Shown piece after piece: positions 1 to 64,000 of a DNA stretch of 64,000 nt. Source of the stretch: Nitrosospira sp. (GTDB lineage: Bacteria > Pseudomonadota > Gammaproteobacteria > Burkholderiales > Nitrosomonadaceae); assembly GCA_013821425.1 (NCBI GenBank), contig JACDGV010000005.1, positions 1-64,000 of the forward strand. Direction: 5' to 3'. Within the stretch, counting starts at the first letter, position 1, and each line of letters begins with the position of its first letter. A program made the position numbers and the translations under genes. Under the pieces are notes generated by a model. That model was not told where the DNA came from. It ran no database searches and worked only from the letters and a program-made list of their open reading frames with translations.

Positions 1-56
1 GTTTCTCCTTCACGCAAAATCCCAATAACCTGCTCTTCGCTAAATCGCTTCTTCAT
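1..56 (-). CDS. IS3-family transposase OrfA, N-terminal fragment (cut by window edge)
   Basis: Only the first 18 codons are in the window. They read MKKRFSEEQVIGILREGE, the usual opening of the small helix-turn-helix OrfA of IS3-family elements, which binds the element ends and is fused to the DDE integrase OrfB by frameshifting. The ATG at 56-54 has a strong ribosome site (GGAGG, 5-nt spacer). The gene runs leftwards out of the window, so intactness cannot be judged. The short length limits certainty about the subgroup. Confidence 0.7.
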   Translation of the reverse strand, partial: MKKRFSEEQVIGILREGE

Positions 57-109
57 ATTCGCCTCCATGTCAAAAATTAACATGAAGACTCACTCAAGGG
101 GTGGCTACA
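1..109 (-). mobile_element. IS3-family insertion sequence, one end
   Basis: The DNA between the OrfA start and about position 109 fits the terminal part of an IS3-family element. Read on the minus strand it begins TGTAGCCACCCCTTGAG. The TG at the tip is typical of the family, and a TTGACA box lies between the tip and the ribosome site. The exact tip is inferred; the other end and the target duplication are outside the window. The insertion lies beyond the terminase end of the satellite-like element and may have separated it from its far attachment site. Confidence 0.5.
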
Positions 110-145
110 AAATTCCTGGCAGGTCAGTGTGTCGCTTAGCTGCTT

Positions 146-340
146 TTATATACCGTCCATCGGGTACTCGTTGCTATCCAGGCGAGCCAGGTTCTCGGCG
201 TATCTCCGGATAAAAGCCGCACAGAAATCCGCGAGATCTACGCCAGAGGTTCTCGAGCACGACTTGAGTTGAATCATGTTAGTTTGCTCTCTCAGCATGC
301 TCTGCAACAACTTAACTGCTTCTTTCTGGTGATCGGTCAT
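146..340 (-). CDS. Small hypothetical protein
   Basis: A 64-residue protein of unknown function. An upstream in-frame start at 373 exists, but the ATG at 340 is preceded by AAGGAGAG at good spacing, so 340 is chosen. The protein is soluble and mostly helical by composition, with two cysteines and no signal peptide. It sits between the IS3 end and the large terminase gene on the same strand as the element, so it may be accessory cargo or a remnant of a neighbouring element. I do not recognise a family. Confidence 0.45.
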   Translation of the reverse strand: MTDHQKEAVKLLQSMLREQTNMIQLKSCSRTSGVDLADFCAAFIRRYAENLARLDSNEYPMDGI

Positions 341-688
341 AGCTCTCCTTATTTTGGTATGTGAATCAATCATTGCCGTGGCATTCCTTTTTCACGTTCG
401 CTGCCCGTTAACTTACGGCTTGCCTTCCAAAAACCTGAGCGCGAATAACGTTCGATTTTTTAGGCCAAGCAAATGAAGGTCAGGAATTACTAAGCATGAA
501 ACAGTTCACTATACGAAGGTAGCCGCCCCTTAATTTAAATCGATTGTAGGGCTTCTGGTAGAGTCTATGGCGTTATTGCCAGCCGCGTAAAGGAAATGAA
601 TGAACCTCTACCGCTGGCCGTCGGGGTTTAGGCACTCGCCGACTAATCCGGCGCAACATCACGCCTATGAAAATTCGAAATTTCATCA
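341..688. other. Non-coding gap at the terminase end of the element
   Basis: About 350 bp with no convincing reading frame on either strand. I looked for a copy of the tRNA-Ser 3' end that would mark the far attachment site and found none. There is no clear terminator after the large terminase stop. Confidence 0.5.
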
Positions 689-2254
689 TTAAACAAAGCT
701 GATTTGCCCGTTATCGTAAACGCTGCCGCGCTCATCATCATGTTGCATGATCCGCCCCAGCGCCATCAGCGCAGCAACAATCCCATCTATCCGGTCACTT
801 GACTTGCTCTTGTCCGGCTTCATGTTCCCGGCCTCGTCCTGCTTGATGCTTACGTTGGACGCCATCCATTGAAGGACCTCATTGCCGGCGTGGTTGATTT
901 CCTGAGCGAGTACACGCCGTTCCAGTTCCTTGGTCGGTGCGCTCATGGAAGCGAACCCTTGACCAAAGCCAATCATCTCGAACCCGTCGCCGGTCAGCTG
1001 CGTTGCCAGCTGGGTCGCGTTCCAGCGATCAATGGCAATCTCCTTGATGTGATATTTCTCCGATAGCTCGTTTATTTTTGCCCGGATGATTTCATAATCG
1101 ATTACGGCGCCCTCAGTTGCGATTAAATGGCCTTGCCTAGCCCATGCCATGTACGGAACCCGATCACGCTCTGAGCGCCTTCTCAGGCCTTCCTGGGGCA
1201 CAAAGAAGAAAGGCAGCAGATGAACCTTTGTTCCAATGGGGAATGCAAGCACCAAAGCGGCAATATCGGTGGTCGTCGCCAGGTCTAAACCCGCGTAGCA
1301 GGTCTGCTTGGTCAGGTCGGGCAAGGGTTCGTTGCATTTGTCCCACGCTTCCATGGGTATCCATCGGGTATTCTGTTCCGTCCAGATGTTCAGCAATAGT
1401 CGCTTGAAGGTATTCTCATACCCGGGCAATTGCTGCGCCTTGGCACATTCCGCCGCGAAGTAATCCTCTTTAACCGAAATGCCCAGGCCGGGGTGTGCCT
1501 TGTACCAGGTGGCGGGAATAGTCCAGTCATCGTCCACACTGGCCTCATAGATCACAGGTAGGAACGCTTCATCTTTTATGGTCCCGTCGCGCACCTTTAC
1601 CGCGTAGTCGTACAGCTCGAAACAGAGCGAATGCCGGTCAAAGCCCGCCGTGGTAATCGCCACGGTAAGGGGTTGCCGCCGTGCGCCGGTTGACGTGGTG
1701 AGTACATCCCAGAGATCACGGTTTGGCAGGGCGTGAACCTCGTCTATGACAATACCGCTGGCGCTGAATCCATGCTTGGTGAACGCATCGGAACTCAGTA
1801 CCTTGTAGCTGGAACCCGTGGAAGGTATGACGATGGAACGCTTATAGGACGTTGCACGCTTGCGCAGCGGTTCGCTCGCATCGATCATGCCCTTTGCCAT
1901 ATCGAATACGATAGCGGCCTGTTCCCTGTCTGCCGCCGCGCTATAGACCTCCGCACCTGGCTCGTTGTCAGCAAACAGGAGGATGTTGGCAATACCGGCG
2001 GCAAGGGTTGATTTGCCTGCCTTGCGGGGGATCATGATAAACGCGGTGCGGTATTTGCGCGTGCCATCCTTGCGCTTCCAGCCGAATACCGGACGGATGA
2101 TCTTCTCAGCCTGCCATTCAGCCAGGTGCAACGGTGTACCCGCCCATTCGCCCTTGGTGTGGGTCAGGCACTTGGAGAAGAATTCAACCGCGCGATTCGC
2201 TGCGGCTTCGTCAAACCAATACTCAGTGGGAGAAGAATTTCGCGGTTTCGTCAT
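689..2254 (-). CDS. terL: Phage terminase large subunit (HK97 type)
   Basis: A 521-residue DNA-packaging motor. The ATPase half has a Walker A-like segment near residues 74-83 (PRKAGKST) and a Walker B with catalytic acid near 168-175 (IVIDEVHA). The nuclease half has acidic residues at about D324 (GLDLATTTD), D409 (IAIDRW) and D487/D490 (SSDRIDG), as in RNase H-like terminase nucleases. Length is normal for the family, so both activities look intact. The start overlaps the end of the small terminase gene by 32 bp, typical of phage packaging operons. It is the last gene of the head module. Confidence 0.93.
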   Translation of the reverse strand: MTKPRNSSPTEYWFDEAAANRAVEFFSKCLTHTKGEWAGTPLHLAEWQAEKIIRPVFGWKRKDGTRKYRTAFIMIPRKAGKSTLAAGIANILLFADNEPGAEVYSAAADREQAAIVFDMAKGMIDASEPLRKRATSYKRSIVIPSTGSSYKVLSSDAFTKHGFSASGIVIDEVHALPNRDLWDVLTTSTGARRQPLTVAITTAGFDRHSLCFELYDYAVKVRDGTIKDEAFLPVIYEASVDDDWTIPATWYKAHPGLGISVKEDYFAAECAKAQQLPGYENTFKRLLLNIWTEQNTRWIPMEAWDKCNEPLPDLTKQTCYAGLDLATTTDIAALVLAFPIGTKVHLLPFFFVPQEGLRRRSERDRVPYMAWARQGHLIATEGAVIDYEIIRAKINELSEKYHIKEIAIDRWNATQLATQLTGDGFEMIGFGQGFASMSAPTKELERRVLAQEINHAGNEVLQWMASNVSIKQDEAGNMKPDKSKSSDRIDGIVAALMALGRIMQHDDERGSVYDNGQISFV

Positions 2255-2618
2255 CTTCCTTTCCCTTCGGAATAATCAGCTTGGCACGTGACGCCGGGCT
2301 CAATCCCAGTTCGGCAGCGTAGCCACGTAGTTGCCCCAGCAATGCGGCTTTGAGCGGCTCACCCGCTTTCACGGTTGCCACGATCTCGCCATAGGTCGCA
2401 CAGTGCGCTTCCAGCACAGCGCCATCAACAGAGGTCAATACGCCCAGGCGGTCAAGCTCCGGCACGATCCGTTTCCACTCCGCCAGCGCGTCGCCCTTAA
2501 GCCAGTCAGGGCAAGCCGGTGCGCCGGTGGTCGGCATGGGCTCGGCATGGTTGAACGGTCGTTTACCGGGGTTTCCAGCCAGCTTCTTGAGGGCGGTGGG
2601 TGTCGGTCTATTTGCCAT
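2223..2618 (-). CDS. terS: Phage terminase small subunit, P27 family
   Basis: A 131-residue protein that recognises the packaging site and loads DNA onto the large subunit. The N-terminal signature RPTPTALKKLAGNPGKRP is characteristic of P27-family small terminases, followed by a helical segment around residues 40-110. The start codon overlaps the HNH stop in a TAATG arrangement, and its end overlaps the large terminase, so the three are translationally coupled. In satellites the small terminase decides whether satellite or helper DNA is packaged, so this gene is likely to set packaging specificity. Confidence 0.88.
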   Translation of the reverse strand: MANRPTPTALKKLAGNPGKRPFNHAEPMPTTGAPACPDWLKGDALAEWKRIVPELDRLGVLTSVDGAVLEAHCATYGEIVATVKAGEPLKAALLGQLRGYAAELGLSPASRAKLIIPKGKEDDETAKFFSH

Positions 2619-2971
2619 TATTTTGGATCTCCAATTGCGGACGCGTGCGTGAGTCTATGGGCGCGGATCGGGGGCGCTGCGTTCTGGTGATTTCTCGTTT
2701 TGCGCGAGTGGTGGCTATGACACATTCCAGCCAAGTTACTAAGGTCGTTATTGCTTGCATCGTTATCGATATGATCCACATCCAGGCTCGCTCTAATACG
2801 TCCTTCACGTTGGCACTCACGGCATAGCGGCTGCTCACTGAGTACCAGTCTGCGAAGGCGCGCCCAGGCTGCTCCATTAAGCGCCAACGTCCGGTTGGGG
2901 GTCAGTACCTTTTTGCGTTCCGGCCTGAGTCTGGGAGTGTTGGGTCTGTGCTGCTTGATTGCGTTCGGCAT
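2618..2971 (-). CDS. HNH endonuclease of the packaging module
   Basis: A 117-residue HNH nuclease. A CRECQREG pair of cysteines near residues 51-54 precedes the core DVDHIDND, then an Asn/His-containing segment ending in CHSHHSRKT. HNH proteins next to HK97-type terminases stimulate DNA cleavage at the packaging site. The predicted start lies inside the portal gene, giving a 95-bp out-of-frame overlap. The arginine- and proline-rich N-terminus resembles that of related phage HNH proteins, which supports this long start. The stop is joined to the small terminase start by a 1-nt overlap. Confidence 0.85.
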   Translation of the reverse strand: MPNAIKQHRPNTPRLRPERKKVLTPNRTLALNGAAWARLRRLVLSEQPLCRECQREGRIRASLDVDHIDNDASNNDLSNLAGMCHSHHSRKTRNHQNAAPPIRAHRLTHASAIGDPK

Positions 2972-4100
2972 CGGTTAGCTTGGGTAGGTTTTCATACTTG
3001 CGCACCTCATCAATGGTCAGCCATCCATCAGCTATTCCTTTACTGTAGAAGTCGGCACGGTTGCTGCTATCGCCACGCAATAAGCCTTCAACATTGTGTT
3101 CGGCAAAGTAGACTTGCCTGGCGGCAGGGCTGAGCAATGATGAGCTGATCGCCTGTTCCCACATGGTCATGTGACGGCGCAGGGTGTGGACAACGAATAC
3201 CCGGTTCATCTCGACGCTGTTGGAATAGTTGCCATGGCGCAGGTCGCCAATGATGGTGGGAGGCACCCGGAACAATCGGGCTATCTCTTCAACGGAGAAT
3301 TGCCTTGCTTCTAGCCATTGCGCATCTTCCATACTCATGGATGCGGTGCTGAAGTCCACGCCCTCTTCAAGGATGGCAGTCTTGCCAGCATTGGCGCCGC
3401 CGGCATGTTGGCTGGCCCAGCTTTCCCCAATCCTGGCGCGTTGATCCGGGCTCAGCTTACTGGGGAACTTCAATATTCCTGACAGTCGGGTGCCATTGGT
3501 AAAGGTTGAATTGCCATGATCCCGTTCGGCCAATGCCAGTTGCACCGTCTCGCGGCTTGCGGTAATCGGTGCCACGCCCACTAGTCCATTATCTGAACGG
3601 TGGCGCAGGTGGAAGACCTCATCTTGCAACAGACGCCGCACCCGGCCTTTTGTGTCGGTGACGTCATAAGCCAGCCGCCCATTGTCCAGTTGCAGGGTCG
3701 CTACACGATCCCCCATCAAAGGAATTAGGCTGATTACCTGGCCGTAATATCCCCGCTTGATTTCGGCGTGCGCATTGCCGCGTAACAAGCACATGGCCTG
3801 CATCATTTCGCGGAACTCCAAGGCGGTCTGTAGTTCGTTCGGTTGCTCGTGCAATATCCGGTATAGGGGGTGGTCTGCCGCACGCTCCCTGCCCTCGTCA
3901 TCGGTGCGCTTGTAGAGAATCAGGGGTAAGGACGCAATTGTTTCGCTGATCGCTGAGACGCACGCGTAGACGGTTGACAGGCTTTCCGCCCTGCCGGGTG
4001 TGACGCTGCCGCCGCGTAGCAATACAGCGCCGTTCCAGGAGGGGTTAACCGTGCGTCGCTCGAAACCGATAAAGTTGAGTGCGCGATTGAGTAGGCTCAT
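2877..4100 (-). CDS. Phage portal protein, HK97 family
   Basis: A 407-residue portal, the dodecameric ring at the head vertex through which DNA enters and to which a tail joins. It opens with MSLLNRALNFIGFERR and has family features such as LSTVYACVSAISETIASLPL near residues 40-60 and a C-terminal segment rich in Gln and Thr. Length is normal. It overlaps the protease gene upstream by 4 bp and the HNH gene downstream by 95 bp. No connector or tail gene follows, so the tail must come from elsewhere if particles are made. Confidence 0.92.
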   Translation of the reverse strand: MSLLNRALNFIGFERRTVNPSWNGAVLLRGGSVTPGRAESLSTVYACVSAISETIASLPLILYKRTDDEGRERAADHPLYRILHEQPNELQTALEFREMMQAMCLLRGNAHAEIKRGYYGQVISLIPLMGDRVATLQLDNGRLAYDVTDTKGRVRRLLQDEVFHLRHRSDNGLVGVAPITASRETVQLALAERDHGNSTFTNGTRLSGILKFPSKLSPDQRARIGESWASQHAGGANAGKTAILEEGVDFSTASMSMEDAQWLEARQFSVEEIARLFRVPPTIIGDLRHGNYSNSVEMNRVFVVHTLRRHMTMWEQAISSSLLSPAARQVYFAEHNVEGLLRGDSSNRADFYSKGIADGWLTIDEVRKYENLPKLTDAERNQAAQTQHSQTQAGTQKGTDPQPDVGA

Positions 4101-4672
4101 TCGTAAGCCTCAAGGGATAGCGCGTAATGGCCGGTATAGTTGAAGAATTCCTTCTTGCGCCAATCAGCCATGCCACGTTTGGCGACACTGGTATCCAGGT
4201 AAGCCGGATTACTAGTAATGGTGATTTCTTGCAGGTCTACAGTAACCAGGTCCCGCATTAGTTGACCCGAACGCATCTCCCATACATCGCCACCTTCCGG
4301 AACGCGAAAGCCGAATGAACATCCGGATATGTCGCCACGCTCAACCAGCACGCCCAGGTCACGCGCATAGCTGGTATCAGGCAGCGACAATTCAAAGTGG
4401 AGTCCCTTGCCATCTTCTTGCAGGGAAAGGGTGCGCGAGCCCACACGCCCCAGAAGGCGTTGCGGATCATGTTCAAGCAGTGCGCGGATATTGTCGGGGC
4501 TGGTGAGTGAGCGTTTGAATGCGCCGGGTATGATGCGCTCCACAAAGCCGCCCAAGTCCTGACTGTGGGAGTTGTAGATCGCGGCATACCCGGCCAGCTT
4601 GCCGGGGGAGACTGCGCGCAGATCGCCACCTGATCTAATCTCGAAAGCATTCATGCTCGCAGCGCCGCTCAT
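4097..4672 (-). CDS. Prohead protease, HK97 family (peptidase U35)
   Basis: A 191-residue serine protease that trims the capsid scaffold domain during head maturation. The family pattern is visible: GYAAIYN near residues 28-34, the FVERIIPGAF block, a conserved histidine in LLEHDPQRLLGR, and a serine in ISGCSFGFRV. The ATG used shares its A with the capsid stop (TGATG); a second methionine at codon 7 is an alternative start. It is coupled to the portal gene by a 4-bp overlap. Confidence 0.9.
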   Translation of the reverse strand: MSGAASMNAFEIRSGGDLRAVSPGKLAGYAAIYNSHSQDLGGFVERIIPGAFKRSLTSPDNIRALLEHDPQRLLGRVGSRTLSLQEDGKGLHFELSLPDTSYARDLGVLVERGDISGCSFGFRVPEGGDVWEMRSGQLMRDLVTVDLQEITITSNPAYLDTSVAKRGMADWRKKEFFNYTGHYALSLEAYE

Positions 4673-5898
4673 CAGCTTACAACGATATCGTTTGCCAGCA
4701 CGAAGGCTTCAGGGTGGCGCAATGCTATGTCGCAGGTTGCCATGGCCCGCACCAGCACCCCGCCGCGAGCGTAGGCGGTGGAATCGAACGGGTTGACCAG
4801 AATGTCCAATTCACTCCAAATCCCCAGCAGTACTTGGCTGAAATCACCCAGAATCAGCTGTCCGTTGGTGGTCGCCAACGGAACTTGTTTGGTGCTGTGA
4901 ACTGGCAGGTCAGCCATGCGCCCGTTTTCGCTAAGGTACGCAGCGCCAGCGGTAGCGGATTTCAAGGTGACGCGTAGTTTCTTCATCACGCCGGGTGATG
5001 TCAGCCAGGCGCCGGCGGTGCTGTTTGCCAGCTCGCTCTTTTCCAGCATGGAAGCAATACCCGCCCAATCCAGTGTGGCAAGGGAGGAAGTCTGAATGCC
5101 GACGGTGGGGATAATACCGGTGGGCTCATTCGTGCCGCCGCCTTTGATGAGCGCGCTATCGAGTGCAGCGGCCAAGGCAAATGCCATATCGTCCCTGAGT
5201 AGCTGTTCAATGTCAGGGGAGGATTGCTGGATCAGTTGCCGGCTCATTTCGGACAGAGCCCCAACGTGTTTGGGGCTTAGGGTTTTGCTGCCGAAGGTTT
5301 GATCCGAGGCGGTGAGTGCGCCATTTTCCGCTACCCAGCCGGACGATACGCCGGTGCCATAGGCGGGGATGGATACATCGCCTTGCAGTCCGCTCAGCAC
5401 ACGCACGCCCATGGCACGCATCAGCAGCTTGTTCCTGAACGGTTCGATAAACTGATCCGCCCGGTGATCGACAGGGACGATTTGCCCAGCGGTTGATGTG
5501 GTATTGACACGCTTCTCCAGGGCAGACAAAGGAACAAATGCGCCGCCAGCTTTGCGCCCGGTGCGTCTCTCCACTTCTTTCGAGTATTCTGCTTCAGCGC
5601 CCGAAAGTGCCCGGCCTTCCATGCCCGCCCGGATCACGCTCATCAGGCTGACGTTGCTTTCCAGCGCGTTAAATGATTTGTCGCCGTCTACCGGGGTGCC
5701 GCTCATGCGACGTTCCGCATCGGCCAGGAATGAGGCGCGGGACTCGTTCGCTTCCAGTTCAGTGATCTTTGATTTCAAACCTTCGAACCTCGCTGTTTCG
5801 TCGGCAGACAGGTTACGCTTCTCGGCTTGCGCTTTTTCTACAATACCGCGCATCTCTGTGACTGCTAACGCGCGTTGTTCTTTCAGTTCATGAATCAT
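4672..5898 (-). CDS. Major capsid protein, HK97 fold
   Basis: A 408-residue capsid subunit. Residues 1 to about 70 are a charged coiled-coil delta domain of the kind removed by the prohead protease, and the rest matches the HK97 shell fold (TTSTAGQIVPVDH, then FIEPFRNKLLMRAMGV, and PTGIIP in the axial part). The start has GGAG at good spacing and lies 50 bp downstream of a strong promoter, so capsid is the first gene of the head operon, as suits the protein needed in most copies. Confidence 0.93.
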   Translation of the reverse strand: MIHELKEQRALAVTEMRGIVEKAQAEKRNLSADETARFEGLKSKITELEANESRASFLADAERRMSGTPVDGDKSFNALESNVSLMSVIRAGMEGRALSGAEAEYSKEVERRTGRKAGGAFVPLSALEKRVNTTSTAGQIVPVDHRADQFIEPFRNKLLMRAMGVRVLSGLQGDVSIPAYGTGVSSGWVAENGALTASDQTFGSKTLSPKHVGALSEMSRQLIQQSSPDIEQLLRDDMAFALAAALDSALIKGGGTNEPTGIIPTVGIQTSSLATLDWAGIASMLEKSELANSTAGAWLTSPGVMKKLRVTLKSATAGAAYLSENGRMADLPVHSTKQVPLATTNGQLILGDFSQVLLGIWSELDILVNPFDSTAYARGGVLVRAMATCDIALRHPEAFVLANDIVVS

Positions 5899-5948
5899 TT
5901 AATGCTCCAAAAATACTGCAAGTTATTGATAAGGGACTATAAAAATAG

Positions 5949-5976
5949 GTTATACACCATTTCAATAATATGTCAA
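5949..5976 (-). promoter_or_regulatory. Sigma-70-type promoter of the capsid operon
   Basis: On the minus strand there is a perfect -35 box TTGACA (5976-5971), a 16-bp spacer, and a -10 box TATAAC (5954-5949). This lies just upstream of the capsid start at 5898. The surrounding DNA is clearly more A+T rich than the genes around it. Confidence 0.6.
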
Positions 5977-6067
5977 TATCTTTCTTTTAATGATACGTCA
6001 TGATACTTTATGAGACTGCTAATAGCGGAAGGAGTATCACGCTGCCCGAAGAGCAGTTCCTCCGGGG

Positions 6068-6169
6068 AGTGGTAACCGTTACCACTTGATACTCAGAAAG
6101 TGGAATACCATCGTGTGATTCCACTTTTGTGTTTCCAACTTTCTCTAATCCGGCAAGATTGCCGGATTA
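6068..6169. promoter_or_regulatory. Three stacked inverted repeats upstream of the capsid promoter
   Basis: Within about 100 bp lie three separate perfect inverted repeats: AGTGGTAAC-C-GTTACCACT at 6068-6086, AAAGTGGAAT with an 11-nt loop and ATTCCACTTT at 6097-6127, and TAATCCGGCAA-GA-TTGCCGGATTA at 6146-6169. Two share a GTGG/CCAC core. They sit between the regulatory genes and the head operon. They could be operators, terminators insulating the two modules, or parts of a replication origin. The sequence does not decide between these. Confidence 0.6.
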
Positions 6170-6258
6170 CGGATTTCCGTTTTTCTAACTCATTGTTTTT
6201 AGGGGATGTTTTTGAAACAGTGGGAGAAATCCCATTGTTTTCCTTCCGCTGCAGACGT

Positions 6259-6681
6259 CTACGCTGCATTTCTGCTATTAGGCAAGGCATAGACATTACC
6301 GCTGGGCTTTAACGTTGCCTCGGTGCTGTATTGTTCGATTACTTCAAAGATGGCCACGCCGTCATAGTGAGCGCGGGGAATCTCCAAATCGAAGGTAGCG
6401 ACGCCTCTAAGTCCAATTTTCACCAGCACCAGATCGCTTTCAGAGTCCTCCACTACTACCGCATATTTCAAGTTCGGATTACTTGCCAGCATTTCCATTA
6501 CGCGCTGCCTGGGGGAATCTTTCCTGAGTAGCTCACCGATCTCGGCCTTATGCTCGCGAAGAGACGGTGCCCACGCTTCAACTATGCCCGCCTCTCCCAG
6601 TACCTTGATGCTGCCGTTATCGGATAACTTAAAAGACAATCCTTCCGCCACGGCCTGATCCATGATTACAGTCGGGGTCAT
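6259..6681 (-). CDS. Hypothetical protein with TubC_N-like N-terminus
   Basis: A 140-residue protein of unknown role. Residues 10-55 (GLSFKLSDNGSIKVLG... ending in LREHKAEIGELLRK) resemble the short TubC_N-like fold often found at the N-terminus of phage and plasmid replication-associated proteins. The C-terminal half is a small alpha/beta region with no motif I know. It overlaps the DUF1376 gene by 4 bp (ATGA), so the two are co-translated, and it is the last gene before the regulatory gap that precedes the capsid operon. Confidence 0.6.
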   Translation of the reverse strand: MTPTVIMDQAVAEGLSFKLSDNGSIKVLGEAGIVEAWAPSLREHKAEIGELLRKDSPRQRVMEMLASNPNLKYAVVVEDSESDLVLVKIGLRGVATFDLEIPRAHYDGVAIFEVIEQYSTEATLKPSGNVYALPNSRNAA

Positions 6682-7241
6682 AGCTCCACCTCAATCACCC
6701 TGGGACCAGAGACTTGCTTATTGCTGGCAGCGTCAAATTCTTCACATTCTTCTAACCCAGAATCAACAACAAGTTCTTTATCTTGGATAAGGGAATTTGA
6801 TTTAAGAGTATTTGATTTAATAGTATTTAAAGGACCTATGGGTTGACCTATGGGTTGACCTATGGGTTGACTCTCATCAGTTAAGCCCTTGTTATATCTT
6901 CGGTTAGCTCCTTTTATCCCACCCTCAGACTGTTTCTTTATGCGAGCTAAATGTTTCTTCCAATGGTCTTCTAGCTGAGGGGAAATAAGTTCGCCATTCA
7001 CCTCTTTAAAGAAAGAAAGCACCCGTTCAGTGAGCCCGGCTTTGACATCTTCAACTGACCATCCAAGCCATTGGGCTAAGGCGACGGGGTCAGCAGGAAC
7101 CGAGTTGTTCGACCAGCATTCCAACAAGATAGATATCCATAATGCTCTCTCCAATGGCGTCATAAGGCGGTATCGCTTATCGGCGATCAGATTGCTAGCA
7201 AACATTGGGAACCACGGCAAGTTGTCACGGTTTTGGTCCAT
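6678..7241 (-). CDS. DUF1376 family protein (YdaU-like, replication-module gene)
   Basis: A 187-residue protein whose first 100 residues match the DUF1376 / YdaU pattern common in prophage replication modules (LPWFPMFASNLIADKRYRLMT, then RALWISILLECW). After a basic stretch it has a low-complexity tract in which QPIG occurs three times; at DNA level this is a 12-bp unit repeated at about 6836-6873. The C-terminal part is Asn/Ser rich and probably flexible. Function is unproven; position suggests DNA replication or its control. Base composition is more A+T rich than in the head genes. Confidence 0.7.
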   Translation of the reverse strand: MDQNRDNLPWFPMFASNLIADKRYRLMTPLERALWISILLECWSNNSVPADPVALAQWLGWSVEDVKAGLTERVLSFFKEVNGELISPQLEDHWKKHLARIKKQSEGGIKGANRRYNKGLTDESQPIGQPIGQPIGPLNTIKSNTLKSNSLIQDKELVVDSGLEECEEFDAASNKQVSGPRVIEVEL

Positions 7242-7270
7242 TGCACGCCTCCCGGATGGTCATAAACTGC

Positions 7271-7360
7271 TTGCTGTATCCGGGCAGTGGTCTATAATTC
7301 GAGTTGGAGTAGAAACTTGTTTTGAAAATCGCCTCGGTTGCTGCCGGGGCATTTTCTTTT
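7271..7360 (+). ncRNA. Candidate small RNA with own promoter and terminator
   Basis: On the plus strand, opposite to all genes of the element, a TTGCTG box (7271-7276), 16-bp spacer and consensus TATAAT (7293-7298) are followed about 33 bp later by a terminator hairpin: GCCTCGG (7331-7337), loop TTGCTG, CCGGGGC (7344-7350), then a T-rich tract to 7360. The predicted transcript is about 55 nt, from near 7305. The hairpin segment reads IASVAAGAF in one frame, which I recall from regulatory regions of other phage-like elements near C4-type antisense RNAs. That link is from memory and unverified. Confidence 0.45.
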
Positions 7361-7370
7361 AAGGGCTCTG

Positions 7371-7586
7371 TCATTCTGCCCCCTCTTTCGATTCAAGCCA
7401 TTCCTTGACCTCTGCCACTTTCCAAGCCGTGATTCGTTCAGATAATTTGTGTGGAGCTGGAAATTCCCCGGTTTTTACCTTTCTCCATAAGGTAGCTGAA
7501 GAGAATGGCACGATGTCCGGTATAAGTTGCCGCTGGCGAATGTGTTGAGACTGCGGCCACTTGAAGCATTGGGATTTATTTTTCAT
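7371..7586 (-). CDS. AlpA-family DNA-binding regulator
   Basis: A 71-residue protein with an AlpA/excisionase-type winged helix: RQLIPDIVPFSSATLWRKVKTGEFP, then LSERITAWKVAEVKEWLES. In P4-like and PICI satellites AlpA proteins act as the switch that turns on excision and lytic genes. The N-terminus is a little longer than usual. It lies upstream of the DUF1376 and head genes and downstream of a gap with three direct repeats that could be its own or another regulator's binding sites. Confidence 0.85.
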   Translation of the reverse strand: MKNKSQCFKWPQSQHIRQRQLIPDIVPFSSATLWRKVKTGEFPAPHKLSERITAWKVAEVKEWLESKEGAE

Positions 7587-7655
7587 TTCGTTTTCCTATG
7601 AAGTTATATGATGCTGTGCGAAGCTTAGCAAACGCAGCAAAGACCCTGAACGCAG

Positions 7656-7722
7656 GCAACAGCGCTAGCCAGCAATAACGCGGGTTTCGGGCTAATTTAC
7701 GCAACAGCGCAACGCAACAGCG
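7656..7722. repeat. Three direct copies of GCAACAGCG upstream of the AlpA gene
   Basis: GCAACAGCG occurs at 7656-7664, 7701-7709 and 7714-7722, all in the same orientation. The first two extend to GCAACAGCGC. A looser relative (ACGCAGCAAAG) lies near 7632-7642. The 136-bp gap between 7587 and 7722 should also contain the AlpA promoter. Such repeats are typical of operators or replication iterons. Confidence 0.55.
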
Positions 7723-8397
7723 TTAAAATTTCTTCCCGTCTTTTATTCCCCTAACCCCAGTGGAGGGCTGGTAAGAGTTCCTAATTTTTCTGCTAAAATC
7801 TTCTTTCGCTTGTTTCAGTAATGCCCCGATACGCTGCCTTGTTACCCCATGCTTTTCAGCAAGCGCCTGGTGCGTTTGCCCCGGTATAAGGCTGTCTTCC
7901 CGTAACGACTTCAATTGCCCCTTATCCCATTTCTTCTTGTTACTTCTGATGCTCTTATCACTACCCGATGCATCTTCTGGCTCAGCGCGGAGGCCGTCCA
8001 AATTCACGGGAATTCCCTTGTCGTGAAACCATCTCTCTGCATCATCTAAGGAAACAAGCCAGTCGAATGTAGCAAGCGGCATTTCGTCCCCATCCTCTCC
8101 AAATAGTCCATCAGACATCATTCCCAAATATTCGGAATATGGGATACGCGTTATCGGATGCTTTGGGTCCAAATTCCCATTCGCAATATCGGAACAAATC
8201 AACTTTATATAGTGATCAGCCATTTCTTCGGGATTCCTTTGCTCTTTCGTCCAAAGCTGCGACGGAACAATTAAGGCGCATTGCGCTAATGTAAGATGCC
8301 CGCTTTCTTCCAAGGCGGTGAAATCACCTATTTTTTCCAACAAAAATGGACTGGATTCCTCAACGTATTTCTCTGTTTCATCACCCAGCTTCGCCAT
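7723..8397 (-). CDS. Hypothetical protein with C-terminal helix-turn-helix
   Basis: A 224-residue protein of unknown family. Residues 1-130 are acidic with several aromatic residues. A lysine-rich linker follows, then a likely helix-turn-helix near residues 173-195 (THQALAEKHGVTRQRIGALLKQA). This suggests a DNA-binding protein, perhaps the repressor or replication initiator of the element, but nothing proves it. The gene follows two small genes in the same direction and precedes the repeat-containing gap upstream of AlpA. Confidence 0.6.
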   Translation of the reverse strand: MAKLGDETEKYVEESSPFLLEKIGDFTALEESGHLTLAQCALIVPSQLWTKEQRNPEEMADHYIKLICSDIANGNLDPKHPITRIPYSEYLGMMSDGLFGEDGDEMPLATFDWLVSLDDAERWFHDKGIPVNLDGLRAEPEDASGSDKSIRSNKKKWDKGQLKSLREDSLIPGQTHQALAEKHGVTRQRIGALLKQAKEDFSRKIRNSYQPSTGVRGIKDGKKF

Positions 8398-8495
8398 AGA
8401 TCACCCCTTCGAAGTGCCCCTTCAATGAGATGCCACCCCAGGCGGTGAAGGTTTCCGCTTTTCGCCCCGTCGGGCTAGGGATGGCTTGACCAGTA

Positions 8496-8741
8496 TTAAT
8501 TGCCCAATCTTGCTTTCAATTCTTCAGTAGTTTCCATCGGATCGCCGACTGCGCCCATGATTAGATTATTCAAATACCTCAATCGGTGCATTGCCCCTTT
8601 GATCGCAATCAAATCGCATTGATCGAGATGATCAACCGCCACTCCTACCAATGCCGCTATTGAAGAAATTTCCCAGGTTGCCTCTAACACAAGCTGACCG
8701 CGCTCATCATCTAGCATCAGTGTTATTTTTTCTTGTTTCAT
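8496..8741 (-). CDS. Small hypothetical protein of the early module
   Basis: An 81-residue protein without a recognised domain. The ATG shares a base with the stop of the gene upstream (TAATG), so the two are coupled. Composition is balanced and largely helical. Similar small coupled genes lie just inside the integrase of many integrated elements, and their roles are mostly unknown. Confidence 0.55.
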   Translation of the reverse strand: MKQEKITLMLDDERGQLVLEATWEISSIAALVGVAVDHLDQCDLIAIKGAMHRLRYLNNLIMGAVGDPMETTEELKARLGN

Positions 8742-8995
8742 TATGCCGCCTCTTTTTTAGCTGCAAGGGTATCCATGTCGGACTTGCATTCTTGTAACAA
8801 TCTCTCGGCCTTTTTGATGCGGTTAATTAAATCGTGCATCACAAAGAAAAACCCCGATAACTCGCCGGCTTCGAGATTTACATCAACGTTAAGGGACATA
8901 TCCTTAACGAACTCGGCGACGTGACCTGCTTCCATGAGCAAGTCCTGTGCTTCAGTGAATTTTCTGGAAACGAGTGTAGAATTGGCGTTAGCCAT
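8741..8995 (-). CDS. Small hypothetical protein of the early module
   Basis: An 84-residue, mostly helical protein. A longer frame begins at 9013, but the ATG at 8995 has GGAGG with an 8-nt spacer, so it is chosen. Residues 45-84 contain heptad-like spacing and may form a coiled coil. It is coupled to the next gene by a 1-nt overlap. Function is not recognisable. Confidence 0.55.
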   Translation of the reverse strand: MANANSTLVSRKFTEAQDLLMEAGHVAEFVKDMSLNVDVNLEAGELSGFFFVMHDLINRIKKAERLLQECKSDMDTLAAKKEAA

Positions 8996-9083
8996 GATGC
9001 GTACCTCCCTCATAGGTTGCGTTGTGGTTAGGGGTGTCTGGTGTTAGTCGCACCTTTCACCCCGCTTTATTGCCTGAAGTCCG

Positions 9084-10298
9084 TCAGGCCACGGTATTGC
9101 TCTTTTTCAGCGGCACAACTTCCCCGCCTTGTTTCTTGTTACAGAATTCTGCCCAATCCGCCATCATTCTGGTGCGTTTCGTGAATAAATCTCCACGCCG
9201 GTAAGCCGCCTCTACCTTATTACCGATGGAGTGCGCCAAAGCCATCTCTGCCACGTCCCGCGGGTATGCGGTAGACTCTGAAGCCCAATCCCTGAAGGTT
9301 GAGCGAAAACCATGGACGGTCAGATCATCGCGTCCCATCCTGCGCAGCACGGCAGACAGGCTCATATCAGATAGCGGCCTGCCTTCCGTTCGGCCAGGGA
9401 AAATAAACTTCGTCGACTGGTCCATTTGATTGAGTACGGCAATGGCCGCATCGGAAAGAGGCACTCGATGCTCCTTTGCGGCTTTCATGCGTTCGCCGGG
9501 GATGATCCATACCCGAGAATGAAGGTCAATCTCTTCCCACGCGGCCAAACGAACCTCGCCAGAGCGGCAAGCGGTCAGAATGGCGTATTCCAGGGCCCTG
9601 GCTGCGATGCCGGCCTGTTGCCTAAGGGTTAGCATCAGCTCAGCCATTTCAGCGTAACCTAGGGCCGCGTGGTGCGTTATTCTTTTCACCCTGCTTATGT
9701 TCGGCAGGAGATGGTCCAGTTGGCCCTTCCATCGAGCTGGATTGTCGCCTTCCCGGTATCCCCGCACTGTCGCCCAATCAAGTATTGATTCAATCCGGCC
9801 ACGCAAGCGGCCGGCCGTCTCTGCTTTCGTTGTCCAGATCGGCTCTAGAACTCTCATCACCAGCCCGACGGTTACCTGTTCGACCGGCAGCTTTCCGATG
9901 ACCGGGCCGCAATACGTCGCAATGGTGTTTGTCCACTGGTCAACATGCTTGGGGTTTTTCCAGCCACTACGATGGGAGGCAATATACTGATCGGCACATT
10001 GCTGAAACGTGAGGTTCTTTGCTCTGGCTCTTTCAGCATCACGAGCGCTGATAGGATTAATGCCGGCGTATCTTTTTTTTCGGGCTTTTAATGTGGCTTC
10101 TCGCGCTTCCTCGAGGGAAACTTCTGGATAAGGACCGAGTCCCATCCAATGTTCTTTGCCGGCAAGAGTAAAGCGATAAATCCAATGTTTGGACCTGCCT
10201 TCAGTCACGCGGATATACAAACCAGCTCCATCTCCGTAGACGCCTGGCTTGCTCATCTTGGAAACTGCCATCGCTGAAAATTTGTGCGCTCTGCTCAT
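9084..10298 (-). CDS. int: Tyrosine recombinase / integrase (P4 type)
   Basis: A 404-residue integrase with the DUF4102 arm-binding domain at the N-terminus (GVYGDGAGLYIRVTEG, near 19-34), a core-binding domain at about 95-190, and a catalytic domain with R245 (TACRSGEVR), H329 and R332 (HGFRSTFRDW), H356 and the nucleophile Y366 (EAAYRRGD). All key residues are present, so the enzyme should be active. Such integrases use tRNA 3' ends as attachment sites. The gene reads away from tRNA-Ser(UGA), whose 3' end is 153 bp upstream. Confidence 0.95.
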   Translation of the reverse strand: MSRAHKFSAMAVSKMSKPGVYGDGAGLYIRVTEGRSKHWIYRFTLAGKEHWMGLGPYPEVSLEEAREATLKARKKRYAGINPISARDAERARAKNLTFQQCADQYIASHRSGWKNPKHVDQWTNTIATYCGPVIGKLPVEQVTVGLVMRVLEPIWTTKAETAGRLRGRIESILDWATVRGYREGDNPARWKGQLDHLLPNISRVKRITHHAALGYAEMAELMLTLRQQAGIAARALEYAILTACRSGEVRLAAWEEIDLHSRVWIIPGERMKAAKEHRVPLSDAAIAVLNQMDQSTKFIFPGRTEGRPLSDMSLSAVLRRMGRDDLTVHGFRSTFRDWASESTAYPRDVAEMALAHSIGNKVEAAYRRGDLFTKRTRMMADWAEFCNKKQGGEVVPLKKSNTVA

Positions 10299-10451
10299 TT
10301 TATTACTGTAGAGATTGTATACGTGTCACTCTACGTGATAATTCGAGATTGTGCAATATGTATTGATACGAGGCGAGAGGATGAAACTAGGCTAGAGTGG
10401 CTTGTATAAAGGGTTTGAGAGGGGATGTGAGATGGTGCGAGACTATAACTC

Positions 10452-10541
10452 TGGCGGAGGCGGTGAGATTCGAACTCACGGTAGAGTTACCCCTACGGCA
10501 GTTTTCAAGACTGCTGCCTTAAACCGCTCGGCCACGCCTCC
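10452..10541 (-). tRNA. tRNA-Ser (anticodon UGA)
   Basis: A 90-nt serine tRNA. The acceptor stem GGAGGCG at the 5' end pairs with CGCCTCC near the 3' end, CCA is encoded, the anticodon loop is CTTGAAA, and there is a long variable arm as expected for tRNA-Ser. The T-loop GTTCGAATC is intact. The 3' end faces the integrase, so this gene is the likely integration site and its 3' part may be supplied by the element. Confidence 0.96.
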
Positions 10542-10674
10542 CCATTTTCGCCAGGAATCATACCTTTTTGAGCCCAATTTTGCCAGCAAGACCCCTGCGG
10601 TAATGTTGCTATTGCAACTTTACACAAACATGAGTAGTCTTACGACTGTATAGTTCTACAACTTGGGAGACGTT

Positions 10675-11370
10675 ATGCAACCTGAACTTCGATATCCTGG
10701 CTCAACCGCGCAATCTGGCATTGCGGCTGTTCGAAACAAAGTCCTTCGCAATACCTACTGGATGCTTGGCTTGACCATGATTCCGACGATGTTCGGAGCA
10801 ATGATCGGCATGAGTACCAATTTTTCATTTCTTGCGCAGGCGCCCATTATGGGGCCGCTGGTTATGCTGGCCGTGATGATTGGCCTGCTGTTCGGGGTGA
10901 GCGCTACTCGCAATAGTGTCATGGGCATCGCGTTGCTATTCCTATTTACGTTTGTTGCTGGCTGGTGGTTAGGGCCGATGCTGCAACATGCGCTTAATTT
11001 CAGGAACGGTGCTCAATTAGTGGGAACCGCCGCGGCCGGAACCGGAATCATTTTCTTCACCTTGGCCGGAATAGCGACAGCGACCAAAAAGGATTTTGGC
11101 TTCATGCGCAACTTCCTGTTTGTGGGCCTCGTGATGCTGATCATCGCTTCCATCGCCAACCTGTTTTTCGCCATTCCGGCAGCGTCGCTTGCCATCTCGG
11201 CGGTTGCGGTCCTGCTTTTTTCCGGCTTCATTCTGTTTGACGTAAGCCGTATCGTTAACGGTGGGGAAACAAACTACGTAATGGCAACGATGGGCATTTA
11301 TCTTAGTCTGTATAACCTCTTCATCAGCCTGCTGCACCTGTTGTTGGCTTTCGCGGGCGAAAGGGACTGA
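10675..11370 (+). CDS. Bax inhibitor-1 / YccA-family membrane protein
   Basis: A 231-residue integral membrane protein with seven predicted hydrophobic segments and the BI-1 family ending, where acidic residues lie in the last helix region (LFDVSRIVNGGETNYV, then LYNLFISLLHLL). Bacterial members such as E. coli YccA modulate the FtsH protease; others act as pH-sensitive calcium leaks. The ATG at 10675 follows GGGAGA; an upstream TTG at 10663 is less likely. Followed by a strong terminator. Confidence 0.88.
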   Translation: MQPELRYPGSTAQSGIAAVRNKVLRNTYWMLGLTMIPTMFGAMIGMSTNFSFLAQAPIMGPLVMLAVMIGLLFGVSATRNSVMGIALLFLFTFVAGWWLGPMLQHALNFRNGAQLVGTAAAGTGIIFFTLAGIATATKKDFGFMRNFLFVGLVMLIIASIANLFFAIPAASLAISAVAVLLFSGFILFDVSRIVNGGETNYVMATMGIYLSLYNLFISLLHLLLAFAGERD

Positions 11371-11390
11371 CGCTGGAATTGCGATACGAG

Positions 11391-11419
11391 AAAAAAAGGC
11401 GGCTTTGGCCGCCTTTTTT
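11391..11419. terminator. Bidirectional Rho-independent terminator
   Basis: A GGCGGC / GCCGCC stem with a TTTG loop, flanked by an A run on the left and a T run on the right, so it works both ways. It lies between the convergent BI-1 gene and rlmD. Confidence 0.85.
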
Positions 11420-11450
11420 CTGTTCATATTTTCCTTCCTCCCGCTTCTTC

Positions 11451-12762
11451 TCAACTGGCTTTCTCAAACACGGCAATCGATTCGACATGTGCCGTGTGGG
11501 GAAACATATTGACCACGCCTGCCGCTGTTAGCGAGTAGCCGTGCTGGTGCACCAGCACACTCGCGTCCCGGGCTAGCGTAGCTGGATTGCACGAAACATA
11601 GACAATGCGCCAGGGAGAGCGTCCCTTATCTCCAAGGGCAGTAAGCGCAGCTATCGCGCCATTCCGCGGAGGGTCAATCAGCAATTTTTTCAAAATCCCC
11701 TTGCGCTTGTATCCAGGCTTCATCTACATTGAACAGGTCGGTTTCGATGAATTTGGTACGATGCGCGAGGCGGTTGCGTTCTGAATTCTCCCTCGCGCGT
11801 CGCACCATCGCCGCGCTGCCTTCATAACCTGCTACCTGTGCCCCCCGTCGCGCAATCGGCAAGGCAAAATTTCCCAGTCCGCAAAACAAGTCTGCAACAC
11901 GCTCACCTGGCTGCGGATCGAGAAGATTCAACGCTTGCCGTACCAGTATCCGGTTCATGGAGGGATTAACCTGGGTAAACTCAGTTGGATGAAAGGGCAT
12001 GACGACATGAAATTCAGGAAGGGTGTAGTTTAATTCCGGCGCATCCCGCGGATAGAACGCATATGCCGTGGCCGGACCGCCAGGCTGCAGAAAAAACTGG
12101 ATGCTATGCCGATCGGCAAATGCCTTAAGGATTGCTTCGTCGTTGAGGGTAAGTGGATCGAGAATGCGCAAAACCAGCACATCCACGTCTTCGCCGAGCG
12201 AGACTTCGATCTGCGGAAGCCGCTGACGGATGGACAGGCTGCCCACCAGTTTACGCAGTGGCGCGATGAGCAGGGAAACGCGCAGCGGCACGATTTCGCA
12301 ACTCTGCATGTCGGCGACGAAACTGCTGCGCTTTTCGTGAAAACCTACCAATGCCGCTTTTTTACTGGCGAGGTAGCGCACGGAAAACCGCGCGCGATAC
12401 CGGTAACCCCAAGCCGGACCGTACACAGCGGGCAATATTAATTCCGGCTGTACCCTGCCGATATGCTTCAGGTTATCTTCCAGAATGCGCTGCTTTGCCG
12501 CCACCTGCGCACGAGCGTCGACATGTTGCAACGTGCATCCACCACAGATACCGAAGTGGCGGCATCGTGGCGCCACGCGTGCAAATCCCGGCTGCAGAAT
12601 CTGATCGACCTGGGCCAGTTCAAACTTTTGTTTTTTGCGATAAGGGTTAAAGGTAACCTGTTCACCAGGAAGCGCACCTTCGATGAAGATGACTTTGCCA
12701 TCGGCGTGGGCAACCCCACGGCCTTCCTGATCAAGGGACTCGATGATAACGGGAACGGTCAT
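11451..12762 (-). pseudogene. rlmD: 23S rRNA (uracil-5)-methyltransferase RlmD/RumA, frame broken
   Basis: The first frame (12762 to about 11674) gives 362 residues with a TRAM domain, the iron-sulfur cysteines (CRHFGICGGC, then QSCEIV) and the SAM site DLFCGLGNFALP. The second frame (ending 11451) continues with LLIDPPRNG and the catalytic-cysteine motif [12 protein letters not shown]. The frames join at a run of six A (minus strand, 11690-11685). With five A the protein reads on perfectly as EKLLIDPPR. As given, translation ends soon after, with the catalytic cysteine missing. It may be a true frameshift mutation, a phase-variable tract or a sequencing error. Confidence 0.85.
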
Positions 12763-12810
12763 ATCCGTTTTGGGGTGACGCCGGAATGGCGGAGGAACCG
12801 CTACAGGCTC

Positions 12811-13584
12811 CTACAGCCAATGCCCGAGAAATTCCTGCCAGTGAGGTTCGGGGGACTTGCTCAAGGTGAAACGCACCAGATCATATTCGCGCTGGTACTG
12901 TTCATTGTCGAAAACACCTCGCATGAGCTGAAAACGCAGGAACACGAGATAGGTATTCACCACATCGGTTTCGCAGTAGTTACGAATCGCCGCAACTTCG
13001 CCTTTCTGGAATGCGTTCCAGACTTGGGAACCGTCCATTCCCAGCTTCCCGGGAAAACCCATCAGCTTCGCCAATTCGTCCAGCGGGACGTTTGCGCGGG
13101 GCTGATACAACGCGAGGATATCCATCAAGTCAAGATGTCGGGTATGGTAGCGGCTAAGGTAGTTGTTCCACTTGAATTCGCGGTCATCCTCACCCATTTC
13201 CCAATAACGACGGGCATGCAGGCCATGAATCAGACTGCGGTAATGGAGCACGGGCAGATCGAAGCCGCCGCCATTCCATGAAACCAGTTGCGGGCTGTAT
13301 TTCTCTATCCCTTCGAAAAACCGGCGGATGAGTTCCGCTTCAGGGTCTAGCGGGTTTCCCAGCGACCAAACACGCAGATCGTTCTTATCACGCAGCACAC
13401 ATGAGATTGCCACGACCCTCTGCACGTGCAATGACAGAAAATCGTTCCCCACGGCCTGTCGGCGTGACTGAAACGCCATTTCGGCAATGTCCGCGGGCGC
13501 AAGCTCCGGGCCAAGCCCGCAAATTTTGCGCACTCCCTCTGTATCGGGAACGGTCTCGATATCGAAAACCAGTATGGGGGTCAC
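12811..13584 (-). CDS. PolB-like 3'-5' exonuclease
   Basis: A 257-residue DEDD-type exonuclease of the group described as related to the exonuclease domain of DNA polymerase B. Motif I is FDIETVPD near residues 7-14, motif II is VSWNGGGFDLPVL in the middle, and motif III is YCETDVVNTYLVF near residue 208. It stands alone without a polymerase domain, as usual for this family, and its substrate is unknown. It lies 48 bp upstream of rlmD on the same strand. Confidence 0.85.
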   Translation of the reverse strand: MTPILVFDIETVPDTEGVRKICGLGPELAPADIAEMAFQSRRQAVGNDFLSLHVQRVVAISCVLRDKNDLRVWSLGNPLDPEAELIRRFFEGIEKYSPQLVSWNGGGFDLPVLHYRSLIHGLHARRYWEMGEDDREFKWNNYLSRYHTRHLDLMDILALYQPRANVPLDELAKLMGFPGKLGMDGSQVWNAFQKGEVAAIRNYCETDVVNTYLVFLRFQLMRGVFDNEQYQREYDLVRFTLSKSPEPHWQEFLGHWL

Positions 13585-13644
13585 GCTAAAGGGAATTTCG
13601 AGTGGATTTTATCAGCCTGCAATCGTTGTCTTGGACGGGCAATA

Positions 13645-14073
13645 TTATTTTTTTACCCAAGTGCCACCCGCATTCTGATACCACCACCCTGGCCGCGCCA
13701 GTTCGATCCAGCGCTGACCGAAAGTGGAGCGTATATCCGCTTCCCACTCGGGGTGACCATTGGCTCGCGCAATTTCACGGTAGAGGGCGTTCCGGTCCTG
13801 GTTTTCGGCTGCAATCAAAGTGTTGACCGCCTGACGTGCGGCGAGTGGCAGGGCGCTGGCATCACGCATGGCGATAAGGCCATCGTTGGTAAGCCCCACC
13901 GCCCCCCCGGCGTAATAAGCCTCCAGTTGACCGTGGCGTTGCTGCATGCTCTGCTTGAGGCTGGCGATCGCCGGGGTGTTGATTTGAATGTCGGCCTGGG
14001 TGTAACCGGATAGCGGTATCGATGACAACAGTGCCATCAGAATAAAACGGAAAAGGAAGACAGGATTGACCAT
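13645..14073 (-). CDS. ydbL: YdbL-like periplasmic protein (DUF1318)
   Basis: A 142-residue protein with a signal peptide (hydrophobic segment at about 5-20, cleavage near YTQA) and the DUF1318 body: LKQSMQQRHGQLEAYYAGGAVGL, then RAVNTLIAAENQDRNALYREIA. In E. coli YdbL works with YdbH and YnbE in the inter-membrane phospholipid bridge. Here it is the third gene of the same trio. The C-terminal GWWYQNAGGTWVKK tail is typical of the longer variants. Confidence 0.82.
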   Translation of the reverse strand: MVNPVFLFRFILMALLSSIPLSGYTQADIQINTPAIASLKQSMQQRHGQLEAYYAGGAVGLTNDGLIAMRDASALPLAARQAVNTLIAAENQDRNALYREIARANGHPEWEADIRSTFGQRWIELARPGWWYQNAGGTWVKK

Positions 14074-14090
14074 GGTGTTCGCCTTTAGTG

Positions 14091-14345
14091 TTATAGCTGC
14101 AGCGGTTGCCGCGGTGGGGTAGCGGGTTGAGAAGAAGTATCGGGGGCAGGAACGGACGTATCCGCTCCCCTGTCCGGTCCCGGTGCGCCCTCTTCAGGCT
14201 TTTTGAGCTGCCACACTTCTTCAATGATCTTGTCCGCTGCTTTTTCGGCGGCGGCGGCGGGGAAATAAATATTGATGGTGACGCATCCCGGGAGCAACAT
14301 CCCTGCCAAGGTCAGGAGACCCGCGCCAAAAACGAGTTTTTTCAT
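14091..14345 (-). CDS. ynbE: YnbE-like outer-membrane lipoprotein
   Basis: An 84-residue lipoprotein. The lipobox LLPGC gives a mature N-terminal cysteine followed by VTINIYFPAAAAEKAADKIIEEVW, which is the hallmark of YnbE. The tail is proline-rich and low complexity. The start is set at the ATG at 14345, overlapping the ydbH-stop region; a GTG six bases upstream is possible. YnbE is thought to dock the C-terminal end of YdbH at the outer membrane. Confidence 0.82.
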   Translation of the reverse strand: MKKLVFGAGLLTLAGMLLPGCVTINIYFPAAAAEKAADKIIEEVWQLKKPEEGAPGPDRGADTSVPAPDTSSQPATPPRQPLQL

Positions 14346-14352
14346 ATTCACT

Positions 14353-16509
14353 CTACTGAAAGACAGGTTTAACGTTTGCCTGCGTGATCCGCTCCAGACG
14401 GCTTACCAATTCCTCCCAATCCACATTGGAATTATAGCCCATCACTGTAATAGCAGGGATTCCGCCACCCTTTACGATGAGATACCCGTGCGGCATAGGC
14501 TGCAACTCTATCCCGCCCATGCGGCAGACTCCGTTGCGCAGTGAGCAGCTCCAGCCAATTTCGGAATAACCAAACTGATCGAAAACACGCAGAAAACTGC
14601 GCTGAATAGCAGCAGCGGCCCCTCCCCCGCCCAGGGAAGAAATATTCTGCACTGCCGCCTGACTGATACGACGCGGATAGTTTCCCGGGCTGCTCCTGAG
14701 GCTGGCATCAAACTTCACCGGTTTCCAGTTAAAAAGTTCAAGACCACTCACCGTCGCATCAACGCGGCCCTGGATGCTGCCAAACGAAAACGTGCCAGTA
14801 AGCTGGTTGAGATCAAGATTGCGCATGGTCACATCCGCCATGAGTGTGGGCGCACGTCCCATTGGATTCAGCAGCTTCAGATTACCCAACTCCACTGTGC
14901 CGTCGAAGATTTTGAAAAGCAGGGCGCCATCGACTTCGACAACTGAGCCATTGTAACTGACCCTGGGTATTTCGCCCGACAACGTACCCTGCATGATCTG
15001 GATTCCCAGCACTTCGGTAAGCTTCTGCATCGATAGGGGCGAGAGTCCGCCGCTGAACTGCCACTGCCAACCACTGGGCGGCTCTTGAGTTGGCGGCGAG
15101 GCGGCAAAATCCTCAAGAGTGAGCTTGCCGTCAAGTATTGGCACGACCATTCGCGGAATCCTGAAATTGAAACCATCGATTTGCAGGGGAATATGAAGTT
15201 CACCTATAGGCAGCTTTCCTAACTGGCTGCTATGGATGCTTATGTTCGCCTGGGTCCGCCTCTGCGCCTGCCAGGGAATGGTAGCGTTGACACCTCGGAA
15301 CGCAAAACGCTCGCGTTCATCTTCCACGGAAGCCCCGCGCAGATCAACGTGAAGCAGATCGTGGGCACCAGCACGGAAACGCCATCTTACTCCGGCCTGC
15401 CCGGAAGCCTTCAGATCGGCAAAGACGGTATTTACCAGGAAAGGCTTCAGCACGTCACTGAATAAACCAGCCAGCTCAAGGTTATCCGCGCTCAGGTTAA
15501 AATCAAGCGGAGCAACGGTGGCCCGATCTATTACGCCTGAAAAATTCGTCTTGCCGATGCCCGCGAGCAAAAGTGTGCCCTCGTTCAAGCCAATGGCGTC
15601 GTCATTTACGTAACCGTTGGCGTTAAAACGATGGCCCCGCGCCGCAAAATAAAGCGGCTGCCAGAAAATTTCGCCACGCCGCCAATTCAAATCCGCCTGC
15701 CATTGCCATGAATTACCCTTTCCGCCGACCTCGCGCACGGCTTTGGCGTTGAGTTCGACGGTGATATTTTCGCCGGCATGCAGGCCGCTGGCATCGCTGA
15801 ACGCCAGCTCATCCACCGCCAGATCGGCCTCAATTCCTGCCAGCCCATCCGTATCCACGCGCAACTTGGCCTTGCCATTGATCTTCCCGCTGGTAGGCGA
15901 AGCCGCGATTTCACCTTCTCCGGCTGGCAAAAATCCGGCGATTTGCGCCGCCTGGCCGTTTCTGACACTCAGTACGCCCTCCCAGCCCCCGCCCTCCCAG
16001 CGCGCGGTAAGCCTCCAGCCCTCGCTTGGCCCATTTGAAGCAGTCCTGATTTTCGCGTCGAGCGTCTTATCGGCAGAAGAGAAATGAAATGTCACGGGAA
16101 ACGCGGCAGACCGCGACATCCTTAGCACACCGTCATCACACTGAAGTACACCCTTCGCGAAATCGAATCCCGGGCAGGTAAATTGTAAATCACGCCATGT
16201 TTTCCCCTCCACCGTAATTTCATCCAGCTTTATCTCCAGCAACGAGCCGTTCGATCCGCTAAGACTAACTTGTACGCCCCCGACATTTAAAACCGGGCTG
16301 TGAACATCGCCGATGGAAAGCGTTACGCGAGGCCCTGCGTGTGCGTAGGTGATGGCGACGAAGAACGCTGGAAATATTTTGACGAGCAGCGTCAGGAATC
16401 CCCGAATGAGCCCACGATTTCGACGATGGGCGCGCAATAGCCGCAATAGCGATGGTCCGGAAAGGGGTGCCTCCGATTGAGGGATAAGGCGGCGCCAACG
16501 CTTGATCAT
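14353..16509 (-). CDS. ydbH: YdbH-like AsmA-family inter-membrane lipid transport protein
   Basis: A 718-residue protein with one N-terminal membrane segment (about 25-50) and a long body of beta-rich repeats ending in the conserved YdbH region (DATVSGLELFNWKPVKFDAS, then SLGGGGAAAAIQRSFLRVF). YdbH, TamB and YhdP together carry phospholipids to the outer membrane in E. coli. The ATG at 16509 follows GGAGGGGA and is preferred to an upstream TTG. Order ydbH-ynbE-ydbL is the same as in E. coli, which strongly supports the assignment. Shorter than the E. coli protein. Confidence 0.82.
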   Translation of the reverse strand: MIKRWRRLIPQSEAPLSGPSLLRLLRAHRRNRGLIRGFLTLLVKIFPAFFVAITYAHAGPRVTLSIGDVHSPVLNVGGVQVSLSGSNGSLLEIKLDEITVEGKTWRDLQFTCPGFDFAKGVLQCDDGVLRMSRSAAFPVTFHFSSADKTLDAKIRTASNGPSEGWRLTARWEGGGWEGVLSVRNGQAAQIAGFLPAGEGEIAASPTSGKINGKAKLRVDTDGLAGIEADLAVDELAFSDASGLHAGENITVELNAKAVREVGGKGNSWQWQADLNWRRGEIFWQPLYFAARGHRFNANGYVNDDAIGLNEGTLLLAGIGKTNFSGVIDRATVAPLDFNLSADNLELAGLFSDVLKPFLVNTVFADLKASGQAGVRWRFRAGAHDLLHVDLRGASVEDERERFAFRGVNATIPWQAQRRTQANISIHSSQLGKLPIGELHIPLQIDGFNFRIPRMVVPILDGKLTLEDFAASPPTQEPPSGWQWQFSGGLSPLSMQKLTEVLGIQIMQGTLSGEIPRVSYNGSVVEVDGALLFKIFDGTVELGNLKLLNPMGRAPTLMADVTMRNLDLNQLTGTFSFGSIQGRVDATVSGLELFNWKPVKFDASLRSSPGNYPRRISQAAVQNISSLGGGGAAAAIQRSFLRVFDQFGYSEIGWSCSLRNGVCRMGGIELQPMPHGYLIVKGGGIPAITVMGYNSNVDWEELVSRLERITQANVKPVFQ

Positions 16510-16691
16510 TCCCCTCCCTGTCAAAAAAATGGCGAAACAACAAGTGAAGCACGGAGCGGCAATAGGAGAAGCGCATTATGCCCAATTAAGGAATACCTAA
16601 CCCGCTACCACCCATCTGATTCGGTAACGAATAAGTGCTTACCCTATTTCCTATTGCCTCCCGCGCTCTTCCGGCGATCGCTGCCTCCGGC

Positions 16692-17579
16692 TCAGGCGGG
16701 AAAAACTCCGGTGGAAAGATAGCGGTCGCCCCGGTCGCAGACTATCGACACTATTATGGCGTTTTCCGTTTCTGCGGAAACCTTGAGTGCGGCCACCAAT
16801 GCGCCCCCCGATGAGATTCCGCCAAAAATTCCTTCCTCGCGCGCCATTCGCCGGGTCATTTCCTCGGCTTCAGCCTGAGAAACGAGCAAAATAGCATCCA
16901 CCCTGCCTGCATCATAGATCTTTGGCAGATAGGCTTCCGGCCATTTACGGATACCCGGGATCTGAGCTCCCTCCTCCGGCTGTACGCCGACGATCTGAAT
17001 CTCGGGATTCTTTTCCTTGAAATATCTGGAGCAACCCATGATGGTCCCAGTCGTACCCATACTGCTCACCAGATGAGTAATCTTCCCTTCGGTATCGCGC
17101 CAGATCTCGGGGGCGGTACTTTCGTAATGCGCTCGGGGGTTGTCGGAACTGGCAAACTGATCCAGAATTGTTCCGCGGCCCTCGTCGCGCATGCGCTCGG
17201 CCACGTCCCGCGCTTCTTCCATACCCCCCTCTTTTGGTGTCAGCACCATCTCGGCGCCGTAGGCTTTCATGGATTGGCGGCGTTCTATGCTAAGGTGCTC
17301 CGGCATCACCAGCAGCATACGATAGCCCATCGCCGCCGCCGCCATTGCCAGAGCAATACCCGTGTTGCCGCTGGTGGCCTCAATCAACGAATCGCCCGGC
17401 TTGATTTCCCCCCGCTCTTGCGCGTGCGCAATCATCGATAAGGCTGGCCGGTCTTTTACCGAGCCTGCTGGATTGTTGCCCTCCAGCTTGACGAGAACGA
17501 CATTGCTGGTATTCCCCGGCAGGCGTTTAAGTTTTACCAGAGGCGTGTTGCCGACAAAGTTTTCTATGGTTTTGAACAT
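16692..17579 (-). CDS. cysM: Cysteine synthase B (O-acetylserine sulfhydrylase)
   Basis: A 295-residue PLP enzyme joining sulfide or thiosulfate to O-acetylserine. The PLP lysine is K42 (NPAGSVKDRPA), the substrate loop is EATSGNTGIALA, and the phosphate-binding glycines are SSMGTTGTIMG. The ending GDRYLSTGVFP fits the CysM branch. A longer frame starts at 17708 but the family starts with MFKTIENFVGNTPLV, which points to the ATG at 17579 with AGG well placed upstream; 17585 is also possible. Confidence 0.92.
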   Translation of the reverse strand: MFKTIENFVGNTPLVKLKRLPGNTSNVVLVKLEGNNPAGSVKDRPALSMIAHAQERGEIKPGDSLIEATSGNTGIALAMAAAAMGYRMLLVMPEHLSIERRQSMKAYGAEMVLTPKEGGMEEARDVAERMRDEGRGTILDQFASSDNPRAHYESTAPEIWRDTEGKITHLVSSMGTTGTIMGCSRYFKEKNPEIQIVGVQPEEGAQIPGIRKWPEAYLPKIYDAGRVDAILLVSQAEAEEMTRRMAREEGIFGGISSGGALVAALKVSAETENAIIVSIVCDRGDRYLSTGVFPA

Positions 17580-17728
17580 GGCCATCCTACCTGCAAAGAT
17601 CACGCCCATTGAAAGAATGCTGGGTGGAGTACTCGTTTTTGGCGGGAGGAGCGAAAGTGGAAAACGCCACAACCCATCAATTCCCGAAATGAGTTGCGCC
17701 GGCTCCACCCATCCCCCACCAAAGCATT

Positions 17729-18028
17729 TTATTGCCGGGCCACGGCTTTGTGTTCTTTCTTAACCGTAGGAGCACCGCCCACCGAAATATCCTTGCGCAA
17801 TCGCTTAACTGTCACCGGGCCGACGCCGCTAACATTCTGCAGGTCATCGACCGACCTGAATAAGCCTTTTTTCTTGCGATGCTCGACAATAGCCTTGGCT
17901 TTGGCAGGACCGATACCCTGCAGCGTCTCCAGCTGGGCCTGTGTGGCGGTATTGATGTTGACGGCCGCGTAGGAGGCTGTGCCGGTAAACATAAAAACAG
18001 CGATAAGAAGCAGAAACAGTTTTTTCAT
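17729..18028 (-). CDS. ComEA-like helix-hairpin-helix protein
   Basis: A 99-residue secreted or periplasmic DNA-binding protein. Residues 1-21 form a signal peptide, then VNINTATQAQLETLQGIGPAKAKAIVEHR and the second hairpin FRSVDDLQNVSGVGPVTVKRL. Proteins of this type capture DNA for natural transformation, though short stand-alone versions often have an unproven role. The C-terminal tail is basic. The frame extends upstream to 18226 but the signal peptide sets the start at 18028. Confidence 0.8.
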   Translation of the reverse strand: MKKLFLLLIAVFMFTGTASYAAVNINTATQAQLETLQGIGPAKAKAIVEHRKKKGLFRSVDDLQNVSGVGPVTVKRLRKDISVGGAPTVKKEHKAVARQ

Positions 18029-18104
18029 TAGTCGAATCCTTAAACCCGTTAAGCTAAAGGTTAACCAGGTGCGTCTCCTAACGACAGAATCGACCGAGGT
18101 CTTA

Positions 18105-18603
18105 GGGGAAGCCCTGAACAAGTCCTCCGTGGAGCGCGTTGCGGTAGAATCGGGATGATCACGAGGCGCACGACACAGGTCGTAGCTGGGTCTACGATGC
18201 CAGGGAGTGCAAAGCAGTGCGCCCAAAGCGTCGCCCGAGGGACCCCGCCAAGCGGGGATCGGGCAGCGGCGGGGATGCCTGACCGCGTTTGCGTCTCCTT
18301 GGGCGCCTGCATCCCGCTGCGGGGGTCACATCTTCCTTCGGAAGACACTGCTCCGCCTTGCGCGGTCGTGCCCCAAAGCGTCGCCCGAGGGACCCCGCCA
18401 AGCGGGGATCGGGCAGCGGCGGGGATGCCTGACCGCGTTTGCGTCTCCTTGGGCGGCCTGCATCCCGCTGTGGGGTCGCATCTTCCTCCGGAAGATACTG
18501 CTCCCCCCCCTGCGCGGTTGCAACCATTCGCGTTGTCGCCTTTCGCATATCCCATCCCGCAAAGACTCGTCGCGCCCGCCTGGGACTTGTTCAGGGCTTC
18601 CCC
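18105..18603. repeat. MITE-like element with terminal inverted repeats and internal tandem duplication
   Basis: A 499-bp non-coding element bounded by perfect 21-bp inverted repeats (18105-18125 and 18583-18603; tip GGGGAAGCCCTGAAC). Inside, a G+C-rich unit of about 136 bp is present twice, at about 18222-18357 and 18372-18507, with a 150-bp period. The flanks and one such unit match the element at 61038-61357 in inverted orientation. Open frames crossing it have no family resemblance and are by-products of high G+C. It separates the ComEA-like gene from ssb. Confidence 0.8.
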
Positions 18604-18777
18604 AGGAATTGAAAAAAACGTACCTACCTTTTCTTCGGGGGAAACGCTCTCTAAATGGCACAGCATCCCGTGGCTAGTGCATCCGACATAGGCGCTCGAC
18701 ATAAGTGGAAGCTCCGGGAGATGACGCCCAAGTCGACCAACGAGTAATTCATAGTGCTGCGGTTGAACATGCATCCT

Positions 18778-19236
18778 CTAGAACGGGATATCATCATCCA
18801 TGTCGTCAAAACCGCTACCGCTCTTTGCAGAGGGCCTGCTGCTGGATGAACTCGGGGATGAACCACTCTCTTCCCTTTCGCCCGCATCGTAGCTGCCGCT
18901 GCCCGGCTTGCTGCCCAGCATTTTCATGTCGCTGGCAATAATCTCGGTGGTATAGCGCTCAACGCCCGCCTTGTCCGTCCATTTGCGTGTTTCCAATCGG
19001 CCCTCGACATAAACAGGGCGGCCTTTTTTGAGATATTCACCAGCAATCTCGGCAAGCTTGCGATAAAAGGTGACGCGATGCCACTCGGTTTTTTCCTGCT
19101 TTTCACCGTTCTTGTCTTTCCAGGTCTCGGTGGTTGCCAGGGTGATGTTGGTCACCGCGTCCCCATTGGGCATGTAGCGGGTCTCGGGGTCCTTGCCGAG
19201 GTTGCCGATGAGTATAACCTTGTTAACGGATGCCAT
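18778..19236 (-). CDS. ssb: Single-stranded DNA-binding protein
   Basis: A 152-residue SSB. The OB fold occupies residues 1-110 ([18 protein letters not shown], then the [22 protein letters not shown] segment). A Gly/Ser-rich linker follows, then the acidic tail DMDDDIPF that recruits repair and replication proteins. It follows the MFS gene directly, with no gap, and lies close to the divergent uvrA, a common proteobacterial arrangement. Confidence 0.96.
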
Positions 19237-20622
19237 TTATGCTTTTCCCCCCAATAATTGAACAACCCCTTGCTCGTCAAAACCCCTCATATCCACTTTC
19301 AGATAAGCCACGCCTTCGCTTGCAAGCACCAGCGCCTCATGCACGCCGGGCAGCGCCGCCAGTTGTCGCGACAGCCCATTGGCCTCGCCGGTATCCATCT
19401 CCTGCACATGGTACATTCTTGTGCGCACCGCCGCTGGTGCTTTCATCGTGGCGGCGAGCACCAGCCATAAAGCGAGGAGAATTCCGCAGAATGCAAACAG
19501 TGCAGAGCCGCCGAAATGCTCGTACAGGTAGCCCCCCGCGGTTGCGCCGGTAAACGCCCCAAGAAACTGAACACTGCTATAAACACCAATAGCAGTACCC
19601 TTGGCCCCTACCGGTGCAATCTTGGAAATGAGCGAGGGCAATGTCGCTTCCAGCAGGTTGAAGGCGGCGAAGAACACCAGCAATGCCGCGGCTGTGCCCC
19701 ATAATGAATCCGATGTATACGCCAGCAACCCCTGGCTGACCAGAAGCACGGCTACCGAAAGGCTGAACACTTGCTTGAGTTTTGCCTTTTTTTCGCCATA
19801 GATGATTGCCGGAATAATCAGCGCGATGGAAAAGAACAATACCGGAAGATATATCTGCCAGTGATGGTCTGCCGCCAGCCCGGCGGTACGCAAAGATAAT
19901 GGCACGACCAGCCATAGCGCCATCAAAACCGCGTGCAACGTAAAGACGCCGAAATCCAGGCGTAATAGCTCGGGATCACGCAACACATTGCGAAACCGTC
20001 CGGCGGATGCTTCGGTATCGGAATGGAACCGGCTAACGGATGGGTCGGGAATGATCTTCCAGACCACTATCATTGCCAGCAGGGCGAGCGCGCCGGTCAT
20101 GACAAAAATTCCTGGCACGCCAATCAGGCGATTTAGCGCGGGCGCGACGACCAGCGACAGCGCGAAGGTGAAACCGATCGTCATGCCGATTGCGGCCATC
20201 GCCTTGGTGCGGTGCTCTTCTCGGGTAAGGTCGGCGGCAAGCGCCATCACGGCCGCGGATATCGCGCCCGCGCCCTGGATTATCCGGCCAAAAATTACCC
20301 AGTAAATATCGGTGGCGGACGCCGCGACAAAACTGCCGATGGCAAACAGGACCAAACCCATGTAAATGACCGGCTTGCGCCCGATGCGGTCGGACAGCCA
20401 GCCGAAGGGAATCTGGAGTATCGCCTGAGTCAGCCCATAGGCGCCAAGCGCAATACCCACCAGAGTATAGTTGGTACCGCCAGGCAGATGCTCGGCATAG
20501 AATGCGAATACGGGCAGAATGATGAACATTCCGAACATGCGCAGTCCGTAGATACCAGCCAGACCGGCGGTAGCGCGCAACTCTATTGGCGACAATTTTT
20601 CGGGGGGTAACGAGGAGGACAT
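19237..20622 (-). CDS. MFS transporter with C-terminal ferredoxin-like domain (YajR-like)
   Basis: A 461-residue transporter with twelve predicted membrane helices. The MFS signature between helices 2 and 3 is GWLSDRIGRKPVIY. Residues from about 395 to the end form a small soluble domain (MYHVQEMDTGEANGLSRQLA, then KVDMRGFDEQGV) resembling the HMA-like YAM domain of E. coli YajR. Substrate is unknown; YajR relatives are annotated as drug exporters. It lies upstream of ssb and may be co-transcribed with it. Confidence 0.82.
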   Translation of the reverse strand: MSSSLPPEKLSPIELRATAGLAGIYGLRMFGMFIILPVFAFYAEHLPGGTNYTLVGIALGAYGLTQAILQIPFGWLSDRIGRKPVIYMGLVLFAIGSFVAASATDIYWVIFGRIIQGAGAISAAVMALAADLTREEHRTKAMAAIGMTIGFTFALSLVVAPALNRLIGVPGIFVMTGALALLAMIVVWKIIPDPSVSRFHSDTEASAGRFRNVLRDPELLRLDFGVFTLHAVLMALWLVVPLSLRTAGLAADHHWQIYLPVLFFSIALIIPAIIYGEKKAKLKQVFSLSVAVLLVSQGLLAYTSDSLWGTAAALLVFFAAFNLLEATLPSLISKIAPVGAKGTAIGVYSSVQFLGAFTGATAGGYLYEHFGGSALFAFCGILLALWLVLAATMKAPAAVRTRMYHVQEMDTGEANGLSRQLAALPGVHEALVLASEGVAYLKVDMRGFDEQGVVQLLGGKA

Positions 20623-20743
20623 GAATCAGATTGGGGAAACGCCAAAACTTGCGTATATTAACAGGTTTGACCCGTGCTCAGGTAGCGTTGGCTGGTCCTG
20701 ACGTGTGATCAATGAGAAGGGTCGGGCAGCCAACGGAAGCAGG

Positions 20744-23590
20744 ATGGAACTCATAAAAATACGCGGCGCACGGACGCACAACCTCAAAAACATCAGCCTG
20801 GACTTGCCGCGCAACAAGCTGATAGTCATTACCGGCTTGTCCGGGTCTGGCAAGTCCTCGCTGGCGTTTGATACGCTTTATGCCGAAGGACAGCGGCGTT
20901 ACGTGGAATCGCTCTCGGCGTACGCACGGCAGTTCCTGCAATTGATGGAGAAACCCGACGTCGATCTGATCGAAGGATTATCGCCCGCCATCGCAATCGA
21001 ACAAAAAGCGACATCTCATAATCCGCGCTCTACCGTTGGCACCGTCACCGAGATACACGATTACATGCGGCTGTTATTTGCGCGCGTGGGGGATCCCCAA
21101 TGCCCGGAGCACGGCATCACGCTCACTGCGCAAAGCGTGTCGCAAATGGTCGATCATGTGCTGCGCCTGCAGGAGAATACACGCCTGATGATCCTCGCAC
21201 CGCTCGTGGTGGGGCGCAAAGGCGAACAGATGGATCTGATCGATGAGCTGCGAGCACAAGGTTTCGTGCGGCTGCGGATAGATAATCAGGTATATGAAAT
21301 CGATGCGCTGCCGAAGTTGCAAAGAAACAGAAAACACACGGTGGAAGTAGTGGTGGACAGGCTCAAAATATCCCCTGATTCCAAGCAGCGGCTGGCGGAA
21401 TCGTTCGAAACCGCATTGCGTCATTCGGATGGCCGCGCTCTTGCAGTGGAAATGGACTCGGGCCATGAGCATCTTTTCTCCGCCAAGTTCAGTTGTCCAG
21501 TATGCAGCTACTCGCTGCCTGAACTCGAACCCCGGCTATTCTCCTTCAATAACCCCATGGGTGCCTGCCCCAAGTGCGATGGCTTGGGAAAAATGACCTT
21601 TTTCGATCCTAAACGCGTGGTCGCCTTTCCTCATTTGTCACTGGCTTCAGGAGCGATCAAGGGCTGGGACCGACGTAACCAGTTTTATTATCAGCTATTG
21701 GCGAGTCTTGCCAGCCACTACGATTTCGATTTGGAAATCCCCTTTGAACAGTTGTCCGAGAATCTGCAAGACATCATCCTGAACGGGTCCCGCAAAGAAA
21801 AAATCGTATTCTCGTATTTGAATGAAAGCGGCACGCGCAACCACCGGAAGCATGCCTTTGAAGGCATTGTCCCCAACCTGGAGCGGCGTTACAAGGAGAC
21901 CGAATCGCTCGCCGTGCGCGAGGAGCTGGCAAAGTACCTTAACTCTCAGACCTGTCCTGAATGCGCGGGTACGCGGCTGCGCCGGGAAGCTCGTCATGTC
22001 CGGGTGGGAGGACGTGCTATTTATGAAATTAACGCGCTACCTCTGAAGGAGGCGAAAGCTTTTTTCGATCAGGTGGCCTTGACGGGGCATAAGTTTGCTA
22101 TTGCCGAAAGGATCATCAAGGAAATTTCCAGCCGCATCTTATTCCTTAATAATGTCGGGCTGGATTATCTGTCGCTGGATCGCTCCGCCGACACCCTGTC
22201 GGGCGGAGAGTCCCAGCGCATTCGCCTCGCCAGCCAGATCGGCTCGGGTCTCACCGGCGTAATGTATGTGCTGGATGAACCCTCCATCGGCCTGCACCAG
22301 CGCGACAACGGCCGCTTGCTGCAAACGCTTAAGAATCTGCGTGATCTCGGCAATAGCGTTATTGTGGTGGAACATGATCAGGACGCCATACTGACAGCAG
22401 ATCATGTAGTAGACATGGGGCCCGGGGCGGGTGAGCATGGCGGTTTAGTCATCGGGCAAGGAACGCCGGAGGCTATCCAGAAGAATTCCGGTTCGCTCAC
22501 CGGAAAGTATCTTTCGGGCGAATTGACCATTGCCCTGCCGAAGACACGCACCGAACCAAAAAGCGACCGCTGGCTAAGAATGGAAGGCGCTTCGGGCAAT
22601 AATCTGAAAAACATCAATCTCAACCTTCCACTGGGTTTGCTGGTGTGCGTTACCGGCGTCTCGGGATCGGGGAAGTCCACACTCATCAATGAGACGCTCT
22701 ATCATGCGGCGGCGCGCCATCTGTATGGCAGCACGGCCGAGCCCGCGCCATACCAGAACCTGGAAGGACTCGCATTTTTTGACAAAGTCATCAACATGGA
22801 CCAGAGCCCCATCGGCCGCACGCCGCGCTCTAATCCGGCGACTTATACCGGGTTATTCACGCCGATCCGGGAGCTATTCTCGGGCGTGCCGCAGGCTCGG
22901 GAGCGAGGCTACGGCCCGGGTCGATTTTCGTTCAATGTCAAAGGCGGACGTTGTGAAGCCTGCCAGGGCGACGGGGTGATCAAGGTTGAGATGCATTTCC
23001 TCCCTGATATCTATGTGTCATGCGACGTATGTCACGGCAAGCGCTACAACCGGGAAACCCTGGAGATACAATACAAGGGGGAAAACATAAACGATATCCT
23101 TCATATGACGGTGGAGCAGGCGCATGAGTTTTTTAGCGCGGTGCCGGTTGTGGCGCGGAAACTGCAGACGCTGCTGGATGTGGGATTGGGCTATATCACG
23201 CTGGGCCAGTCAGCCACCACGCTTTCCGGTGGTGAAGCCCAGCGGGTAAAGCTGTCGCTGGAACTTTCCAAGCGGGATACGGGCCGCACCCTCTACATTC
23301 TGGATGAGCCCACCACGGGGCTGCACTTTCAGGATATCGACCTGCTTTTGAAAGTACTGCACCGGCTGCGCGACCACGGCAATACCGTGGTCGTGATCGA
23401 GCATAACCTCGATGTAATAAAAACCGCGGACTGGGTCATCGATCTTGGCCCTGAAGGCGGTGAAGGAGGAGGCAAGATCATTGCCGCAGGTACGCCGGAA
23501 GAAATAGCAGCGAATGAGAAGAGCTTTACAGGTCATTACCTGAAGGCGAAGCTAGGGAAGCTCTGTACAAGTCCCCAACCGGGGTTGTGA
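20744..23590 (+). CDS. uvrA: Excinuclease ABC subunit A
   Basis: A 948-residue damage-recognition ATPase of nucleotide excision repair. Walker A motifs are GLSGSGKSS (31-39) and GVSGSGKST, both ABC signatures (LSGGESQR and LSGGEAQR) are present, and zinc-finger cysteines occur in CPVC...CPKC and CEAC...CDVC. The ATG at 20744 is chosen because the family starts [17 protein letters not shown]; a GTG at 20705 is less likely. A 9-bp inverted repeat (20686-20694 with 20727-20735) ends just before the ribosome site. The last codons ([10 protein letters not shown]) come from a repeat end. No clear LexA box was seen. Confidence 0.96.
23552..23575 (+). repeat. Solo terminal repeat of the MITE-like family at the uvrA 3' end
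   Basis: The sequence CTAGGGAAGCTCTGTACAAG and the bases after it match the tip of the elements at 18105 and 61038 with few changes. It overlaps the last codons of uvrA and no element body follows, so it may be a solo end left by deletion, or a chance similarity of moderate strength. Confidence 0.45.
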
Positions 23591-23605
23591 CTTGGCAAAG
23601 GCAAC

Positions 23606-24910
23606 ATGATCGAGCATAAATACGCGCGCAAGCATCTGCTCGACAGCTTCGGTGCCGCCGTTTCCGCAGCCGATCCGCTTCGTATCGTACCCAGCCATTT
23701 GCCGCCCCATCGACGCGTAGCACCAGCCGGCCGCACTCTGGTGGTCGGCGCAGGCAAGGCTGCGGCCGCGATGGCTCTGGCGGTAGAGAACCACTGGCCG
23801 GAAAATGCCGGTCTGGATGGAATTGTCCTCACCCGCTATGGTCACGGCCTGCCGCTTGATCGAATCGAGATGGTGGAAGCGGGACATCCCTTACCCGATG
23901 AACAGGGTGAACAGGCAGCGCGGGCCATTTTGGCGCAAGTGAAAGAATTGGGCCCAGACGATTTACTCTTATGCCTGCTAAGCGGCGGCGGTTCAAGTCT
24001 GCTGTCGTTGCCCGTGGAAGGCGTATCGCTGAAAGATCTTCGAAATGTGACCTGGGAGTTACTTGGCTGCGGCGCGGCGATCCAGGAGATTAATATAGTG
24101 CGGAAGCATATTTCCGCCATCCTGGGCGGAAGACTCGCGGCTGCATGCCGCGCGCCGGTACTGGCACTGATTATTTCCGATGTTACGGGAGATGATCCTA
24201 CGCATGTCGGATCAGGCCCTTGTGCCCCGGATCCCACCACGTACGCAGACGCGCTCGCGATCCTCGAACATTACCGCGTCAATACCCCCGATGCGGTAAT
24301 GAAGATATTGCAGATGGGTGAGCGGGGTGAACTGAACGAGACGCCCAAGCCGGGGGACGCTACTTTCCATCACGTAGAAAATCGGGTGATTGCCAGTGCC
24401 CACAATTCGCTTCTGGCCGCGGCAGAGTATTTCAGCGGCCAGGGCATTCCCGCTGTGATACTCGGCGATTCAGTTACAGGGGAGGCGCGTGATGTTGCCA
24501 AAGTTTTCTCCGCCCTCGTGAGAGAGTCGCGCCGATATGGGCAGCCGTGGGAGGCTCCAGTCGCGCTGATCTCCGGTGGCGAGACCACGGTGACACTCGG
24601 CAAGAACGGGATTGCCGGACGGGGTGGACGCAACACGGAATTTCTTCTGTCGCTGTCTATTGAACTTGCGGGCGCAGAGGATACCTATGCTCTCGCCTGT
24701 GATACCGATGGCATGGATGGCACGGAAAACAACGCCGGCGCGATGGCCTCACCGGATTCCTTGCGCCGTGCGAGGCATAAAGGCATTAACGCCGGTGCCT
24801 TGCTTGCCGGCCACGACTCCTATGCGTTCTTTCAACAGCTCGACGACCTGGTCGTTACCGGCCCAACCCGGACTAACGTCAATGATTACCGGGTAATTCT
24901 GCTCTTGTAG
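23606..24910 (+). CDS. Glycerate 2-kinase (GckA/TtuD, MOFRL family)
   Basis: A 434-residue enzyme phosphorylating D-glycerate to 2-phosphoglycerate. Family features include VGAGKAAAAMA near residue 48, the LLSGGGSSLLSLP nucleotide loop near 125, ISDVTGDDPTHVGSGP, and the C-terminal MOFRL region ending in VVTGPTRTNVNDYRVILL. Some relatives are annotated as hydroxypyruvate reductase TtuD from operon position, but the sequence fits the kinase. It starts 16 bp after uvrA. In an autotroph it could return photorespiratory-type glycerate to central metabolism (inference). Confidence 0.87.
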   Translation: MIEHKYARKHLLDSFGAAVSAADPLRIVPSHLPPHRRVAPAGRTLVVGAGKAAAAMALAVENHWPENAGLDGIVLTRYGHGLPLDRIEMVEAGHPLPDEQGEQAARAILAQVKELGPDDLLLCLLSGGGSSLLSLPVEGVSLKDLRNVTWELLGCGAAIQEINIVRKHISAILGGRLAAACRAPVLALIISDVTGDDPTHVGSGPCAPDPTTYADALAILEHYRVNTPDAVMKILQMGERGELNETPKPGDATFHHVENRVIASAHNSLLAAAEYFSGQGIPAVILGDSVTGEARDVAKVFSALVRESRRYGQPWEAPVALISGGETTVTLGKNGIAGRGGRNTEFLLSLSIELAGAEDTYALACDTDGMDGTENNAGAMASPDSLRRARHKGINAGALLAGHDSYAFFQQLDDLVVTGPTRTNVNDYRVILLL

Positions 24911-25037
24911 TGCTCGATGCCGGAAATATGTGGCGATGACGCGCGCGAATGTCACGAAAACGCAATACTGTTTACATATCATCGCAATATCACGGAAAAT
25001 CGAACCTGGGAATTCTAACGGACGGAAGGCAAAGCTG

Positions 25038-25742
25038 ATGGCGGCAACAATACTGGTAGTGGAAGACGAACCGGCAATCCAGGAATTGATCGCGTATAGC
25101 CTGCGGCAGGCCAGGCACACTGTTCTTTCCGCAAGCAACGCGGAAGAAGCGATGGAACTCATCAACGACGCATTGCCGGATCTGGTGCTCCTCGACTGGA
25201 TGCTGCAGGGGATGAGCGGGGTGGAGTTTGCTCGCATGTTGCGGAGAACAGCCCGCACCAAAACGATTCCCATTATCATGCTTACGGCTCGTGCCCAAGA
25301 GAGCGACAAGGTGGCGGGGTTGGAAATAGGTGCCGATGACTACATTACCAAGCCTTTTTCACCCCGGGAGCTGCTTGCCCGGATTAAAGCGGTACTCAGG
25401 CGGCGGACGCCGGAAGCAGCTGACGACATAGTCGAGATTGGCGGGCTGCGGCTGGACTCTGCAACCCACCGGGTAACCGCCAATGACGTTGAAGTAACTC
25501 TGGGGCCTACCGAGTTCCGGTTGCTGCACTTTTTGATGACTCACTCCGAGCGCGTACACACGCGCTCGCAACTCCTCGACCAGGTATGGGGAGATCACGT
25601 GTTTGTCGAGGATCGTACGGTAGATGTGCATATACGCCGGCTGCGCAAGGCGTTGGAGGCAGTCAGCAAGGACGGGCTGGTTCAGACTGTGCGAGGATCC
25701 GGTTATCGCTTGTCCGCAGCGCAGATGGCAAATATCGGATAA
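25038..25742 (+). CDS. phoB: Phosphate regulon response regulator
   Basis: A 234-residue OmpR/PhoB-type regulator. The receiver has acidic residues at positions 9-11, the phosphoacceptor D53 (LVLLDWM) and the lysine in YITKPFSP. The DNA-binding half has the winged helix ending VDVHIRRLRKALE...VRGSGYRL. The start at 25038 has GGAAGG at 8 nt; a longer frame from 24930 is not supported. PhoR follows 39 bp downstream, so together they form a phosphate-starvation two-component system. Confidence 0.93.
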   Translation: MAATILVVEDEPAIQELIAYSLRQARHTVLSASNAEEAMELINDALPDLVLLDWMLQGMSGVEFARMLRRTARTKTIPIIMLTARAQESDKVAGLEIGADDYITKPFSPRELLARIKAVLRRRTPEAADDIVEIGGLRLDSATHRVTANDVEVTLGPTEFRLLHFLMTHSERVHTRSQLLDQVWGDHVFVEDRTVDVHIRRLRKALEAVSKDGLVQTVRGSGYRLSAAQMANIG

Positions 25743-25781
25743 TACAAAAATGACCCTGTTTTACTCTTTCCACTGAGTTTC

Positions 25782-27083
25782 GTGTCCGGTTTCTGGGAGC
25801 GTGTGACCAACTTAATCCTGGTCGCTGCTGTAACCGGGTTGCTACTGGCAACGCTGGGCACTATCGCCACATTAGCGTTATATGTCGCGTTCCTGCTCGT
25901 ACTGCTGATTCGTCACTGGCATAATTTGACGACCCTGGACCACTGGCTGCGGACTGAAGAGGGCGCGTTACCGGATAGCTCGGGCAGGTGGGGAGACGTG
26001 TTTGCGCGCCTGACGCGCCTCATGCGCGAGCAGGGCCAGAGTCACCAGCACATCAGCTCCGCGCTGGAGCGGTTGAGGCGCGCTACTTCGGCCATGCCGG
26101 AAGGAGTAGTTATCCTGGATGAAATGGACCGCATCGAATGGTGCAATCCCGTGGCCGAAAAGCATCTGGGGATAAACTCGAGTCGGGATGCCGGTCAGCA
26201 TATCACTCACCTGGTCCGTCAGACCCAGTTCGCCGAGTACCTGGCGGCACAGAAATACACCGAGCCAATGGTGATCAAACAACCCCGGCACCAGGCGCTG
26301 ACCCTTTCGCTGCAGTTCGTGCCCTATGGTGATAAGCAGAAACTGCTCCTCAGCCGTGACGTGACCCGCTTTGAAAGAATCCAGACCATGAGACGCGATT
26401 TTGTTGCCAATGTCTCACACGAATTACGCACCCCATTGACGGTAATCGGCGGGTTTCTCGAAACAATGTTGGACGAGACCCACTCGGATCCCGAGACGCG
26501 AAAGTGGGCACTGGCGCTGATGACCGATCAGACCAGGCGCATGCAAAGCCTTGTGCAAGATCTATTAGCCCTCTCGCAACTGGAGGATACGGAAAATCTT
26601 GTTCGCGAGGAGGAGGTGGATGTCACGGAAATGCTGCGCAATCTATATGATGAGGCCAACTCCTTGAGCGGCGGGCGCCACCGGATCAGCCTCGATCTCG
26701 ACACCCGCGTAAAATTGCTGGGTAGCACGAATGAGTTACGCAGCGCTTTTAGTAACCTGATCAGTAATGCCATACGCTATACCCCGGACGGTGGCAGCAT
26801 CCTGTTGAACTGGGCGATTCGTGATGGACAAAGCGTATTTTCGGTGCAGGACAGCGGAATCGGTATTGAATCGGAGCATATCTCGCGTCTTACGGAACGT
26901 TTCTACCGCGTTGACCGCGGGCGTTCGCGAGAAACGGGAGGCACCGGTCTGGGACTTGCCATCGTCAAACATGTGCTGACATGCCACCAGGCAAAGTTGG
27001 AGATCGTCAGCGAACCGGGTAAGGGCAGCTGTTTCAGCGCATGGTTTCCCGGTACACGGCTCTCCCTCCCTGAAAATGAGTGA
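25782..27083 (+). CDS. phoR: Phosphate regulon sensor histidine kinase
   Basis: A 433-residue membrane kinase. Two close hydrophobic segments lie at about 10-43 with almost no periplasmic loop, as in PhoR, then a PAS domain at about 95-195, the phosphoacceptor H213 in NVSHELRTPLT, and the ATP-binding domain with N box (NLISNAIRYTP), DSGIGI and GGTGLGLAIVKH. The proposed start is GTG at 25782 with a weak ribosome site. It should sense phosphate through the Pst/PhoU system, which is not in this window. Confidence 0.92.
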   Translation: MSGFWERVTNLILVAAVTGLLLATLGTIATLALYVAFLLVLLIRHWHNLTTLDHWLRTEEGALPDSSGRWGDVFARLTRLMREQGQSHQHISSALERLRRATSAMPEGVVILDEMDRIEWCNPVAEKHLGINSSRDAGQHITHLVRQTQFAEYLAAQKYTEPMVIKQPRHQALTLSLQFVPYGDKQKLLLSRDVTRFERIQTMRRDFVANVSHELRTPLTVIGGFLETMLDETHSDPETRKWALALMTDQTRRMQSLVQDLLALSQLEDTENLVREEEVDVTEMLRNLYDEANSLSGGRHRISLDLDTRVKLLGSTNELRSAFSNLISNAIRYTPDGGSILLNWAIRDGQSVFSVQDSGIGIESEHISRLTERFYRVDRGRSRETGGTGLGLAIVKHVLTCHQAKLEIVSEPGKGSCFSAWFPGTRLSLPENE

Positions 27084-27223
27084 AGCTGCGATCCTGCCTG
27101 CCAGTGCTGTACAATACTCGGGAAGATTCAACGAGGCATCTGTGAAGCGCGCGTTTGCAGCAACCGGCACCTTGCAGATACGTTCCAGAATGAGATAAAG
27201 TAGTTCCACGCCGCCCCGTCTTC

Positions 27224-27781
27224 ATGTCCAAATCGCCCCCAGACCTTACCGAATTGACCGTCAGCAGCCGGAATGTATATGACGGCGAGCTTCTGCACGT
27301 GCGCGCCGATCAAGCGCGCCTGCCGGACGGCAAAGTGGCGGTACGAGAATACATAACACATCCCGGAGCAGTGGTTATCATACCAATGCTGGACGATGGA
27401 GAACTGGTGCTGGAACGCCAGCATCGCTATCCCCTGCATCGGGATTTCTACGAATTGCCGGCCGGTAAAATCGATCGCGGAGAAGACCCGCTGCAGTGCG
27501 CGCAACGGGAGTTGCTGGAAGAAACGGGCTATACCGCGGCAGAGTGGCGTTATGTCACCACCCTGCATCCATGCATCGGTTATTCCGATGAGAAGCTGAT
27601 TTACTACCTTGCGAAGGGGCTGGTCTTCGAAGGCGCAAGCCTTGACGACGGCGAACATCTGGAGGTGTTTACGCTACCCCTGCCTACGGCGCTGGAATGG
27701 ATAAGGGCAGGAAAAATCACGGATAACAAAACCGTGTCCGGCCTGCTCTGGGCGGAGAAGCTGATCCGCGGCGAGTGGTAG
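27224..27781 (+). CDS. nudF: ADP-ribose pyrophosphatase, Nudix family
   Basis: A 185-residue hydrolase with an intact Nudix box (GKIDRGEDPLQCAQRELL then EETGY) and the NudF-type surroundings: HPGAVVIIPML upstream and YELPAGKID. The family cleaves ADP-ribose and similar nucleoside diphosphate sugars to AMP and a sugar phosphate. It lies 140 bp after phoR and convergent with dnaJ; no terminator was recognised between them. Confidence 0.87.
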   Translation: MSKSPPDLTELTVSSRNVYDGELLHVRADQARLPDGKVAVREYITHPGAVVIIPMLDDGELVLERQHRYPLHRDFYELPAGKIDRGEDPLQCAQRELLEETGYTAAEWRYVTTLHPCIGYSDEKLIYYLAKGLVFEGASLDDGEHLEVFTLPLPTALEWIRAGKITDNKTVSGLLWAEKLIRGEW

Positions 27782-27841
27782 CAAGGAGACCGGGAGATGT
27801 GAACAATCACTCACTCCGCAGGATGTCCCCGAGAGCAGGAC

Positions 27842-28948
27842 TTACTCCGCAAAGAATTCACGCACCTTGTCCATCCAGGATTTCGCGCGTGGACTGTGGC
27901 GGGAACTGTCTCCCTGGCTGATCATCTCGAGTTCCTGCAGCAGTTCTTTTTGACGGGAAGTGAGCTTGACCGGAGTCTCCACTACCACGTGACACAATAA
28001 ATCCCCCTGAGTATTGCTGCGCACGCCTTTAATCCCCTTGCCGCGCAGCCGAAAAATTTTCCCGCTCTGGGTTTCCGCCGGCACCTTGATTTTGGCGTGA
28101 CCATCGAGCGTGGGAATTTCGATCTCTCCTCCCAGCGCGGCGGTGGTATAACTTATGGGCATCTCGCAATGCAGATCGTTTTGGTCTCGCTGGAAAACAG
28201 GGTGGGGGGTCAGTTGGATAACCACATACAAATCCCCAGGCGGGCCATTGTTGACTCCGGCTTCGCCTTCTCCGGATAGTCTGATGCGGTCACCTTCATC
28301 CACCCCGGGGGGAATTTTTACCGACAGCGTCTTGTGGTGCTTGACGCGCCCTGAACCGCCGCAGGTATGGCAAGGGCTCGAAATGAATTTTCCGCTCCCA
28401 TGGCATTTCGGGCAGGTTTGCTGAATGGAAAAAAAACCCTGCTGCATTCGCACCTGGCCGTGGCCGTTGCAGGTCGGACACATGACAGGCGAAGTGCCAG
28501 CCTTGGCTCCGTTGCCATGGCAGGTGCCGCACACATCCATCGTAGGTATGCGAATCTTGGTTTCCGTTCCCCGCGCTGCATGTTCAAGTGAAATTTCCAG
28601 GTTATAGCGCAAATCCGCGCCGCGATAAGCATTGGCATGTCCACTTCGGCCGCCGAAGAGGTCCCCGAATATATCGCCAAAAGCATCCGCAAACCCTTGG
28701 GCGCCCGCTCCCGCCATGTTGGGATCGACCCCGGCATGTCCATGCTGGTCGTATGCCGCCCGTTTCTTCGGGTCCGAAAGTATTTCGTAGGCTTCCTTCG
28801 CCTCCTTGAAGTGCTCCTCGGATTTTGGATTATCCGGATTGCGGTCCGGATGGTATTTCATCGCCAGCTTGCGATAGGCTTTTTTGATCTCATCTTCGCT
28901 GCTATCGCGGTTAATGCCCAGCACGTCGTAGTAATCGCGTTTGCTCAT
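27842..28948 (-). CDS. dnaJ: Chaperone DnaJ (Hsp40)
   Basis: A 368-residue co-chaperone. The J domain (1-70) has the HPD motif in KYHPDRNP, followed by a Gly/Phe-rich linker, four CxxCxGxG-type zinc repeats between about 130 and 210, and the C-terminal substrate-binding domains. It stimulates the ATPase of DnaK and delivers clients. It is the third gene of the grpE-dnaK-dnaJ cluster with a 136-bp gap after dnaK, so it may have its own start or be read through. Confidence 0.96.
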
Positions 28949-29084
28949 ATAGGTTTTCTTGAAAATGGGAAGCGCACAGGACCCTCAGGCGCTCAAGCCG
29001 CTTCTTCCGATGAATGCAAAAACGCAGGATGCGGAAACCAACGCTTTACCCTTTCCGCATCTCCGCGCCTTGATATCCTGGAGC

Positions 29085-31019
29085 TTATTTATTCTTGTTT
29101 TTTACTTCCTCAAACTCGGCATCCACCACTTCGCCTTCCACCGGTTTTTCGCCGCCACCGTGGGCGCCGGGTTCAGTTTCCGGCTGAGCCGGCTGGGCCT
29201 GTTCTTGTGAATACATCTTCTCGGCAAGTTTATGCGAAGCCTCGGCCAGCGCTTGAGTTTTGGCCTCGATAACGTCCTTATCGCTGGATTTCAGCGCCTC
29301 CTCGGCATCCTTCAAGGCACTTTCTATTCTGGATTTCTCATCGCCATCCAGTTTTTCGCCATGTTCTTTCAACGTCTTCCTGACCGAATGGACCATCGCG
29401 TCGCACTGATTGCGAACAGTGACGAGTTCAACCGCCCTGTGGTCTTCCTCGGCGTGAGCCTCGGCATCCGTAACCATTCGCTGCACCTCCTCCTCTGAGA
29501 GGCCGGAGCTTGCCTGAATCTTGATTTTGCTTTCCTTGCCGGTGGCCTTATCCTTGGCGGACACGTGCAGTATCCCGTTTGAATCGATATCAAATGTAAC
29601 CTCGATTTGCGGCATGCCACGTGGCGCGGACGGAATATCAGCGAGGTTGAACTGGCCCAGGCTTTTGTTGCCCGACGCCATCTCCCGTTCTCCTTGCAGG
29701 ACATGAATGGTCACAGCAGTCTGGCTATCCTCGGCAGTGGAGAACACCTGTTGCGCCTTTGTCGGAATGGTCGTGTTCTTCTGAATCAACTTGGTCATTA
29801 CGCCGCCGAGCGTTTCGATACCCAGGGACAACGGTGTGACATCCAGCAACAGCACGTCTTTTACCGCACCTTGCAGCACGCCGCCCTGAATGGCCGCGCC
29901 TACCGCCACTGCCTCATCCGGGTTAACATCCTTGCGCGGGTCCTTGCCAAAAATTTCCCTGACTTTATCCTGCACCTTCGGCATGCGGGTTTGCCCGCCG
30001 ACCAGAATGACATCGTCAATATCCGAAATCTTCACGCCCGCATCCTTGATGGCGATACGGCAAGGCTCTACAGTCCGCTCGATCAACTCTTCCACCAGGC
30101 TTTCCAGCTTGGCCCGGGTAATTCTCACTGCCAGGTGCTTGGGTCCCGAAGCGTCAGCCGTGATGTACGGGAGGTTGACCTCTGTCTGCTGGCTGGACGA
30201 GAGTTCAATCTTGGCTTTTTCCGCGGCATCTTTCAAACGCTGGAGAGCAAGCATATCTTTTTTGAGGTCTATACCGCTTTCCTTCTTGAACTCATCCACA
30301 AGATATTCGATTACGCGCGAGTCGAAATCCTCACCGCCGAGGAAAGTGTCGCCATTCGTGGCGAGAACTTCAAACTGATGTTCGCCCTCCACCTCCGCGA
30401 TCTCGATAATGGAGATATCGAAAGTCCCGCCCCCCAGGTCATAAACGGCAATCTTGCGGTCGCCTTCCTTTTTATCCATGCCAAAAGCCAAGGCCGCCGC
30501 AGTGGGCTCATTAATGATGCGTTTTACCTCCAGGCCGGCGATGCGTCCCGCATCCTTCGTTGCCTGGCGCTGCGAGTCGTTAAAATACGCGGGCACGGTA
30601 ATCACGGCCTCGGTCACGGCCTCACCGAGATAATCCTCTGCGGTCTTTTTCATTTTGATCAGCACTTGCGCTGAAACCTCCGGTGGTGCAATTTTCTTGC
30701 CGCGCACCTCTATCCAGGCGTCATTATTGTCGGCCTTGACGATATTGTAGGACACCATCTTGATGTCCTTTTGCACCATCTCCTCGTTAAAACGCCGGCC
30801 GATCAGCCGCTTGACGGCAAACAAGGTATTTTTAGGATTGGTAACCGCCTGCCGCTTGGCGGAAGCACCTACCAGAATTTCCCCGTCTTCCGTATAAGCT
30901 ACGATGGAAGGCGTAGTTCTGGCCCCCTCCGAATTTTCTATGACCTTGGGCTTGCCGTTTTCCATGACGGCCACGCACGAATTGGTGGTACCAAGGTCAA
31001 TACCGATAATTTTTGCCAT
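29085..31019 (-). CDS. dnaK: Chaperone DnaK (Hsp70)
   Basis: A 644-residue Hsp70. The N-terminus [17 protein letters not shown], the [11 protein letters not shown] phosphate loop and the substrate-binding domain are all typical, with an acidic, Gly/Pro-rich C-terminal tail ending in [14 protein letters not shown]. The start is preceded by AAGGAC at good spacing. It works with GrpE (upstream) and DnaJ (downstream). Confidence 0.98.
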
Positions 31020-31105
31020 GATTTGTCCTTATAGTGGTTGATTCCGAGTACGCGCCTGCGCGGTATTCTCTGCTGGTGCTTAAACTGGGGATTGAAATCG
31101 AAAAT

Positions 31106-31687
31106 TCAAGTCTCTTTCGCTTTCGAAACCGAAACGAGTGCCGGCCGGATTACGCGATCACTCAAAACATAGCCTTTTTGCATTACCTGCACCACGGTAT
31201 TGGGAGGGAGGCCGGAGTCTACCGTACACATCGCCTGATGCAGGTGCGGATCAAATTTCTCGCCCTGCGGATCGATCTGCTTGAGGTTGAATTTATCAAA
31301 AGCCAACGTGAGCTGCTTGAGCGTCAGATCCATCCCGCTTTTGAAGTTCTCCACGGTAGCATTCTCCACCGCCAGTGCGGCCTCCAGACTGTCCATTACC
31401 GTCAGGAGTTCAGTAGAAAATTTTTCGATGGCGTATTTATGGGCATGGGCAATATCGATTTGCGCGCGCTTCCGGATATTCTCGGCATCAGCCTTGGCAC
31501 GTAGCCAGGCATCGTGATGTTCCTCGGCGTCGAGTTCGGCTTTTCTCAGCAGTTGCTCAAGGCTGGGCATCGTTTCCACCGCCGGGTCCGATGTGTTGTT
31601 TTCGCTGACATCGGCGGATGGCGCGGTCGCGCCTTCCGCCATGGGCAGTTCGGGCTGATCTGGTTGCGACTCGTTTACATTTGTCAT
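31106..31687 (-). CDS. grpE: Nucleotide exchange factor GrpE
   Basis: A 193-residue GrpE. After an acidic, disordered N-terminus there is a long coiled coil ([26 protein letters not shown] in part) and the C-terminal beta wing containing FDPHLHQAM and VVQVMQKGY. The ATG at 31687 has GGAGA at a 7-nt spacer and is preferred to a frame start at 31753. I saw no CIRCE element or convincing heat-shock sigma-32 promoter upstream, and hrcA is not adjacent. Confidence 0.95.
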
Positions 31688-31817
31688 GGGCTTCTCCTGA
31701 TTTCCTGTTCCCTGGGCATATCGGGATGGTTTTTCCAATTTCAAGCTGCACAAAAATAATTACGCTGATGGGGCCTCCTATGAAGCCGCCGGCACCCGTC
31801 GTGTCTGCAAGTCTTAT

Positions 31818-31856
31818 AAAAAGTTAAAGCTCTGTTTCACGCTAACGAAGCAGAGC
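31818..31856 (-). terminator. Rho-independent terminator after purB
   Basis: On the minus strand a GCTCTG stem with an inner TTC/GAA pairing closes with CAGAGC and is followed by a T-rich stretch to about 31818. It should end purB transcription before grpE, giving the chaperone genes a separate start. Confidence 0.5.
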
Positions 31857-31914
31857 CTGGCACAGCGCCTGGACCGCCTCACACTCGGCGACACTCCGGA
31901 GAAATCATCTGTTT

Positions 31915-33306
<1,392 letters not shown>

Positions 33307-33564
33307 TTAACCGAACTTCCAAACACGCTGCGCGCAGGCGCGGACCTTGCCCGAAGCTCATCGGCATTTACCGACCGGTCATTTTATCATAGGTGAGTGG
33401 ACGGCTGAACACGCCCGCACGAGCGGGGGCGTTGGCATTTTGCCGGGATGTGGCTGGCGGAACATCGGAGAGGATTTACTAAAAGACGCGCCCCACCGCC
33501 CAGCCTGTGCACTGACGTTCAGAAAGCCGATATAATGCGGCCTGACAATTACCCAAGGCTAGTC

Positions 33565-34173
33565 ATGAAGCTTATCGGATCGCTCACGAGTCCCTACGTA
33601 CGCAAGGCGCGCATCGTTCTGGCTGAAAAGCACATCGGTTATAATTTTGAGCTGGAAACCCCCTGGAACGCGGATACCCATGTGCCGGATCATAATCCTC
33701 TCGGCAAGGTTCCGGTACTGATTATGGACGACGGCACCAGCCTGTTCGATTCGCGCGTTATCGTCGAATATCTCGATGGCATCAATCCCGTATCTCGCCT
33801 GATTCCGGAATCCAACCGGCGCCGCCTCATAGTCAAGCGCTGGGAGGCATTATCGGATGGCATCTGCGACGCCGCTGCCGCAACATTCCTCGAACGCAGA
33901 CGCCCTGAAGCGGCCCAAAGCGAGGAATGGATTTCGCGCCAGCAGGGGAAAGTTACACGGGGTCTGGAAAGTGCCGCCCGCGAACTGAACGACAAAAAAT
34001 GGTGCGACGGAAATGTCTACACACTCGCCGACATCGCCCTGGGGTGCGCGCTGGGTTACCTGACTTTTCGCTTTCCCGAAATCGAATGGCGCAGAACCTT
34101 TCCCAACCTTGCAGACCTTTCCGACAGGCTGGAAAAACGAGTGCCATTTATGGAAACGGCGCCAAGAGATTGA
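33565..34173 (+). CDS. Glutathione S-transferase family protein (YibF-like)
   Basis: A 202-residue protein with a thioredoxin-like N-terminal domain (MKLIGSLTSPYVRKARIVLAE, then GKVPVLIMDDGTSLFDSRVI with the glutathione-binding cis-proline) and a helical C-terminal domain. Ser9 in the SPYVRK motif is the likely catalytic position. The ATG at 33565 is chosen by family alignment; the frame extends upstream to 33448. Substrate unknown. Confidence 0.85.
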   Translation: MKLIGSLTSPYVRKARIVLAEKHIGYNFELETPWNADTHVPDHNPLGKVPVLIMDDGTSLFDSRVIVEYLDGINPVSRLIPESNRRRLIVKRWEALSDGICDAAAATFLERRRPEAAQSEEWISRQQGKVTRGLESAARELNDKKWCDGNVYTLADIALGCALGYLTFRFPEIEWRRTFPNLADLSDRLEKRVPFMETAPRD

Positions 34174-34250
34174 TCAGCCGCCAGCTTGAGAATGATCAGG
34201 AAGCGCCGGCCAGGTAGTTCGGGAGCCGGGGGTATTCTCCGGACCTCTGA

Positions 34251-35336
34251 CTAACGCTCATCGGTAATAACGCCGCCTCCGAGACACACGTTGCTCTCAT
34301 AGACAACCACGGACTGCCCCGGCGCCACAGCCCATTGAGGCTGGGCGAACTCAATCCTGCATTTAGTCTCGTCGACGTGCGCAATCACGCAGGGAGCATC
34401 AGGTTGACGATAGCGGACCTTGCCGCCGTAAACCCAGTTGCAATGGGGCGCGCGGCCGCTTATCCAGGCAAGGTCATTCGCGATTAGCGATGTCCTGAAT
34501 AAATCAGGATAATCATGGCCTTGTACGACGGTGAGGATGTTCCGCGCCACATCCTTGTTTGAAACGAACCACGGTTCGCCCTCCCCGCCTCTTATCCCGC
34601 CAATACCCAATCCATGCCGTTGCCCGATCGTGTAGTACATCAGGCCGTCGTGCTTTCCCATGACGATACCCGCAGGAGTTTGAATTTCTCCCGGCTCATC
34701 GGGTAAATAGCGGCTCAGGAATTCCCTGAAAGGACGTTCACCGATAAAACAAATGCCAGTACTGTCTTTCTTGGAGAAATTTGGCAACCCCCAGTCTCTG
34801 GCAATTTTGCGTACATCTCTTTTGTAAAGATGACCAATAGGAAAAAGAGTTTTAGACAACTGTTCCTGATTCAAACGGTAGAGGAAGTAACTCTGGTCCT
34901 TTGTTCCATCCTCGCCCTTCACCAATTGGCACATCCCATTCGCTTCGCCCACCTGGGCATAGTGGCCGGTAGCAATATAATCGGCGCCGAGCCCGGTCGC
35001 ATGATCGAGAAACGCCTTGAATTTGATCTCCGCATTACACAGCACATCCGGATTTGGCGTCCTCCCAGCCTTATACTCAGCAAGGAAGTGGCTGAATACA
35101 CGCTCCTTGTACTCAGCTGAAAAATTTACCGCTTCCAGCGGGATGCCGATAACATCCGCCACCGACGCGGCATCAACCAGATCTTCCCGGGATGAGCAAT
35201 ACTCGCTGTTGTCGTCCTCTTCCCAATTTTTCATGAACAGGCCGATGACGTCATAACCCTGCTGTTTTAACAGCAACGCCGCAACGGACGAATCGACCCC
35301 GCCGGACATCCCGACTACAACGCGCACCTTGCTCAT
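34251..35336 (-). CDS. mnmA: tRNA-specific 2-thiouridylase
   Basis: A 361-residue enzyme that thiolates U34 of Lys, Glu and Gln tRNAs using sulfur from the IscS/Tus relay. The PP-loop [10 protein letters not shown] is near residues 10-19. The two catalytic cysteines are in [12 protein letters not shown] and [12 protein letters not shown]. Length is normal. The Nudix gene upstream is transcribed in the same direction, as in E. coli. Confidence 0.96.
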
Positions 35337-35464
35337 TGGTCCAGGCTAGGTCCAGCGGCAAGCCGCAGAAAAGGTGAAGACCAGGCAGTTGAAAACTTGT
35401 CGGAGATCATGGCATACAACGAGAATGTGATCAGGAAAAAAGAACGGACAGCATCCCGCTCATT

Positions 35465-35911
35465 TCACGCACAATGAGATAGAATATCCAGAGGATAGCG
35501 CTTTTCCGCTAAATGGTCGTCGATACACTTCATCACCAGCGGACTGCGATGACAATAGGCCGTTTCACGAATTTCATCTACGCCAAACCATCCCGCGCGC
35601 AATATTCCCGCGTCCAGAGCAAGGCTGGGATCATGATCAATGACTGAGCCGGTAAAGGCAAAACGAATAAAAGTAACGTTCTCGACACGGGAATGCCACC
35701 GGTACACACCCAGTAACCATTCAGGAGCGAAAGTGTAGCCCGTCTCCTCAAGTGTTTCCCGTATCGCGCCCTGTATGATGGATTCGTCTGGCTCCAGATG
35801 ACCAGCTGGTTGGTTGAAAAGTATGCCGTTGCAGGTTTGTTCCTCGACCAGCAAGTATTTTCCCTCCTGTTCGACAACGGCCGCAACAGTGACGTTGGGT
35901 TTCCAGATCAT
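35465..35911 (-). CDS. nudJ: Nudix hydrolase NudJ
   Basis: A 148-residue Nudix protein with the full box (GHLEPDESIIQGAIRETL then EETGY). Opening MIWKPNVTVAAVVEQEGKYLLVEE and position directly upstream of mnmA match NudJ, which hydrolyses nucleoside tri- and diphosphates and thiamine pyrophosphate precursors. A 128-bp gap separates it from mnmA. The upstream gap to icd (35912-36271) holds no gene that I can support. Confidence 0.86.
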   Translation of the reverse strand: MIWKPNVTVAAVVEQEGKYLLVEEQTCNGILFNQPAGHLEPDESIIQGAIRETLEETGYTFAPEWLLGVYRWHSRVENVTFIRFAFTGSVIDHDPSLALDAGILRAGWFGVDEIRETAYCHRSPLVMKCIDDHLAEKRYPLDILSHCA

Positions 35912-36271
35912 GTTGTTATTAACCTCTATTTATACAGCCAAACGAATGGCGGGGTCATGGATAGGCCGGAATTCTATCGTCTTGATCAAGAGAAAGATAG
36001 GAAGAGAATGGGTTAGCAAGGGTATTATTGTCAGCAGGCAATGTATGCGCGAGGGATTCCGGAAGGAGCGGCATACATTTGCCCGTCATAATAGGCGAAG
36101 ATAGCCGCCGCAAAACCTTTAGCCGGCAAGAGCGCATTAACGGTCTCCTCAAAACGAAGATAGAATCATGTCTATTTCCAAATTTTGAAATCTATTTCAC
36201 GAAAACTGAACCGATAGCTCTGCAGTGTCACTCCGCTGCACCCCAACGACGACAGGGAGACAACAGACAAC

Positions 36272-37519
36272 ATGTACCAGCACATCAGCATGCCAGCCGA
36301 AGGCACTAAAATCCGTGTAAAAGCAGATTTTTCCCTCAGCGTGCCGGATAACCCTGTCATTCCCTACATCGAAGGTGACGGAATTGGCGTCGACATTACG
36401 CCGGTAATGATAAGGGTAGTGGATTCCGCGGTAAGCCGGGCTTATGGCGGCAAGCGCAGGATTTCCTGGATGGAAATCTATGCCGGCGAGAAGTCCACGC
36501 GTATTTACGGAGAAAACGTCTGGCTGCCGGACGAGACACTGCACGCAGCCAAAGACTATGTGGTTTCTATCAAGGGACCGCTAACGACGCCGGTAGGGGG
36601 TGGAATCCGGTCCATTAATGTGGCTTTGAGACAGGAACTCGATTTATACGTTTGTCTGCGTCCCGTACGCTATTTTCCGGGGGTCCCCAGCCCTTTAAAA
36701 AATCCGGAAAAAACTGACATGGTGATTTTCCGGGAAAATTCGGAGGATATATATGCTGGAATCGAATGGGAGGCGGAGTCGGAGAATGCCCGAAAAATAG
36801 TACGTTTTTTAATGACGGATATGAACGTCACCAAGATCCGTTTCCCGGAAACATCGGGCATCGGAATCAAGCCCGTATCCAGAGAGGGGACGGGGCGATT
36901 GGTGCGCAGGGCGATCCAGCACGCGATAGATAACAAGCGTCGCTCCGTTACGCTCGTGCATAAGGGCAACATCATGAAATTCACCGAGGGAGCGTTCAAA
37001 AACTGGGGCTACGAATTGGCCGCAAGAGAGTTCGGAGCCAGCCTTCTCGATGGTGGTCCGTGGATGAAACTGCCCCAGGACAAGGGAGGGATTGTTATCA
37101 AGGACGTTATTGCTGACGCTTTCCTCCAGCAGATTCTGCTGCGCCCCGAGGAATATGACGTCATCGCCACACTTAACCTGAATGGCGACTACATTTCCGA
37201 CGCCTTGGCAGCTCAGGTAGGCGGCATCGGCATCGCGCCAGGAGGAAACTTGAGCGACTCCATCGCAATTTTCGAGGCAACGCACGGCACGGCGCCAAAA
37301 TATGCGGGCAAGGATCAGGTTAACCCGGGATCGATTATCCTGTCAGCGGAGATGATGCTACGGCATATCGGCTGGACCGACGCTGCTGATATGATTACCG
37401 CGGCCATGGAAAAAACGATTCGAGACAAAATCGTGACCTACGATTTCGCACGTCAGATGACCGGCGCGCAGAAGGTCTCTTGTTCGGCATTCGGCCAGGC
37501 GCTGATCGAACATATGTAA
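36272..37519 (+). CDS. icd: Isocitrate dehydrogenase [NADP]
   Basis: A 415-residue TCA-cycle enzyme oxidising isocitrate to 2-oxoglutarate. The motifs are close to E. coli Icd: [14 protein letters not shown], the substrate/phosphorylation loop [54 protein letters not shown] and [11 protein letters not shown]. The serine phosphorylated in E. coli (in the PSP motif) is conserved, although no AceK gene is seen here. Purine-rich AGGGAGA lies about 11 nt before the ATG. A strong terminator follows. Confidence 0.96.
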
Positions 37520-37644
37520 GGAACCTGAAGGAAGGGCGTGGCGATGTTGCGGGGCTACACGACATGGACAACTTGATGGGTTTCAGCTTTACTTTTGGTT
37601 ACGGCTACTTTATGAGCTACTTTATAGACTACTCAAGCATGAAA

Positions 37645-37678
37645 AAAACCCCTTGCCAGCTACCCGGCAAGGGGTTTT
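37645..37678. terminator. Bidirectional Rho-independent terminator
   Basis: A 13-bp perfect stem (AAAACCCCTTGCC with GGCAAGGGGTTTT) with an 8-nt loop and A/T runs on both sides, between convergent icd and the cold shock gene. Confidence 0.88.
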
Positions 37679-37736
37679 GCATAATTCTGTGATGCTTACA
37701 GACTGACTGCGGCTCGACCGCGCCAGTATGGAACCA

Positions 37737-37940
37737 TTAAGCAGACTGAATATTTGATGCTTGTTTTCCCTTCGGGCCTTGCGTGACCTCGAAGCTTACT
37801 TTTTGACCTTCCTTGAGGGTTTTGAAACCGGACATATTGATCGCGGAGAAGTGAGCGAACAAATCCTCGCTGCCATCATCCGGCGTTATGAAACCAAAAC
37901 CCTTGGAGTCGTTGAACCATTTTACTGTACCAGTTGCCAT
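37737..37940 (-). CDS. Cold shock protein, CspA family
   Basis: A 67-residue single OB-fold nucleic-acid chaperone. RNP motifs are KGFGFITP and DLFAHFSAI, and the start [11 protein letters not shown] is typical. It binds single-stranded RNA/DNA. It is monocistronic between two convergent or divergent neighbours; the long upstream gap could carry a regulatory leader, as in cold-inducible csp genes. Confidence 0.96.
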
Positions 37941-38232
37941 TTTTGCTTCCTATAAAAAACCGGGCCGGAAACCCGAACACTGTTTGAGTTTCAAGACCGC
38001 AAACGGCTGTAACCGGTACTGCAGAGAGCTTGAAGCCAAACGCCAAGAGTTGTTTTACCCAAATACGATGGTCAAGTCAAGTAGCCGATCCACTTATTTT
38101 TCAAAAATGCAATAGAAAATTTTTCCAACCTACTTGAATATTTCCGCATTATCATCAAATATGAGATAAACGACCATCGATGTACTTGTTCGTTATTTTC
38201 CACACCAACCGATACGCAGCGAGACAGGAAGA
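37941..38232. other. Divergent gap between csp and clpS
   Basis: About 290 bp without a gene. It must hold the csp promoter and 5' leader (minus) and the clpS promoter (plus). The middle (about 38070-38170) is clearly A+T rich. No element could be assigned with confidence. Confidence 0.4.
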
Positions 38233-38544
38233 ATGGCAACCGGGAATACTCGTGGGGATGTTGTACTGGAGGCTAAAAAGAGTAAACTCGAGCCGCCGCC
38301 GATGTTTAAGGTAATATTGCTGAACGATGACTTCACGCCGATGGACTTCGTGGTTACCGTGTTAGAAACTTTTTTTTCCATGAATCGAGAACAGGCAATG
38401 CAAATCATGCTCAAAGTCCATATGGATGGGGCGGGGGTGTGCGGGGTTTATCCCAATGATGTGGCTTCTACCAAGGTCGAACAAGTGGTCACATTCGCGA
38501 GGCAGCATCAACATCCGCTACGATGCGTGATGGAGGAGACCTGA
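38233..38544 (+). CDS. clpS: ATP-dependent Clp protease adaptor ClpS
   Basis: A 103-residue N-end-rule adaptor that delivers proteins with destabilising N-termini to ClpAP. The core has [18 protein letters not shown], with the Asn-Asp residues that bind the substrate amino group, and [23 protein letters not shown]. The N-terminal 23 residues are flexible, as needed to engage ClpA. It ends 1 nt before the clpA start. Confidence 0.96.
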
Positions 38545-38545
38545 A

Positions 38546-40807
38546 ATGATTGCTCAAGAGTTAGAAGTGAGTTTGCACATGGCGTTTGTCGAATCGCGAC
38601 AGAAACGCCATGAGTTCATTACAGTCGAGCACCTGTTGCTGGCTATGCTCGACAATCCCACGGCTGCGGAGGTACTCCGCGCCTGTTCGGTTGACATGGA
38701 CGATTTACGCCGGCTGCTGACCGAGCATGTTACCGAGAACACCCCTACAGTGGGCGGCACTGGCGAGGTGGACACTCAGCCTACGCTGGGATTTCAGCGT
38801 GTAATCCAGCGCGCGATCCTGCACGTCCAATCTTCCGGCAAGAAAGAAGTGACCGGCGCTAACGTACTAGTGGCGATATTTGGCGAAAAGGATTCCCACG
38901 CAGTTTATTTTCTTCACCAAAAGGGAATAACCCGGCTCGACGTCGTGAATTATATTTCTCACGGTATAAGCAAGGTCCCGCAGGGCAGTTCCGCCAAGTC
39001 CGAAAGCGATGGTGACACCGAGCAGGAAGTCGGTGCGGGCGGCGCTTTGGAAAGTTATGCCGTCAATCTTAATTCCCTCGCGCTTGCGGGCAAGATCGAT
39101 CCGTTGATCGGACGCGAGCGGGAATTGGAACGTCTGATACAGACGCTATGCCGCCGCCGCAAGAATAATCCGCTGCTGGTAGGCGAGGCCGGAGTCGGTA
39201 AAACAGCTATAGCCGAGGGGCTCGCAAGGCGCATCATCGATAATGAGGTTCCCGAGGTCCTTGCGCACCACCAGGTCTACGCCCTGGATATGGGGGCCCT
39301 CCTCGCGGGCACAAAATACCGGGGTGATTTCGAGCAGCGCTTGAAGGCGGTACTAAAGCAGTTGCTCGACAGCACGAATGCCATTCTGTTCATTGACGAG
39401 ATTCACACGCTGATCGGTGCCGGAGCCGCATCCGGCGGCACCCTGGATGCGTCAAATCTCCTCAAGCCGATACTCAACACCGGGCAGCTTAAATGCATCG
39501 GCGCAACTACATATAGCGAATATCGCGGCATTTTCGAAAAGGATCATGCTCTGTCTCGCCGCTTCCAGAAAATCGACGTGCTTGAACCCAGCGTGGATGA
39601 GACCGTTGCCATACTGCGCGGCCTGAAAGGCCGCTACGAGGCGCATCATGGGGTTAAATACACCGCTGTTGCGCTTACCACCGCAGCGGAACTGTCGGCA
39701 CGCTTCATCAACGACCGGCATTTGCCTGACAAGGCGATCGACGTAATAGACGAAGCCGGAGCGGCCCAGCGCATTCTGCCTAAATCAAAACAGCGCAAGG
39801 TTATCAGCAAGCATGAAATCGAGAGCATCATCGCAAAAATCGCGCGCATTCCGGCACAAAATGTTTCCAGCGATGACCGCAATACCCTTAGGACCCTGGA
39901 TCGCGACCTGAAAGCGGTAGTGTTCGGGCAGGACAAAGCCATCAATGCGCTCACGGCAGCTATCAAGATGGCGAGAAGCGGCTTGGGCAATCCGCAAAAA
40001 CCGGTTGGCTCGTTCCTTTTCTCGGGGCCCACGGGAGTGGGTAAAACCGAAGTGGCGCGCCAGCTGGCCTACGCGTTAGGCATTCATTTGCACCGCTTCG
40101 ACATGTCCGAATACATGGAGCGCCACGCGGTCTCGCGCCTGATCGGCGCCCCACCAGGGTATGTCGGTTTCGATCAGGGCGGTCTGCTCACCGAGGCCAT
40201 CATAAAGCAGCCTTATTCGGTGCTGCTACTGGATGAGATTGAAAAGGCCCATCCCGATATTTTCAATATCCTGCTACAGGTAATGGATCACGGCACCTTG
40301 ACCGACAATAACGGTCGCAAGGCGGATTTCCGCAACGTCGTGATTATCATGACTACCAACGCCGGCGCCGAATCGCTTACCAGATCCTCGATGGGCTTCA
40401 CCGTATCGGCTCAGGCAGGTGACGAAATGGCCGAGATCAAACGTATGTTTACGCCGGAATTCCGCAACCGGCTGGATGCGATTATTTCCTTTGGAGCACT
40501 GGACAAGGAAGTCATTCTGCGCGTGGTGGATAAATTCCTGATGCAGCTTGAAGCACAGTTGCATGACAAGAAAGTGGACGCGATATTTACCGACGCGCTG
40601 AGAGACTACCTCGCCAAGAACGGCGCCGATCCGCTCATGGGCGCGCGCCCGATGGCCCGCCTCATCCAGGATACGATTCGCAGCGCACTGGCGGACGAAC
40701 TGCTGTTCGGACGTCTTGCCAATGGCGGCAGGGTGACGGTCGATATAGATACAAATGACAAAGTGAAGCTTCAGTTCGAGGAAGAGGCCGCGGCGGCTTT
40801 AGAGTAA
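38546..40807 (+). CDS. clpA: ATP-dependent Clp protease ATP-binding subunit ClpA
   Basis: A 753-residue AAA+ unfoldase. The double Clp_N domain covers 1-145, D1 has Walker A GEAGVGKT (213-220) and Walker [10 protein letters not shown], and D2 has GPTGVGKTE and [12 protein letters not shown]. It threads substrates into ClpP, encoded elsewhere. Length is close to E. coli ClpA. It is co-transcribed and probably co-translated with clpS and is followed by a strong terminator. Confidence 0.97.
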
Positions 40808-40832
40808 ACGTCTTAGTACACGAACCACGGAC

Positions 40833-40862
40833 GCGAGAAAAGGCGTTTGGACCTTTTCTCGC
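40833..40862. terminator. Bidirectional Rho-independent terminator
   Basis: An 11-bp perfect stem (GCGAGAAAAGG and CCTTTTCTCGC, 8-nt loop) between convergent clpA and dodecin. The U tract is weak on the plus strand. Confidence 0.7.
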
Positions 40863-40886
40863 TTAACTTGCTGCCAGGCCTGCTCG

Positions 40887-41117
40887 TTATTTGCCCTTGG
40901 TTTCGTACTTTTCGTACTTGAAAGACAAGTTCACTCTTGCGCGATACGCAGTCACCTTACTATCTTCGATCACCATGTCCAGCTTTACTATTTCCGCGAC
41001 TCTCAAATCTCTCAGTGTTTCTGACGCTGTCTCGACAGCATTCTTGGCAGCATCCTCCCACGATGTCTTGCTGGTTCCGACTATTTCCGTTATACGATAA
41101 ACGCTATCTCCAGGCAC
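40887..41117 (-). CDS. Dodecin flavoprotein
   Basis: A 76-residue protein of the dodecin family, which forms hollow 12-mers that store riboflavin or FMN. The pattern VYRITEIVGTSKTSWEDAA and the middle Trp that stacks on the flavin are present, as is the C-terminal YRARVNLSFKYE strand. The start is GTG at 41117 with GGAG at a 7-nt spacer. Confidence 0.9.
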   Translation of the reverse strand: MPGDSVYRITEIVGTSKTSWEDAAKNAVETASETLRDLRVAEIVKLDMVIEDSKVTAYRARVNLSFKYEKYETKGK

Positions 41118-41586
41118 GATTCTTCTCCTAATTTGAAGGTTATATTAAACACGGCACTGAGCCAGCGATCCGCACCAAACCACCTACCAATTCAGTTTAT
41201 GATTAACCCCCGCAAATTGCAATTGTGCGGATAACAGAAGGAATTCTGCAGCATTGGAATTCCGCACCAACTTGCCCGCGGCCGGTGCTTCAGGCCGCTC
41301 CCGCCACACGCGGGGCAGGAGTGAAGCGGGTAACAACTCAAATTGCTATCCCTGCCACTCCGCGGTAGCTTGGCGGTCCGTGACGAAAAATATACCAGTT
41401 CACCGGCTTACCGTGAGCCCTATCATTAGCACCTGTACACCGATAGCAGTATCAATGTTTTCCCGGAACCGACGGCCTCGACAACCGACTCAGGTACCTG
41501 AAGCTGGTAGAGTGTAACCAAGCGTACGGAAATCAGAAAACGTCTAATCCGCCCTTCCTGAAGGCGGCGGGAGTATTTCCCGCTTT
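41118..41586. other. Non-coding gap with a plus-strand terminator
   Basis: About 470 bp with no supported gene. At 41549-41588 there are two hairpins; the second (GCGGGA, loop GTATT, TCCCGC, then TTTTT) is a Rho-independent terminator on the plus strand that overlaps the stop of the minus-strand PLP-lyase gene. No plus-strand gene lies upstream of it within the gap, so it either blocks antisense transcription or ends an unseen small RNA. Confidence 0.5.
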
Positions 41587-42816
41587 TTAAACGAACGTTG
41601 TTCCGTCCACCACCCTATAGCGCGCTTTTCTTATGTTCTCGAGGGCAGTTTCGATGATATGGCGCGGAGCGCCAATGTTCATCCGCATGTAGCCGCTACC
41701 TGACTCGCCGAACAGCGTGCCCGGACTCATGCCCACCCCAGCTTCATGCACGAAGAAATGCCTGAGTTGTGTATCGTTCATTTCCAGCCCGGCCATGAGC
41801 GCGCGGCAATCCAGCCATAGCAAATACGTGCCCTCCGCTTCGACAAGCGCAATTTCCGGGAGATGGGCGGCAAGATACTCCCCCACATAAACCCGCGTTT
41901 GCTGAAGATAAACCAGCACTGCGTCCAGCCATGATTCACCGTACCGGTAGGCTGCCTCGAAGGCGACAACGCTGAAAGGATTGGCCGCGCTAAGGTGCAT
42001 TGTCTCGAATACCTGGGCAAGCGTTTTGCGGCACTCCGAATCGGGCACGATGAGAACGGAAAGATTCAGTCCGGGGATGTTGAATGTCTTGCTGGGCGCA
42101 ACTGCCGTTACGATACGAGCGGTGTTTCCGGCTGACTTTTCCCCCAGCATTGCGAGTACATGGTGTTTGTTTCCGGGGTAAACCAGATCGGCGTGGATAT
42201 CATCGGAAAATATCGTCAAGTCATGTTTTTCCGCAATTTGCAAGATGCGCTCCAGTTCCCCCTCGCTCCATACCCTGCCCACCGGATTGTGCGGAGAACA
42301 TAGCAATAACATGCGGGCCCCCTCTGCGCATCGCTCCAGATGACCAAAGTCGATCTCATAACGTCCGTTCCTCCGAAGCAAAGGATTAAGCAGCAGTTCC
42401 CTGCCGGTAGCGGTGACAGCCGAGAAAAAGGGAAAATATACTGGCGGCTGCACGATGACCGGGTCGCCAGGCGCGGCGAAGGCCATGACAGCAGCGTGCA
42501 GCGACGGTACCACGCCCGGACACATCATGATCCAGTCCCGGCGAACATCCCAGCCATGACGCCGGCTCAGCCAGTCTATCAACGTTTCGTACAAACAATC
42601 GGGATAGACGGTGTAGCCGTACACGGGATGGGCCGCGCGCCGGGAAAGCGCCTGGGTCACGGCTGGAGGCGCGGCGAAATCCATGTCTGCCACCCAAAGC
42701 GGAATCACTCCGCCTGCCCCGAACATCCCCTGCCGTCCGTCATATTTCAGGCTGGCGGTTCCGGCGCGATCGATCTCGGTATCGAAGTCAAAGCCCGAAA
42801 CGCGGGGACAACTCAA
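41587..42816 (-). CDS. ovoB: PLP-dependent C-S lyase (OvoB / PatB-MalY family)
   Basis: A 409-residue fold-type I PLP enzyme of the MalY/PatB family: WVADMDFAAPPAV near residue 43, SPHNPVGRVW, DDIHADL and the PLP-lysine motif APSKTFNIPGLN. On its own it would be called cystathionine beta-lyase. Its start (TTG, GGAG at 8 nt) overlaps the ovoA stop by 4 bp, and the family is known to cleave the histidine-cysteine sulfoxide made by OvoA, releasing 5-thiohistidine. I therefore call it OvoB. General C-S lyase activity is the alternative. Confidence 0.78.
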   Translation of the reverse strand: MSCPRVSGFDFDTEIDRAGTASLKYDGRQGMFGAGGVIPLWVADMDFAAPPAVTQALSRRAAHPVYGYTVYPDCLYETLIDWLSRRHGWDVRRDWIMMCPGVVPSLHAAVMAFAAPGDPVIVQPPVYFPFFSAVTATGRELLLNPLLRRNGRYEIDFGHLERCAEGARMLLLCSPHNPVGRVWSEGELERILQIAEKHDLTIFSDDIHADLVYPGNKHHVLAMLGEKSAGNTARIVTAVAPSKTFNIPGLNLSVLIVPDSECRKTLAQVFETMHLSAANPFSVVAFEAAYRYGESWLDAVLVYLQQTRVYVGEYLAAHLPEIALVEAEGTYLLWLDCRALMAGLEMNDTQLRHFFVHEAGVGMSPGTLFGESGSGYMRMNIGAPRHIIETALENIRKARYRVVDGTTFV

Positions 42817-44996
42817 TCAATCCGCTCCCATATCGTCACTTCCGAGAGGGAGTGTTGAAATTTTCGCCGGGTTTCGCGGATGACGAAAGGCACTTCATGC
42901 GGGCCTTTAACCAGTTTGAAATGGCTGCCCAGAATCTCCTGCAAGCCGTCAAATGTGCCAAAGCTTTCACCATCACGCTTGAATCCGCCAATCCATGCTT
43001 CCCTCTTTGTATGTTCCTCCAGCCAGGTATAGGGTGAAGCGATCAGCAATAAGCCACCAGGGTTGAGACGCATGTGTATGGCTCTAAGCAACTTCGCTGG
43101 ATCATAAAGGCGATCAATCAGGTTAGCGGCAAGGATGAGGTCATACCCGCTAAGCAGGGGCTTGAGATTACACGCATCCCCTTGGGAGAACGCGACCTTA
43201 TGCCTCACGGCATCCAGATCCATCCCCGCCAGCGTACGCTCCCTGTAAAACACGAGATCACCCTCATCCGCCAGCGTATAGCGCAGCACCCCCTGCCCGG
43301 CAAGCTGGACGCCTTGGCCGATAAAGCGGGCGGAGAAATCCACGCCGGTCACCTCGTCGAAATGCCGTGCCAGTTCGAACGTGGCGCGTCCCGAGGCGCA
43401 ACCCAGGTCGAGCGCCTTATGCGCCGGTTTGCCTTCCATCGCGGCAATAGCCAGTTCAGCCAGCGCCGTGGGGAAATTCGGCACCCCGAAATAAGTATCC
43501 CCGTAATGAAATTCAGCATATTCGGACAGAAGCTTATCGGTTTCGTAGTGAGAGCCATGCTGAACAGCGGGCGCATCCGCTACCACGTAACGAAACCCGG
43601 CATGCTGAAAGAAATGACGCCGGAATGCATAGCGCGCACTCTTCAGCGACTCATTACCGCATGAAATCCAGGAACCGCCCTTGAGGAGGTTGTGCCGACC
43701 ATCGAAGGTAGGCGTTGTAAAGTCATCATAGTGCGGATGAATGTCGAAACTTTCGAAGGGATAGATCGGCGTTTCTGTCCACTGCCACACGTTGCCGGCA
43801 ACATCGTAGAACTCGCCCTGAGGAAACTCATTGACGGGGTGGCTGGAAGCGCCGTGGTCAAGATGGATATTGGCAGCAGCGGGTTCTGCGTGCGGGACCT
43901 CGGAAAGCCCGGCTGTGTCATAGAGCCGGTACCATTCGTCTTCTGTTGGCAACCTGTATGGTTGGCCAGTTGCTGCCGCCTTCCAGTTACAGAAGGCCTT
44001 GGCTTCGTGATAGTTGACCTCTGCCGGCCAATCCCAGGGCATGGGTATTTCTTTGGTCATCAGGCGCAAACGCCAGTCAGAATTCTGCCTTACCCAGAAA
44101 GTCGGATGTTCCGCGTCGACGTGTTGTCGCCAGGCCCGGCCCTCCTCTTCCCAGAAATGTTCCGTGCCGTAGCCGTTCGCCTGAACAAAAGCAAGGAACT
44201 CCTGGTTGCTGACCAGGTACTTTCCGGCTTGCAAGGCCGCAACGCCGGCTATGTGGGTGCCATATTCATTATCCCATCCGTAGGTCTGGTCGGTTTTCTT
44301 TTTACCGAGATGCACGGCACCTTCCGCCACAACGATCAGCTCATTCTGAGGCGCCTGGCCCGATTTCCCGTAAGGTTCCCAGGCAGGATGCGGCCTGACG
44401 TATTCAAGCGCGTGCTGGCGAATCAGGACCGATGACGTCTCAAGGTGGATGCGCTCGTGCTCAATACCCATCATGATCGTCCACCAGGGACTATCCCACC
44501 CAATGGGTAAAGTAAGCGGCGTATCAGTGATGAGCTTATCCACAACGCGGCGCACGGTGTTGCGGTAAGTACGCACCTCCTCAACAGACGGCCAATCGTA
44601 GTGGATAGTGTTCAGGTCATCCCAGCTCATTTCGTCCACGCCTACCGCAAACATCGACTCCATCCTGGGATTGATCCGTTCCTTCATGAGTCCCGCAAGC
44701 ACCAGCTTATTGGTGAAAAAAGTGGAGGTATGTCCCAGGTAGAAGATCAGTGGGTGGCGCAACGAAATCGGTTTTTTGAAGTAGGCCCCATCGCCCTGCA
44801 ATGTCTCGAAGAGTTGTTCGTAGCGATCAAGCGTGGCATGAAAGTAGCCGCGTATCTCCTCTCGCTTCTCGGCGGCGTTTTCCCCATCGAGAATAGGAGT
44901 TCTCGGGAAAAGCTGCTTTGGCATCATATACAATCTGGGAGTACGGGAAGCAGATTCTGCGGGCAGTATAACTTTTCGTGCATCATTCAAATTCAT
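42813..44996 (-). CDS. ovoA: OvoA: 5-histidylcysteine sulfoxide synthase / thiohistidine N-methyltransferase
   Basis: A 727-residue bifunctional enzyme of ovothiol A synthesis. A DinB-like part carries the iron ligands H182, H186 and E188 (EHERIHLE; numbering from the upstream TTG) with H91 likely close by. An FGE-sulfatase-like part follows (YDVAGNVWQWTETP, then LLKGGSWISCGNESL). The C-terminal methyltransferase has ALDLGCASGRATFELA near 525-545 and finishes thiohistidine by N-methylation. All three domains are intact. The ATG at 44996 with GAGG at 6 nt is preferred to a TTG at 45002. Confidence 0.93.
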   Translation of the reverse strand: MNLNDARKVILPAESASRTPRLYMMPKQLFPRTPILDGENAAEKREEIRGYFHATLDRYEQLFETLQGDGAYFKKPISLRHPLIFYLGHTSTFFTNKLVLAGLMKERINPRMESMFAVGVDEMSWDDLNTIHYDWPSVEEVRTYRNTVRRVVDKLITDTPLTLPIGWDSPWWTIMMGIEHERIHLETSSVLIRQHALEYVRPHPAWEPYGKSGQAPQNELIVVAEGAVHLGKKKTDQTYGWDNEYGTHIAGVAALQAGKYLVSNQEFLAFVQANGYGTEHFWEEEGRAWRQHVDAEHPTFWVRQNSDWRLRLMTKEIPMPWDWPAEVNYHEAKAFCNWKAAATGQPYRLPTEDEWYRLYDTAGLSEVPHAEPAAANIHLDHGASSHPVNEFPQGEFYDVAGNVWQWTETPIYPFESFDIHPHYDDFTTPTFDGRHNLLKGGSWISCGNESLKSARYAFRRHFFQHAGFRYVVADAPAVQHGSHYETDKLLSEYAEFHYGDTYFGVPNFPTALAELAIAAMEGKPAHKALDLGCASGRATFELARHFDEVTGVDFSARFIGQGVQLAGQGVLRYTLADEGDLVFYRERTLAGMDLDAVRHKVAFSQGDACNLKPLLSGYDLILAANLIDRLYDPAKLLRAIHMRLNPGGLLLIASPYTWLEEHTKREAWIGGFKRDGESFGTFDGLQEILGSHFKLVKGPHEVPFVIRETRRKFQHSLSEVTIWERID

Positions 44997-45060
44997 ATTC
45001 AACCTCGGAAACGAGTTGGCTCAATAAAAATAAACGAGAAGTGTAACATTTGATACATTA

Positions 45061-45074
45061 CCGCAACATTGCGG
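45061..45074. promoter_or_regulatory. Operator-like palindrome upstream of ovoA
   Basis: CCGCAA-CA-TTGCGG, a perfect 6+2+6 inverted repeat, lies 65 bp upstream of the ovoA start, in an A+T-rich stretch where the promoter should be. It may bind a regulator, but nothing identifies which. Confidence 0.35.
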
Positions 45075-45127
45075 CAAGTCGACTGCCGGAATTATAACTT
45101 CGCCAACAAGACTTTAGTCGCCCGAAA

Positions 45128-45331
45128 TCAAAGAGACGGCACGGGAATACAACAGAAACACGCAAGCTGATGCAGGGAACCTATGAGCAGGTCCTTCTGG
45201 GGGGAAAGTCCTTCGCAGGAACGCAGTTGCCGGCAAAACGGAGACTTGCAAGATGCGCGGACCCAATAAAAAAGACGTTCGAGCAATCGGTATTCCGGGT
45301 TTTTGATTGCGCTGACGGAATTGAGTTCCAT
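45128..45331 (-). CDS. Possible small Cys-containing protein
   Basis: A 67-codon frame (MELNSVSAIKNPEYRLLERL... ) with five cysteines and a good ribosome site (AGGAG, 8 nt before the ATG at 45331). I recognise no family, and frames of this length occur by chance. It lies upstream of ovoA on the same strand in a long gap. Confidence 0.25.
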   Translation of the reverse strand: MELNSVSAIKNPEYRLLERLFYWVRASCKSPFCRQLRSCEGLSPQKDLLIGSLHQLACFCCIPVPSL

Positions 45332-45420
45332 AATTTTAGCTCCTGTCGTCAATTCATGCCCATGCATCGACCATCTTCCTTTACTCTGCCTGGCTGCTGG
45401 TAGTTACCTTACTGGTTAGG

Positions 45421-45473
45421 TGCCGGAGCCCAGGGCAAACCGAATATGTACCGGATCCTGGGATAATCCGGCA
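45421..45473. repeat. Nested inverted repeat (possible structured RNA)
   Basis: TGCCGGA (45421-45427) and CCCAGG (45429-45434) pair in order with CCTGGG (45457-45462) and TCCGGCA (45467-45473), giving a 13-bp two-part stem with a 22-nt loop. A smaller hairpin (AAAACCG / CGGTTTT) follows at 45539-45557. The surrounding 45003-45922 gap has no strongly supported gene. Confidence 0.45.
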
Positions 45474-45922
45474 CAAGTTAATCCCGCGCGTGTCTGCGCA
45501 TAATCGCTCTGTTCGGCGCCACGCGCTGAGGCTGGGAGAAAACCGCTCAACGGTTTTGTGATGATGTTTGCTGTCATGCAGAGTAGTTATCCGTTGGATG
45601 GCACCGGCAAAAGGCAGGGACTGACGGAAAGTTGAGGCGGTATAATCCCATTACACACCGACTGAACGTCAACCTCGCTTGGTGCTGCTTATTGCCGGGA
45701 AGTAGAACAAAAGCAGAGATACGAAACGCGAGAAATTCCTGGAGGTCGCCGGCAAATTTCTTTACTGTTGAAATTGAGCCCTGTTGCAGCTGGCGCGTTT
45801 ATTCCGTATATGTGTACTACTGGCTCGCACCCTGGTGGCCGCTAAACGCTTTAACCAGCGGTGCCGCAGGGATTGAAGCCCCTTTTAATTAGATAATTAG
45901 AAATCTACGACAGGATAAGGCA

Positions 45923-46099
45923 ATGGCTCAACCAAATTATCAGTATGAAAAGCGCCAGAAAGACTTGGCGAAGAAAAAAAAGAAAGAGGAGAAACAACAG
46001 CGTAAATTGCTGAAAAACGCCCCTTCGTCAACAGCAAATCCCCTGGCGGAAACTGGCGAGCAGAACGAAACGCCGGCGCAGTCTGGCGATGACGTATAG
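45923..46099 (+). CDS. Small lysine-rich conserved protein
   Basis: A 58-residue protein opening MAQPNYQYEKRQKDLAKKKK, highly charged, with an acidic/polar tail (GEQNETPAQSGDDV). Short proteins with this YEKRQK-(basic) start are common in betaproteobacteria; their role is unknown, perhaps nucleic-acid or ribosome related. A GATAAGG sequence lies just before the ATG. Too short for most automatic calls, but the composition argues for a real gene. Confidence 0.65.
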   Translation: MAQPNYQYEKRQKDLAKKKKKEEKQQRKLLKNAPSSTANPLAETGEQNETPAQSGDDV

Positions 46100-46231
46100 T
46101 CGACTTTAAAACGCCAGATGAATAATCTATCCCGAGAAGGCACACCAAAAGCTTTGCTGGTCTGTGTCGGTTTTAGTGGGCTCCGTTGCGCCTTCACCTT
46201 TTAAACTCTCAATCTCTAAGCTCTGCGGCGA

Positions 46232-47614
46232 ATGGCCATCGTACCCAACCGCGAATTGGCGTTAATCGCTGGCCCGTTGCTCGCAGCCGCTATTGCAGCG
46301 GCAATGAACCTGCATGGATGGGAAGCGGAAGCTTGCTGGACTGCTGCGGTCGCGGCCGTATGCGTTGTCTGGTGGATATTCGAGCCCATCCCCATCCCGG
46401 CAACCTCGATTATTCCGCTGGCGGTTTTCCCGCTCACGGGTGTTCTGTCACAGGAAAAGGTATCCAGCGCGTACGGCAGTGAACTGATCCTGCTGCTGCT
46501 TGGCGGATTCATTATCTCTGGCGCCCTGGAGCGTTCCGGCGCGCACCGGCGAATCGCCATCGGCATGATAAATCTGATGGGTGGGGATAGCAGCCGTCGG
46601 ATAGTATTAGGTTTCATGGTTGCCAGCGCAGCTCTGAGCATGTGGATATCCAATACGGCTACGGCGTTGATGATGCTGCCCATAGCTCTCGCGGTAATCG
46701 ATCAAAGCCCCGACAAGAAGCTGGCTGTGCCGCTGTTGTTGTCCATCGCCTACGGCTGCAGTATCGGTGGTCTCGGAACCCCCATCGGGACGCCGCCAAA
46801 TCTCGTATTCATGCAACAGTACGAACAATTTACCGGCACCGCGATCAGCTTCGCGGAATGGATGGGCTGGGGACTTCCGGCGGTGTTGTTATTTATCCCG
46901 TTGGCAGGCTTGTGGCTGACACGCAACCTGAACTATATCGGCGAACTGGTAATTCCCCCCTCCGGTGCCTGGCGTCCTGAGGAGCGCCGGGTATTGACCG
47001 TCTTCGGCTTCACCATTCTGGCCTGGGTAACGCGTGCCGAGCCCTTCGGCGGCTGGAACACCTGGTTCGATCTCAAGGGTGCCAACGACGCGACGGTGGC
47101 GCTGCTCGCCGTAGTCGTAATGTTTCTGGTGCCCAACGGCCGCGGTGGCAGGTTGCTCGACTGGAAGACCGCAGAAAGGGTGCCGTGGGGCATTCTCATA
47201 CTCTTCGCGGCGGGTATTTCCATCGCCCAGGCGTTCGTCGAGTCGGGGCTTTCCAGCTTCATTGGCGATCAATTGACAGCTCTTGCCAACCTGCACCCAC
47301 TTATCATCATCGCAACAATCTCGCTAATCGTAACTTTTCTCACTGAGACTACCAGCAATACGGCGACCACCAACTTGTTGATGCCGATTCTTGCGCCGGC
47401 CGGGCTTGCAGCAGGTGTGGATCCCAGTTTGCTGATGGTACCGGCAGCGATGAGCGCAACTTGTGCCTTCATGCTTCCGGTAGCAACCGCACCTAATGCC
47501 ATAGTCTTCGGCACTGGAAAGGTGCCCATTGCTACAATGGTACGGGAAGGACTGGTGCTGAATTTAATTGGTAGCGCGATCATTACCCTTGTCTGCTATT
47601 TTTTGGTGGCGTAG
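46232..47614 (+). CDS. SLC13/DASS-family anion:sodium symporter
   Basis: A 460-residue membrane transporter with about eleven helices. The two SNT motifs that bind sodium and substrate carboxylate are clear: SNTATALMMLPIA in the first half and TETTSNTATTNLLMPIL in the second. GGLGTPIGTPPN and the ending ATAPNAIVFGTGKVPI are also typical. Likely substrates are C4-dicarboxylates, though sulfate and other anions are possible. No operon partner is evident. Confidence 0.87.
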   Translation: MAIVPNRELALIAGPLLAAAIAAAMNLHGWEAEACWTAAVAAVCVVWWIFEPIPIPATSIIPLAVFPLTGVLSQEKVSSAYGSELILLLLGGFIISGALERSGAHRRIAIGMINLMGGDSSRRIVLGFMVASAALSMWISNTATALMMLPIALAVIDQSPDKKLAVPLLLSIAYGCSIGGLGTPIGTPPNLVFMQQYEQFTGTAISFAEWMGWGLPAVLLFIPLAGLWLTRNLNYIGELVIPPSGAWRPEERRVLTVFGFTILAWVTRAEPFGGWNTWFDLKGANDATVALLAVVVMFLVPNGRGGRLLDWKTAERVPWGILILFAAGISIAQAFVESGLSSFIGDQLTALANLHPLIIIATISLIVTFLTETTSNTATTNLLMPILAPAGLAAGVDPSLLMVPAAMSATCAFMLPVATAPNAIVFGTGKVPIATMVREGLVLNLIGSAIITLVCYFLVA

Positions 47615-48006
47615 CTCCTCGTTACACTCAGCGGCAGAGCCATCCAGATACTGCAGCGCCAGCTGGCGCATCCCTTGATTCATAGCCTGATTACTATGGG
47701 ATAATGGCAACAATCAGATTGACGCGTACGATCTGCTCGTCTTCGTTGATACGATAGTGATGGATCAGGGATAGGCCGCGATCCGGTTAGAAATCTTTTT
47801 TAGCGACTCTTTTGTGTCATCCGGGTTCGGGTATGGAGCCCGGGCTGAAACGCGCTCCCAGGCCATAAGCAGCGCTTCAACCTGCTGACGATATAGCCAG
47901 TACAATCATCCTATTCTTGTTTTTCAGGCAATCTCTTTTCTCCTTATTTCTGTACATGTTCGCATTAGAGGTAGAAGTCGCCGGGAACGGAGGCAAGAGC
48001 ATGTAA
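47615..48006. other. Non-coding gap
   Basis: About 390 bp with no supported gene. It contains a perfect 14-bp palindrome GCGCCAGCTGGCGC at 47656-47669, which has no U tract and may be only the end of the transporter transcript. Confidence 0.4.
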
Positions 48007-48669
48007 ATGTGGCCGACCCCATGGAAAAAATTGGTATGCTGCGCTTGGGTAATGGCGTGTTTGCCGCTGCTGTCGTGGGCGGGGAAGGAGCATGTCGAAG
48101 TTGCCCGCTTCTCTAAGGGCGAGCTGAGCGGTTGGCAGGCTAAAACGTTTACCGGGATGACACTCTATACCCTAGCGTCGAAGGATGAACGAATCGCCTT
48201 GCGCGCTGACAGCAGCTCCGCCGCTTCAGGGCTCTATCGCGAGATAAGCATCGATCTTCGCGCGACACCCGTCCTTAACTGGAACTGGCAGATTGGCAAC
48301 GTGTTGGCTGGAGCCGATGAACGTACTCGTGAAGGCGATGACTACCCTGCCCGGGTCTACGTAGTCTTTTCCGGAGGGCTGATGTTCTGGCGAACGCGCG
48401 CGATCAACTACGTATGGTCCAGCAATCAACCGGCCGGCAGCAGTTGGGCCAATGCGTTCACCGCCAATGCCCGAATGATAGCGGTAGAATCCGGTTCTGG
48501 CCGAGCCAACCAATGGGTTTATGAGCGCCGCAACGTCCGCGCCGATTATATGCGCCTGTTTGGCGAGGAGTCTCCACGGGTTGATGCGGTGGCGATCATG
48601 ACCGACACAGACAACACAGGCACAACGGCTACAGCATGGTATGGCGATGTCTGGTTCAGCGCGGAATAA
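48007..48669 (+). CDS. DUF3047 exported protein
   Basis: A 220-residue protein with a signal peptide (residues 1-26, cleavage near LSWAG) and a DUF3047 body: LYREISIDLRATPVLNWNWQIGN, then GDDYPARVYVVFSGG and DNTGTTATAWYGDVWF. The family is secreted and has a jelly-roll-like sandwich fold; its function is unknown. GGAGG lies 11-15 nt upstream of the ATG, a little far, so the start is slightly uncertain. Confidence 0.8.
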   Translation: MWPTPWKKLVCCAWVMACLPLLSWAGKEHVEVARFSKGELSGWQAKTFTGMTLYTLASKDERIALRADSSSAASGLYREISIDLRATPVLNWNWQIGNVLAGADERTREGDDYPARVYVVFSGGLMFWRTRAINYVWSSNQPAGSSWANAFTANARMIAVESGSGRANQWVYERRNVRADYMRLFGEESPRVDAVAIMTDTDNTGTTATAWYGDVWFSAE

Positions 48670-48989
48670 TTCATGGGGTTTACGGTACCCAGAGCGTATT
48701 GTCTTTACCGGGGAACTGATGGGCTCGGGCTGTCCGCGTACAACGGATTCCGCATCGGCACCCAAGGCGCAAAAAAGCTTCTCCGGAACCCGACGTGGGG
48801 ACTTACGCATTTTCTCCAGGGGCTAATCACTGGTGGCGCCTTTCAACTCGCCGGAATCATGGACTACGATAACTGTCTTACTGTTTCCTGTTTTTCTTTC
48901 AGATTCAACTATGCTTGTATCGAGCCGCGCAGGAAGTTGCAGGCGAACACCGAGGGAATATGGTGCACTTCTCATCTAAAGGGAAAGAC
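48670..48989. other. Non-coding gap
   Basis: About 320 bp. I see no gene, repeat or clear terminator. The slp-like promoter should lie in its right half. Confidence 0.4.
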
Positions 48990-49538
48990 ATGAGACTTTA
49001 TTTACTATTAGCTTGTATGTTCTTGAGTGCTTGCGCCGGGTTACCCTCCGCGGTTCGCGAGGTACCCGTAGCGGATGTCTCTTATACTCAAGCCAGCCGG
49101 AACCTCGACAGTTATCGGGATACATCTGTCCGATGGGGGGGAGTCGTTATCGAAGTCGAGAATGAAGAAGACTTCACACTCGTACAGGTATTATCTTATC
49201 CTCTCAATTATTACGGCCGTCCTCAACTGAATAAAACAAGCGAGGGACGCTTTGTCATAAGAAGTTCCGAGTTTCTCGATCCCGCGGTTTATGCGAAGGA
49301 TAAGGAAATCACGGTTGCCGGAGTGCTGAAAGGTGATATCCAGCGTACGATAGGCAAAAAAACGGTCCTGCTGCCATTACTGTCTTCCACCGCAATTTAT
49401 TTGTGGCCGGTCTATCAGAACGACCCATACGGATATGGCTATAGGGGTTATGGAGGCTGGGGTGTTAGTCCGTATTTTGGATATGGATATTACGGCAGCC
49501 CATTTTATTGGGGAGGCTACTACAGGCCTTACTGGTAG
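48990..49538 (+). CDS. Slp-family outer-membrane lipoprotein
   Basis: A 182-residue lipoprotein with lipobox LSAC (residues 12-15) and an Slp/YeaY-type body (VSYTQASRNLDSYRDTSVRWGGVVIEVEN). The C-terminal 50 residues are strikingly rich in Tyr and Gly (YGYGYRGYGGWG). Slp proteins are starvation- or stress-induced in enterobacteria; function is unknown. The ATG at 48990 follows GGGAAAG and gives the signal peptide directly. Confidence 0.85.
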   Translation: MRLYLLLACMFLSACAGLPSAVREVPVADVSYTQASRNLDSYRDTSVRWGGVVIEVENEEDFTLVQVLSYPLNYYGRPQLNKTSEGRFVIRSSEFLDPAVYAKDKEITVAGVLKGDIQRTIGKKTVLLPLLSSTAIYLWPVYQNDPYGYGYRGYGGWGVSPYFGYGYYGSPFYWGGYYRPYW

Positions 49539-49688
49539 AGCATAATACCGCCATTCCAGCTGCGATCTTTCCGGCTACTCGATTAGTCTTTCTTTTTTAT
49601 TGCCACACGACCGACGCGCCCGGACGCTGCGCCGGATTTGTTCCATCAAAATCCAGGCGGCCTGTCAGGCAACACAACTCCCGGATTC

Positions 49689-50960
49689 ATGCGCAAACTT
49701 CCGCTTGTTCTCATAGGCTTGTTGATCGCTTTTGCCCTAGTGCTCATTACCGTACTGGTGCTCGTTATTGAAAACAGTCCTCGCATCGACCGCCGGGTCA
49801 CCCTCACGCCGGAACATATAGGGCGCGCAAAGGAAATCATAGATACGCATCGTGACTGGGTGCACCCCGGAATGCTTGCCGTGACCACGGTCATGCCGGC
49901 GGACGCCGATCTCGCGGCAAATTATCTGGCGCACCGTCTTGGGAAAGGTAGCGCGCAGGTTACTGTCGCGGATCGCAGCGCCATCGTCCGGCTGAGCCTG
50001 CCGACGACCTCGACTCCACTAGCGGCTCTGAAGGGCTATCTGAACCTTGAGGCAATATTGGTCGAGACAGACGGCCTGCCGCGACTTCAATCGTTACGTA
50101 TAGGGAATATCCTGCTTCCAGACGTGCTTACTGGCGTGCTTGCTTATCACTTAAGGCAATGGTTGCGGGAGAGCCCTGAATATCGCGCCGGAATCGATGC
50201 GCTACGCCAGGTTAAAATGTCGCGGAACGAACTGAGCATCGTCTATCGTTGGGCAGGCGGCGTTACCGACGAAATGAGAACCTCAATGGTGGACGAGCGC
50301 GAGCGTAAGCGTCTGCTTCGCTATCAAACTCTATTGGCGAACAGGTCGCAAAGCGGAGCGGAGGTATCGCTTGCTGAAATCCTGCCGACCTTAGCGCGCA
50401 TCGCCCCGGACCGCTCGGGCGACGGAGATATTGTGGCGGAAAATCGTGCGATAATTTTGGTTTCGGCATTTCACGTCCTGGGAGTCTCGCTTGAACGTGT
50501 CCTCCCCGAGGCCGCCACCTGGCCCCGCCCTGCACCGCAGAAAGTTACGCTCGACGGGCGAGACGATTTCGCAAAGCACTTTATGGTGTCGGCCGCCATT
50601 GCCGCCTATGCCGATACCGCATTATCCGATGCGATCGGCCTGTATAAAGAGATTGAAGATTCTCGCACTGGCAGCGGCTTCTCGTTTAATGACATTGCTG
50701 CTGACCGCGCAGGTACGCAATTTGGGGAAAAAGCCGTTGCGAGCAAGGAGTCGGCGCGGGAACTGCAGCGCCGGATCGCCTCCGGACTTGAGGATCGGGA
50801 CTTAATGCCGATGTGGTCGGATCTGCCCGAGTTTCTGTCGGAGGCAGAGTTCACGCAGCGCTTCGGTGGCACCGATGCGCCGGCTTACCAGGAAATGATG
50901 CAGAAAATCGAACAACGTGTCACCGCCCTGCAGGTGTTACATCAGGAGAGCCCGGACTAG
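49689..50960 (+). CDS. Membrane-anchored protein of unknown function
   Basis: A 423-residue protein with one N-terminal membrane anchor (residues 5-27) and a large, mostly helical periplasmic part. I recognise no enzyme family. A conserved-looking block, AKHFMVSAAIAAYADTALSDAIGLYKEIED, followed by FNDIAADRAGTQFGEKA, has the spacing of a possible metal site (His plus acidic residues), but this is a guess. The ATG at 49689 is chosen because it places the anchor at the start; a TTG at 49638 is also in frame. Confidence 0.7.
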   Translation: MRKLPLVLIGLLIAFALVLITVLVLVIENSPRIDRRVTLTPEHIGRAKEIIDTHRDWVHPGMLAVTTVMPADADLAANYLAHRLGKGSAQVTVADRSAIVRLSLPTTSTPLAALKGYLNLEAILVETDGLPRLQSLRIGNILLPDVLTGVLAYHLRQWLRESPEYRAGIDALRQVKMSRNELSIVYRWAGGVTDEMRTSMVDERERKRLLRYQTLLANRSQSGAEVSLAEILPTLARIAPDRSGDGDIVAENRAIILVSAFHVLGVSLERVLPEAATWPRPAPQKVTLDGRDDFAKHFMVSAAIAAYADTALSDAIGLYKEIEDSRTGSGFSFNDIAADRAGTQFGEKAVASKESARELQRRIASGLEDRDLMPMWSDLPEFLSEAEFTQRFGGTDAPAYQEMMQKIEQRVTALQVLHQESPD

Positions 50961-51169
50961 GTCAGGCCCTCGCGCTTGGCGATACAATGCGCAGATACCA
51001 TCGCCGGTATCCGTACATCGACTTTGACCGCGAGCCCAAGGGACGACAGCAGACGTCCTGGCAGGAAGGCAACCCGCCCGCATGCAGATTAAATGCGGGC
51101 GAAATCCTTTTGCTCGTTTCGGCTACTGCCGCTGCCGCGCGTCTGTTGTGACCACTGCCGGCACTCGCC

Positions 51170-51556
51170 TCATAACCGTTTGAGGAATGCTGAAATGGTG
51201 GACCAGGTCCACGCGTCGATATCGCGTTCACCCAAGGGGTCGGGTAATTTGGAGGGAAGTTTGTCTGCATCTCCGTGAATCAGCAATACAGGCATCTTGT
51301 CTTCGTAGGCGCAACGTAGTTCCCACAGCTGACCATCTGCCCTGACAATATTTTTGGTAACGAGGCCAATTACGCCGTCACAGCCGGTAACCTTCTCCCG
51401 GCACTCCTCTTTCCAGGCAGGTTCCCATGACTGCTTGATGGGCATGTCGACAAAAGTAAAACCGGTCTGCTCCTTGTTTAATTGCTCAAGCAGCTGATCG
51501 CGTGCCTTGATGTCCTTGAGCGCAAAGCTGATAAAGACTTTGTTCGTTGAAGCCAT
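51170..51556 (-). CDS. TIR-like (MTH538/ThsB-type) protein
   Basis: A 128-residue protein with an apparent TIR-like flavodoxin fold: KVFISFALKDIKARDQLLEQL at the N-terminus, CDGVIGLVTKNI in the middle and QLWELRCAYE carrying the glutamate expected at the NADase position. Such proteins occur in Thoeris (ThsB) and other nucleotide-signal defences, but no ThsA or other effector gene is next to it. The ribosome site GGGGGAG is strong. It may be a solitary signalling or housekeeping member. Confidence 0.7.
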   Translation of the reverse strand: MASTNKVFISFALKDIKARDQLLEQLNKEQTGFTFVDMPIKQSWEPAWKEECREKVTGCDGVIGLVTKNIVRADGQLWELRCAYEDKMPVLLIHGDADKLPSKLPDPLGERDIDAWTWSTISAFLKRL

Positions 51557-51671
51557 TGATTAATTCTCCCCCTTCGGTTTTTATTACTGCTCGCACCCAA
51601 ACTTCAATTCAAAATGACCGCATTCACTGAGTACCTTGACGGCTCTGTTTTCCCTATGGCCTGACCTCATT

Positions 51672-52061
51672 TCACGCGGCCGGGCCGCGACGGGCGGTTA
51701 CCTGGATTTCAATGCGCATGCGGGGATCAGAAAGGCCAGCCGAGATCATCATGGCAGCGGGCTTGGTTTCCCCGAGATATTTGCGGAAAATCGGCCAACA
51801 CTTGGGGAAGTCTGCCGCAACGGGTAACACGTAAGTCACCCGGACGACGTCACGCATGCTTGATCCGGCTTCATTCAGGGCCGCGTCGATATTCCTGAAA
51901 CATTGCTCAGCCTGTTCCAACAGATCGTCTGAGATTGCCATCCTGCTATAGTCGAATCCCGTGGTACCGGAGACGAAAATCCAGTTGCCGTCAACCACGG
52001 CCCGTGAATAACCAATTTCCTGCTCGAATGTAGAACCCGAACTGATTAACCGCCGTGCCAT
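51672..52061 (-). CDS. RidA-family protein (YjgF/YER057c/UK114)
   Basis: A 129-residue protein of the Rid family. The core pattern SRAVVDGNWIFVSGTTGFD, RNIDAALNEAGSSMRDVVRVTYVL and the C-terminal RMRIEIQVTARR are visible. True RidA enzymes hydrolyse reactive enamine/imine intermediates; this one belongs to a variant group whose substrate is unknown. The ATG at 52061 with GGGAG is preferred to the frame start at 52118. It precedes the TIR-like gene by 115 bp on the same strand. Confidence 0.82.
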   Translation of the reverse strand: MARRLISSGSTFEQEIGYSRAVVDGNWIFVSGTTGFDYSRMAISDDLLEQAEQCFRNIDAALNEAGSSMRDVVRVTYVLPVAADFPKCWPIFRKYLGETKPAAMMISAGLSDPRMRIEIQVTARRGPAA

Positions 52062-52199
52062 GAAACTCCCGTTTTTATCCAAAACACGAACACTCCAGGT
52101 CACGCCTGTAGTTAACACCGAATGAAAAGCGGAGAAAAGCCCCTGGTAAACTTCAATAGGGGCGCGCTTAAACTCCGTCCATCAATGAGGCTATCCCCG

Positions 52200-52613
52200 T
52201 CAATGGGAGAAACATTGGTTCTTGTCTGGCACAACCGTGCAGGCGTAGCGCATCTGCTGGAGATTTCCTGCACGATTGAATACGTACTCGGCCCTCAGCG
52301 CTTTGAATTGCGCGTCTGTAAAGGAAACTGACTCGGCTACGTGCCTCGCCTCGTTCCAGAACCTCACTCGGCAGAAGTCAGGCTGCGACCGGCACAATTT
52401 GCGGAGGGCTGCCCCATAAACGGCCTTATCGGTATCTCTTTCAAGATCGATCAGGACCATGTGGATATAGTTTCCCGAATTTCCTAGCTGAATCGATCGG
52501 ACCAGGCGCCAGCCATCACCATACATTGACGACTGTTGCTGCTGCAGCAAGGCGAAAGCCGGCCAGGAAAGGGCGAACGCGAGCAGTGCACCAGCCATAA
52601 TTTTCGTGTTCAA
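52200..52613 (-). CDS. Hypothetical exported protein
   Basis: A 137-residue protein with a signal peptide (residues 1-21, AxA-type cleavage near PAFA) and four cysteines in the mature part that could form two disulfides (RKLCRSQPDFCRVRFW and a C-terminal pair). I recognise no family. It is transcribed in the same direction as the RidA gene but separated from it by 138 bp. Confidence 0.6.
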   Translation of the reverse strand: MNTKIMAGALLAFALSWPAFALLQQQQSSMYGDGWRLVRSIQLGNSGNYIHMVLIDLERDTDKAVYGAALRKLCRSQPDFCRVRFWNEARHVAESVSFTDAQFKALRAEYVFNRAGNLQQMRYACTVVPDKNQCFSH

Positions 52614-53051
52614 AAAAGCTCCTTAAGCTGATTTTTGTCGGCCGTAGTGCCGGGGCGCCCAGGTGCGATAAGCCTGTCTCGCCGGAGATCGGGAAGTGAA
52701 TGAAAGCAATATCCACGGAGTGGCTCGCAATAAAGGCATAGGGTTCTACAGAAGTATATCCAAGAGCGTCTTGTCTCCAAATAACTTTCTGCTGGTTTGC
52801 AGTGTGATGTCAAGCACGCTCGTGCGGCCTCAAACGGGACATTGGTAGACAAACAGAATTACCAGGAAAAATCGGATTTATTCTATCAATAAAGAAAGTT
52901 GCCAACAAGGAAATCGCGTTCTCCTGCTGTCGGAACGAGGAAGAAACGCGACCCGTAAAAGGGTCCCGCCGCGCGTCGAAATTCTTTACACGTTTCAGAA
53001 AACGACCCGTTTAGCGTTTAAAAATCTTGATATTAAAATCAGGCATGAACA
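52614..53051. other. Non-coding gap upstream of epsA
   Basis: About 440 bp with no supported gene. The right end (53000-53045) is A+T rich with a TTTACA box and several TTTA/TATTAA segments where the epsA promoter should be. Confidence 0.4.
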
Positions 53052-53933
53052 TTGCTTTTCTTCTATAGGAATCGCCCGTGTACGCAGTCTCACAGTTACC
53101 TTAAAAGGAAAAGCTCCATTATTTACAGCGAAACGCCAAACGCGGATTCGTCCCTTCCCCTCTCTGACGACCATGTTGAACGGTACGCCAGGATTATCAG
53201 GGAATGGTTAGCCGTCCGCCGCCATTATGACCTTTTCTTGTGGCTGCAGGGAGAGATACAGTATTATCTGCCACACGAAATCATGCTCGCCGGATGGGGC
53301 GACTTCAATTCAACTCTTGTTCGCCACGACATTGTTTCTGCCCTGATAGGGGTGCGCACAGGGCGTTCGAATAAAAGATCGCTGTCTCCCCTGCTTCAGG
53401 GGCTTTTTAATCGCTGGATCGAACTAGGCAGAACGCCCTATGTGCTGGGTGTAGGCGATTCCGGTTTTCTGCTTGAAGAGCGTGCCCTGCAGTGCCCTCT
53501 GGGCGTGGCAGCACAAGGCATGCAATCGATACTGATACATGGGATCAGCGATAAGCGGGGGCAGCACCATTGTGTCTACCTGCTTTTCAGTTCCACAGAA
53601 AAATTCCGCGCGTCCTCATTCAGGGCCGTCAATATACTGCTTCCGTATCTTGACACCGCGTTGGGACAGATTGAGCCCCTGCCCTCCCCTGCCGAATCTG
53701 GTCCACCTCCCAAGCGCCGCGAAGATTATGGACTGACTCGCAGCGAGATTGATGTAATGAACTGGACCAAGATAGGCAAGACAACTTCCGAAATCGCCGC
53801 CATATTAGGAATCAGCACATACAAAGTAAAAAATTACGTGAGAGAGATATTCAGAAAATTGGATGCTCATTCCGATTATGGCAGTGACCAACTGCATTAC
53901 GGCGACACGAAGACGAACAATCCCCTTTTCTGA
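53052..53933 (+). CDS. epsA: EpsA-like LuxR-family regulator (exosortase/PEP-CTERM-associated)
   Basis: A 293-residue regulator. The N-terminal sensor-like domain contains REWLAVRRHYDLFLWLQGEIQYYLPHEI, a signature I associate with EpsA proteins of betaproteobacteria that control exopolysaccharide genes. The C-terminal LuxR helix-turn-helix is LTRSEIDVMNWTKIGKTTSEIAAILG. The start is unclear: a TTG at 53052 is the first option, with no ATG nearby in frame. It is convergent with the sucrose operon; no EPS genes are in the window. Confidence 0.75.
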   Translation: MLFFYRNRPCTQSHSYLKRKSSIIYSETPNADSSLPLSDDHVERYARIIREWLAVRRHYDLFLWLQGEIQYYLPHEIMLAGWGDFNSTLVRHDIVSALIGVRTGRSNKRSLSPLLQGLFNRWIELGRTPYVLGVGDSGFLLEERALQCPLGVAAQGMQSILIHGISDKRGQHHCVYLLFSSTEKFRASSFRAVNILLPYLDTALGQIEPLPSPAESGPPPKRREDYGLTRSEIDVMNWTKIGKTTSEIAAILGISTYKVKNYVREIFRKLDAHSDYGSDQLHYGDTKTNNPLF

Positions 53934-53958
53934 TTCCCGCACTACGGCGCCTGGGTTT

Positions 53959-56346
53959 TTATTGAAGCAGTGCGTGCGCCATTGGGCGAAATTGCAAATG
54001 GTAGAACATGTCGAGATAACGCCCGGTTTCTTCACGCTCGAGATTGCTGACGAATTTCCAGAAGCCGTAGATACGCGAGAGGGTCATCATCCGCTCGGCA
54101 TAGAGACGCCATGTGTAACGTGACTCGACCCGTTTCAGGGCCATCTCTGAAACCTTGTTCCAAAAAACCGGATCACCCGCTGAGCGTGCAAAAAAATCGG
54201 CCATAGCAGTAGCAGCCGCCGAACCATCGTTAGGGTCAAAGTGATAACCAGAGACTCCATGCTGGATGATTTCGCGCGGGCCGCCATGACAGGTAGCAAA
54301 CACCGGCAGCCCTGAGGCCATGGCCTCGATTATGGTTAGCCCAAATGCCTCAAACCGGGCTGGCTGGACAAAAATTCCGCGCCGGTCAGCCACATGGCGA
54401 TACAATTCACCGGCAACATTTTTTTCCAGACGAGTGCCCAGCCAGCGCATGCGCCCTTCCAGTCCATATTCGTGCATAATCGCGTGCATGTGTTCAATCT
54501 CGGCGCGCTCCTCGATGTCCGCCGAGGCTGCGGGATCGATATACCCGCCGATTACCAGCAGATTGGCACACTCGGCTAGTGCCTGACATTGCCCGAACCA
54601 TGTTGCCAACCCCGTCAGGTTCTTTACCCTGTCAAGACGAGCCATGGTAAAAATCAGAGGCTTGGCGGGATCAGCAAAGTAACCACGCCATGGCACGCCG
54701 GGGTCATCTCCATATAAAAGAAGCTCAATCTCCGGCAGGAGAGAGACAAGGCGGCGCTCATAGTCAAGGTAGGAGAAATATACCTCCGCATCGGCCCCGG
54801 GCGAGACGATATTGAACTTTGGATCGAAGAGATCTATCCCGTTCAATACCCGGTACAACCCGGGGAGCGTGAAGCTCTGATAAGTTTCATACTGGCCTAC
54901 AGTGTGCGCCGTGCCGGCAATTTCCTGATAGGTACTGGTAATAATAAAATCCGCACTGTTCATTGCTATAAGATCAGCGGTGTACTGGCAATTGAAATGA
55001 TATTGGGCTTCATTCTCCCTCCAATGCAAGGCGGAATGCAAATATTTGCTCTGTTCCAGCGCATGCGCAATATTGCATTGAGTCACTCCGATCCGCTTGG
55101 ATATCAGGGAGGCTACGAGATTACCATCGGAATAGTTGCCGATTATTAAATCCGGGCGGCTTCTCAATTCAGCCAGCGCTTCTCGCTCAACATCATGCGC
55201 GAAATTCTCCAGGTATGGCCATATCTCGAAGCGCGATATCCAGTGACGGATAATCTCGCCATTTGTCTTACGAAATGGTATGCGGACTATCCACGAATTC
55301 TGCGTACCGTGAATTTTTTCCAGTGGCTGATTGCACAAGGTCTCTCCCGCGTCCGGAATCAAGCGTGTGGCTATCACGATTTTTGGTTGTACCGTTATCC
55401 CTTGGGAGACCAGGCGCTCGCTCATTTCCCGCTCGAGAGCCCGAACCTGGTCGAGGATATACACAACCTGGCCACCGGTATCCGGCAATCCCAATACATT
55501 ATCCTGGCCGAAATACCCGTGAGGCGAGAGGATCAGCAATTTTGATATCATCGGAATACGGGCCAGAAAGGATTCGAGGATTTGCGGCGAAGGCGCCTCG
55601 AGAATATCCACCAGCAGACTCATGGTTTCGCTCACCCGCATCGCGCAATCCCCCCAACCTGGTGCGAAACCCAGTCCTCCCAGCGGCTCCGCAATTTCCT
55701 GCCACGTTGCACCGGGGTGATATCTGTCCAGTAAGGCGAGGGCGCGCCGCAAGCCGACGCGCAGCGCGGCAACATCGGCAAAGTTACCACGGAGCATTAA
55801 TTGAGTTCCATCCATGCTGTGTACTGTTAAAAAATGCAAGAGTTTTGCGGCCCCCACCCCGGACTCGGTAAACAGCGTCCCGGCCAACTGCCTGTTAAGA
55901 AAAATAACGCCCTGCCCGATCGATCGAGTTTCCTTGAGTCGTGGAAAACCGCGATTGAAAGGAGCAAGATCGAGTTCCAACACCGGCTCATGAGTACCAT
56001 CCGGCCGCACCAGCAGTTCCTTGAAAGCCAGATAATCCGATACGCCGACAAGCTCAGGCATAAGGCGTTGCTGATGAATGCGAATAAAATACCAGTGCCC
56101 CGGGCCCTCGCGCAACGCCATATAGGCCAATGGAGGCCGGCAAACCGCTTCTTGCAGGATATCGACAAGCTCCTGTAGCGGAGTCTCAACAAAAGACTGA
56201 GGATGATCGGCGCTCAATACATCGAATGCCGCGTGCAGATCAGATCGCAATAACAGGGGGCGGTCCAATTCGAACCAGCTATGCAGAAGGGCGTATAAAT
56301 CGCTGCGATGATCCGCGGCCCAGGCTTCAAGTTTATGGATTATCAT
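53959..56346 (-). CDS. susA: Sucrose synthase
   Basis: A 795-residue GT-B glycosyltransferase interconverting sucrose plus NDP with fructose and NDP-glucose. The N-terminal regulatory part covers about 1-250. The catalytic part has [30 protein letters not shown] and the phosphate/ribose motif [15 protein letters not shown]. Of two close ATGs, 56346 has GGAG at 7 nt and is preferred; it overlaps the sucrose-phosphate synthase stop by 14 bp. Length agrees with sucrose synthases of Nitrosomonadaceae. With both synthesis and cleavage enzymes in one operon, sucrose likely cycles to NDP-glucose for glycogen or polysaccharide. Confidence 0.94.
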
Positions 56347-58498
56347 TTGCATTCTCCAATGTGGAAGTGCCGAACTTGTAATGCGCCACGCCTTCCGCGA
56401 TACCATCTGCATGTCCCGCACGGGCAAAATAGATTTGTTCATTCCCTCGCAAGCTCTCAAGCTCCGGGCTATGGTTGGCAACGACCACGCCAAGGGTATC
56501 GCCGATGAGCATCTCGTGGTCATTACCGGAGTCGCCTGCGACCAGAAAGGCCCGTAACGGCAATCCCCACTTATAAGCAAGATACCGTATCGCTCGTCCC
56601 TTGGAGGCCCGTGCCGGTAAAATATCGAGGTAGAGTTGCCGGGAATAGATTAGATGCGCGGATAAATTTTTCTCTCGCAGCAAAGTCCGGATTTTAGCAA
56701 TAGGCGGCAGCTTTTCGGGATCCACGTTATAGCTCAGCTTGAACTCGCGCTGGTTCTCCACCGGTTGTAAAACGAGGCCGGGCACTTCCCGCAGCGCCTC
56801 TTCAACCGCGGCACGGCGCCACAGATATTTGATAAAGTTCTGCCACCCGACATCCGGACGGAGTTCAGAGCCATAGTTGATCTCGCTGCCTACCGACGTG
56901 ATAAACACATCAGGCAAAGGCACGTTCCACTCCTTCAATATTTTCACCGCACTTTCCAGTGTGCGGCCGGTGGCAACCCCAAAGCCCAGACTGGGTGGCG
57001 TAGCGCGCAAAACTGCGAGAAACCTGCGCAAAGCGACCCGGTCCCCTAGCAGAGTGTCGTCTATGTCGCTGATGAGCATGTGCGATATCAATGGCAAGGG
57101 ATGGCGTTGCGGTTTCTGATGTATCGCCATATTACGCCGGATTTGCTTGCGCTCTTGATGTAGCAAACGGGACAAAACGTGAAGATATTTTCGGACGTGC
57201 GCATCCCACGTGTAGTGGTTTTTTACCCCTGTAATGCCGTTGCGGGCCCAACGTTGCCAACGCCGGGGATCGGATAGAACGTATTCAATCGCTCCTGCGA
57301 TAGCCGTTATGTCCGTTGGATTTACCAGTAATCCATTTTTGCAGTGGGCCAGAATATCAGGGGGGCCTCCATCTTCGGTAACGACAACAGGTAAACCGCT
57401 GGCCGCGGCCTCGATCAGCGTCAGTCCGAACGGCTCGGTAAGCGCCGGATTGACGAAAACGCCGCGATGCCGGGCCGCATGGCGATAAAGCCCCGGAATA
57501 TCGACCGGCTTATGCTTCTTGGGCAGGGCTACCTTGCCCCACAGGTCATGTCGATCGATGTCGAGCAACAGATTCGTCAAAACTTCAGACTGGGCATCGT
57601 CAAGCGCTCGTATGTCATCGCGATTGCCGGCAATAATGGCAAGATTAGCCTGTTCCTGCAACTTGGGTGAGCTGCCGAATGCGGCAATCAAGGCTCCGAG
57701 ATTCTTGCGCATTTCCGGACGGCAGATTGCCAGTATCAGAGGCTTGCGCGGCTCCACCAGAAAGCGGTCAACGAGCTTTGCAACCTCCGGTTCCGGCGGC
57801 TTGTGGCGGCTTGGCGGGGCAAAACGCGATATATCGGTTCCGGGCGGAATAACGACGGCACGCTCAGGCCTATAATTCGTATACAGCCCATACTGCTCCA
57901 TGCTTTCCTGCGGGGTGCTGGTTACAATCAGACTGGCATGCTGCAGCACGGCTTCTTCGGTCGAAATTCTCCGCTTGAAGTTGAATTGCCGTTCCAGAGC
58001 CTTTGGCTTGCGGCCCTGCGCGAGCAGCCGCTGCTGCTTGCTGCGTCCGAGCGAATGGCCAGTATGAATCTGAGGGATCCCGAGAAGCTGGGAGAGCTGC
58101 ATCCCCATATAGCCTGCATCGGCGTAATGGCTGTGGATTACATCCGGTAATCGCTTTTGCTCGCGCAGGAAGAGCAGCGCACGATCAACCATTTGGTCAA
58201 GATAGGGCCACAGGCTCTCTTTTCGCAGGTAGCGACGAGGCCCGCAAGAAAGGCGGACAATGCGCGCCTGATTGTTGAGCACCTCCTCCGGACGGGCATA
58301 GTCCGCAGAGACGGCGGGGTCTTCTATGCGGCGAGTCAGGAGATCTACTTTGGCAACCTGGCGCTGACGCGCCAGCGCCCGCGCGAGTTCCACCACGTAC
58401 AATATCTGGCCCCCGGTATCGGCATCGCGTCCCAACTCCAGGTCGTGCCCCCGAATCAATCCATGCAGACTCAACATCAGAACATATAATTCCTTCAT
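56333..58498 (-). CDS. Sucrose-phosphate synthase with C-terminal phosphatase domain
   Basis: A 721-residue two-domain enzyme. Residues 1 to about 445 form the GT-B synthase ([29 protein letters not shown], then [19 protein letters not shown]). From about 470 a HAD phosphatase domain starts with the DIDDT motif (478-482), both aspartates present, followed by ATGRT and SGNDHEM. The fused phosphatase could thus make free sucrose from UDP- or ADP-glucose and fructose-6-phosphate in one protein. The ATG overlaps the fructokinase stop (TGATG). Confidence 0.92.
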
Positions 58499-59406
58499 CA
58501 GCCTGGAACCCAGTCGTCAATGAATGGCTTGTAAAAATCGTTATGCTCAGGAATCGCGCCCCGTATCAAGCAGACTGCTCCCGCAAAATGATGAGCCCGC
58601 TGCAAGGTAACAGGCATGGCCCAGCCGTTGAGCAGGCCGAGTATGAAAATGGCGGAAAACGCGTCTCCCGCCCCCACCGTGTCCTGGATCCCGGCTACCG
58701 GCTCAGACGCTACCGATATCACCGGCGCAGAATTGTCCAGCCAGCATGCCCCCGATGCACCTCTCGTGATAAGCACTCCTCGAAGCTGATATCTCTGGAT
58801 CAGGGCTTCGGCCTGAGATTCAGCAGACGTTTCCTCCAAATCAAGCAGTTGCGTGATCCGTGCGAGCTCATCGTCATTTGCCTTAACGATGTCGGCATGC
58901 TGTAATGACCAGTGCAGGCGGTCAACGTAAACCCATGGATCGCGTAAATTAACATCGAGAAACCGCTGACCGCGTACTGCCCGCAACGTGTGCCGCAAGG
59001 CTCGATGCGAATCGGCGCGCTGCGCCAGCGTACCGAAATAAACCAGCTCGGGGTTCGCGGCAAGAGCGGCAATTCTGGACAGGCGGGGGTGAATATGATC
59101 ATAGGCCTGATCAGGCATAATATCGAACCTGTGCCCTTCCGAAGTCAAACTTACCTCTACCGCGCCGGTTTGATGGACAGTATCGAGCTGCACGCCATGC
59201 GTCATTAGCCCCCAGCTTTTCAGAGCCATTAACAGACGCGCACCCGCCGCATCTCGTCCGATACGGGTGATCAGGACAGGAGAGCAACCGAAAGCACCCA
59301 AGTGCCGGGCCACATTGAATGGCGCGCCGCCCAACACCTCCCTGTCGGGAAATCGGTCGATCAGAACTTCCCCAAACACGAGTACACCATGACGAGCCCC
59401 GGTCAT
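58498..59406 (-). CDS. Fructokinase, PfkB family
   Basis: A 302-residue ribokinase-family sugar kinase. The N-terminal GEVLIDRFPDREVLGGAPFNVA and the C-terminal catalytic DTVGAGDAFSAIF with the Asp base are intact. Fructose is the likely substrate because the gene is first in an operon with sucrose-phosphate synthase and sucrose synthase, and would return released fructose to fructose-6-phosphate. It ends in a 1-nt overlap with the next gene. Confidence 0.88.
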   Translation of the reverse strand: MTGARHGVLVFGEVLIDRFPDREVLGGAPFNVARHLGAFGCSPVLITRIGRDAAGARLLMALKSWGLMTHGVQLDTVHQTGAVEVSLTSEGHRFDIMPDQAYDHIHPRLSRIAALAANPELVYFGTLAQRADSHRALRHTLRAVRGQRFLDVNLRDPWVYVDRLHWSLQHADIVKANDDELARITQLLDLEETSAESQAEALIQRYQLRGVLITRGASGACWLDNSAPVISVASEPVAGIQDTVGAGDAFSAIFILGLLNGWAMPVTLQRAHHFAGAVCLIRGAIPEHNDFYKPFIDDWVPG

Positions 59407-59815
59407 TGTTTAGCCTCGAACAGAATTAATCCCGATCAGATTGCAGGTTCGGCAATAAACGATAAGGGATGCGGTGCTTCTTTTCGCCATTGGTCACTCG
59501 GTATAAAGGATCGGCGCATGGCTGATTTTCCTGGTAGAACCGCCTGGCGCGCTTGGGTCCGATACGCTGCTCACCAGGGATTGAACGAACCTCCGCTCAT
59601 CATTTCAGAAGAATGATGTCTTGGGCAAAATCGAGGAACCGCGTTCAAGGCCTCCGGGGCGTCCGACCGCTGGGGAGTCATGAATCGGGAAAGGTTATGC
59701 TGACAACTATAGAGCGCGCGTTCCGTGCGCTAACGAACGTTCAATGGCATAACCATACCAGGCGTTGAGGCGTCCGAAATAAGGCCAGGCCTTTCGGATG
59801 TTGCGAAAGCGTGAC
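59407..59815. other. Gap between the sucrose operon and ubiE
   Basis: About 410 bp with no supported gene. It should hold the promoter of the sucrose operon. A hairpin (TCCGAAA / TTTCGGA, 59773-59798, with an inner GGCC pairing) lies just after the ubiE stop and may help end that transcript, although it lacks a U tract. Confidence 0.45.
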
Positions 59816-60550
59816 CTAGAATTTATAGCCGCGGTGCAACGCAACTACGTTACCCGTCAGATTAAAATACTCGACCCGGTCGAACCCGACTTGCTGCATC
59901 AGTTGTTTAATCTCTTCCTGACCGGGATGTACGCGTATGGATTCGGCCAGATATCGGTAACTGTTGCTGTCATTGGCAATGAATTTTCCCATGGCCGGAA
60001 GAACGCTGAATGAATACAGATCATAGAAGCGTTGCAGCGGCTTCCATACCCTCGAAAATTCCAGCACGATGACACGACCTCCGGGGCGGAGCACCCGCAG
60101 CATCTCCCTGAATGCTACGTCTTTATGAGTCATGTTCCTGAGACCGAACGCACAGGTGACGCAGTTGAAATAGTCATTGGGAAACGGCAGTCTTTCGGCA
60201 TCGCATTGGGTCACGGATACGGCAGCGCCTTCATCCAGCAATCGGTCGCGGCCTATTTCAAGCATCGAGTTGTTGATGTCGGTGAGCCAGACCTCACCGC
60301 TGCTGCCCACGTGCTTCAGAAACAATGCGCTCAAGTCCCCGGTGCCTCCGGCAATGTCCAGCACCCTGTCCCCCTTTTTGACGCCACCTGTTTCCACCGC
60401 AAACCGCTTCCACAAGCGGTGCAGACCTGCAGACATCAAGTCATTCATCAGGTTATATCGTTCGGCTACGGAATCAAACACTCCTGCTACCTTGCGGGCT
60501 TTCTCTGTTTCTGCAACGGTATCGAAACCAAAATGGGTATTTTTTGTCAT
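59816..60550 (-). CDS. ubiE: Ubiquinone/menaquinone biosynthesis C-methyltransferase
   Basis: A 244-residue SAM methyltransferase of quinone synthesis. The family start ([38 protein letters not shown]), motif [13 protein letters not shown], and [16 protein letters not shown] are all present. It lies 49 bp downstream of a DUF971 gene on the same strand, an arrangement frequent in betaproteobacteria. Confidence 0.95.
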
Positions 60551-60599
60551 GTGCGCAGGGTTATGTAGAAGGAGAAACGAGTATTATGCCAAACTGTAG

Positions 60600-61010
60600 T
60601 TAGGGAAGCCCGGCCGACCCCGGCCGTGAACCACCATCGGCCTCTCTGCTTGCGCCCGCATCATCCATTCGGCGCAAGTAGTGCTGCCACATTTTATCCT
60701 GGTGCAGGCCATAATCGTAGAGTAAGTCCCACGAATAAAGACCCGTATTATGGCCGTCGGAAAAATGTAGCTGGATCGCGTAATTGCCCACCGGTTCAAT
60801 ATGGTGGATGTTTACATCCTTCTTGCCGGTTTGGAGTACTTCCTGTCCGGGCCCATGACCGCGCACTTCCGCTGAGGGCGAATAGACCCGCAAAAATTCA
60901 AAGGGGAATTGAAAGCTTTTGCCATCGCCAAACGAAATTTCCAGTAACCTGGATTTTTGGCGAAGTTTTATTTCCCTGGGACTGGGAGTGCCCTGATCTA
61001 ACCCCGCCAT
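60600..61010 (-). CDS. DUF971 family protein
   Basis: A 136-residue protein with the GBBH-like N-terminal (DUF971) fold: PREIKLRQKSRLLEISFGDG, LRVYSPSAEVRGHGPG and AIQLHFSDGHNTGLYSWDLLYDYG. Related domains bind zinc in gamma-butyrobetaine hydroxylase or assist iron-sulfur assembly in other proteins; the role of the stand-alone form is unproven. The ATG at 61010 has GGAGG at 8 nt and is preferred to a TTG at 61025. Confidence 0.82.
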   Translation of the reverse strand: MAGLDQGTPSPREIKLRQKSRLLEISFGDGKSFQFPFEFLRVYSPSAEVRGHGPGQEVLQTGKKDVNIHHIEPVGNYAIQLHFSDGHNTGLYSWDLLYDYGLHQDKMWQHYLRRMDDAGASREADGGSRPGSAGLP

Positions 61011-61037
61011 AGTAATTTCCTCCAAGTTGAAACCCTA

Positions 61038-61357
61038 GGGGAAGCCCTGCACAAGTCCCGTGCGGGCGCGACCAGTCTTTGGGACGGGGTGCGTGAAAGG
61101 CGACAACGCGAATGGTTGCCACCGCGCAGGGCGGAGCAGTATCATCCGAAGGAAGTTGCGATCCCGCAGCAGGATGTAGGCGCTCAGGGAGACGCAAACG
61201 CGGCCAGGCGTTCCTGCCTGGCCGGGCCCCTCGGGCGACGCTGGAACGTACTGCGTTGCACTCCCTGGCATCGTAGACCAGGCTACCCTGTGGGTGCGCC
61301 TTGATCATCCCGATTCTACCGCAACGCGTTCCGCGGAAGCCGTGTTCATGGCTTCCT
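61038..61357. repeat. Second copy of the MITE-like element (single internal unit)
   Basis: About 320 bp matching the element at 18105-18603 in the opposite orientation, with one internal unit instead of two. The left tip GGGGAAGCCCTGCAC is well kept; the right tip (about 61342-61357) is diverged. Matching blocks include CAACGCGAATGGTTGC near 61098 and GATCATCCCGATTCTACC near 61304. It lies directly upstream of the DUF971-ubiE genes and may carry or replace part of their promoter region. Confidence 0.8.
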
Positions 61358-61403
61358 TAAGCAACCCATGGACAATGACGTGTTCACGGACCGGCTAACT
61401 CGC

Positions 61404-61431
61404 CCGTACCGGTAAAACCGTACCGGTAAAA
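61404..61431. repeat. Perfect 14-bp tandem duplication
   Basis: CCGTACCGGTAAAA occurs twice head to tail (61404-61417 and 61418-61431). Each copy contains the palindrome TACCGGTA. It lies in the gap between the repeat element and the DUF1269-like gene, with no further copies nearby. Confidence 0.6.
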
Positions 61432-61484
61432 TCGCTGCAAGGCACCTTTCGCAGTTCACGCTGAATACCTCCTCGCAACTTTGA

Positions 61485-61994
61485 TCAAGGAAACGCCGGG
61501 ATGCCCGGTTCGGTTCCCTCAATCTCGACCTCGGGCAAATGTTGTCTTATGCGCCCCTCAATTTCATCCACGCGATCCTTTGGCACGTCGGCCAGAACCA
61601 GTAAGCGGCCTGCCTCGATTGCATCTTCAAATTGCTTGATCCTGGAGTTGCCGGTACTGACGCCGATCAGGCTGCCAGCCCATGCGCCAACACCGGCACC
61701 TGCCAAAGTGGTTGCCAGCAAAACGCCTCCCGCCACGACTGTTGAGGCGGGGGGAAGCGCGATGGCGACTAATCCCGCGAGCGCCCCAGCCGATCCGCCT
61801 AGCGCTAACCCACGCTCAACTGCGGGAATAAAATCGCTTTTTTGAAATAGGGTGGCCTCGGGCAGATCCTCTAGCTGAGTACCACGCTTGGCGATCACAT
61901 GAATGTGCCGTTCCTCGATTCGAGCAAGCAGCAGATCATCGACAATACGTTTGGTGAGGGCAATATCCGGGACAAGGAAGTAGATTCGTCTCAT
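61485..61994 (-). CDS. DUF1269-like membrane protein
   Basis: A 169-residue protein with a soluble alpha/beta N-terminal part (RRIYFLVPDIALTKRIVDDLLLARIEERHIHVI) and a Gly/Ala-rich double membrane segment (about residues 66-115), then a C-terminal domain that resembles the first. This layout fits DUF1269 proteins, sometimes linked to stress. Two ATGs lie in tandem; the second (61994) is 6 nt from AAGGAG and is preferred to 61997. Confidence 0.75.
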   Translation of the reverse strand: MRRIYFLVPDIALTKRIVDDLLLARIEERHIHVIAKRGTQLEDLPEATLFQKSDFIPAVERGLALGGSAGALAGLVAIALPPASTVVAGGVLLATTLAGAGVGAWAGSLIGVSTGNSRIKQFEDAIEAGRLLVLADVPKDRVDEIEGRIRQHLPEVEIEGTEPGIPAFP

Positions 61995-63465
<1,471 letters not shown>

Positions 63466-63502
63466 AATAACTCAGGTTTTTAGCAGGAAGGAGGGTCCGA
63501 TT

Positions 63503-64000
63503 ATGGAAGGCTTGCAACTTCTCTCATCCCATCGCTCGTTTGACGGGCTGCAACAGCGCTTCAGGCACCATTCGAGATCTCTGCAATGTGAAATGACTTT
63601 TTCCATCTATCTGCCGCCTGAAAACGGCAGGAGTGCGGCGGTGCCGGCCATCTACTGTCTAGCCGGGTTGACCTGCACCGATGAGAATTTCACGGCAAAA
63701 GCGGGCGCTCAGCGGGTAGCTGCTGAGCTCGGTCTCGTGCTTGTTATGCCTGATACCAGCCCGCGGGGAGATGGCGTGCCCGACGCTGCGGATGCGTATG
63801 ATCTGGGGCTCGGTGCCGGATTCTACGTGAACGCTACCCAGGAGCCCTGGAACCGGCACTACCGCATGTATGACTACATCGTGGATGAGTTGCCCGCTGT
63901 GATCGAGCAATTTTTTCCAGTGGGCGAACTGCGCTCCATCAGTGGGCATTCGATGGGTGGACACGGCGCCTTGACGATCGCGTTGCGCAACCCGGGGCGC
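63503..64000 (+). CDS. fghA: S-formylglutathione hydrolase, partial (cut by window end)
   Basis: The first 166 codons, open to the last base. [22 protein letters not shown], the [16 protein letters not shown] block, and the nucleophile elbow GHSMGGHGA identify an esterase-D-type hydrolase that splits S-formylglutathione into formate and glutathione. The ribosome site (GGAAGGAGGG) is strong. It completes glutathione-dependent formaldehyde detoxification with the gene before it; the catalytic Asp and His lie outside the window. Confidence 0.94.

Follow-up and report, generated by a model that had tools for sequence, protein, structure and literature searches.

The Nitrosospira sp. window analysed here, a stretch of 64,000 nucleotides, very probably carries an integrated, capsid-forming satellite, to judge from its genes and those of its relatives. 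It lies between a tRNA-Ser gene and the end of an insertion sequence (IS), with all main genes on the minus strand (Table 1) and all main ORFs intact in the ORF list. The basis of this reading is the gene set, its order, the homology, the precise ends found in relatives and the lack of connector matches.

Gene content of the element

We ran Pfam and PHROG scans on 15 chosen ORFs rather than on every small ORF. They bore out the series that a first-pass annotation had read on one strand, namely integrase, AlpA, DUF1376 (a weak match), capsid, protease, portal, HNH, TerS and TerL. The stop-start overlaps are real, with for example 95 bases common to portal and HNH, and the probable nitrifier proposed as host is indeed a Nitrosospira. 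These genes include the features of capsid-forming phage-inducible chromosomal islands (cf-PICIs): an integrase with an AlpA-type regulator, and the element's own capsid, protease, portal, HNH, TerS and TerL. Classical PICIs or P4-like satellites have no capsid or portal genes of their own, unlike the Nitrosospira element. An ordinary prophage would have tail and lysis genes together with the head genes, whereas neither was found among the 15 ORFs of the sequence present, whose left side is cut off.

The annotation had also noted the lack of a primase. A replication-type gene may nonetheless be present, since a primosomal PHROG matches the DUF1376-like protein, the sole candidate of that type in the element. 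The 140-aa protein is paired with the DUF1376-like gene and has homologues in sister satellites too. A 160-aa protein with matches in many relatives has itself a weak DnaD-like PHROG match (0.0012). The integrase is 84% identical to that of another element (L102), likewise at tRNA-Ser tga. Both RNAs in Table 1 were absent from the earlier reading; the int-alpA RNA speaks for a satellite.

Table 1. Features of the Nitrosospira element, from the integration site to the IS end
Feature	Position	Strand	Evidence
tRNA-Ser (tga), integration site	10452..10541	-	ARAGORN
Tyrosine integrase, 404 aa	9084..10298	-	PF22022 1.7e-31, PF00589 3.5e-15
90-aa uncharacterised protein	8741..9013	-	no Pfam/PHROG match; homologues in sister elements
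81-aa uncharacterised protein	8496..8741	-	no Pfam/PHROG match
int-alpA RNA (RF02996)	8418..8485	-	cmscan 69.3 bits, E 4.2e-13, gathering score 35.8
224-aa uncharacterised protein	7723..8397	-	no Pfam/PHROG/PADLOC match
AlpA-like regulator	7371..7586	-	PF05930 8.6e-9
DUF1376-like, possible primosomal protein	6678..7241	-	phrog_9327 1.3e-9; PF07120 0.0044, below cut-off
140-aa uncharacterised protein	6259..6681	-	no Pfam/PHROG/PADLOC match
Major capsid protein, HK97 type	4672..5898	-	PF05065 7e-41; phrog_617 7.3e-68
Prohead protease S78	4097..4672	-	PF04586 5.3e-44
Portal protein	2877..4100	-	PF04860 2.1e-107
HNH endonuclease	2618..2971	-	PF13392 6.3e-7
Candidate cos site, conserved DNA motif at hnh 3' end	2653..2700	-	matrix score 20.1
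Terminase small subunit (TerS)	2223..2618	-	PF05119 1.3e-15
Terminase large subunit (TerL)	689..2254	-	PF20441 3.2e-46, PF03354 4e-28
Pseudoknot RNA	608..664	-	model R1 56.6 bits; compensatory pair changes
50-base box common to sister satellites, near far end	518..567	-	84-94% identity, 45-52 bases, best matches
75-aa ORF	146..373	-	no clear match
IS3-like insertion sequence end	1..126		at contig end

Whole relatives and known satellites

Relatives were found at 58 loci in genomes and at 36 on viral contigs, which were mostly short. We tested 32 elements for flanking repeats, and in 19 of them, from beta- and gammaproteobacteria, repeats of the tRNA 3' end stand 9.8-11.6 kb apart (43-57 bases long in 13 of the 19). 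A TerL match is present in 17 of these 19 whole elements, which end shortly after TerL. Their size and a small BLAST set suggest that the relatives are tail-less. Among 50,697 phage records there were 259 capsid matches, all below 60% identity, and the best 30 reached at most about 35%. In the capsid tree the Nitrosospira capsid groups with those of satellites (99/100); the tree has several long branches and the clustering of phage labels is not significant (46 of 500 shuffles as low).

No head-tail adaptor or head closure was matched in any frame of positions 127-10700 (ORFs of at least 30 aa) with HMMs made from relatives. The adaptor (Ad1) and closure (Hc1) models match 32 and 25 of 97 sources respectively, of which 5 and 3 had built the models. 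Elements with the same capsid family, order and tRNA sites, 10-11 kb long, occur in Pseudomonas aeruginosa PA7, Vreelandella, Acinetobacter, Noviherbaspirillum and others (L127-L178); they differ in that 11 of the 19 whole ones have Ad1 and/or Hc1 after TerL, the adaptor directly so. By the same HMMs the other eight have neither, and the lack of connectors is thus not peculiar to the Nitrosospira element. The "minimal variant" without a primase of the first-pass annotation is a possibility at most, given the primosomal and DnaD-like matches; the sequence present does lack connectors, a trait that eight whole relatives share.

The element of E. coli EDL933 (NZ_CP008957 1680329-1694760), which by its gene content we take to be the published cf-PICI prototype EcCIEDL933, has integrase, AlpA, capsid, S78 protease, portal, HNH, TerS P27 and TerL in the same order. 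These eight proteins are homologous to those of the Nitrosospira element, the capsid over 66 aa only, and the two capsids lie on different branches of the tree. Unlike the Nitrosospira element, EDL933 has a head closure and a head-tail connector between portal and HNH, the adaptor directly after the portal, and its DUF927 protein and SSB have no match here. The name EcCIEDL933 appears in PMC11389934. cf-PICIs are defined as encoding a capsid protein, a head maturation protease and a portal themselves (PMC10690885), and are given head-tail connectors of their own (PMC10690885), adapter and closure (PMC13230959). Such islands span roughly 10-15 kb and are flanked by direct repeats; one end of the Nitrosospira element lies at tRNA-Ser, and its far repeat was not found. 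cf-PICIs also carry a primase-type replication gene, have no tail or lysis genes of their own and, once induced by a helper, put their heads on helper tails. The element is thus best described as cf-PICI-like, without connectors and probably near-complete.

Other satellites resemble it in part. The Streptomyces satellites MulchRoom and MiniFlayer (PMC10690885) likewise have their own head and packaging genes and no replicase; the same paper gives them a head-to-tail adapter, virulent helpers and no significant homology with cf-PICIs. The cf-PISP of Vibrio crassostreae (PMC13230959) also has head, HNH and terminase genes and no tail, but is episomal and carries adapter and closure genes.

Ends of the element and competing explanations

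The att core is likely the last 14 bases of tRNA-Ser (10452-10465), a length taken by analogy with the 14-base cores of two sister elements, L098 and L240. A 24-mer search of the own genome turned up no further copy of the tRNA end, and the single exact 14-mer match there is the tRNA itself. The element is among the 13 of 32 tested without a flanking tRNA repeat, and repeats of at least 13 bases were found in none of the eight Nitrosospira-type elements of that test. Short att-like repeats at a plausible distance appear in three of six elements with a truncated J (L240, L242 and L243), and L098, which lacks a terminase, was found as a circle of 11,075 bases bearing attP. In L243, L240 and L098 the 50-base box precedes att by 364-612 bases; the same spacing would place the far att of the Nitrosospira element described here somewhere from about base 154 to 94 bases past the start of the contig. 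The IS is about where this end is expected, and the element is therefore probably near-complete, the last few hundred bases or fewer having been lost to the IS or lying beyond it.

The first-pass annotation was right that the IS is IS3-like, but only its end is present, since base 1 of the contig (C32) is also the first base of the window. Flank repeats join four other copies (C48-C22, C1-C42, C35-C53 and C36-C3), while the 4-base flank of the element's copy matches none of the remaining contig ends by eye, so a rearrangement may have taken away some of the element. Conserved chromosomal genes of the left side are on contig C33; we claim no join to it, because the flank is unpaired and C33 runs, at its other end, into a further IS-like ORF. 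As the contig ends there, the region left of the IS could be probed for tail, lysis and replication genes only indirectly, and none was found.

The most serious alternative, which we hold possible although clearly less probable than not, is a decayed satellite, inactive and immobile, that has lost its connectors and far att. The IS at its edge, the missing far att, the lack of connector genes in 127-10700 and an own genome without a helper of the identified kind would all fit. The main ORFs are all intact, however, and with eight of 19 whole relatives also lacking a connector match, connector absence is not decay in itself.

It is improbable that these are the head and packaging genes of an ordinary siphovirus prophage whose remainder was lost or moved by the IS, in spite of the left end cut by an IS copy with an unmatched flank and of a TerL that shares up to 49.7% identity with phage TerL. 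Related elements are complete, span 9.8-11.6 kb from one tRNA repeat to the other and stop shortly after TerL, which supports the original reading of a satellite-like element rather than a prophage arm. The order capsid-protease-portal-HNH-TerS-TerL is also unlike that of two Nitrosospira prophages (HNH-TerS-TerL-portal-protease-capsid). The own genome gave a single match each for the TerL Pfam family and the capsid, so no other capsid, J survives only as a 44-aa remnant, and by eye no phage gene for head or tail could be recognised in the first 6 kb of the four unmatched partner contigs. Head genes without tails could also be kept by the host for defective particles or a gene-transfer-like use, but integrase and AlpA at a tRNA, the patchy occurrence (capsid matches in 6 of 120 family genomes) and a sister found as a circle with attP make this extremely unlikely.

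Packaging signals, RNAs and the late cassette

As a capsid-forming satellite, the element would move into and out of tRNA-Ser by its integrase and AlpA-type regulator, and would assemble a head from its own capsid, protease and portal proteins. HNH, TerS and TerL would cut its own DNA, probably at a cos site in the hnh 3' end, and pump it into that head, while a helper siphovirus would supply tails, neck parts and lysis. We infer helper induction, self-packaging, tail borrowing and helper-supplied neck proteins from the gene content.

The score of the cos-like motif was reached by none of 60 shuffles. We rejected it as a general helper signal, since neither of the two prophages has a significant match (score reached by 24 and by 29 of 60 shuffles). 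It was not found in L103, L171, L240 and L242 and is weak in L243 and L104; by pattern, a single genome (G014) matched among 22 others of the genus. The pseudoknot RNA is covarying and starts just beyond TerL. Of 97 loci searched, 34 carry it, among them the 21 from which model R1 was built. It has no match in an Rfam 15 scan, and at E 0.05 the model gave no hit in L101, L127, L128, L131, the prophages or EDL933. It is not restricted to the element's capsid family, as 13 viral contigs have the pattern in varying contexts; in a class search two of five places checked were directly after a capsid gene, and a control phage search using the RNA region gave no match. Nor is the 50-base box restricted to satellites, its 17-base core being found outside the element in L131, in L241 and in prophage L245. 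A promoter and terminator scan was not richer than shuffles.

In close relatives everything after the portal is replaced by pieces of tail genes, either a tape measure or protein J cut down to its N-terminal third, or restriction genes follow. N. multiformis Nl7 has an element of the truncated-J type (L131). The siblings with tail pieces have a closely similar capsid, protease, portal and motif and no terminase. Taken jointly, Nitrosospira satellites might have a swappable late cassette, with the heads of terminase-less siblings filled by another satellite's terminase, a reading we consider doubtful. If it were true, the cassette would start at the hnh start beside the cos-like motif and end near the pseudoknot RNA and the conserved box. 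A terminase-bearing element in the same cell would provide the terminase, one satellite feeding another; the short tape measure or truncated J would claim or spoil helper tails, and the pseudoknot RNA would act in head assembly or late control.

Our literature searches found no report of own-head satellites in ammonia-oxidising bacteria, to which satellites that make their own heads would now extend. The connectorless form raises the question of how a borrowed tail gets joined. In the sister elements nature has exchanged one module while keeping the head constant, so that which parts decide the choice of tail and terminase can be tested directly, and the pseudoknot RNA offers a marker for such elements as well as a new thing to explain.

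Gene content and kinship with capsid-forming PICIs

The element lies in the window, bases 1-64000 of the 113,512-base contig C32; the genome comprises 66 contigs and 3.14 Mb. Leftwards from the tRNA-Ser, on the minus strand, come an integrase, two small unknown genes, an int-alpA RNA, a 224-aa unknown protein and AlpA, followed on the same strand by a DUF1376-like gene, its 140-aa neighbour, capsid, S78 protease, portal, HNH, TerS and TerL. The gene calls thus reproduce the one-strand set described in the first-pass annotation. Beyond TerL the order is pseudoknot RNA, conserved box, 75-aa ORF and IS end. No family match was obtained for three early-half genes or for the 75-aa ORF.

We compared this set with a locus of E. 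coli EDL933, taken to be the prototype of the capsid-forming PICIs (cf-PICIs), whose order is integrase, HTH regulator, DUF927, SSB, capsid, protease, portal, closure, connector, HNH, TerS and TerL. Eight of its products were matched by window proteins: TerL (38% identity over 500 aa), protease (44%), portal (35%), HNH and AlpA (30% each), TerS (26%), integrase (20%) and capsid (36%, across 66 aa only). The published cf-PICI definition, in the part of the source available, includes connectors (PMC10690885). Neither the adaptor HMM (Ad1, with matches in 32 of 97 sources) nor the closure HMM (Hc1, in 25 of the 97) found anything in the window or in the 15 closest loci, nine of which are informative since six contigs (L091-L096) stop at or before TerL. 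The element is therefore described as cf-PICI-like and not assigned as a member. The connectors noted earlier as missing were indeed unmatched, but this is not peculiar to the window: among 19 whole relatives, with an exact tRNA 3'-end repeat at both ends, 11 had at least one connector match and eight had neither, indicating a recurrent state. Connectors of window-type elements may also have diverged beyond the reach of the HMMs.

The window capsid matched 36 viral-contig loci, and the capsid alignment matched 58 loci in named genomes, with hosts from Nitrosospira, Noviherbaspirillum and Massilia to Pseudomonas, Halomonadaceae, Xanthomonas and Acinetobacter, and more distant matches in alphaproteobacteria and elsewhere. 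Within the host family 6/120 genomes matched, all of the same genus, two of them only distantly. All 259 matches among 50,697 phage records were below 60% identity. A tree of 43 capsids placed the window within a 25-row set of these elements (support 99/100), with five phage rows apart (99/98); long branches were flagged, and clustering by phage label was not significant. TerL was matched in 17 of the 19 whole relatives; in the other two, L134 and L139, both outside Nitrosospira, capsid and portal were present and no TerL match was found. Literature searches found no paper on a phage satellite in Nitrosospira, and the available part of a soil nitrifier virus paper mentions neither satellites nor PICI (PMC11849493).

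Far end and completeness

Among 32 elements tested, the 19 whole ones carried the repeat 9,815-11,610 bases away (43-57 bases long in 13, 13-19 bases in six); it was absent in 13, among them the window and seven other Nitrosospira-type loci. That the head genes are one arm of an ordinary prophage is unlikely, and comparison with the size of these whole relatives upholds the earlier satellite-like reading. The sister element L098 is circular and 11,075 bases long, with a terminal repeat of 125 bases (99%). It carries capsid, protease and portal genes, a tape-measure-like gene and no terminase; the 14-base core of its attP equals the 3' end of the tRNA-Leu in L100 and L131. The box at window 518-567 recurs in L243, L240 and L098, where it precedes the att site by 364, 477 and 612 bases respectively, so the far att of the window would be expected at about the IS. 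By this analogy we infer that the element is nearly complete. IS copies occupy contig ends of this genome (seven left ends, eight closely matching right ends). When their 4-base flanks were compared by eye, four pairs agreed and the window's copy had no partner, suggesting that it took part in a rearrangement. Overall, the sequence comparisons give good support to a connectorless cf-PICI-like satellite, which may be active.

The 50-base box is common to Nitrosospira satellites and its core also occurs outside them. Within the genus, integration recurs at the tRNA-Ser (tga), a hotspot: in L018, L021, L022 and L239 the site holds other integrases (about 30% identical) or a truncated-J satellite. 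In genome G001 (L024 1322-1361) the tRNA-Ser near yccA aligned over its 5' part only.

Pseudoknot RNA, cos-like motif and exchanged late modules

The swapped modules and the pseudoknot RNA, partly outside the coordinates of the element, are the more surprising results.

Features of the window and of loci with relatives or sister elements (L numbers)
Feature	Window	Other loci	Remarks
Pseudoknot RNA	608-664	L272 9831; L240 9357-9413; others	minus strand in the window
Cos-like motif	2653-2700	L127 9766, 9850, 9934	up to three copies
DUF6950/truncated-J/aspartic-protease-like cassette		L100 8604-10518; L102 7796-9662; L131 13653-15694; also L239-L243, L246	

The RNA, an outer stem plus a pseudoknot stem, lies just past TerL, or directly 3' of the capsid gene in elements with only the N-terminal part of J. 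In alignment rows picked by a motif-fitting pattern, which favours pairing, 105/105 cells of the pseudoknot stem were paired over 21 sequences, with both-side changes at four of five pairs, and 66/70 cells of the outer stem in 14 long-form rows (the window has the short form). Either count was reached by 0/2000 shuffles, and slid controls paired far less. The model matched 34 of the 97 sources at E <1e-4, 21 of which had built it. Of 369 genomes of the class, 12 were matched at 0.001, mostly close to that limit. A search of the region against Rfam 15 at E 0.5 was negative. A second, weaker match in this genome (C45:31768-31822; L271 9769), beside a tRNA-Arg and with no recognisable satellite gene, is possibly a satellite remnant.

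With a matrix derived from 13 sites of seven TerL-less loci, the best motif match fell 68-208 bases beyond the portal stop in all eight hnh- or terminase-type close relatives, window included, at a score reached by 0/60 shuffles in each. Among distant relatives it was found in L105, L106, L129 and L130, was equalled by one of 60 shuffles in L104, and was not found against shuffles in L103 and L171. It is retained with or without hnh and terminase, in up to three copies. Its position adjoining hnh and terS suggests a candidate cos site.

From capsid to portal (about 3.15 kb) the terminase-type L101 shares 78-80% DNA identity with its siblings L098, L099, L100 and L102, and all four alignments end at L101 base 9654, just upstream of hnh; that of the window with L102 diverges at window 2977, six bases short of the hnh start. 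Tape-measure-like genes follow the break point in L097, L098 and L099. The corresponding region of L100, L102 and L131 holds a DUF6950 gene, the J-like N-terminal 350 aa and an aspartic-protease-like gene (contents of L099, L100 and L131 assigned partly by similarity to other loci). In L127 and L128 type IIG and type I restriction genes are next in line; with the far ends unseen, these may lie outside the elements. No TerL match was found in these eight loci, and L131 retains a TerS of helper type. Past TerL in L101, a weak BrnT/BrnA or CopG-like toxin-antitoxin pair was seen (12129-12847).

A candidate helper

Carriers of the cassette, with the N-terminal third of J, are small integrase-AlpA elements of Nitrosospira. 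Six further truncated-J elements (L239-L243, L246), five with a different capsid gene, had no portal or TerL match; att repeats were found in three, 9,993, 10,140 and 10,333 bases apart. Full J (1,055 or 1,086 aa) was seen only in two prophages, from two of 23 genus genomes, which also carry HNH, TerS, TerL, portal, ClpP-like protease, capsid, tape measure and DUF6950. Satellite and prophage versions are 57-58% (TerS), 64-68% (DUF6950) and 64-66% (truncated J) identical. This resemblance makes the prophage type a candidate, and likely, helper of the satellites sharing these genes, with no direct link to the window. Satellites that act through J to block tail assembly are described in the available part of PMC11364771 (Tai), and by that precedent tail interference is as possible a role for the truncated J as tail capture.
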